A stretch of DNA of 35,131 bases from Candidatus Lambdaproteobacteria bacterium RIFOXYD2_FULL_50_16 (GTDB lineage Bacteria; SAR324; XYD2-FULL-50-16), in contig MFNE01000021.1 of assembly GCA_001783695.1 (NCBI GenBank), forward strand, positions 1 to 35,131, read 5' to 3'. The notes below the pieces were generated by a model. That model saw nothing but the letters and a program-made list of their open reading frames with translations, did no database searches and was not told the DNA's origin. A program made the translations under genes and the position numbers. This document shows, in pieces, positions 1 to 35,131 of the stretch (the stretch's first letter is position 1; each line of letters begins with the position of its first letter).

Positions 1-172
1 GTAAAACCGCCCTGCCGTGAATTAGGAGGTGTATGAACCTGATTGCTCAGGTGGGAGAAATATAACGCCATTAGGCTTCCTGCAGAGCAGGCATGCACAC
101 CGGCGACAGAGATCTGTCCCTTTTTTTAAGTCACGGCTCAACCGATCCTAAAGGTCACGTACAGGGCAGTCC
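1..172 (-). ncRNA. ssrS: 6S RNA (RNA polymerase regulator)
   Basis: 6S RNA binds the sigma-70 holoenzyme by mimicking an open promoter. Reading the minus strand, the 5' arm ACTGCCCTG (plus 162-170) pairs with CAGGGCGGT (plus 6-14), forming a closing stem with one G-U pair. Inside it CGTGA pairs with TCACG, and TTAGGA pairs with TCCTAA. The 3' half contains GCATGC, a small CCTGC/GCAGG hairpin, then AAGCCTAA, the same order as in the E. coli molecule, followed by an ACCTGA/TCAGGT hairpin. It lies directly downstream of zapA on the same strand, the classic proteobacterial arrangement. A short T run follows the closing stem. Exact ends are inferred. The usual downstream neighbour (5-formyltetrahydrofolate cyclo-ligase) would lie outside the window. 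Confidence 0.85.
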
Positions 173-195
173 TAAACAGGTTAACCGGCCCGATT

Positions 196-513
196 TTAAA
201 TTGCAACCGTCGAAGTCCGAACCCTAGGTGCTTCAAGGAGTTGGTCGAGTTGGTCGAGCAACGGGCTCAACCGATCGTTCACCGTATTTACGGCATGTTC
301 CTTGGCTGCCCGTTCGCGAGCCGCTTCGTCGGCGAGGGTAACTGCTACCTTAATGGCTAGGCCAGAGAGGTTGGCATGTGCGCCTTGAGGATTAAGCTTC
401 GAGATCACTTTATTTATCCTTTCCTCGACCGCCCGCACGTGAGTTTCTCCGTCGGGACTTTTGAGGGAAAAGGGTTGGTTGTTCACCCAGATCTCGTAAG
501 ACGCCTGCTCCAT
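196..513 (-). CDS. zapA: cell division protein ZapA
   Basis: ZapA is a small cytoplasmic protein that binds FtsZ and bundles its filaments at the division ring. The 105-residue product has the family layout: an N-terminal beta strand region (YEIWVNNQPFSLKSP), an RAVEERINKVISKL helix, then a long C-terminal helix rich in Ala, Arg and Glu that would form the tetramer coiled coil. I chose the ATG at 513 because GGAG sits 6 bases upstream; a TTG at 525 is in frame but is only 2 bases from its nearest AGGAG. 6S RNA follows on the same strand about 25 bases downstream and is probably co-transcribed. Identification rests on length, profile and the 6S neighbour. Confidence 0.85.
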   Translation of the reverse strand: MEQASYEIWVNNQPFSLKSPDGETHVRAVEERINKVISKLNPQGAHANLSGLAIKVAVTLADEAARERAAKEHAVNTVNDRLSPLLDQLDQLLEAPRVRTSTVAI

Positions 514-796
514 CAAGAACTCCAAACTCCTAAGGTGGCCGTCAGGCCCTGTTTCCGGTTTAATCCTAGCACAATTTTTCCGGTGAGGGAAGAAAATCCT
601 TTATCAAAATGAAGGATATTTAATTTGCCCAACGGGCTTAGTCATCCTTACAAGTAGATGACCAAAAATACAAGCGGTTTCCCCGACAAGCTCCAAGGCC
701 CATTTAAGGTCGCCCGTAAGGCTTTTCACTTGTAAAGAGGCTTGCCCTGGGCTAGCCTAAGTCCCTTGAATACACCTTTTGCCCGAAAAAACGCTT
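514..796. other. intergenic region between zapA and ccmD
   Basis: This 283-base stretch separates two divergent transcription units and should hold both promoters. I see no convincing sigma-70 pair on either strand; on the minus strand TAGGAT with a poor TTCCCT 17 bases upstream is the best zapA candidate. No coding frame with family resemblance was seen. ccmA, ccmB and ccmC are not present here, so they must lie elsewhere or be absent. Confidence 0.4.
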
Positions 797-940
797 ATGC
801 CCGAGATTCATAATTTCGAATATGTACTGGCTTCCTACACTATCGCTGTGGGCGCTTTAGGCGGTTACATCGCCTTGTTATGGACCCGGATTAACAAGAC
901 CAAGTCTCGGACCGAGGAATTAAACGGGGATAAGCCATGA
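797..940 (+). CDS. ccmD: CcmD-like heme exporter subunit
   Basis: CcmD is a tiny membrane protein that helps CcmC load heme onto CcmE and supports release of holo-CcmE during cytochrome c maturation. This 47-residue ORF starts MPEIHNFEYVLASYTI, has one hydrophobic segment (about residues 11-29) and a basic stretch after it (WTRINKTKSR). That matches CcmD: periplasmic N-terminus, one helix, positively charged cytoplasmic tail. Its TGA overlaps the ATG of ccmE (ATGA), indicating translational coupling. It is the first gene of the operon seen here. No strong Shine-Dalgarno is visible. It is short enough to be skipped by length-filtered gene callers. Family identification rests on size, topology and position. 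Confidence 0.8.
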   Translation: MPEIHNFEYVLASYTIAVGALGGYIALLWTRINKTKSRTEELNGDKP

Positions 941-1383
941 GCAAAAAAAGCATCAAGTATTTAATCGGCGGCGTCCTGATTTTGGCAGTTGCCTTGGGGC
1001 TGTTTGCTTCGATTAGCTCAGATAATCTAACCTACTACCGCACCCCTGGCGAGGTTTTAGCCAGCCCTGAGAAATTTTCTAAAGAACGAATCCGGGTGAT
1101 GGGCCTAATCGAAAAGGGTTCGGTGACCTGGGAACCCGCGCAAACCAAGTTGAGTTTTCGTATCTCTGAAGACCGTCAACAATTTTTGACCGTGACTTAT
1201 ATCGGCGCCAAGCCCGATATGTTTAAAGAGGGCCAAGGGGTGGTGGTCGAAGGCAAGGTCGAAGGGGAAAGTGGCTTTGTTGCCAATCAGTTATTAGTCA
1301 AACACTCGGAAGAATACAAGGTCGATCCTAACGACCACAGCCAAAATAAGGAAAAATATTTCCGGTCCATGGGAGCCCAATGA
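937..1383 (+). CDS. ccmE: cytochrome c maturation heme chaperone CcmE
   Basis: CcmE is a membrane-anchored periplasmic chaperone that binds heme covalently through a histidine and delivers it to CcmF/CcmH. The 148-residue product has an N-terminal signal anchor (about residues 8-26) and an OB-fold region ending in VKHSEEY. His123 and Tyr127 have the same spacing as the heme-binding His130 and Tyr134 of E. coli CcmE. Length is normal for the family. It overlaps ccmD by 4 bases upstream and ccmF by 4 bases downstream (ATGA in both cases), so the three are almost certainly translated from one message. Confidence 0.95.
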   Translation: MSKKSIKYLIGGVLILAVALGLFASISSDNLTYYRTPGEVLASPEKFSKERIRVMGLIEKGSVTWEPAQTKLSFRISEDRQQFLTVTYIGAKPDMFKEGQGVVVEGKVEGESGFVANQLLVKHSEEYKVDPNDHSQNKEKYFRSMGAQ

Positions 1384-3332
1384 TTGTTGATTTAGGATAC
1401 TTTGCGCTACTAGCATCGTTGGTTTTGACCTTCTATGGCATTTTTGCCGGGCTTTCAGGGGTGCACCGCAACTCGACCAACCTAATCACTTCGATGCGCT
1501 ACTCGATCCTAGCGGTTTTTGGGCTGGTCTTGGTCGCCTATATTTGTATGACCTGGGCCTTTATCTCCTCTGACTTTAGTGTCCAATTTGTGGCCAACAA
1601 TTCGAGCACTGATTTACCTATTTTTTATAAGATTACTGCGGTTTGGGGTGGTCTTGAGGGTTCGCTACTTTTGTGGCAGATTATTTTAGCCTTTTTTGCG
1701 GCCATTGTAGCCTTTCGTTATAAAGATACGAATCGAGAAACCCATCCCCAAACCTTGATTGTACTACAGTTTTCGACCCTGTTTTTGTTATTTTTGCTGA
1801 TCGGTTGGTCCAACCCCTTTGCTCGGATGATACCCATTCCCGGCGAGGGTCGCGGGCTTAACCCACTCCTGCAAAACCCAGGGATGGTGTTTCACCCGCC
1901 CGCCCTCTACTTGGGCTATGTGGGCTTTAATATCCCCTTTGCCTTTGCGATGGGCTCGCTTTTAGCCGGGCGCAAAAACGACGACTGGATTTTAACCACC
2001 AGGCGCTGGACTTTGGTCGCTTGGTTCTTTTTGACAGTGGGGATGATTTTAGGGGGCAACTGGGCTTATGTCGAACTCGGCTGGGGTGGCTATTGGGCTT
2101 GGGACCCGGTGGAAAACGCCAGTCTAATGCCTTGGCTGACGGGCACCGCCTTTTTACACTCTGTTATCGTTCAGGAAAAGCGAGGGAACCTAAAACTTTG
2201 GAACATGCTGTTGATTATCAGCACCTTCGCCCTCTCGATTTTAGGCACCTTTATCACCCGTTCAGGGGTGCTAAACTCGGTCCACGCTTTTTCCAAGTCC
2301 AACATTGGCCCCGCGTTTTTGGTGTTTATCGCCATTATCTTAGTCTTTGGTTATATCTTGGTTTACAAGCGCCAAGGAGATTTTGGGGCCAGACTCAAAC
2401 CCAAAGGGTTGCTTTCTAAGGAAAACAGCTTTTTGCTAAACAACGTGGTGTTTGTGGCCATGTGCTTTACGGTCTTTTATGGCACCGTCTTTCCCCTGCT
2501 AGCTGAAGGGATCGCCAATAAAAAGATCAGTATCCAAGCGCCCTTTTTTAACTCTATCCTGTTGCCCTTAGGGGTCTTGACCGTCTTTTTGATGGGCGTC
2601 ACCCAAGCTTTAGGCTGGCGCAAAACCAGCCCGCAAACCCTAAAACGCAACCTGCTAATCCCCGCGGGAATCAGTGTAGCATATATGGTGCTAACACCCA
2701 TATTGCTTGGCGGCGGAATGGCCCTGGTGATTTTGAGTGGGGTCTCGCTCTTTGCCCTTTTGGTTAACCTAATCGAACTCGCCCGAAGCTACCAAGCCAG
2801 CCTAGCCCGAACCGACCTTTCCAGCCGCTTTAAGGCATTATTAAGGGACCGCCGAAAACGGGGAGGGATCTTGGTACATTTAGGGATTGCGTTGATGATG
2901 CTTGGTTTTTCGGGCAACTTTTTTGGCCAGGAGACCGCCTTTACCCTCTACCCAGACCAGATAAAAAGCTTTGCTGGATATCAGTTACTTTTTAAAGGTT
3001 CAAAAGAGTATCAAGCCTTAAACGCCAAACATTGGGCGGCTGAATTAGTCGTGCTAAAAAACGACCAAGAGCTATCGACCCTCTATCCGGCCAAGGCCTT
3101 TTATCCAACAAGACCAGAACCCATGACCGAGGTGGCCATTCACCGGACCCTTTCCCACGATCTTTATTTAAGCCTCGCTTCTTTAAATGAGGACGGCTCG
3201 GCCACCCTAAACCTCTTTTATAACCCAATGGTTAACTTTGTTTGGGCCAGTTTGGTTTTTTATATATTAGGCATGGCCTATTCAATCAGTTATAAACCAG
3301 TACAAAAACGGCTCGGGCACTTAGAGGAATGA
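1380..3332 (+). CDS. ccmF: heme lyase subunit CcmF
   Basis: CcmF is the large integral membrane component of the System I heme lyase that attaches heme to apocytochrome CxxCH motifs. The 650-residue length and many hydrophobic helices are typical. The tryptophan-rich WWD signature is present around residue 235 as WGGYWAWDPVENASLMPWL. The nearby HPPALYLGY motif (about residue 170) and the TRSGVLNSVHAF motif (about residue 296) are the family's conserved periplasmic segments with heme-ligand histidines. The C-terminal third has the usual soluble periplasmic loop before the last helix. Start and stop overlap ccmE and ccmG. Confidence 0.97.
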   Translation: MIVDLGYFALLASLVLTFYGIFAGLSGVHRNSTNLITSMRYSILAVFGLVLVAYICMTWAFISSDFSVQFVANNSSTDLPIFYKITAVWGGLEGSLLLWQIILAFFAAIVAFRYKDTNRETHPQTLIVLQFSTLFLLFLLIGWSNPFARMIPIPGEGRGLNPLLQNPGMVFHPPALYLGYVGFNIPFAFAMGSLLAGRKNDDWILTTRRWTLVAWFFLTVGMILGGNWAYVELGWGGYWAWDPVENASLMPWLTGTAFLHSVIVQEKRGNLKLWNMLLIISTFALSILGTFITRSGVLNSVHAFSKSNIGPAFLVFIAIILVFGYILVYKRQGDFGARLKPKGLLSKENSFLLNNVVFVAMCFTVFYGTVFPLLAEGIANKKISIQAPFFNSILLPLGVLTVFLMGVTQALGWRKTSPQTLKRNLLIPAGISVAYMVLTPILLGGGMALVILSGVSLFALLVNLIELARSYQASLARTDLSSRFKALLRDRRKRGGILVHLGIALMMLGFSGNFFGQETAFTLYPDQIKSFAGYQLLFKGSKEYQALNAKHWAAELVVLKNDQELSTLYPAKAFYPTRPEPMTEVAIHRTLSHDLYLSLASLNEDGSATLNLFYNPMVNFVWASLVFYILGMAYSISYKPVQKRLGHLEE

Positions 3333-3334
3333 AC

Positions 3335-3868
3335 ATGAACAAAAAACTAATTTGGGCCGCCCTGGGGGTTTTGGTGTCTGGTTTTTTGGGTCTGATGGTG
3401 TTTGGTTTGTTTTTCGCCAGCGACCCCCACGAAATCCCCTCGAACCTAAACAACACCCCGGCCAGCAACTTTCGTATTATTACCTTTAAAGGCCAACCAG
3501 TGGAGCTTGCTGCGTTAAAGGGCAGGCCCGTGATCCTCAATTTTTGGGCAAGCTGGTGTGTTTCCTGCCGCGCTGAAGCTTATATTGTAGAGGCTGCCCA
3601 CCAGAAATACAGCCCCCAAGGGGCGGTTTTTATCGGCATTGCCATTAATGACACCCGCGATGCCAGCCTAAGGTTTATCCAAAAATATGGAAAAACCTAC
3701 CTATTAGGCCCTGACGACCAGATTGGCACGATCTCTTTAAACTACGGCGTGACCGCTGTACCTGAAACTTTCTTTATCGACAAGCAAGGGATTATCCGCT
3801 TTAAATCCCTTGGCCCCGTAGAACCTGGAAAGATTGATGCCTTTTTGGATCAGGAGTTAAAATCGTGA
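3335..3868 (+). CDS. ccmG: periplasmic thioredoxin CcmG/DsbE
   Basis: CcmG is a membrane-tethered periplasmic thioredoxin that keeps apocytochrome cysteines, and CcmH, reduced for heme attachment. This 177-residue protein has an N-terminal signal anchor (about residues 5-28) and the active site WASWCVSC (Cys75, Cys78), plus the cis-proline region GVTAVPETFF. I chose ATG 3335 because AGAGGA lies 6 bases upstream; the in-frame ATG at 3329 overlaps the ccmF stop but directly abuts the same ribosome site. The stop overlaps the GTG of ccmH. Family known for CxxC reductase activity; the role here follows from the operon. Confidence 0.94.
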   Translation: MNKKLIWAALGVLVSGFLGLMVFGLFFASDPHEIPSNLNNTPASNFRIITFKGQPVELAALKGRPVILNFWASWCVSCRAEAYIVEAAHQKYSPQGAVFIGIAINDTRDASLRFIQKYGKTYLLGPDDQIGTISLNYGVTAVPETFFIDKQGIIRFKSLGPVEPGKIDAFLDQELKS

Positions 3869-4326
3869 AACCCCTATTGATATTTTTGATTGCCCTACTC
3901 TTAGCATTACCCGTTTTTGGTGAACCTCTCACTGGGGACGCTTTAGAAAACCGGGTTCGCGAGATTGCTAACCAGTTGCGTTGCCCCACTTGCCAGTCCC
4001 AATCGGTCAAAGATTCAGAAGCCGGACTTTCGGTCAACATGAAAGCAATGATCCAAAAAATGTTGGTCGAGGGCAAGTCGGAAGCCGAAATCTTGGCTTT
4101 TTTTGAGCAGCGTTATGGCGAATGGATCTTACGTAATCCTAAAAAGAGTGGATTTAATCTCCTTTTATGGGGACTGCCAGGGGTGATTTTGATGGTCGCC
4201 TTAGGCCTAGTGTACGTAAAGGCTAAAAAGCAACAATTAATCGCCGATCCCTATAGCCACTCGCTTTCAGCCGCAGAGATGGCCGAGGTCGAGCGCGACC
4301 TAAAACGTATTGACGAGGAAGCATGA
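3865..4326 (+). CDS. ccmH: cytochrome c maturation protein CcmH
   Basis: CcmH is a periplasm-facing thiol protein of the heme lyase complex that handles apocytochrome cysteines. The 153-residue product has a signal peptide (residues 1-19), the family motif LRCPTCQ with Cys40 and Cys43, a helical domain, and a C-terminal membrane helix (about residues 100-118). The start is GTG, supported by AGGAG 8 bases upstream and by a GTGA overlap with the ccmG stop. The C-terminus is short, without the TPR domain of long CcmH; the partner function is in the next gene. Confidence 0.94.
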   Translation: MKPLLIFLIALLLALPVFGEPLTGDALENRVREIANQLRCPTCQSQSVKDSEAGLSVNMKAMIQKMLVEGKSEAEILAFFEQRYGEWILRNPKKSGFNLLLWGLPGVILMVALGLVYVKAKKQQLIADPYSHSLSAAEMAEVERDLKRIDEEA

Positions 4327-4595
4327 GCAGCCTGATTTTATGTTCGGTTTTAGCCCTAGTGTTGGCCGCCTTTGTGATCAGACCCTTTTGGAGGGTCGCC
4401 GATAAACCCTATTTTTCGTCTGACCGATCTGCCCACGTTTTTGATGAAAGTCTGGCCCTGTTAGAATCAATCCAAGAACTAGAACAGGATTATAAAATGG
4501 GCAAAATTTCTGAAGGCGAATACCAAAGCCTCGCCAATGATTTTAAGCGGGAATATTTAGAGGTTAAACACGCTGGACCTAGGGTGTCGTTTTAG
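4323..4595 (+). CDS. ccmI: short CcmI-like cytochrome c biogenesis protein
   Basis: CcmI proteins hold apocytochrome c for the heme lyase. This 90-residue protein matches only the N-terminal CcmI segment: one membrane helix (about residues 3-21, ending FVIRPFWR), then a soluble helical hairpin with LLESIQELEQDYKMGKISE and GEYQSLANDFKREYLE. That pattern (one helper helix, then a glutamate-rich segment with a G-hisitidine-free turn such as KMGKISEGEY) is the usual CcmI N-terminal region. The TPR domain of full-length CcmI is absent. It overlaps ccmH by 4 bases and closes the operon. The name is given on position and N-terminal resemblance. Confidence 0.7.
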   Translation: MSSLILCSVLALVLAAFVIRPFWRVADKPYFSSDRSAHVFDESLALLESIQELEQDYKMGKISEGEYQSLANDFKREYLEVKHAGPRVSF

Positions 4596-4627
4596 ACTCA
4601 GCCGTTTAACCCTGTTCCCCGCCGGAC

Positions 4628-6598
4628 ATGGAAATCCCAATTCTGCAAGACCTAGCCGTCCTTTTTGCCCTTTCTATTGGGGTCTCTCTACTTAGCCACC
4701 AACTAGGCTTACCGCCCTTAATTGGTTACTTGGCCACTGGGCTTTTAGCCGGGCCTACAGGTTTGGGCCTGATCCATGGGCACCACGAGGTGGAGGCCTT
4801 GGCAGAGATTGGGGTAATTCTTCTCCTTTTTGCGATTGGTTTAGAGTTTAGTTTTGCTGAATTAGCCAAGATTAAACGGGCCGTGTTAATCGGCGGCAGT
4901 TTGCAAATGGGCCTTAGCTTTTTAGGAGCCGGGGCGCTGGCTTTGGCCTTAGGAGAACCGGCCAGAGAAGCAATATTTATTGGCCTGTTGGTTGCGTTAA
5001 GTTCAACCGCGATTGTGCTTAAACAGTTTGGCGAACAAGGCCTCTTAGAAAGCGCCGCTGGCAAGCAGGGTTTGGGTATCTTGATTTTTCAAGATTTAGC
5101 CATTGTCCCCCTAATGCTTTTAATCCCGTTTCTTGCGGGCCAGTCGGGCAATGGGCGTGGTTGGGAGATTTTAGTTGCAGAAGGTTTAGCACTGGTAGTT
5201 GGGGTTTTTGTGCTGGCCAAATGGGTGGTCCCCTGGGGGCTTTACCGAATCACGGCCACCAGGAGTAGAGAACTGTTTTTATTGTCGATATGCTCAATTG
5301 GCCTCTTGGTCGCTTGGTCCACTCAACAGTTAGGTTTAAGTTTAGGTCTAGGAGCCTTTTTGGCCGGACTGATTATCTCTGAGTCCGAATATTCGCTCTC
5401 GGCCCTTTCCTCTATCATCCCCTTCCGCGACGTCTTTGCCAGCCTGTTTTTTATTTCAATTGGCATGTTGTTAGACCTTGGTTTTTTTGCCCAGAATTGG
5501 GGGAGCGTAGTGGCACTGGTGGTTTCGGTTTTGCTGATCAAAGGTTTGGTTTTGGGGATTGTTGGTTGGGTACTGAAGGCGAATCGGGCAACCCAGTGGA
5601 TATTGGCGCTTTCCCTCTCCCAGATCGGTGAGTTTTCGTTTGTGCTGGCCAAGGGTGGGGTTTCGGTCAGTTTGATGGATGAGCCCAGTTATCAGCTTTT
5701 TTTGGCCGTTTCCGTGGTCACCATGGCTTTAGCTCCGGTTCTGATCCAAAACGCCCCCAAGTGGGGTGAAAAATGGTTCCCTGAACCGTCCCTAAAGGCC
5801 AAATTGACCGAGGTTGGGCTTATAGAGGATCACTTGATTTTGGTCGGTTACGGCGTGACAGGCCAAATGTTAGCCCGCGCAGCAGTGGCGGCGGGCACAG
5901 CTTATCAAATTATCGAACTCAATTCGGAGACCGTTCGCCAGCAGGCTAAGTTGGGCCAACCGATCCATTTTGGGGACTCGACCCACCCAGAGGTTTTGCT
6001 ACATGTGGGAATCAAAAAGGCGCGGGTTTTAGTGATTGCTATACCCGATGCGATGGCCACCGAAGCCACCATCCGCTTGGCCAAAAACCTTGCCCCAGGG
6101 GTCAAGGTTATCGCTAGAGCCCGGCATTTGATGCAGCTAGACCACCTATACAAAGCCGGGGCGGACTTAGTGGTGCCCGCCGAATATGAGGCAAGCATTG
6201 AAATATTCGCTCAAGTGTTAGACCAATATTTAGTCCCTCACGTTGAGATAGAGCGGGCGGTTCGCGAGATTCGCGCCGAGGGATACCAGATGCTTCGGAG
6301 AGTGGCCTCCCCCCGTGCGCAAAGTTTCGATTTGCAGCGGCATTTGAGTGGTTTAGAGATTCGTTGGATCACGATTGGAGAGCGGTTGGCCAGTTGTCAT
6401 CGTTTAATTGACCTGGACCTACGCGCCCGTTTTGGGGTAACTGTTTTGGCAATCAAAGAGGGAGCGGGCGTAGCCGCCAATCCCCAAGCGCAAGCCCATA
6501 TTTGCCCTGGTAACGAGGTGTTACTTTTGGGCAAGCCCGAAGAAATTATCAAAACCGCCCACTTTTTAGAGGCAGGTGAACCGGAGCCGGACCCATGA
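4628..6598 (+). CDS. Kef-type K+/H+ antiporter with RCK domains
   Basis: This is a monovalent cation:proton antiporter-2 family protein, expected in the inner membrane, exchanging K+ for H+. Residues 1 to about 385 form the hydrophobic exchanger domain. A Rossmann TrkA-N/RCK domain begins near residue 400 with VGYGVTGQ, and a TrkA-C ligand domain covers about 571-650. The 656-residue length is like KefB, KefC or YbaL. It starts 32 bases after ccmI with a weak ribosome site. Its stop overlaps the start of gshB (ATGA). Kef systems in E. coli are gated by glutathione and its adducts, so the coupling to gshB suggests glutathione control; this is inference and I do not assign KefB or KefC. Confidence 0.88.
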   Translation: MEIPILQDLAVLFALSIGVSLLSHQLGLPPLIGYLATGLLAGPTGLGLIHGHHEVEALAEIGVILLLFAIGLEFSFAELAKIKRAVLIGGSLQMGLSFLGAGALALALGEPAREAIFIGLLVALSSTAIVLKQFGEQGLLESAAGKQGLGILIFQDLAIVPLMLLIPFLAGQSGNGRGWEILVAEGLALVVGVFVLAKWVVPWGLYRITATRSRELFLLSICSIGLLVAWSTQQLGLSLGLGAFLAGLIISESEYSLSALSSIIPFRDVFASLFFISIGMLLDLGFFAQNWGSVVALVVSVLLIKGLVLGIVGWVLKANRATQWILALSLSQIGEFSFVLAKGGVSVSLMDEPSYQLFLAVSVVTMALAPVLIQNAPKWGEKWFPEPSLKAKLTEVGLIEDHLILVGYGVTGQMLARAAVAAGTAYQIIELNSETVRQQAKLGQPIHFGDSTHPEVLLHVGIKKARVLVIAIPDAMATEATIRLAKNLAPGVKVIARARHLMQLDHLYKAGADLVVPAEYEASIEIFAQVLDQYLVPHVEIERAVREIRAEGYQMLRRVASPRAQSFDLQRHLSGLEIRWITIGERLASCHRLIDLDLRARFGVTVLAIKEGAGVAANPQAQAHICPGNEVLLLGKPEEIIKTAHFLEAGEPEPDP

Positions 6599-7530
6599 AA
6601 ATTGCCCTGATAATGGACCCGTTATCTAAGATTCACATCAACAAAGACACCAGCTTTGCGCTGGCATTAGAGGCCCAACACAGGGGGTTTCAAATCTATT
6701 ATGTCCGCCCCGAATCGGTATCAGTCAAAGAGACCACCCCTCACGCCATTTGCCGCCCCGTCTTTTTTAAACGTGCTGACCCTTGTTTTGAGGTGTTGGG
6801 CGAGGAACAACGAGAATCTTTAGAGGATTTTGACTATATTTTAATCCGCCGCGATCCGCCTTTTGACGAGCAGTATTTTATGCTCACCCATTTTTTGTCG
6901 CTGCTTAAAAAAGCCAAGGTGCTCAACCGCCCGGCCAGCCTGCGCGAGGCCCCAGAAAAACTCTATAGTTTGCAGTTCCCAGGCATCTTTCCCCCTAGCC
7001 TGATCAGCATGGATCCCGATGAGATTCGGGAATTTATGGCGGTGCAGGGCGGCGAGATTATTATTAAGCCGCTGAATCGCTGTGGTGGTTCAGGAATTGT
7101 GTATTTACACCAAGATGACAAAAATTTCTGTTCATTGGTGGAGCTGCTAACCCAAGACGGCAAGGATTTTATCTTAGCCCAAAGGTATTTGCCCGAAGTG
7201 CGAGAGGGGGACAAACGAATTATTTTAATCGGAGGGGAGGCCAAAGGGGCGATCTGGAGAATTCCGGCAGAAAACGAACACCGAGGCAATATCCACGTCG
7301 GTGGCCAGGTCAAACTGGCTGAAATTAACCCTAGAGACCAATGGTTAGTGGACCAACTGACCCCTAGACTCATCAAAGATGGGCTCTATTTTGTCGGCCT
7401 AGACGTAATCGGTGACTGGGTGACCGAGATTAACGTCACCAGCCCTACCGGTATCCAGGAAATCCACCAGCAAGGCGGCCCTGATCTAGCCCAAACCTTT
7501 TGGGACCATTTGCCCCAATTTTTGGGCTAA
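6595..7530 (+). CDS. gshB: glutathione synthase
   Basis: GshB joins glycine to gamma-glutamylcysteine with ATP in the cytoplasm, the last step of glutathione synthesis. The 311-residue product has the family length and motifs in order: RRDPPFDEQY (about residue 86), the ATP-grasp segment IIIKPLNRCGGSGI, the GDKRIILI strand, and the C-terminal FVGLDVIGDWVTEINVTSPT segment with magnesium and ATP ligands. Translation is coupled to the upstream antiporter by a 4-base overlap. The TAA stop directly abuts the stop of the convergent cold-shock gene with no spacer. No gshA is visible in the window. Confidence 0.96.
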   Translation: MKIALIMDPLSKIHINKDTSFALALEAQHRGFQIYYVRPESVSVKETTPHAICRPVFFKRADPCFEVLGEEQRESLEDFDYILIRRDPPFDEQYFMLTHFLSLLKKAKVLNRPASLREAPEKLYSLQFPGIFPPSLISMDPDEIREFMAVQGGEIIIKPLNRCGGSGIVYLHQDDKNFCSLVELLTQDGKDFILAQRYLPEVREGDKRIILIGGEAKGAIWRIPAENEHRGNIHVGGQVKLAEINPRDQWLVDQLTPRLIKDGLYFVGLDVIGDWVTEINVTSPTGIQEIHQQGGPDLAQTFWDHLPQFLG

Positions 7531-7725
7531 CTAAACTGCTTTGACCTCTGAGGCACAAGGCCCACGAGCGCCTTCGGTGATCTCGTATTCGACCAACATC
7601 GCCTCTTGAAGGCGGGTGCCCTTGCCGAGTCCCGATTTATGGACAAAAAGGTCCCGGCCATTCGGCTGGACAATAAACCCGTAACCCTTTTTGACGTTAT
7701 ACCACTTAACTTTACCCTGCTCCAC
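7531..7725 (-). CDS. cold-shock domain protein (CspA family)
   Basis: A single cold-shock domain of 64 residues, binding single-stranded RNA or DNA as an RNA chaperone or regulator. The two RNA-binding motifs are clear: KGYGFI (RNP1) and DLFVHKS (RNP2), preceded by the usual GKVKWYN opening. Start is GTG with AGGGAGG just upstream, a slightly tight spacing. A good sigma-70 promoter candidate precedes it with a short leader of about 23 bases, unlike the long leaders of thermosensing E. coli cspA. The gene ends immediately against gshB on the opposite strand. Confidence 0.93.
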   Translation of the reverse strand: MEQGKVKWYNVKKGYGFIVQPNGRDLFVHKSGLGKGTRLQEAMLVEYEITEGARGPCASEVKAV

Positions 7726-7754
7726 TTGGCCTCCCTGTAAAAGGACTTACCAAG

Positions 7755-7783
7755 ATGTTAAGGAATTTGCAGTCAGTTGCCAA
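7755..7783 (-). promoter_or_regulatory. sigma-70-type promoter for the cold-shock gene
   Basis: On the minus strand TTGGCA (plus 7778-7783, 5 of 6 to consensus) lies 17 bases from TAACAT (plus 7755-7760, 4 of 6). The predicted start is about 23 bases before the GTG. Found by eye only. Confidence 0.45.
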
Positions 7784-7858
7784 CATTTTTTTTATTACAC
7801 AACCTTCTTTGACATCAATCAGGCTTTTTGGGAGACTTAGCCCAACCTGAATTTTGCC

Positions 7859-8548
7859 ATGCCCATATATCGTTTACCGCCACAATTAGTCTTTCCAGAC
7901 CCTAGCGAAGCCGAGCCCGAAGGAATTTTGGCAGTCGGCGGAGATTTGTCTGAAGAACGACTCTTGCTTGCCTACAGCCAGGGTATATTCCCTTGGTATA
8001 ATGAAGACAGCCCGATCTGTTGGTGGTCCCCCGACCCAAGGTTGATTCTGACCCCAGCCGAGGTCTATGTATCCAAAAGTTTGGAGCGGAGGCTAAGGAG
8101 TGCAAGGTATCAAATCACGTTTGACCAAGCCTTTGGCCAAGTGATCACCCACTGCGCCCAAAAAAAACGCCCTGGCCAGAATGGGACTTGGATTTTAGAC
8201 GAAATGTCTGAAGCATACCAAGGACTACATCAGGCCGGGTACGCCCATTCGGTAGAGGTTTGGGAGGCAGGAGAGTTGATCGGGGGACTCTATGGGGTTA
8301 GCCTGGGAAAGGCTTTTTTTGGAGAATCTATGTTTTCCTTAAAACCAGACAGTTCCAAAATGGCGCTAGTTACTCTAAGCCGGCACCTTCAAACTTGGGG
8401 CTACCAATTTATCGACTGCCAAGTCCCCACCCCTCATTTAATAAGTATGGGGGCTAAAGAGGTCGCTCGAGTTGAATTCTTAGCCCAATTAGAAGAAGCC
8501 CTAAAATTCCCTACCCAGCTAGGGTCATGGCAGTTTGACTTGAGCTAG
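7859..8548 (+). CDS. aat: leucyl/phenylalanyl-tRNA--protein transferase
   Basis: Aat adds Leu or Phe from aminoacyl-tRNA to proteins with N-terminal Arg or Lys, marking them for ClpS/ClpAP in the N-end rule pathway. The 229-residue product matches the family: YRLPPQLVFPDP opening, GGDLS, YSQGIFPWY, WWSPDPR, then GGLYGVSLGKAFFGESMFS and DCQVPTPHL. Start ATG 7859 has no strong Shine-Dalgarno. The 3' end overlaps the convergent secreted-protein gene by 24 bases. It is monocistronic here. Confidence 0.96.
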   Translation: MPIYRLPPQLVFPDPSEAEPEGILAVGGDLSEERLLLAYSQGIFPWYNEDSPICWWSPDPRLILTPAEVYVSKSLERRLRSARYQITFDQAFGQVITHCAQKKRPGQNGTWILDEMSEAYQGLHQAGYAHSVEVWEAGELIGGLYGVSLGKAFFGESMFSLKPDSSKMALVTLSRHLQTWGYQFIDCQVPTPHLISMGAKEVARVEFLAQLEEALKFPTQLGSWQFDLS

Positions 8549-9292
8549 ACTCGATTCAGTCTGGGCCTCGCTGAAGCGGTAGAGATATTGAGGCGCTTTC
8601 GAAAAATAGGTAAAGTGAAAGGAAATTTTTTCAGCTGGCATCAAGGCGAGTAGCAGGGGATTGGTAGGTTTTACCAAAATCTCGATCAATTCAGCTTCCC
8701 CCAAAGGGGTTTGCTCTTTAAATTGTTTTTCTACCCGCGCCTCTACGGCCAACCGGGCCATGGATTGGGGTAGGTTATTTTTTTTCAAATCGAAGGCTAA
8801 TTGGGGCAGGTATAGGGTAAATCTAAGCGGCTCTCGGGTAAGTTCGTTTAAATGTTTTTGTAGGTATAGAGTCAACTCTTCAAAGATTACCATTCCCACC
8901 TCTTGGGCCTGGATAAACTCCATTTTTTGGCCCCCTAGACTGATCTGACTCGATATCTTACCCCCGTTAAACCGGTCCAAAATATGCCAATCCCGCCGAT
9001 AGTCGGTCTCGCGATATTCTAGCAGTTGCACCGCCCCTGCCGAAAAGAGACTTTCCTTTTCTTGAAACACCTCGCCATCAGGTTTGCGGTTTTTTAAGCG
9101 TTCAATTAACCGCCCCCGGTCGTCTTGGTGATAGGTTAGTTCTGAATAACCGGTGATCTGTTGACTTTGTCGGTTTCGGTGTTCATACCTAAGTTCTAGC
9201 CCCCCCCGAATCTGGCCCGGATAGCCTTCGGCAAGGCTGTTTGTGGTCCCTAAAAGGCAACAGACTAACCCTAAAAGTAGATTTTTTCTCAT
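8525..9292 (-). CDS. secreted protein of unknown function
   Basis: I do not recognise this family. The 255-residue product begins with a clear signal peptide (MRKNLLLGLVCCLLG, cleavage likely after NSLA), so it is periplasmic or envelope-associated. The mature part is charged and rich in predicted beta segments, with many Gln, Glu and Arg and no cysteines after the signal, and no transmembrane segment. I chose the ATG at 9292 because the signal peptide starts there; an upstream in-frame ATG at 9331 would add 13 residues reading into dapF. Its ATG shares bases with the ATG of divergent dapF in the palindrome CTCATGAG. It overlaps aat by 24 bases at the 3' end. Confidence 0.75.
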   Translation of the reverse strand: MRKNLLLGLVCCLLGTTNSLAEGYPGQIRGGLELRYEHRNRQSQQITGYSELTYHQDDRGRLIERLKNRKPDGEVFQEKESLFSAGAVQLLEYRETDYRRDWHILDRFNGGKISSQISLGGQKMEFIQAQEVGMVIFEELTLYLQKHLNELTREPLRFTLYLPQLAFDLKKNNLPQSMARLAVEARVEKQFKEQTPLGEAELIEILVKPTNPLLLALMPAEKISFHFTYFSKAPQYLYRFSEAQTESSLAQVKLP

Positions 9293-10130
9293 GAGCAGGC
9301 TTCGCTTTACCAAAATGCAAGGTGCAGGCAATGACTACATCTACGTTAACTTGAGCCAAGAGGAACTGTCAAAAAGCCCTGCCGAACTGGCCCAGATGCT
9401 TTGTGACCGACACTTCGGGATCGGGGGAGATGGATTGGTTTTAATTGATAAAGGTCAAGGGACCGATCTGACGATGCGAATGTTTAATGCCGATGGTTCC
9501 GAAGCGGAAATGTGTGGAAATGCCATTCGCTGTGTGGCTTTTTATGGCCTAATAAACGGTCTGACCGACAAAAAATCGGTAAGTGTCCATACCAAAGCCG
9601 GGGTCAAACAGATCGAGATCCTAGAGGTCAATCCCGCGAGAATCAGGGTCAACATGGGTGTCCCCGATCTCAGACCTGCATTTTTACCGGCCCGAGTCGA
9701 AGGAGAACGGGTGCTAGATCAAGAGTTTGATTTTGGCGGCACCAAAATAAGGGGTAGTCTTGTTTCTATGGGTAATCCCCACTTGGTGACCTTTGTGGAT
9801 AACCTAGACACCCTGGACATCGAAACCTTAGGCCCGCTAATCGAACAAGATCCGAGATTCCCCAACCGGATTAACATTGAGTTCGTCCAGGTTTTCAGCC
9901 CAGAGCGGGCGAGGCAACGGACCTGGGAGCGAGGCAGTGGCGAGACACTCGCTTGTGGCACCGGCGCTTCGGCAGTGCTAGTGGCCGGGGCCTTAACCGG
10001 CAGGCTCGGACGCAAAGCCCATATAACACTTTTAGGGGGGGAATTAACCCTTGAATGGGAAGGCGAGGGAAAGCCCTTATTTATGACCGGTGGGGCGGTC
10101 AAGGTCTTTGACGGGGAGCTTGATTATTGA
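9291..10130 (+). CDS. dapF: diaminopimelate epimerase
   Basis: DapF interconverts LL- and meso-diaminopimelate in the lysine and peptidoglycan pathway using two cysteines as acid and base. The 279-residue product shows KMQGAGNDYI near the start, the first catalytic Cys in EMCGNAIRC, the second in ACGTGASA, and GNPHLVTFV between. The start ATG 9291 gives MSRLRFTKMQG, fitting the family, which begins 6-10 residues before the GxGND motif; a longer in-frame start at 9243 would add 16 unlike residues. Its promoter must lie within the divergent gene. The stop overlaps the next ATG (TGATG), so it leads the dapF-ClC-SelW operon. Confidence 0.96.
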   Translation: MSRLRFTKMQGAGNDYIYVNLSQEELSKSPAELAQMLCDRHFGIGGDGLVLIDKGQGTDLTMRMFNADGSEAEMCGNAIRCVAFYGLINGLTDKKSVSVHTKAGVKQIEILEVNPARIRVNMGVPDLRPAFLPARVEGERVLDQEFDFGGTKIRGSLVSMGNPHLVTFVDNLDTLDIETLGPLIEQDPRFPNRINIEFVQVFSPERARQRTWERGSGETLACGTGASAVLVAGALTGRLGRKAHITLLGGELTLEWEGEGKPLFMTGGAVKVFDGELDY

Positions 10131-11920
10131 TGGGCGCTTTTTACAAAAAAGGTCGTTTAGCCCGTCTAAAGTTCGTTAAAGCCTTAGCTGTCCGTTTGCG
10201 CCTTGGCGAAACCAATATCGAGCTGCTCCTAGCGGTGGTGGTTGGGATTGCTGCAGGTTTTGCCTCTGTTTTTTTCCGGTTGATGTTGCACTATATGCAC
10301 CAGTTTTTTTTTGGAATGGTGTATCCCTGGCTTTCAGAATTATCTCCTTATTTGTTGCCCTTAATCCCGGTTACCGGTTCAATCCTTTTGATCCCCTTTA
10401 TTCGCGGCACCTCTGGGCGGATTTCAGGGTATGGCATGCCCGCCTTCTTGATTGCCGTTCATTTGCGGGGTGGTTTGATCCGCACAAGGGATATTTTTAT
10501 TAAAATGATCACCGCTGCCATCACCATCTCTACCGGCGGAGCAGCCGGGGTGGAGGGGCCCATCGCCATGATTGGCGGGGCAGTAGGTTCGGCAGTGGGG
10601 CGATTTTTTTCCATGGGAAGCCACCGCCTGAAGGTGTTGATTGCTTGTGGTTCGGCGGCAGGCATCGCCGCCCAGTTTAACGCCCCCCTAGCCGGAGTGC
10701 TTTTCGCCCAAGAAGTGATCATGATTGGCCAGTTCCAATTACAAACCTTTGGGGTAATTGTTATCAGTTCGGGCCTCGCCACCGCTATCAGCCGTGCTTA
10801 TTATACGGACCAACCTCTCTTTGGAAAACTAACCTACGACCTACACGGCTTCTACGAATTCCCTTTGTACATTGTTTTGGGGCTTTTGATTGGGGTTTTA
10901 GGTTATCTGTTTTTAAAAATGTTCGAACAGGTCAGCGAACGCTTTGAAGACCTAAAACTAAACCGCTATGCCAAGCCTGTGTTGGGCTCTTTTATGGTGG
11001 GTTGTTTGGGTTTGATTAACTTTAACGTCTTGGGTGATGGTTATGAAACCATTATTGACGTGCTCCAAGACAAACCGGAACTATCGATTTTGGCCATCTT
11101 TGCCCTGATTTTTCTAAAGATGCTAGCCAGCTCCATCACTCTGGGTTCAGGCAACGTTGGGGGGTTGTTTGCCCCTAGTTTGTTTATTGGGGCCATGATC
11201 GGGGCGACCTACGGTTGGTTGATTAACATGGAACTGCCCGAAGGAATGCATGTACACCCCGGTAGTTACGCTCTAGTAGGCATGGGGGCTTTTTTGGCGG
11301 CAATAACCCACGCCCCGATGACCGCAATCTTTTTATTGTTTGAATTAACCAATAATTATCAGGTCATTATCCCCATTATGTTCGCCTCGGTAATTGGGGT
11401 TATGGTCTCAAGGGCACTTAATCCCGATTCCTTAGACGCAGCCGAACTCAACCGCCGGGGCATTGTGCTACATGCAGGGCGCGAGGAGTCTATTTTGTCG
11501 AAGGTGTTAATCGAAAAGGTAATGATTACTGACTTCGAAACCATCCCCGAAAACATGACCTTTGCCGAGTTTATGCAAATTTTTCCCAACTCAAAAAGCC
11601 AATATTATCCGGTCTTAGACCCGAGCGGGCATATGTATGGGGTGGTCAGTTTTCAGGACATTCGAGCGATTTTGTTAGAAGAGGGTTTAGAACATTTGGT
11701 GGTCATGAAAGAACTCGCCGAGACCAACATCATCAAGCTTTACCCCCACGACAGCCTGACCGAAGCGATCAAAAAATTCAGCATCAAAGACATCGAAGCC
11801 ATTCCGGTAGTTAGTCCCGAAGATGACCGTTTGCTTTTAGGAATCCTCAAGCGTAAAGACGTAATTGACGAGTACAACCGAGCGATCTTGTTGCAAACGG
11901 TGGACACCAAAAAGGAATAA
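10130..11920 (+). CDS. ClC-family chloride channel/transporter with CBS domains
   Basis: A ClC membrane protein moving Cl- (or F-) by channel or H+-exchange mechanism. The 596-residue product has about a dozen hydrophobic segments. Selectivity motifs are visible: SGYGMP (GSGIP-type), GVEGP (GKEGP-type, with the gating glutamate retained) and GGLFAP (GxFxP). After about residue 440 come two cytoplasmic CBS domains (about 460-520 and 530-590), which usually sense nucleotides. Start ATG 10130 overlaps the dapF stop; a TTG one codon earlier is possible. The SelW-like selenoprotein begins one base after the stop. Exchanger versus channel cannot be decided by reading. Confidence 0.92.
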   Translation: MGAFYKKGRLARLKFVKALAVRLRLGETNIELLLAVVVGIAAGFASVFFRLMLHYMHQFFFGMVYPWLSELSPYLLPLIPVTGSILLIPFIRGTSGRISGYGMPAFLIAVHLRGGLIRTRDIFIKMITAAITISTGGAAGVEGPIAMIGGAVGSAVGRFFSMGSHRLKVLIACGSAAGIAAQFNAPLAGVLFAQEVIMIGQFQLQTFGVIVISSGLATAISRAYYTDQPLFGKLTYDLHGFYEFPLYIVLGLLIGVLGYLFLKMFEQVSERFEDLKLNRYAKPVLGSFMVGCLGLINFNVLGDGYETIIDVLQDKPELSILAIFALIFLKMLASSITLGSGNVGGLFAPSLFIGAMIGATYGWLINMELPEGMHVHPGSYALVGMGAFLAAITHAPMTAIFLLFELTNNYQVIIPIMFASVIGVMVSRALNPDSLDAAELNRRGIVLHAGREESILSKVLIEKVMITDFETIPENMTFAEFMQIFPNSKSQYYPVLDPSGHMYGVVSFQDIRAILLEEGLEHLVVMKELAETNIIKLYPHDSLTEAIKKFSIKDIEAIPVVSPEDDRLLLGILKRKDVIDEYNRAILLQTVDTKKE

Positions 11921-11921
11921 A

Positions 11922-12146
11922 ATGAAAATTAGCATTGAATATTGCGGGGTTTGAAACTACGAACCTAAGGCCGTCGGTCTGGCGGCCAAAATTAAAGAAA
12001 GGTTTGGCCTAGAGGCGGGGCTGGTGCGCGGTTCAGGCGGAGTCTTTGAGGTTAGCATAGATGCAAAGTTAGTTTATTCCAAAAAACAAACCGGCCAATT
12101 CCCAGAAGACCGCGATATTTTTGAGGCGATCCAAAAGGCCAAGTAA
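11922..12146 (+). CDS. selW: SelW-like (Rdx family) selenoprotein with in-frame UGA
   Basis: A 74-codon gene with one internal TGA (11952-11954, codon 11) read as selenocysteine. The product begins MKISIEYCGV-Sec-NYEP, giving the CxxU redox motif at residues 8-11 of the thioredoxin-like Rdx (SelW/SelT/SelH) family. The frame stays open after the TGA for 63 codons with normal content (GLAAKIKERFGLEAGLV, then GVFEVSIDAKLVYSK and the family-type KKQTGQFPEDRDIFEAI segment). AAGGA sits 5 bases upstream of the ATG. A bacterial SECIS-like hairpin follows the TGA. The ATG is one base after the ClC stop, so it is co-transcribed and coupled. Standard gene callers would miss or truncate it. Function presumably a thiol/selenol oxidoreductase; the substrate is unknown. 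Confidence 0.93.
11952..11987 (+). promoter_or_regulatory. bacterial SECIS element
   Basis: The UGA at 11952 is followed after 14 bases by a 7-bp stem GGCCGTC (11969-11975) and GGCGGCC (11981-11987), with one G-U pair, closing the loop GGTCT (11976-11980). GGTCU is the loop recognised by SelB in E. coli fdhF. The UGA-to-loop distance is 21 bases, within the known bacterial range. A weaker AACCT/AGGTT pairing could extend the lower stem. Confidence 0.9.
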
Positions 12147-12598
12147 AACAAGACTAACAGGGTTAGGCTAGGTGATTTCAACTCAACTGGACCAAAAAGA
12201 ATTGGCCAGTTTCGCACCTGATTAGCCTATCTGGAGGCTAACCAGTATGGATTAACGGAGATTTAAAAGAGCCCCCTTTTGCAGGAACAGGGTGGTTTTT
12301 CAGCTACCCAGATAATCCTATAGACACCAGCCTACCGCAGTTAGGGCTACGCCAAATTTCGATTCGGCCTGTCTTTTAGCCAAAACTAGACGTTTTACCA
12401 GCTAGGGTGTTACCCTGAGACAAGATCTGTGCTGATTGATTTTTTGGGGTTACCTGGGAAAATGTTTTGTCTGGGCTGAGACCAGCCACAAAGCTGTTTA
12501 AAACAAGGCAACCCCTTTGAAAAACCAACCAAAACGGCTCAAACCGGTCAACCTAACCAAAGGCCGAATGAACATGAGCGCTTTAAGTTGAGACCCTT
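12147..12598. other. gene-free stretch downstream of selW
   Basis: No intact gene is seen. Immediately downstream of selW is an inverted repeat, TTAGCCT (12222-12228) and AGGCTAA (12235-12241), extendable by CTG/CAG across one mismatch, a possible weak terminator without a T run. Smaller hairpins follow: AGGGT/ACCCT at 12404-12416 and GGCTG/CAGCC around 12475. One frame near 12250-12380 reads a protein-like stretch (GTGWFFSYPDNPIDT) ending ISIRPVF and a stop, without a start codon and with an in-frame TAA just upstream, so it may be a relic of a decayed gene. The ogt promoter should lie at the right end. Confidence 0.4.
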
Positions 12599-13114
12599 AT
12601 GCGATTCACCGAATTTAGCGGCCCCTTAGGCGGGCTGCGAGTCATTGAACATCGAGGGAAATTGATCAACCTCGACCTCGCCCCCTACGGCCCTCCGCCA
12701 CACCATAGCAAACTGGGTCAAACCTCACTGCTAAAGGAAGCCAGGCGGCAGCTAGAGGAATATTTTAACGGAGCCCGCCAAACCTTCGACCTGCCCCTAA
12801 ACCCCCAAGGCACCGATTTTCAGCGCCGTACTTGGGAGGTTTTGCTCCAGATCCCCTTTGGCCAAACGCTCAGCTACCAAGAAGTGGCCCAGCGTTTGGG
12901 CCAGCCTTTGGCCTACCGCGCCGTGGGCGGGGCCAACGGCAAAAACCCCTTGGCCATTCTGATCCCCTGTCACCGCGTCATCAACGCCGAGGGCACCTTA
13001 GGCGGCTATTCGGCGGGCCTCCCCTGGAAAAAACACCTCCTCGACCTAGAAGGCCACCAACTCAGCCACCCTCAAAAAGAAACCACCGAATCCCCCTACC
13101 ACTGGTACCTATAA
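12599..13114 (+). CDS. ogt: methylated-DNA--protein-cysteine methyltransferase
   Basis: Ogt/Ada-type repair protein that takes the alkyl group from O6-alkylguanine onto a cysteine in a suicidal reaction. The 171-residue product carries the active site PCHRV (Cys124), preceded by GQTLSYQEVAQRLG (the recognition helix region) and AVGGANGKNP, as in the family, and followed by GGYSAGLPWKKHLLDLE. The start ATG 12599 gives a normal length and has no strong Shine-Dalgarno. It stands alone. Base composition is more GC- and C-rich than neighbours, which could mean transfer but is only an impression. Confidence 0.95.
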   Translation: MRFTEFSGPLGGLRVIEHRGKLINLDLAPYGPPPHHSKLGQTSLLKEARRQLEEYFNGARQTFDLPLNPQGTDFQRRTWEVLLQIPFGQTLSYQEVAQRLGQPLAYRAVGGANGKNPLAILIPCHRVINAEGTLGGYSAGLPWKKHLLDLEGHQLSHPQKETTESPYHWYL

Positions 13115-13316
13115 CCAACTGCTTTTACAGCTAGATATCAGTAATCATCCCCCATTAAACTTCAAGAGCCTAGTTTATTAGAATTGAGCTGTGAGGAGTT
13201 GGAGGATAAATCCTACTTTTTAGATGAAACGGTCCCACACGAGGATCTGGACAAGGCAGCGGATCATGAAGGACCTGATCTCCCACATCAAGGACATGAA
13301 GTTCTAAAGCCCCCCC
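13115..13316. other. spacer between ogt and the YdeI-like gene
   Basis: One plus-strand frame is open for about 55 codons from about 13150 into the end of the convergent gene and reads acidic and protein-like (CEELEDKSYFLDETVP, then HEDLDKAADHEG), but has no ATG and no match I know. It may be a decayed gene end or chance. A 27-codon ATG ORF in another frame is not supported. No terminator was seen. Confidence 0.3.
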
Positions 13317-13892
13317 TTACCGATCGTTGAGGCCTTTGCCGGCGAGGATTTGGGCGGTGGATTTTTCGATGCGGTTCAGGCGGGTTTGGGACTGTTTGGG
13401 GGCGGAAAAAAAGAGGTTGTAGGCGCGCTGACGGCCAGGGGTTAGGCTATGGAAGGCCGCCTTGAGGGCCGGGGATTTGTCTAGTTTTTGCGCCAGTTCC
13501 TCGACTAAAACCAAGGCACCCAATTTGGGCAGCTTTAACCCGGCCTTTTCTGCCTCAATCGATTCCCCGATATAGTCCCGAATCGTAGAACTTAATTTAT
13601 TGATCTGACTGACTTCATTGAAGCACAATTGCCGCCCGGCTTGGGTGTTTTCGCCAGGGCGCACCAGCAGGCCCATAGGGTCCTTTAACAAGGCCCCGTT
13701 AAACAAAGCTAAAATACAATATTCTTTCGTCTCCGCCAGGATAAATAGGTTTGTATTGTTAAAAACATAACAAGGTTTGCCCCACTTGATTTCTTCGGTG
13801 AGCGGGAATTCGAGGAGGATTTGGCGCAGTGCCTCTAGTTCCCCCCTCCACCGTTTAGCTTGGGCCACAAAGGCATCTACCTTAGGATTCAT
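13317..13892 (-). CDS. YdeI/OmpD-associated family protein
   Basis: A 191-residue cytoplasmic protein. The N-terminal part matches the DUF1801/YdeI fold: MNPKVDAFVAQAKRW, then EIKWGKPCYV and LFNGALLKDP. The C-terminal part has the YdeI-type ALKAAFHSLTPGRQRAYNLF segment and a basic RLNRIEKST end. The biochemical function of this family is poorly defined. It is the only gene between ogt and ppdK, on the minus strand. An in-frame ATG at 13892 is used; no alternative is near. Confidence 0.8.
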   Translation of the reverse strand: MNPKVDAFVAQAKRWRGELEALRQILLEFPLTEEIKWGKPCYVFNNTNLFILAETKEYCILALFNGALLKDPMGLLVRPGENTQAGRQLCFNEVSQINKLSSTIRDYIGESIEAEKAGLKLPKLGALVLVEELAQKLDKSPALKAAFHSLTPGRQRAYNLFFSAPKQSQTRLNRIEKSTAQILAGKGLNDR

Positions 13893-14042
13893 AGGGTTAC
13901 CTTCAATTTCAGGGGCCTCATCGGTGGGGTCTCGATTTTAAAAAAAACCTTCAGTCTGCATTTTACCCCAAACCCTACGAGTGGTCCATAGTCTAAACCC
14001 TCAATTTCGCATTTGGGACGGGGACCAACTAGGAATGGGGGA

Positions 14043-14068
14043 CCACCCCCCGCACGGGGGGGGGGTGG
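14043..14068. terminator. GC hairpin after ppdK with a 10-G run
   Basis: CCACCCCCC (14043-14051) pairs perfectly with GGGGGGTGG (14060-14068), a 9-bp stem. It lies 12 bases past the ppdK stop, so it may end that transcript, although no T run follows on either strand. The plus strand holds an unbroken run of 10 G (14056-14065), a potential length-variable tract. Confidence 0.4.
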
Positions 14069-14079
14069 GGTAAAATTAC

Positions 14080-16731
14080 TCAAGCTTCGGGGATATCGAA
14101 AAATTCCAGGGCCGCTTGGGCGGCGGCTAGCTTGGCGATAGGGACGCGGAAGGGGGAGCAGGAGACGTAGTCCATACCCACTTTCGCGAAAAACTTGACC
14201 GAACGTGGGTCGCCGCCATGCTCCCCACAAACTCCCAGCTTAATGCCTGGACGAATCTTGCGGCCCCGCTCGACGGCGATGACCACCAACTCGCCTACCC
14301 CATCTTGGTCTAGGACCTGGAAGGGATCTACTGGCACTATTTTCCCACTGATGTAGTGGGGCAAAAACTTGCCCACGTCGTCGCGGCTGTAACCAAAGGT
14401 CATCTGGGTCAAATCGTTGGTACCAAAGGAAAAGTATTCGGCTTCTTTGGCGATTTCACCTGCCCTTAAAGCGGCCCTAGGGATTTCGATCATAGTGCCC
14501 ACTTTGAATTCGACCGATTCATTGCGCTCGGCAAAAACCGCTTGCGCGGTTTCGCGGATTACCTTGGCCTGATGTTCCAATTCAGTGATCCCTCCGACCA
14601 GAGGTACCATCACTTCAGGGTGGATTGCTTTGCCCAAGGCTTTGATATCCAAGGCCGCTTCAAAGATAGCCCGGGTTTGCATGGCGGTGATTTCTGGGTA
14701 CACAATCCCCAACCGGCAACCTCTAAACCCAAGCATCGGGTTGACCTCGCCCAACTCTTCAACCGCCTGGTGGACCGCTTCATAGGTCATCTTTAGTTGC
14801 TTGGCCAACTCCCGTTGGTCTGCCTCAAGTTTAGGTAAAAACTCATGCAGTGGCGGGTCTAACAAGCGGATGTTGACCGGGCGGCCATCCATGATCTTAA
14901 AGAGGTCGAAAAAGTCTTGCCGCTGATAAGGCAGGATCAAGGCCAGCGCGGCTTTGCGCTGTTCTTCAGATTCTGATAAAATCATCTCACGAAAATGCAG
15001 AATCCGGTCGGCCGCAAAAAACATATGCTCCGTCCGACAGAGTCCGATCCCTTCGGCCCCAAATTCCATCGACTTCTTGGCATCGGATGGGGTCTCGGCG
15101 TTGGTCCGCACCCCCATTTTGCGGAATTGGTCCACCCAGCCCATAAAGCGAGCGAAGGAGCCACTGATCTCGGGGGCTTTCAGCGAATGAGCCCCTTGGA
15201 TCACCTCGCCAGTCGAACCATTTAAAGAAAGCCAATCCCCTTCTTTAAATTCCTTGTTGCCAATTCTAAAGGACCTTTTATGCTCGTCCACCTCCAAATC
15301 CCCGCAACCTGAAATACAACACTTGCCCCAACCGCGCGCCACCACCGCTGCGTGGCTGGTCATGCCGCCTCTAGTGGTCAAAATCCCTTGGGCCGCGTGC
15401 ATCCCGCCCACATCGTCAGGGCTGGTTTCCACCCGCACCATGATCACCTTTTCGCCTCTCGCTTTCCAATTTTCGGCTTCTTCAGAGGTAAACACAATCC
15501 TGCCCACCGCCGCCCCAGGCGAGGCGGGCAAGCCTTTAGCGATAATGTCTGCCTGATAGGCGTCCTCGTCAGCAAAGTGGGGGTGGAGCAGTTGGTTTAG
15601 GTGGTCTGGCTCGACTAGGTAACGTACCGCGTCTTTAGGTTCGACCAACCCTTCGTCCACCATCTCGCAGGCCATACGCACCGCTGCCGCGCCGTTGCAT
15701 TTGCCGGTGCGGGTTTGCAAAATAAAGAGTTCTTCGTCTTCAATCGTAAATTCAATATCCTGCATCGTTTTGTAATGGCGTTCCAACTTCTTGGTCACCT
15801 CTAAGATTTGCTGGTGACACTTGGGCATTTTGCCTTGCAATTCATCTATCGGGCTGGGCGTCCTGATCCCGGCGACCACGTCTTCCCCCTGAGCGTTGAT
15901 CAAAAATTCGCCGTAGAGTTTGTTTTCTCCGGTTGAGGGGTTTCGAGTGAACAAAACTCCGGTGCCGCAGGTTTGGCCTTTGTTGCCGTAAACCATGGAC
16001 TGGACGTTTACCGCCGTGCCCAAAAGGCCAAAGACGTGGTTGATCCGGCGGTATTTGACCGCCCGATCCGAATCCCAAGAACGGAAGACCGCCTCAATCG
16101 CGGCAATCAGTTGCTCCCAAGGGTCATGGGGGAAGGTTTTGGCGGTGTGTTGTTCGTAGATTTCTAGGTAGGTGCGGCAGAGTTGTTCTAGGTCTTGGGC
16201 GGTCAGGTCGGTGTCTTCGGTGATCCCCTTTTCCTGCTTTTTCAGATGAATCGCGTGTTCGAAGTGTTCGTGGCTCACACCCATAACCACATCGCCAAAC
16301 ATATCAATAAACCGGCGGTACAGGTCCCAGGCGAACCGAGGGTTTTTGGTCAACTTAGCCAAACCTTCAACCACCAAGGGATTAAGCCCCAAGTTAAGCA
16401 CCGTGTCCATCATCCCTGGCATAGAAATAGCCGCACCAGAGCGCACCGAAACCAACAAGGGCCGCTCTGGATCGCCCAAGACCTGATTGCGCTCTTGTTC
16501 GATAAAACTTAAGGCGTTGCGGATTTCGGGTTCAATGTCGGCCAAACTAGCGTTGGCCGCCTCGTGATAGCGGGCACAAGCTTCGGTGGAGATGGTGAAA
16601 CCAGGGGGCACTGGCAGGCCGATGCGGCTCATTTCGGCTAAGTTGGCCCCTTTGCCACCCAAAAGTTGCTTCATCTCCTTATTGCCTTCGGTGTGAGATT
16701 TACCAAACCGATAGACGAACTTCGAGCCCAT
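14080..16731 (-). CDS. ppdK: pyruvate, phosphate dikinase
   Basis: PpdK interconverts pyruvate, ATP and Pi with PEP, AMP and PPi in the cytoplasm. The 883-residue product has the family length and domain order: N-terminal nucleotide-binding domain ([20 protein letters not shown]), phosphohistidine domain with [13 protein letters not shown] (His near 455), and a TIM-barrel PEP domain with [18 protein letters not shown] and the catalytic cysteine in [10 protein letters not shown] chose ATG 16731 because GGAG sits 7 bases upstream and the family starts here; the frame is open 32 codons further upstream. It is divergent from the radical SAM gene. The direction of flux cannot be read from sequence. 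Confidence 0.97.
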
Positions 16732-16958
16732 GCTTGATCTCCAAATAGTGAAAATGGAACCGCGATAGAATGGGTTCAGAATATCACAAGCCGAAAGATA
16801 GGCAACTAAAATACCAACAGATTCCATAAATGCCTTTCTAGTTTGCTTCTACAGGCCAGACCCAGGTAAGAATGCAACCGGGGTCTAAAAAAAGCGGCAC
16901 TGGCTAAATCACAAGGGCTCTGCTATTTTAAGCAGGACAACCCATTTCGGTGCCCAAT

Positions 16959-17918
16959 ATGAACCAAACCCTACCCCCTTCCCGCTTTGCAGAGCGCCTT
17001 AAAACCGAAGGCCTTGACCTCAACCGGGTCTCGCCAGATTGGTTGCAAATCAACTTAGGGCGGTTGTGTAATCAGGCTTGCCACCACTGCCATTTAGAGG
17101 CCGGTCCCAAGCGGACCGAGGTGATGCAACAGACCACCATGGTGCGGTTGTTAGAGGTGTTAGACCACAGTCCTTCGATAAAAAAGATCGACCTAACTGG
17201 CGGAGCGCCTGAGCTAAATCCTGATTTCCGTTTTTTGATCAAGTCGCTAAAAAGCCGAGGATTGCAGGTGATCAGTCGCTGTAACTTAACCATTCTTTTA
17301 GAACCTGGGCAGCAAGACACCGCCCAATTTTACGCAGACCAAGGGGTTGATTTGGTTTGCTCCCTCCCTTGTTATGGCTCCAAAAACGTGAATCATCAGC
17401 GAGGTTTAGGGGTATTTGAAAAAAGTATTGCCGCCCTTCGCCTACTCAACCAATTGGGTTACGGACAGGGCAAACTAAAACTCGATTTAGTTTACAACCC
17501 AGACGGCCCCTCGTTACCTCCAGACCAAAAAAAATTAGAGGAGGACTACAAAAACAGACTTATGGCCGATTTCGGGATTGTTTTTGATCAGCTTTTGACC
17601 ATTACCAATATGCCCATCAAAAGGTTTTTAGACCAACTCGACAAAGCTGGAGCGGCGGCGCAGTACGTCGAACTATTAACCCAAAGTTTTAATCCCTTGG
17701 CTGCGGCGCAGGTGATGTGCCTAAAACTGATTTCAGTAGATTGGCAGGGTAGATTGTTTGACTGCGACTTTAACCAAGCCCTTGATCTACCCACTAAGGC
17801 TGGGGACCTGTGGCTGATTAACCATTTTGGCCAAACCGAAGGAAAAATTCGTTTTGGGGAACATTGTTATGGCTGTACTGCGGGTACCGGTAGTAGCTGC
17901 GGCGGGGCGCTGGGTTAA
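16959..17918 (+). CDS. arsS: ArsS-type radical SAM protein (cysteine form)
   Basis: Radical SAM enzyme with the 4Fe-4S motif LCNQACHHC (Cys37, Cys41, Cys44), LTGGAPELNP, and the C-terminal Cys-rich tail HCYGCTAGTGSSCGG. The tail matches the ArsS family, implicated in arsenosugar biosynthesis, in which some members carry selenocysteine in the tail. Here the positions I can read are cysteines. The 319-residue length fits. ATG 16959 is used; a GTG at 16950 would add three residues, and neither has a good ribosome site. No ArsM-like methyltransferase is in the window, so the pathway role is inferred from family only. A decayed gene follows directly. Confidence 0.85.
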   Translation: MNQTLPPSRFAERLKTEGLDLNRVSPDWLQINLGRLCNQACHHCHLEAGPKRTEVMQQTTMVRLLEVLDHSPSIKKIDLTGGAPELNPDFRFLIKSLKSRGLQVISRCNLTILLEPGQQDTAQFYADQGVDLVCSLPCYGSKNVNHQRGLGVFEKSIAALRLLNQLGYGQGKLKLDLVYNPDGPSLPPDQKKLEEDYKNRLMADFGIVFDQLLTITNMPIKRFLDQLDKAGAAAQYVELLTQSFNPLAAAQVMCLKLISVDWQGRLFDCDFNQALDLPTKAGDLWLINHFGQTEGKIRFGEHCYGCTAGTGSSCGGALG

Positions 17919-18151
17919 GCGGGGACGCTTGGGTGGCTGTTTCACCGGCTATGGGTATTTGATCAGACCCATAGCCAGATCGAGCGCCTCTTGTCGCAAT
18001 CGGTCAAGGTCGAGGAGCCCCATGGATCGGTTGACTAATCCGCCTTGGTGAGCAGCCTGCCGAGTTATTAGAACGGGTGACTTCGGCCTACCCTAATTTG
18101 AACTCGGTCAAGGACTTGGGCCTTGGTACCGCCCGGTATGTTATCCCTTAA
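17919..18151 (+). pseudogene. decayed coding remnant downstream of arsS
   Basis: After the arsS stop the same frame stays open and reads protein-like (LGWLFHRLWVFDQTHSQIE, then RLLSQSVKVEEPHGSVD) up to a TAA at about 18038. A +1 shift continues with LIRLGEQPAELLERVTSAY and ends KDLGLGTARYVIP before a TAA at 18149-18151. The two pieces look like one 3' gene end broken by a frameshift. I cannot name the family. No start codon was found. A perfect 9-bp hairpin, GCTATGGGT/ACCCATAGC, lies at 17948-17975 within it. Sequencing error is possible. Confidence 0.45.
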
Positions 18152-18187
18152 TTACCTAATCCCCCCACAAGCTACAATATAAAGATT

Positions 18188-18219
18188 AGCGTCCAATTTT
18201 TCGATTACAATTGGACGCT
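18188..18219. repeat. 11-bp perfect inverted repeat
   Basis: AGCGTCCAATT (18188-18198) pairs with AATTGGACGCT (18209-18219), loop of 10. It lies between the decayed gene and the kinase promoter. No T run follows, so it may be a terminator remnant or an operator for the kinase promoter 44 bases away. Confidence 0.5.
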
Positions 18220-18262
18220 CAATCAATTTAACTAAGCCTTTAGCTTAAGCTCTGCATTCGCA

Positions 18263-18292
18263 TTGCCCAAAACCTTTAGCTAGCTATATAAG
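18263..18292 (+). promoter_or_regulatory. candidate sigma-70 promoter of the first hybrid kinase
   Basis: TTGCCC (18263-18268) and TATAAG (18287-18292) are separated by 18 bases; the predicted start is about 25 bases before the TTG start codon. By eye only. Confidence 0.35.
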
Positions 18293-18322
18293 AAAGAGGC
18301 ATTTTAGCACCAAAAGGGCAAA

Positions 18323-21300
18323 TTGACACGGACCCTGTTTACGTTAGTACTATTTGGAACCTTTTTATGCCCTAGCCTTGCCCAGGCCCTGCCCGCAAAA
18401 GAAGCTTGGCTAGCTCCTCGCTTAGCGATTGATATCTTTTCCTTTGCGGGGGCGATTGGGCTTTTGCTTTGGGTCAGTCAAGCCGCTGCAAAACGTCGTT
18501 TTTACCAAGGAAGAGGTTGGCGCTTAATCAAGATTGGGCTTTTGTTAATATTAGTCTCCATCGCGCTGGATGCCTTGGGCGAGTTTGGCTTTTTTATTGA
18601 AGCAGCCGATGAACAGAGCCTGTTTTTAATTGAAGGTGCCGAGAAGATTGTAGGCAACCTTTTGGGTTTTGGTTTTGTAGTTTGGGGTTTGATTGAATGG
18701 GTGCCCACGGTCTCAAAGTTCGAAAAAAAAGGACAAGAAGCGCTAGAAAACCAAAAAGCCCTAGAAACCACTCAAACCTTATCAGAATTATTTTTTGAAC
18801 AGGCTAACGAGGCTTTTATTGTTAGTGATTTAAAAAGCCTAAAACTGCTCAAGGTCAACCAACAAGCGGCCCAACGCTTAGGCTACTCTGTAGAAGAGTT
18901 ACTCCAACACAAATCAACTGATTTTAGTGTTGAACTTTGCCCAGAGCTTCTAGCTTCGCGTATGCAGACCTTAAAAGAGCAAGGCTGGATTCGGTTTACA
19001 AGCACCCTTCGTCACCGAAACGGGCACCACATTCCAGTAGAGTTGACCAATAGTATCGTTCACTTTGGCGAAGATTTAGCTATTTTTTCGGTACTGCGCG
19101 ATATTAGCGAGATCAAAGAGGCCGAGCGTACCCAAAAAGTAGAGGCCAGTCGGCTCGAAAACCGAGTGGCCCAGCGAACCGCCGAACTGGACCAGATAAA
19201 CAAGCAATACGAAGAAGAAATTGCGAAATCCAAAATCCAGGCTCAAGAACTTTTTGCCCAAAGAAGGCATTTAAGCCAAATTTTGGACAGTCTGCCTTTA
19301 AGCGTATTTATTAAAGATGAAGAGGGCCGGTTTCGCTACGTTAACCGCCATTTTTGCACCCTTTATCGCAAAGACCCCTTGGCCGTTTTGGAGCGCAATA
19401 CAATTGAACTTTTTGGGGAAGACATAGGTGGAAAATTAGCGGCGGCAGACCAAACGGTTTTTGAAACAGGCCAGCTTTTGCCTTTTGAGGTGATCTTCCC
19501 AGCGCCCAATGGTCAACAGATTGTGGTCCATGGGGAGAAAAAACTATTCGATCTGCCCACGGGCGAGCGGATGTTACTTGGCTATGGTTCGGATATTACC
19601 GCGCAAAAGCAGGCAGAATTTAACATCCGTAAAGAGCGCGACAAAGCCCAAACCTACCTAGACGTGGCTGGGGTTATTTTGGTGGTGATAGACAAAACTG
19701 GCCAGGTCGAATTGATCAATAAAAAGGGTTGCGAGCTTTTAGGTTATTCAGAACAAGAGATTGTGGGGCAAAACTGGTTTGAACGATTTGTTCCACCGCG
19801 ATTAAGTCAGCAGATCTCCCAAATTTCTGCACGTATTGTTTCTGGTGATGAAAAGCCCGTAGAATATTTCGAAAATCCAGTGCTCACCAAGGCCGGTGAG
19901 GAACGGATAATTGCTTGGAACAATCGACTCATCTACGACCAAGCGGGGCAAATCGCAGGCCATTTAAGCTCCGGTGAAGACATTACCAAACTACGTCAGG
20001 ATGAAGAGCAGCTACGCCAGACCAATCAATTTTTGAGTAATATCTTTAATAACACTCACTTGATGATTGCTTATCTGGATAAGGATTTTAAATTTCTCCG
20101 CGTCAATGATCGGTTTGCCAGGGCTGGTGGCCTAGAGACCGCCTTTTTTAAGGGGAAGAATTTCTTCCAGATGTTCCCTCACTCTAGCTATAAATCCATT
20201 TTCGAGCAGGTCCAGCGTGAAGGTGGCACCTATTCGCAATTTGCCAAGCCCTTTGATGCTTTTTCTATGGGCAGCGCAAAAACCAGATACTGGGATTGGA
20301 ATCTAACCCCAATCAATGATCCACAAGGTCAAACTGAAGCCCTAGTGTTGATCTTAAGCGAGGTAACCGAACGCGAAAACACCCAAAAAGCCCTGGCTCA
20401 AACTGCGGAAAATCTAAAACGCGCCCAGCAGGTGGCCCGCATTGGTAGTTGGTACCATAACCTTAATAAAGACATACTCCTTTGGTCTGAAGAAACCTTC
20501 ACTATCTTTGGCCTAGAACCCAGACAAAAGACCCCAGAATTCCAGGATTTTTTAGAACTGATTTACATTGAAGACCGCTATGGCTTTGAGCAAGCATACA
20601 ACAAAGCTATGCCAGGCACTTCCATCGACATCGAATATCGCATTGGGATTAAAGGGCAAATTTATTGGATTCGCCAGATTGTCGAGGCCCTATTTGATGA
20701 ATCTGGCGAGCTGGCCAGTCGGGTGGGAGTGGTTTATGACTTCACTGAAAAGAAACGAATCGAGGAGCAATTAATTCAGGCCAAAGAGGCCGCCGAATCC
20801 GCCAACCGGGCGAAGTCGGAATTTTTAGCCAATATGAGCCACGAAATCAGAACCCCAATGAACGCCATTATGGGGATGACCAACTTGGTTTTAGAAAGCG
20901 AGTTAGACCAAGAGCAGCGGGAATTTTTAAATATTGTAGATAACTCGGCTAATTCATTATTATCTTTAATCAATGACATCTTAGACCTTTCAAAAATTGA
21001 GTCTGGAAAACTAGAAATTGAGCGCCACCCCGTTAAATTGGCCACTTTATTTAAAGAGGTGATAGATACCCTTGAACACAGAGCCCGCCAGAAAAATCTA
21101 GCCTTAAACTGCCACCTAGACCCCCAACTTCCTCAATATATCGAAAGCGACGCGCTGCGGATTCGGCAGGTTTTAATTAACCTCATTGGCAACGCTATCA
21201 AGTTTTGCAAAGCGGGCCACGTGTCCATGAGTGTCGAGGAGTTAAGCCGACGCCGGGATATTATTATTTTACAATTTTGTGTGTCAGATACCGGGATTGG

Positions 21301-21925
21301 GATAGCAGAAAACAAGCTGGAGAAGATCTTCGAATCCTTCGGCCAAGCCCACACTTCAACCGCTCGCGAGTTTGGCGGTACTGGGTTAGGCTTAACCATC
21401 TCCAAACGACTAGTTAACCTGATGGGTGGTGAAATCTGGGTAACCAGCCGCTTAGGGGAAGGGTCTAACTTCTACTTTACCCTCCGAGCCCACCTCGCCG
21501 ACGAATCCAGATTTTTAAACCAAGAAAATCCTCAAGACCCTCTGCCTGATATAAGGGGGCTAAATTTTTTGTTAGTTGAGGACAACTTAGTTAATCAAAA
21601 ATTGGCCATTTTGATTTTAAAAAGTGGGGGAGGGCTGGTAGAGGTCGCAAACAATGGGCGCGAAGCCTTAATAAAGCTGGGGGAAAAGAAGTACGATCTA
21701 GTGTTAATGGATGTGCAGATGCCGGTAATGGATGGATTGGTATGTGCCAAAAAAATTCGAGAAGGGGCGGGTCACTGGGAGACAGGCATACCGATAATCG
21801 CCATGACCGCTAACGCCTTTGCTGAAGACCGTGCCGCTTGCTTGGCTGCGGGGATGAACGATTACATTGCCAAACCGATTAAAAAAACCATCCTCTTTAG
21901 AACTATCGCCAAATATCGACCCTAA
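18323..21925 (+). CDS. membrane-anchored hybrid histidine kinase with multiple PAS domains
   Basis: A 1200-residue sensor kinase. It opens with a signal-like segment (LFTLVLFGTFLCPSLAQA) and three further hydrophobic helices (about 36-56, 68-88, 108-126), then a coiled coil and about five PAS domains (roughly 145-270, 320-440, 450-570, 580-700, 710-830). The HisKA domain has the phosphoacceptor in MSHEIRTPMN (near 840), an ATPase with SDTGIGIAE and FGGTGLGLTIS, and a C-terminal receiver with VLMDVQMPVMDG (Asp near 1129) and Lys in YIAKPI. The start is TTG with AAGGG upstream. It stands with a second hybrid kinase downstream. Ligands and downstream partner unknown; no histidine phosphotransfer domain is present. 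Confidence 0.92.
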   Translation: MTRTLFTLVLFGTFLCPSLAQALPAKEAWLAPRLAIDIFSFAGAIGLLLWVSQAAAKRRFYQGRGWRLIKIGLLLILVSIALDALGEFGFFIEAADEQSLFLIEGAEKIVGNLLGFGFVVWGLIEWVPTVSKFEKKGQEALENQKALETTQTLSELFFEQANEAFIVSDLKSLKLLKVNQQAAQRLGYSVEELLQHKSTDFSVELCPELLASRMQTLKEQGWIRFTSTLRHRNGHHIPVELTNSIVHFGEDLAIFSVLRDISEIKEAERTQKVEASRLENRVAQRTAELDQINKQYEEEIAKSKIQAQELFAQRRHLSQILDSLPLSVFIKDEEGRFRYVNRHFCTLYRKDPLAVLERNTIELFGEDIGGKLAAADQTVFETGQLLPFEVIFPAPNGQQIVVHGEKKLFDLPTGERMLLGYGSDITAQKQAEFNIRKERDKAQTYLDVAGVILVVIDKTGQVELINKKGCELLGYSEQEIVGQNWFERFVPPRLSQQISQISARIVSGDEKPVEYFENPVLTKAGEERIIAWNNRLIYDQAGQIAGHLSSGEDITKLRQDEEQLRQTNQFLSNIFNNTHLMIAYLDKDFKFLRVNDRFARAGGLETAFFKGKNFFQMFPHSSYKSIFEQVQREGGTYSQFAKPFDAFSMGSAKTRYWDWNLTPINDPQGQTEALVLILSEVTERENTQKALAQTAENLKRAQQVARIGSWYHNLNKDILLWSEETFTIFGLEPRQKTPEFQDFLELIYIEDRYGFEQAYNKAMPGTSIDIEYRIGIKGQIYWIRQIVEALFDESGELASRVGVVYDFTEKKRIEEQLIQAKEAAESANRAKSEFLANMSHEIRTPMNAIMGMTNLVLESELDQEQREFLNIVDNSANSLLSLINDILDLSKIESGKLEIERHPVKLATLFKEVIDTLEHRARQKNLALNCHLDPQLPQYIESDALRIRQVLINLIGNAIKFCKAGHVSMSVEELSRRRDIIILQFCVSDTGIGIAENKLEKIFESFGQAHTSTAREFGGTGLGLTISKRLVNLMGGEIWVTSRLGEGSNFYFTLRAHLADESRFLNQENPQDPLPDIRGLNFLLVEDNLVNQKLAILILKSGGGLVEVANNGREALIKLGEKKYDLVLMDVQMPVMDGLVCAKKIREGAGHWETGIPIIAMTANAFAEDRAACLAAGMNDYIAKPIKKTILFRTIAKYRP

Positions 21926-22067
21926 TTAAATCGGTTTTCAGCCAAATCCTACCGATTCGCAGCGAAATCCCTGGTAGTTTATAGGATTGATCCCACCCCA
22001 AAAAACAGCTCTTCGCAATTTTCCGATTCTTAAAAATCTGGGTCGAGTGTGGGAAATAGCAATTAGG

Positions 22068-22096
22068 TTTACCTGCCTGCTTGTATTTGATATTAT
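22068..22096 (+). promoter_or_regulatory. sigma-70-type promoter of the second hybrid kinase
   Basis: TTTACC (22068-22073) and TATTAT (22091-22096, 5 of 6) are separated by 17 bases, with the predicted start about 43 bases upstream of the ATG at 22146. This suggests that the second kinase has its own promoter despite following the first. Confidence 0.45.
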
Positions 22097-22145
22097 GGTC
22101 CAGTTGGTACCGAGCAGAGGTTAAACCTACCGTTGAGCGCTGTTG

Positions 22146-24488
22146 ATGGGAAATCAAATAGAAATGATTCCAGATTTGGAAGGGTTTATAGATACTTTTT
22201 TTGCAACTTCATCTGACGGGGTACTTTTAATTGATGCGGAAACCACCTTACCAGTCCGGTTTAACACCCAGGCACACAGGCAGCTAGGGTACGCTAAAGA
22301 AGAATTCTCAACGCTACCGATCTGGCACTACCAAGCACCTCAACAAGTCGAAATAACCAAGCTAGCCCTCCAACAGCTTTTTGCGCAAAAACACCACCAA
22401 TTCAAGACCCAGCACCAAAGCAAAACCGGTGAAATTATTGAAGTATCGGTCCATGCCCAGTTGTTTCAAAAAATGGGCAAGAATTTTATTTTCGCAATTT
22501 ATCACAACCATTCTGAACAAATTCTTTTAAATGAAAAGTACTTCAACACCTTTGAAAAGGCGAATATTGGCATAGCTCAAGTTTCTTTAAAAGGCGAGTT
22601 TCTCGAAGTAAATCAAAGGTGGTGCGATACCATCGGCTATAGTGCAGACGAGCTGAAGAAACTTCGTTTTCAAGAAATCACCTACCCTGACGATCTGGAG
22701 CGCGATGAAGGTTTTGTTCGGCAAATCTTACTAGGTGAAATTCAAAATTTTTCCATGGAAAAACGGTATTTTCACAAAAATGGGAATATTATATGGGCCA
22801 AATTAACGGTTTCTTTAAATAAAAACGCTGAAGGGGTCCCGGACTTCTTCATTGCTATTATTGATGATATTACTGAAAAAAAGGAGTATCAACTGCAATT
22901 AGCGTTTCAAGCTGCGCAATTAAAGGTGGAGAATGACAAAAGAAAAATTATTGAAGAGGAATTAAAAAAGGCGCAGACCCTCGCCCATCTAGGCAATTGG
23001 AGCTTAGATCTGGAGACAGGTAAGGTTTATTGGTCTGAAGAACTATATAAAATGTACGGATTTGATCCCGCCTTCCCGCCCCCTCTTTTAAATAATAGTA
23101 ATACGCTATTTACCCCAAAAAGTTGGGATTTGTTGTCCTCTTCAATTGGCCATGCAATTGAAACGGGAGTTGGTTATGAGGTTGAATTGGAATTAGTCGC
23201 CAAGGATGGACAGTCTGGCTGGATGTGGGCACTGGGCGAGGCGGTACGAGACCTTAATGGGAAAATTGTAGGTCTTCGAGGAACTGCTCAGGATATCTCC
23301 GAACACAAAAAGGCGGAACTGGCCTTGTATAGGGCTAAGGAAGAAGCGGAAGCGGCAAATCGAGCCAAAAGTAATTTTTTAAGCATGATGAGTCATGAAC
23401 TAAGAACCCCCATGAATGGGGTACTGGGCATGGCGCAATTATTGGAGGCTTCAGATATTACAGAGGAATACAAAGAATATGCGCGTATTATTATTTCATC
23501 CGGCGACTCGCTAATCAAAATTTTATCAGACATACTCGATCTATCCAAAATTGAGGCCGGAAATCAGGAGGTGATTTTAAAGCCCTTTAGTATTAGACAA
23601 GTGGTCGAATCGGTTCACCATCTCTTTTTAGGGAGCGCGGCTAACAAGGGCGTTGAACTTTGCTACCATTTCCAGCCTGAAATTGCGGATGTTTTTATCG
23701 GCGATAGCAATCTGCTAAAACGAATTTTAATCAATTTGTTTCACAATGGGATTAAGTTTACTCAAAAGGGTTCGGTCGCAATTGTGGTAAGCCCTAACAA
23801 GTCCGAGGGCGATTCCCAAATTTTACGATTTTCGATTACAGATACAGGGGTTGGAATACCTGCTGATAAAATCGACCAGATCTTTGATCCTTTTCAACAA
23901 GTGGATGAAACAATTACCAGAAAATTTGGGGGAACCGGGCTTGGGCTTACCATCGTTAAAGATTTAGTAGATTTGCTTAAAGGAACTATTTCCGTTCAAA
24001 GTACCTTGGGGCAAGGAAGCTGTTTTATGGTAGAAATCCCGTTTGCTAAAACAACCTCCTTGTTAGAAGAGCGACCCATGGAATGGGCAACAGACTATAG
24101 GATTGCAAAAACAGCTGAAAAATTAGCCCTGCTGGTAGAGGACGACCTTATCAACCAAAATGTTATAAAAAAAATGCTTAATCGACTTAACCTGACTTGT
24201 GACTTGGCCAAAGACGGTTTTGAAGCGATATCAATGGCGCATAAAACCAAATACAATCTGATTTTTATGGATATTATCATGCCAAACATAAATGGACTCG
24301 ACGCTACCAAAGAGATTAGAAAAATGGGTGGTAAAAACCAAGAGACCCCGATTATTGCGTTAACCGCCTTAGCCAGTAACGCTGACCGGCAAAAATGTTT
24401 AGATGCGGGGATGAATGATTATCTTTCAAAACCAATCAATCTGGATTTATTTAAAAAAGTAGTACATAACAACTTAATGCGAGATTAA
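22146..24488 (+). CDS. cytoplasmic hybrid histidine kinase with three PAS domains
   Basis: A 780-residue sensor kinase with no membrane segment or signal peptide. Three PAS domains (about 15-125, 130-255, 275-395) precede the HisKA site MSHELRTPMN (His near 415), the ATPase (TDTGVGIPAD and FGGTGLGLTIVK), and a receiver with FMDIIMPNINGLD (Asp near 709) and YLSKPIN. The ATG at 22146 is preferred over the TTG one codon upstream. The architecture resembles the preceding kinase but the sequence is clearly divergent and AT-richer, so it looks like a separate acquisition or old paralogue rather than a recent duplication. Confidence 0.92.
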   Translation: MGNQIEMIPDLEGFIDTFFATSSDGVLLIDAETTLPVRFNTQAHRQLGYAKEEFSTLPIWHYQAPQQVEITKLALQQLFAQKHHQFKTQHQSKTGEIIEVSVHAQLFQKMGKNFIFAIYHNHSEQILLNEKYFNTFEKANIGIAQVSLKGEFLEVNQRWCDTIGYSADELKKLRFQEITYPDDLERDEGFVRQILLGEIQNFSMEKRYFHKNGNIIWAKLTVSLNKNAEGVPDFFIAIIDDITEKKEYQLQLAFQAAQLKVENDKRKIIEEELKKAQTLAHLGNWSLDLETGKVYWSEELYKMYGFDPAFPPPLLNNSNTLFTPKSWDLLSSSIGHAIETGVGYEVELELVAKDGQSGWMWALGEAVRDLNGKIVGLRGTAQDISEHKKAELALYRAKEEAEAANRAKSNFLSMMSHELRTPMNGVLGMAQLLEASDITEEYKEYARIIISSGDSLIKILSDILDLSKIEAGNQEVILKPFSIRQVVESVHHLFLGSAANKGVELCYHFQPEIADVFIGDSNLLKRILINLFHNGIKFTQKGSVAIVVSPNKSEGDSQILRFSITDTGVGIPADKIDQIFDPFQQVDETITRKFGGTGLGLTIVKDLVDLLKGTISVQSTLGQGSCFMVEIPFAKTTSLLEERPMEWATDYRIAKTAEKLALLVEDDLINQNVIKKMLNRLNLTCDLAKDGFEAISMAHKTKYNLIFMDIIMPNINGLDATKEIRKMGGKNQETPIIALTALASNADRQKCLDAGMNDYLSKPINLDLFKKVVHNNLMRD

Positions 24489-24497
24489 ACACATTTT

Positions 24498-24534
24498 GAT
24501 AGGGATAAGTAGTCATTGGGGATTCATCCCTATC
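24498..24534. terminator. inverted repeat between convergent genes
   Basis: GATAGGGAT (24498-24506) pairs with ATCCCTATC (24526-24534), loop of 19. It sits between the kinase and the convergent DUF167 gene. There is no good T run on either strand, so terminator status is tentative. Confidence 0.4.
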
Positions 24535-24543
24535 TGCTCCGGC

Positions 24544-24831
24544 TTAGGGATCCAATTTTTTTAAAGCCACGTCGTCCCATATTTCCAATAGAAATCGTTT
24601 GTGTCGGCTTTTTTCACCTGAAACCAAGTGAATCCGGCTCTTTGGGCAGCCTAAGGCCTTGGCGATGTATTGCACCGCGCCCCGGTTGGCTTGACCCTCG
24701 ACTGGGGGTTGGTTGATATAGAGGGTCCACTCCCCCTCGACCACTTCACCAAAGCCGGTTTTCGAACTTTTAGGGCTCAAACGGATTTTGAGCAGCAGCC
24801 CTGCCGCTGTTTCTTCAAAGGGTTTCTGCAA
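24544..24831 (-). CDS. DUF167/YggU family protein
   Basis: A 95-residue cytoplasmic protein matching the UPF0235/YggU family: LKIRLSPKSSKTG, the conserved PPVEGQANRG loop and SGEKSRHKRFLLE. Molecular function of the family is not established. The start is TTG with GAGG upstream, overlapping the radA end by 17 bases; GAGGCAGG precedes it. It is thus coupled to radA, which is an unusual partner. Confidence 0.85.
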   Translation of the reverse strand: MQKPFEETAAGLLLKIRLSPKSSKTGFGEVVEGEWTLYINQPPVEGQANRGAVQYIAKALGCPKSRIHLVSGEKSRHKRFLLEIWDDVALKKLDP

Positions 24832-26188
24832 CCTGCCTCATCAGTTGATCTAGCGTATCAATACCCACCATTTCTAAGCGGACTCCTTTTTTTTCCAGCC
24901 TTGCTAGGGCCCGTTGGGGTAGATAAAACTTAGTGAAGCCGCAACGCTCGGCCTCGGAAGCCCGCTCCTCAAGCCCTGGAACCACCCGAAACTCACCAGT
25001 CAGGGCCAGTTCGCCCGCGAAAACCGAGCGTTCTGGTAGTGGTTTGTTCAAGTGACTCGATAAAAGGGCGGCTACTACCGCCATGTCGATGGCGGTTTCT
25101 CCCACTCGAAAGCCTCCGGCTAGGTTTAAATAAACATCGTTGCCACTTAAGTCGAGGCCCAAGTGTTTTTCCATCACCGCCACCATCACTTGCAGGCGAT
25201 TCCGCTCCAGGCCCACCGCCATGCGGGCTGGCTGGCGTTGTTCGGTGTCACCCACTAAAACCTGCACCTCCATAAACAGGGTGCGGCTACCCTCAAAATT
25301 GGCAAAAATCGCCATTCCCGGTTTGCCCCAATGGAACTGTTCGAGAAACAGTTGATTAGGGTTGGCCAGTTCGGCGAGGCCCTTGGGGGTCATTTTAAAC
25401 AGACCAATCTCTGAAAGATTGCCAAAGCGATTTTTGACTGAACGCAAGAGTCGCCCTGGTTCGCCCACACCTTCTAAATATAAAACATAATCAACCATAT
25501 GTTCCAGCGTCTTAGGCCCGGCGATCGTGCCGTCTTTGGTCACATGGCCAATCAGCATCACCGCCGCCCCCTTGGCCTTGGCAAACCGCATCAACAAAGC
25601 CGCTGACTCCCTCACTTGGGTCACTGAACCGGGGCTGGCCGGGAATTCGACCGAAAATAGAGTCTGGATCGAGTCAACCACAACAAATTGGGGCCGTTCG
25701 CGTTCTAAATGGCCTAATATTTCTTCGAGATTGGATTCGCAAAGCACCTGGATTTGGGATTGGTCCACCGCCAGCCGGTTGGCTCGCTCCTTGATCTGGC
25801 CTGCCGATTCCTCACCAGAAATATACAAGACCTCCTTACCCAGGCTGGCGATACGGGCCATTAATTGCAATATCAAAGTGGATTTGCCCACGCCTGGAGT
25901 CCCCCCCAAAAGGCCAAAACTGCCGGGCAAGACCCCGCCGCCAATCACTCGGTCAAATTCGGCCACCCCGGTCTGCCAACGCTCCCCCATGGAGGAGGAA
26001 TCGATCTCGCCGAGTTTAGAGATTGGCGCTCGTTCGCCTAGCCAACTGGTTTGGCGGCCTTTGGGAGAGGCAACTTTCGATTCCTCTACAAGGCTGTTCC
26101 AGGTGCCACAAGCGGTGCAGCGCCCACTCCATTGGAGGTGTTCTTGCCCACATTTCTCGCAAACGAACTTTTTGACGGTCTTGGACAA
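24815..26188 (-). CDS. radA: DNA repair protein RadA
   Basis: RadA (Sms) is a RecA-like ATPase with helicase activity that processes recombination intermediates. The 457-residue product has a Cys4 zinc finger (C10, C13, C24, C27), Walker A GGTPGVGKST (95-104), the KNRFG motif (near 254) and a C-terminal Lon-like domain starting around 290. The start is TTG: GGGAG lies 7 bases upstream and no ATG fits. It overlaps the DUF167 gene downstream on the same strand. Confidence 0.96.
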   Translation of the reverse strand: MSKTVKKFVCEKCGQEHLQWSGRCTACGTWNSLVEESKVASPKGRQTSWLGERAPISKLGEIDSSSMGERWQTGVAEFDRVIGGGVLPGSFGLLGGTPGVGKSTLILQLMARIASLGKEVLYISGEESAGQIKERANRLAVDQSQIQVLCESNLEEILGHLERERPQFVVVDSIQTLFSVEFPASPGSVTQVRESAALLMRFAKAKGAAVMLIGHVTKDGTIAGPKTLEHMVDYVLYLEGVGEPGRLLRSVKNRFGNLSEIGLFKMTPKGLAELANPNQLFLEQFHWGKPGMAIFANFEGSRTLFMEVQVLVGDTEQRQPARMAVGLERNRLQVMVAVMEKHLGLDLSGNDVYLNLAGGFRVGETAIDMAVVAALLSSHLNKPLPERSVFAGELALTGEFRVVPGLEERASEAERCGFTKFYLPQRALARLEKKGVRLEMVGIDTLDQLMRQVAETL

Positions 26189-26320
26189 GGTTAAACTCCC
26201 GGATTTTGGTTGCTTGAAGGGGGCTTAATCGGTAGACTCCCCTTTCGTTCGAATAGGCTAAAGGATAACTCTTTTGCTATTCCTTGCCCAGGCCCAAAGG
26301 CTTCTTCTCGCGTATGATCA

Positions 26321-27265
26321 ATGGCTAAGAAAAAAAAGCAACCAAAACAGAATATTAAAAAACGCCAAACCCAAAAGGCGCAAAAGCGCAAACAGGTGAA
26401 GGCCAAGTTGGCCTCAAAGCAACCGGCGCAAAAAAAGATGTCTATGAGCAAGGTTAAGAAGAACCTAAAGCTCTTGCCTGCCCTGATTTTTGAGCCCGAA
26501 TTGAGCGTCCTGGCGTTTAGCCCGGCCCAACTCAAAGCGGGTGAATCGGCTGGGGAGAAAACCCCTGACCGGATCGATCAAGTTGCAGACGCTGCCTTTT
26601 TAGAGGTCTTTGTGACCGCTTTAAAAGCGATGGACCACCGCTTCCATCTGGAGCGCGACGCCAACAAAAACATGATGACCCAGGCGATGTTGTATTTCAT
26701 GGCCCAGGATAAAAGCCCGGCCTGCCTGAATCAATTGATTGTTTCGCTCTATTTTAACGGTCTGCACAAGGCGCAAACTGGGCAGGATTTAGAGTTTGCC
26801 GAGCTTAATCAGATTCTGAAAAATTACGACCAAGAGTACGAGTCTTATTTAGAAGAAAAGTCTAAAGACTTGAGCGTGTTGGGACAGGAAGCGGCTGATG
26901 AGGCGGGGGAAGAGGAAGACGATTCAAGCTTCACCCCTGAAGGTGCCTTTGGAGAATTGCTGGCTGACCTCGACGAGTGGGCCGCTGAATCAGAATTGAG
27001 TTCTGAACAACAAGAACAACTCCTGGTTGATTTAACGTTGCTGCTTGACGATTACGCTAGCGAAAAAGGTTGGAGCGAGCTTGCAGAGTTAACCCCGGCC
27101 CGAGTCAAAAACTTCCGCGACGGTTGGTTTGTTCGCCAGATGAGTCCCACGGACCAAGACAAAACCTTAATGGACCATAGCCTTAGTACCTTTTTTGGCA
27201 GTCCCTTGGCGATGGAACGGTTGGGCTCTAAAAACTGTGTCGATATATTAAGTCAACTAGGTTAG
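26321..27265 (+). CDS. unknown protein with Lys-rich N-terminus
   Basis: I do not recognise this 314-residue cytoplasmic protein. Its first 50 residues are extremely basic and low in complexity (MAKKKKQPKQ, then repeated K/Q), followed by a folded-looking helical core (DRIDQVADAAFLEVFVTALK, then RDANKNMMTQAMLYFMAQDK) and an acidic linker (DEAGEEEDDSS, about 195-206) leading to a second helical domain. No signal peptide or membrane segment. It is 7 bases from the HD-GYP regulator and likely co-transcribed with it, so a nucleic-acid-binding or regulatory role is possible, but nothing in the sequence proves it. The ATG has no strong ribosome site. Confidence 0.75.
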   Translation: MAKKKKQPKQNIKKRQTQKAQKRKQVKAKLASKQPAQKKMSMSKVKKNLKLLPALIFEPELSVLAFSPAQLKAGESAGEKTPDRIDQVADAAFLEVFVTALKAMDHRFHLERDANKNMMTQAMLYFMAQDKSPACLNQLIVSLYFNGLHKAQTGQDLEFAELNQILKNYDQEYESYLEEKSKDLSVLGQEAADEAGEEEDDSSFTPEGAFGELLADLDEWAAESELSSEQQEQLLVDLTLLLDDYASEKGWSELAELTPARVKNFRDGWFVRQMSPTDQDKTLMDHSLSTFFGSPLAMERLGSKNCVDILSQLG

Positions 27266-27272
27266 GGGTTTT

Positions 27273-28640
27273 ATGTCCGCGCTCGAAGGCAAAACCGTAC
27301 TGGTCGTTGAAGACAGCTTAACGCTGTTGAAGATGATGGCGTTACGGCTACGCAACTTTGGGGCGCGGACCTTCGAGGCGGCGGACGGCCAGCAGGCCTT
27401 GCAAATGGTTTTAGAAGAAGAGATTGACCTAGTGGTCTCTGACGTTGAGATGCCCGTTTTGGATGGATTAGAACTCTGCCGTCGCCTAAAAAACGAGCCC
27501 TCGACCCGCCAAATCCCCATCATTTTGCTATCCGCCTTAGACGCAGAAACCGATCTTGAACGAGGTTATCAAGCCGGGGCCTCTAGTTATATCTCCAAAA
27601 GATCCAACGATCACGAACTCGAAGACACCATCGAAAAGGTGATGGAACAGGCGGGCCGCCAGCGGCAGTCCTTGGTCTTGGTAGTGGATGATTCGGCAAC
27701 CATCTTAAAGCTGGTCGAGACCGGACTTTCTAAGGCCGGGTTTAACGTAGTCACCGCCGAAAATGGGCGGGCAGCCATTAAAAAGCTGGAGAAATACAAA
27801 CCAGCCATTATTGTTAGCGACCTCGACATGCCCGAAATGAACGGCATGCAGTTGCGCGACTGGTTGCGGACCTCTGAAGAATTTTGTGAGGTGCCTTTTT
27901 TGGTGATGAGTGCCAATTCGGAAAAGGCCACCATGAGCCAGATGGTGCAGAAGGGAGCAGCAGGATACTTAGTAAAACCCTTTAACATCGACCAGTTTGT
28001 TTTTACGGTTGAGCGGCTTTTATCCGACCAGTTCCAGTTATTACTAAAAGAGCGCGAGCGCCTAGAGGTCGAGCGAAACTCGATGTTGGCGACCATTACC
28101 GTACTCGCCCAAGCCCTTGAGGCCCGGGACCCCTACACGGCCGGACATTCTCGAAGGGTAGCGCAGTATTCCTTGTCGATCGCAAGGCAAATAGGGCTTG
28201 CAGAGGAAGAATTACACGCGCTTAAGGTGGGCGGAGAACTACACGACATTGGCAAGATCGGTATCTCAGATGCACTCCTACTCAAACCGGGCAAATTAAC
28301 CGACGACGAGGTGTTTATGTTTAGGCACCATCCAGCGATTGGCGGAGAAATTTTAAGCCCGATCCCCAGTTTGGGTCATATGGTGGATATCGTTTTATTG
28401 CACCACGAACGACCAGACGGGTTAGGCTATCCTAAAAAACTCAAAGGGGACGCCATTCCTCTAGTGGCGCGGATCTGCGCTGTGGCCGATTGTTTTGACG
28501 CCTTAACCTCAGACCGTCCTTACCGCAAGGGATTTGATCAAGAAAAGGCCTTTTCTATCATTAGAGAAATCTCGGGCACTCAACTCTGCGCCACCTGTGT
28601 TGAAGCCTTCTTTGCAGCACACATTGAGGTAATAAAATGA
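27273..28640 (+). CDS. double-receiver HD-GYP response regulator
   Basis: A 455-residue regulator with two receiver domains and an HD-GYP domain, which typically hydrolyses cyclic di-GMP. The first receiver (about 8-125) has Asp57 in SDVEMPVLDG but its conserved lysine position reads SKRSNDH. The second (about 134-255) has Asp183 in SDLDMPEMNG and Lys in VKPFN. The HD-GYP part has HDIGKIG (near 324) and HHERPDGLGYP (377-387), both intact. AGGGG lies 5 bases before the ATG. It overlaps the next gene (ATGA). Likely cyclic di-GMP and motility control, perhaps linked to the flagellins further on. Confidence 0.92.
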   Translation: MSALEGKTVLVVEDSLTLLKMMALRLRNFGARTFEAADGQQALQMVLEEEIDLVVSDVEMPVLDGLELCRRLKNEPSTRQIPIILLSALDAETDLERGYQAGASSYISKRSNDHELEDTIEKVMEQAGRQRQSLVLVVDDSATILKLVETGLSKAGFNVVTAENGRAAIKKLEKYKPAIIVSDLDMPEMNGMQLRDWLRTSEEFCEVPFLVMSANSEKATMSQMVQKGAAGYLVKPFNIDQFVFTVERLLSDQFQLLLKERERLEVERNSMLATITVLAQALEARDPYTAGHSRRVAQYSLSIARQIGLAEEELHALKVGGELHDIGKIGISDALLLKPGKLTDDEVFMFRHHPAIGGEILSPIPSLGHMVDIVLLHHERPDGLGYPKKLKGDAIPLVARICAVADCFDALTSDRPYRKGFDQEKAFSIIREISGTQLCATCVEAFFAAHIEVIK

Positions 28641-29635
28641 AAAAAGCTTGGGCCCTATTGGGGTTGACTTGGTTGTTAGTGGGTCCCTTAATTGCGGACC
28701 CCTTGCTTGAGAAAAACGATCCTGTGATTGGCACCGTAAACGGCAATCAGGTCCGGCTTTCCCAGGTAGAAGATAAAGAGATTAATGATCTGCGGTTGCA
28801 GCTTTATCAGGCTTTAACCAGCAAACTCAAAGAGCGGACCTTAGCTGAACTCACGGCTAATAACCCCGCCTATCAAGGCCAACCTAGCTTGGATATTTCA
28901 GAGAAATTGGCCAAAGAGTTTTACGACAAACAGGGGCTAAAAGCCAGAGGCAGCTTTGAGCAACTTAAGCCGCAGATTATTCAATACTTGATGTCCCAAA
29001 AGATGCGCGACCACTTTGAAGAGCTTTATGCTCGGGCGCTCAAGGAGCGCAAGGCGCAAAACTACCTAAATGAGCCCGCCCCCTTTTTGGTCACCGCTGA
29101 AGTGGCCACTGCCTACCTTTGGGGAAACCCCAAGTCAGGGGTGATGTTACTCGAATTTTCAGACTACCAATGCCCTTTCTGTAGCCGGGTGCAACCGAGC
29201 CTAACCGAACTTCGGGGCGAATACAAAAAAAAGGTTTTATTTGGATATCGCCACTTTCCCTTAGAGTTCCATACCGAGGCGGATGAAGCGGCGATTGCGG
29301 TCGAGTGCGCGCGAGAACAAGGTAAGTTTGAGCCCTACCACCACCTGCTTTTTTCCAACCAAAAAGCCCTGCAAATCAAAGATCTCAAGGCCTACGCCAA
29401 ACAGGCCGGGGTTTCTAATCAGAAGTCCTTTGATAGTTGCCTGGACCAGGAGAAATACCGAGGCCAAGTCAACCAAGATATGCGGGCAGCCGGGGCCATT
29501 GGTATCAGAGGCACCCCCAGTTTTGTGGTGGGCCGCTATGACACCAAGACGGGCAACGTCAAAGGGGAGATGTTTTCTGGCGCGTTACCCAAAGAGCAAA
29601 TCGCTGCCCTTTTGGATAAGTATTTGGCCCAATGA
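28637..29635 (+). CDS. periplasmic DsbA-like oxidoreductase with an SurA-like N-terminal part
   Basis: A 332-residue secreted protein. The signal peptide (about residues 1-20) precedes an N-terminal helical part (GTVNGNQVRLSQVEDKEI) reminiscent of SurA/peptidyl-prolyl isomerase N-domains. From about 150 comes a thioredoxin-fold DsbA/DsbG-type domain with CPFC (Cys179, Cys182) in FSDYQCPFCS and cis-proline in GIRGTPSFVV. Proteins of this layout form or isomerise disulfides in the periplasm. Which partner it uses is unknown. Start overlaps the HD-GYP stop and its stop overlaps ispE. Confidence 0.85.
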   Translation: MKKAWALLGLTWLLVGPLIADPLLEKNDPVIGTVNGNQVRLSQVEDKEINDLRLQLYQALTSKLKERTLAELTANNPAYQGQPSLDISEKLAKEFYDKQGLKARGSFEQLKPQIIQYLMSQKMRDHFEELYARALKERKAQNYLNEPAPFLVTAEVATAYLWGNPKSGVMLLEFSDYQCPFCSRVQPSLTELRGEYKKKVLFGYRHFPLEFHTEADEAAIAVECAREQGKFEPYHHLLFSNQKALQIKDLKAYAKQAGVSNQKSFDSCLDQEKYRGQVNQDMRAAGAIGIRGTPSFVVGRYDTKTGNVKGEMFSGALPKEQIAALLDKYLAQ

Positions 29636-30510
29636 TTAAAGGGCTTGACCAAAGTTACCAGCTTTACACCCCAGCCAAGGTCAACTTACGGCTTTTTGTT
29701 AAGCGCAAAAGGCCGGACGGCTACCATGAGCTTGAGCTCGACCTTTGCCCCATCTCTTTATTCGACCAGTTAACCATAAATCCCAATCCAGCCGGTGGGT
29801 TTTTATTGGAGGCAGACCCTAGTTTAGGTCTGCCTGAAAACAACCTCATTAGCCGGGCGGTTCGGGCTTTAGAAAGGACCAGTGGGCACCAACTTGAGTT
29901 AAAGATTAGCCTAAGCAAACAGGTGCCCCACGGGGCTGGGCTGGGTGGGGGTAGCGCGAATGCGGCCGGGGTTTTGGTGTACTTAAATCAACTTTTTGGA
30001 TTGGGCCTCTCCTTAGACCAGCTTCACCCTTTAGCCTTACGCTTAGGCACTGATGTCCCCTTCTTTTTAAACCCTCGCCCCATGATCGGCCGGGGCCTTG
30101 GGGACCAACTCACCCCTTTAATGGGCCTGCCCCCCTTATATTTGTTATTACTCAAACCCTCCCTTTTTATCTCCACCGCCGAGGCCTATGCGCAAGTCAA
30201 ACCCTCTGGCCGGATTTTAACCACTGAATTGTATAATACCTCCCTGTTTCCCATTGATCCTGAAGAAAATGACTTCTTTGGTCCCTTGGCCGAACGTTTT
30301 CCAATTTTAGAAAAACTGGCAGCCCTGCTTAAAACCACTTCGCCTCAAGGGATACAACTCTCTGGCAGCGGGTCAACCATGTTTGGGATTTTTGCTTCCG
30401 CAGAGGCTCGTGATCGAGCGGCAGCTAGCCTAGAGGGCAACAAATTGGCAAATCTATTCCCCGCCCGGGTGCTCCAAGGCTTCGAGTACGGGCAAAGCCC
30501 GCCTGCTTAA
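29632..30510 (+). CDS. ispE: 4-diphosphocytidyl-2-C-methyl-D-erythritol kinase
   Basis: IspE phosphorylates CDP-methylerythritol in the MEP isoprenoid pathway, a GHMP-family kinase. The 292-residue product opens with YTPAKVNLRLFVKRKRPDGYH, carries the ATP-binding glycine loop PHGAGLGGGSANAAG (about 99-113) and the C-terminal LSGSGSTMFGIF motif. The ATG at 29632 overlaps the stop of the DsbA-like gene. Family members often precede prs or lie near ychF; neither is here. Confidence 0.96.
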   Translation: MIKGLDQSYQLYTPAKVNLRLFVKRKRPDGYHELELDLCPISLFDQLTINPNPAGGFLLEADPSLGLPENNLISRAVRALERTSGHQLELKISLSKQVPHGAGLGGGSANAAGVLVYLNQLFGLGLSLDQLHPLALRLGTDVPFFLNPRPMIGRGLGDQLTPLMGLPPLYLLLLKPSLFISTAEAYAQVKPSGRILTTELYNTSLFPIDPEENDFFGPLAERFPILEKLAALLKTTSPQGIQLSGSGSTMFGIFASAEARDRAAASLEGNKLANLFPARVLQGFEYGQSPPA

Positions 30511-30514
30511 AAGC

Positions 30515-30543
30515 CTAGCTCCTGACTGGCGGCCAGGGGCTAG
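30515..30543 (-). terminator. rho-independent terminator of the downstream flagellin gene
   Basis: A 10-bp stem, CTAGCTCCTG (30515-30524) with CAGGGGCTAG (30534-30543), one G-U pair, loop of 9. On the minus strand it is followed by GGCTTTT, a short T run, fitting the end of the flagellin transcript. It also separates ispE from the convergent flagellin. Confidence 0.6.
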
Positions 30544-30568
30544 CGAAACCGAGGAACTCCGGCTTGGG

Positions 30569-32029
30569 TTAATTGAGAAGTTGCAAGACTTGGTTAGGTA
30601 ACTGATTTGCTTGAGCCAGCATGGCGGACGCTGACTCGGTCATAATCTGGTCCCTAGTAAACTTCGCTATTTCCGAAGCCATGTCGATGTCTCTGACGAC
30701 CGACTCGGAACTAACTAAGTTCTCCGAAGCGACCCGAAGGTTATTCAGGTTGCTTTCCAGGGTGTTTTTTTGAAAAGCGCCTAGGTTGCCCCTTATGGAA
30801 CTAACCTGGTTGATCGCTTTATCAATCAAACGAAGGGAGTCTTGCGCGCCCTGGAAACTGGTTAAATCGATCTCGCTTAAATCGCCAAAACCACTCTGGT
30901 TCTCCACCCCCGTCGATAAATGGCGGCTGTGGATATCCTCGACTTTCATCGAGACCGACTGATTTTGGTTCCCGCCTATTTGAAAGCGGAGCGCGTTTTG
31001 GGTTACATAAATCTGTCCAACCGAGACCCCTTCAATGGGCAATTCTTGGTCTTCTGGACCCACTTGACCCTTAATTTTAACAGTTAGTCCCTCCACCGAT
31101 TGGGCTCCCGAAATCCCGGTTAAAAATTGCCCCCGACCTATGGCAGACTCACCGCCTAGCATTCCCTTTACGTCTTGGCCTGCACGTGCCGCCTCAATCT
31201 CTCCCGCAACCGCCGAAAGTACCCCGGCGCTCGAAGAAAGGACCTGAAAACCAGGAGCCGAGCCCCAGTCTTGATGCTGCACCCTAAGCCGACCAACCTC
31301 GTCCATCTCGATAGTGACCTTCAACCCGTTTTTTCGGACCTCTGAAGCCAATCTGGCGACCACCTGATCCTTGGATTCCCCACTTTGGGTCGTGATCTCA
31401 GCAGTCTTGCCATTTTGAATCACCATCAGGGTTTCTCCCTGATCGATTATCTCTTGGCTCAAAGCCTGACTGCCTTGGGCACTTGCCTTAGTGGCGTTTT
31501 GGGTGACTACCACTTCAAAACCAGACACCCTAGAGTCTTTGGTGTTAAGCCCAGCTTCGACGAACTCTATCAGTTCGCCTGTTACCGCGCCACCTGCTCC
31601 ATGGGTGCCGTCTAACAGCTTTCGGTTTCCAAACTGCGCCTGTTCGGCGATGCGGTCGATTGTTTGTAAAGCGTTTCTGACCTCCCTTTGATCTGCTAGA
31701 AGCATTGGTTCATCATTAACCCCCTCGTTGGCCGCATGAATGGCCAACTGCCGCATGGATACCAAAAGCCGGTTTACTTCGCCTAAGTTGGCCTCGGTGG
31801 TTTGCACCATCGAAATAGCCGACTCAGAGTTATCTATCGCTTGGGTTAGCCCCGCGATCTGGGCCCTCATCTGCTCACTGATCACCAAAGAAGCCGGTCC
31901 ATCGGCTCCGCGGTTGATCTTAAGCCCGCTGGAAAGCTTCTCCAGGGTATGGGTAAGACTGGATTCGTTGTTCAGCAGGCTTCGATGAGCATTAACGGAG
32001 GCCACGTTGTGGTTGATCCGTAGTGACAT
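30569..32029 (-). CDS. flagellin (downstream copy)
   Basis: A 486-residue flagellar filament protein. N-terminal D0/D1 region (MSLRINHNVASVNAHRSLL, then LEKLSSGLKINRGADGPASL) and C-terminal D0 (MLAQANQLPNQVLQLLN) are intact, with a family-type central D2/D3 region that varies most. AAGGAGG lies 5 bases upstream of the ATG, a perfect ribosome site. No sigma-28 site was found in the 130 bases upstream, so it may be read from the upstream copy's promoter or from a promoter hidden among the hairpins. Paralogue of the next gene. Confidence 0.95.
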   Translation of the reverse strand: MSLRINHNVASVNAHRSLLNNESSLTHTLEKLSSGLKINRGADGPASLVISEQMRAQIAGLTQAIDNSESAISMVQTTEANLGEVNRLLVSMRQLAIHAANEGVNDEPMLLADQREVRNALQTIDRIAEQAQFGNRKLLDGTHGAGGAVTGELIEFVEAGLNTKDSRVSGFEVVVTQNATKASAQGSQALSQEIIDQGETLMVIQNGKTAEITTQSGESKDQVVARLASEVRKNGLKVTIEMDEVGRLRVQHQDWGSAPGFQVLSSSAGVLSAVAGEIEAARAGQDVKGMLGGESAIGRGQFLTGISGAQSVEGLTVKIKGQVGPEDQELPIEGVSVGQIYVTQNALRFQIGGNQNQSVSMKVEDIHSRHLSTGVENQSGFGDLSEIDLTSFQGAQDSLRLIDKAINQVSSIRGNLGAFQKNTLESNLNNLRVASENLVSSESVVRDIDMASEIAKFTRDQIMTESASAMLAQANQLPNQVLQLLN

Positions 32030-32059
32030 CTAAACCTCCTTGTATAGGTTGGACCTGGA

Positions 32060-32152
32060 CCCCCGGTTTGGGCCGGGGGGCACTTCCATGGTCCTCTTAG
32101 GGTAGGGGGAAACAGCCCCTACTCTACCCCTAAAGGCCCGCCGAAGCGGGCC
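32060..32152 (-). terminator. three-hairpin block between the flagellin genes
   Basis: Three GC-rich stems in 93 bases: CCCCCGG/CCGGGGG (32060-32079), GTAGGGG/CCCCTAC (32102-32122) and GGCCCGC with a CGAA loop (32135-32152; a TTCG loop on the minus strand). The last lies 7 bases past the stop of the upstream flagellin and followed by TTTAG, so is a plausible terminator. The others would lie in the leader of the downstream copy. They may limit readthrough or stabilise an mRNA 3' end. Confidence 0.55.
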
Positions 32153-32159
32153 CTCAAGG

Positions 32160-33617
32160 TTAACTCAAGAGCCGTAAGACTTGGTTCGGGGTCTGGTTGG
32201 CTTGTGCCAACATCGCCGTTGCCGATTGAGTCATAATCTGGTTCTTGGTGAAGTTGGCCATTTCAGAGGCCATGTCCACATCCCGAATGACCGACTCAGA
32301 ACTAATCAAGTTCTCGTTGGCTACCCGCAGGTTGTTCAGGTTCGACTCTAAGGTGTTCTTTTGGAACGCCCCAATGTCGCCTCTAATCCGCGCGATTTCG
32401 GTAATCGCCGAGTCAACCAACTTCAAGGTGTCTTGCGCCCCCTGGAAGCTCGTCACGTTTACATCGCCCAAGCTTTTAAACTTAGAATCGTTGTTAATGT
32501 TTTTAGCCAAGGTTTGCGCATGGGTCGAACCGATGGAAATACCAGCCGTTTGCCCATAGTTGCCACCCACTTGGAAATTCAGCGAGTTTTGCGCTACATA
32601 AGCGCGGCCTATCTCGACCGAGCCGTTTTCTGGGATGCCGTTTTCGCCACCTGCCTGACCGGTGTAACGAACCTTCAAGCCTTCAATCGTGGCGGCGCCA
32701 GTGATTCCGGTCAGTACTTGACCTTCCCCAATGGCCGATTCCCCGTTGATCGTACCCTTAATATCCTGACCCGATAGAGCCGCTTCGATTTCACCTGCAC
32801 CTTGGGATAACACCCCGGCAGTGGTCGAAGACACTTGGAACCCAAAAGCCGAACCAAATTGGTTGTGGGTTACCGAAAGCTTACCCGCTTCGAGGCCTAC
32901 GGTTACGTCCAGCCCGTTGCGGCTGATCTCGGAGGCCAAGTTTTTGATCGCAATATCAACGGTGTCGTCCGCCTTAGAGGTGTACATGGCGGTTTTGCCG
33001 TTTTCGATCACCATAAAGGTTTCCCCTGCTTTGACCAAGTCTTCCGTCAAGGCTACCGTACCGGCAGCCATGGCCTTGGACGCGTTTTGGGTAATAGCCA
33101 CGGCTACCCCACCTTGAGAAGAATCTTTGGTTTTTAAGCTCGCGCCCAAAAATTCCAAGCCTTCGCCAGTGGTCGAGCCCAAAGCGCCGTTGGTACCGTC
33201 TAACAACTTGCGGCTACCAAACTGGGCTTGTTTGCTAATCCGGTTGATCGTCTCTAAAGAGTTATCGATCTCCCTTTGATCTGCTTCCAGCATTTGCTCG
33301 TTGTTGACCCCTTCGTTGGACGCATGGATAGCGAGCTGGCGAATTGAGGTCAAAAGACGACTGGTTTCTCCGAGGTTAGCTTCCGTGGTTTGCACCATTG
33401 AAATAGCCGTTTCAGAGTTGTCGATCGCTTGGGTCAAGCCCGCGATCTGGCCACGCATCTGTTCGGAAATCACTAGAGCAGCAGGGCTGTCAGCGGCACG
33501 GTTGATCTTTAAACCACTAGAAAGTTTTTCTAAGGTTTTGGACATGGCCGTATCATTGGCCTGCATGTTCCGGTGCGAATTAAGCGCAGCGATGTTATGA
33601 TTGACTCGTAAAGACAT
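32160..33617 (-). CDS. flagellin (upstream, promoter-proximal copy)
   Basis: A 485-residue flagellin. N-terminal MSLRVNHNIAALNSHRNMQ, LEKLSSGLKINRAADSPAAL and C-terminal MLAQANQTPNQVLRLLS are the conserved filament-packing regions. The middle aligns with the downstream copy but with many changes, so the two are paralogues, not a recent duplication. AAGGAGG lies 5 bases from the ATG. A sigma-28-type promoter lies about 190 bases upstream, giving a long leader. It is probably the major flagellin, being promoter-proximal; which is dominant needs expression data. Confidence 0.96.
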   Translation of the reverse strand: MSLRVNHNIAALNSHRNMQANDTAMSKTLEKLSSGLKINRAADSPAALVISEQMRGQIAGLTQAIDNSETAISMVQTTEANLGETSRLLTSIRQLAIHASNEGVNNEQMLEADQREIDNSLETINRISKQAQFGSRKLLDGTNGALGSTTGEGLEFLGASLKTKDSSQGGVAVAITQNASKAMAAGTVALTEDLVKAGETFMVIENGKTAMYTSKADDTVDIAIKNLASEISRNGLDVTVGLEAGKLSVTHNQFGSAFGFQVSSTTAGVLSQGAGEIEAALSGQDIKGTINGESAIGEGQVLTGITGAATIEGLKVRYTGQAGGENGIPENGSVEIGRAYVAQNSLNFQVGGNYGQTAGISIGSTHAQTLAKNINNDSKFKSLGDVNVTSFQGAQDTLKLVDSAITEIARIRGDIGAFQKNTLESNLNNLRVANENLISSESVIRDVDMASEMANFTKNQIMTQSATAMLAQANQTPNQVLRLLS

Positions 33618-33801
33618 GGTAACCTCCTTGTCATGGTTGGGTCCGCCCTTCCTTGGGTGGAAAGGGTTCCAAGTTATACGACATAGCGACCAAACGCGGG
33701 TTACCGCCCCTCTAGATTCCTAGAGCCCTCTCTTTAAGCGGTCTTCGGACAGGTGGGTTTAATCCCTCCTAGGGCCTAACTAAGGCCGTTCCGAACGGTC
33801 T

Positions 33802-33828
33802 ATATCGTCCCGAGTTTCCTCGGTTTTA
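33802..33828 (-). promoter_or_regulatory. sigma-28 (FliA-type) flagellin promoter
   Basis: On the minus strand TAAA (plus 33825-33828), then 15 bases, then GACGATAT (plus 33802-33809), 6 of 8 to the GCCGATAA consensus, is a strong match to FliA promoters. The spacer itself forms a CCGAG/CTCGG hairpin. Transcript start is predicted near 33795, giving a leader of about 175 bases. Confidence 0.75.
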
Positions 33829-34142
33829 CATGGAATCCAGGCACTTAACCTTTCGGGTTTCCCCGGTTGGAACTGTTGCCAAGACTCAAACCTCTAAGGT
33901 CTTATCCAAAACCTTATTGGCACCCGTCGCTTCCTGCTCCGGGGTCGAGCCGCTCAGCATCCATGCCAAGCCTTTGGGCGGTTTCCCGCCCTCCCTGGAA
34001 ATCCAGGGGGCACTATAGGGGACTTCCAAGTCCCAAGCACTCCAGGTTACATTCTAAAGCGCCTCCAGGTAAACCTGGCAAGAACGGCCCAGCGTCCATG
34101 CCGGGCAATGTTCGTCTCCCCTTCCATGGGGAGCTTTGTATA

Positions 34143-34330
34143 GGCTCCCCTTCCATAGGGAGCTTTATACCTTGGTCCCACCTCCATGGCGAGGACCTTG
34201 GGTCCTTGGGCCCCTCCCTAGTTGGGGAGGAGCTTTGTTTAAGGCTCCCTACACTCAGGGAGCTTTATACCTTGGGCCGCCTCCATGGCGAGTCCCTTGG
34301 GTCCTTGGGCTTCTCCGAGGGGAGGAGCCT
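34143..34330. repeat. 100-bp tandem duplication of hairpin units
   Basis: Two copies, starting at 34143 and 34243 (period 100), share GGCTCCC, GGGAGCTTTATACCTTGG, CCTCCATGGCGAG and CTTGGGTCCTTGGGC with changes between. Compensatory changes keep stems (the terminal hairpin differs in sequence but not pairing), so structure may be selected. A third, shorter piece precedes copy 1. The copies begin and end with stem-loops. Confidence 0.7.
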
Positions 34331-34410
34331 CTAAATTTGTCCGTGTCCCCCCTTTATTTGGGGGATACGGCAGCGATTTGGGCTCTCCTTACCCTGGGGC
34401 TTTTTAAGCC

Positions 34411-34951
34411 AGTCAAAAGAAGGCCGGTTGGTCTTCTGGCCGCCACCTAGGAACCCTCTTGTTTCAAGCTTCTCCACTGGGGGGCCGCTTTTTGATAATG
34501 GGTAACCCTCCAAAATTAGGTATTCTTATAGGGTCAGCCCTAAATAAGTGTCCCTTTAAAAACGGGTTATCCCCTTCATCCATCTAAGGATCTCCGGTAT
34601 TTTTTTCTCACTAAATAACCTAACCAGCTAGTTTTAAGACGGACCACTCCACTAAGGGTGACCCACAATTTTTAGGTCTTCCTTTTGGGGAGAATCTGGG
34701 TTTTTGGGCCAAGAGCCTAGTATAGCGTTTAAATAGCCCTCTATCCCTGGCAAAACTCCTTTTTACGGGATTCTGCGCCTTAATAAACCTAGTTTTCCGT
34801 CCTCCCTCTTTCAGAAGAGCCGTCCAATTCAATAGTCTGCACAACAATGCCCTACCTTGATTTACGGCACTCGTCTCCACTAGGATCCTAGCCTGTTCTA
34901 TCCCAGGTCAGGACCCCATATTTCCCCCATTTATCCCTTGTCACTATCCAA
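34411..34951. other. unassigned non-coding stretch
   Basis: No gene, RNA or regular repeat is recognised here. A weak AGAAG/CTTCT pairing lies near 34418. A minus-strand ORF of 86 codons at 34620-34880 lacks a ribosome site and family resemblance and is not accepted. Confidence 0.3.
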
Positions 34952-35131
34952 GCGGACTACTCCCCATCTCGCTTCCCTCTTCTGGGGGATTACCCCCTAA
35001 ATCCTCACCCCGCCCAGGTCTAGGCGGACTACTCCCTATCTCGCGTCCCTCTGCTGGGGGATTACCCCCTAAATCCTCACCCCGCCCAAGTCTAGGCGGA
35101 CTACTCCCTATCTCGCGTCCCTCTGCTGGGG
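34952..35131. repeat. 72-bp tandem repeat running off the window
   Basis: Units begin GCGGACTACTCCC at 34952, 35024 and 35096; the third is cut by the window end. Copies one and two differ at about four positions. Each unit forms two hairpins, GGGGG/CCCCC (loop ATTA) and CCGCC/GGCGG (loop of 8). The 72-bp period is a multiple of three and one frame per strand is open through the units, with no start seen. The whole unit is conserved, so it is not a CRISPR with variable spacers. Confidence 0.85.

Follow-up and report, generated by a model that had tools for sequence, protein, structure and literature searches.

The window, by which we mean the whole stretch of 35,131 nucleotides analysed here, very probably contains a functional selenoprotein gene of the SelW/Rdx family, in which an in-frame UGA would be read as selenocysteine (Sec) by means of SelB and a SECIS hairpin; we place the probability of this reading at about 0.96. 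The gene, selW (11922–12146, plus strand), encodes a protein of 74 amino acids and directly follows a gene for a ClC-type anion transporter. It adds a well-supported case to a bacterial selenoprotein family that is already well known, and the new element is the adjacency of the ClC gene and selW throughout the family of genomes to which the window belongs.

A conserved selW frame across an in-frame UGA

The selW frame begins with an ATG at 11922, encounters a TGA at codon 11 (11952–11954, plus strand) and continues for 63 sense codons to a TAA at 12144–12146, exactly as the initial annotation had described. Its translation, with U for the UGA, is MKISIEYCGVUNYEPKAVGLAAKIKERFGLEAGLVRGSGGVFEVSIDAKLVYSKKQTGQFPEDRDIFEAIQKAK, and the CxxU motif (YC-GV-U, residues 8–11) lies near the N-terminus. 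Read across the UGA, the protein matches the Pfam Rdx model PF10262 at 69.8 bits over residues 2–71 (cut-off 22.6) and TIGR02174 at 62.3 bits (cut-off 34.2); a six-frame search with PF10262 also finds selW, at 61.5 bits. The expected Rdx homology of the frame is thus present, with a full-length match to the Rdx family (SelT/SelW/SelH) above the curated cut-offs, although many members of this family carry a cysteine whereas the protein of the window carries a Sec and is short. The best NCBIfam score is that of the equivalog NF041051 (SelTWH_Campy), at 87.6 bits over residues 3–70, which falls 0.4 bit short of the cut-off of 88, and the protein is not formally assigned to it. Among solved structures, phmmer identifies as sequence relatives C17orf37 (PDB entry 2ljk; E = 1.3e-12) and selenoprotein W (PDB entry 2npb; E = 9.9e-5), as well as Atu0228 (PDB entry 2fa8).

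The conservation of the UGA was followed in a sample of 52 genomes from one class, which here is equivalent to the phylum. We found 42 Rdx loci, spread over 40 of the 52 genomes, each with exactly one in-frame TGA in its Rdx match; no Cys-form or TGA-free Rdx gene occurs among these 42 loci, all 52 genomes having been searched. In the 41 genes that were read residue by residue, the TGA is invariably the U of CxxU. The presence of the TGA at the same codon in 42 of 42 genes shows that it is not a sequencing error. Outside the phylum, a scan based on the SelW alignment, whose pattern had Cys in place of Sec, retrieved five distant homologues with a cysteine where the UGA stands (records titled Nitrospira/Nitrospirales/Nitrospiraceae, Thermodesulfovibrionales and Verrucomicrobiales), which is the usual exchange between Sec and Cys. 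Moreover, purifying selection acts on the selW codons beyond the UGA in all four groups compared, with a median dN/dS between 0.08 and 0.29: 0.13 in one genus (66 pairs) and 0.29, 0.20 and 0.08 in the other groups, the last two values (groups f1 and g20/22) being limited by synonymous saturation.

Two divergent genes of the phylum deserve a separate mention. One (L075, genome G011) encodes an Rdx selenoprotein whose long C-terminal extension contains several cysteines (CGC...GCC). The other (L074, genome G050) is a second SelW-like UGA gene (EEUGYLEKASS), located 10 nt after an aldehyde-dehydrogenase-like gene.

The ClC gene upstream of selW

The ClC-type anion transporter, with two CBS domains (10127–11920, plus strand; PF00654 and PF00571), ends with a TAA at 11918–11920, so that, as annotated initially, a single base separates its stop from the selW ATG. 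Its frame overlaps by 4 nt with dapF (9288–10130, plus strand; PF01678), the first conserved partner upstream of ClC. A Shine–Dalgarno-like AAGGA lies inside the last ClC codons, which would fit a translational coupling of selW. From the ClC gene to the region after selW we found no promoter or terminator of note (one promoter-like match for 0.6 expected, and one terminator-like match for 1.3 expected), and co-transcription of selW with ClC, within an aat–dapF–ClC–selW block, is likely from the gene arrangement. The roughly 450 bases between selW and the following ogt-like gene (12147–12598) contain no Rfam match and, among the listed ORFs, none of 90 amino acids or more.

Within the family of the window, nine genomes, representing all seven of its genera, bear SelW, and in each of them an orthologous ClC gene immediately precedes selW on the same strand. 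These orthologues share 63–75% identity, and the gaps between the two genes are −4, 1, 2, 10, 13, 20, 21, 21 and 25 nt. A tenth genome of the family (G044, 68% complete) contains neither SelW nor this ClC orthologue. In one genome (G049, contig C47; L047/L090), the ClC gene next to selW is broken into two frames, by a frameshift or an assembly error. In families of the phylum other than that of the window, no ClC was found near selW within the 5 kb examined, and its neighbours, read from their translations, are HD phosphohydrolase-like, aldo/keto reductase-like and PspA-like. Likewise, the DNA examined at the five loci of Cys homologues outside the phylum gave no ClC match. The ClC–SelW pairing proposed initially is therefore genuine, and confined to one family as far as tested. 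The order dapF–ClC–selW is kept in this family and, since aat and dapF also hold their upstream place in most of these genomes, the best explanation for finding selW after ClC is an operon of this family, passed on as part of a larger block of synteny.

We may wonder whether SelW, in addition to being a selenoprotein, regulates the ClC encoded upstream or is its redox partner, for example by reducing a disulfide of the transporter. The initial annotation had raised such a redox link, which, unlike the pairing itself, remains a guess that we regard as unlikely. The immediate adjacency in nine of nine genomes speaks for it, as does the joint lack of both genes in the SelW-less G044. In addition, two cysteines (columns 37 and 432 of the ClC protein of the window) occur in eight of the nine linked ClCs, compared with 0/21 and 1/21 in the unlinked homologues of the phylum. 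However, the ClC of the window itself has Val and Asn at these columns, both cysteines being missing together. The linked ClCs moreover form one orthologous group, so that the shared cysteines can reflect ancestry alone, just as the linkage can be plain synteny given the conservation of dapF and aat in the same block. The unrelated neighbours of selW in the other families also argue against a functional tie with ClC. Nothing but the two-cysteine pattern hints at a redox connection, and this pattern breaks down in the genome of the window itself. A stricter version, in which SelW would be the dedicated redox partner of ClC in this family and would control it through the thiols of most, but not all, of the linked transporters, is less likely again. 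If true, such a partnership would mean that anion transport is controlled in a new, selenium-dependent way.

The SECIS hairpin and the probable decoding of the UGA

The hairpin downstream of the UGA (11969–11987, plus strand; 5′-GGCCGTC-GGTCT-GGCGGCC-3′) starts 14 nt after this codon and consists of an uninterrupted 7 bp stem closed by the loop GGTCT (GGUCU in the RNA; 11976–11980). The loop thus lies 21 nt after the TGA, as first noticed by the initial annotation, and none of the other TGA triplets in the window (979 in all, counting both strands) shows this combination. Taken as a single sequence, the hairpin is moderately stable and its fold mildly unusual (z = −1.86 compared with shuffles).

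Strong support for the hairpin comes from covariation, measured on a gap-free alignment of the 50 nt counted from the TGA in 39 distinct homologous sequences. The seven pairs are standard in 87.2% of the cells and five of them have changed on both sides; the outermost pair alone occurs as CG, AU, GC, GU, UA and UG. Compensatory cells, with both sides changed, number 46, compared with 15.0 ± 3.2 in shuffles, none of 500 shuffles reaching the observed value. The covariation score is 0.473, compared with 0.175 after shuffling and at most 0.117 when the pairing is slid by 1–3 columns; the shuffles ignore the relatedness of the sequences, whereas the slide control preserves it. The second base of the loop is a G in all 39 sequences. 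In three members of the family of the window (L038, L041 and L071), the stem is partly unpaired and the fold weak (−3 to −6 kcal/mol).

In Escherichia coli, the SECIS of fdhF that is read by SelB presents an apical GGUCU loop. The loop would be common to both elements, and they would differ in that the loop of the window starts 21 nt after the UGA, on its uninterrupted stem. A counterpart exists in the genome of the window, which contains the components that a functional selenoprotein presupposes, all above their cut-offs: selA (473.6 bits), selB (306 bits), a tRNA-Sec (selC) with a UCA anticodon and selD (355.2 bits). The selD gene (L006; G000:C46:82703-83632, minus strand) is a UGA gene as well (STCG-TGA), followed after this codon by a hairpin whose GGTCT loop lies at precisely the distance seen in selW, 21 nt. 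This agreement in loop and spacing is an independent match to the selW element. More broadly, selA is above its cut-off in 43 of the 52 genomes of the class.

Taken together, the Rdx scores, the TGA in 42 of 42 genes, the covarying SECIS and the Sec machinery support the functional SelW-like selenoprotein that had been proposed. The selW transcript probably also covers dapF and the ClC gene. During its translation, SelB carrying Sec-tRNA(Sec) would recognize the GGUCU-loop hairpin and allow the UGA at codon 11 to be read as Sec. SelW would then be a small thioredoxin-like protein with Sec11 and Cys8 as its CxxU redox pair, and its most likely activity would be that of a thiol/selenol oxidoreductase.

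It is very improbable that another recoding mechanism inserts Cys, Trp or some other residue at the UGA: Cys homologues of SelW do exist, but the genome contains the UCA-anticodon tRNA-Sec together with selA, selB and selD, and the loop and spacing of the SECIS are those of selD. Equally improbable is an ordinary stop followed by a decayed or fortuitous frame; UGA does serve as a normal stop at the end of many other selW genes of the phylum, but the conserved TGA, the selection on the codons after it, the covarying SECIS and the full Sec machinery lead us to reject this reading, whether through a pseudogene or an assembly error.

Three further features of the window can be recorded. An ArsS-type radical SAM gene (16950–17918; TIGR04167, 412.9 bits), of a family named ‘(seleno)protein’, has no in-frame TGA in this copy and carries the C-terminal motif CYGC...SSCGG. 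A 6S RNA (RF00013, 91 bits) occupies the very start of the window (1–175, minus strand), and two adjacent flagellin-like genes are found at 30569–32029 and 32160–33617, both on the minus strand.

SelW in the phylum and among known selenoproteins

Bacterial SelW proteins encoded with a UGA were already known in 2005 at the latest; SelW-like proteins with CXXU are the most abundant selenoprotein family in the Sargasso Sea data set, with 48 genes (PMC1088965). The gene of the window shares with them the CxxU motif, the Rdx homology, a SECIS just after the UGA and a G in the small apical loop. It differs by its linkage to ClC, the text of that study making no mention of operons or chloride transporters (PMC1088965). 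We found no literature on ClC together with SelW, nor on selenocysteine in Lambdaproteobacteria.

Gene prediction with the standard code would end the frame at the UGA and miss selW. SelW is widespread in this small phylum, in its Sec form wherever it was found, and its SECIS shares its design with that of selD. The fixed order of ClC and selW in one family provides a concrete and testable case for the redox partners of bacterial SelW.
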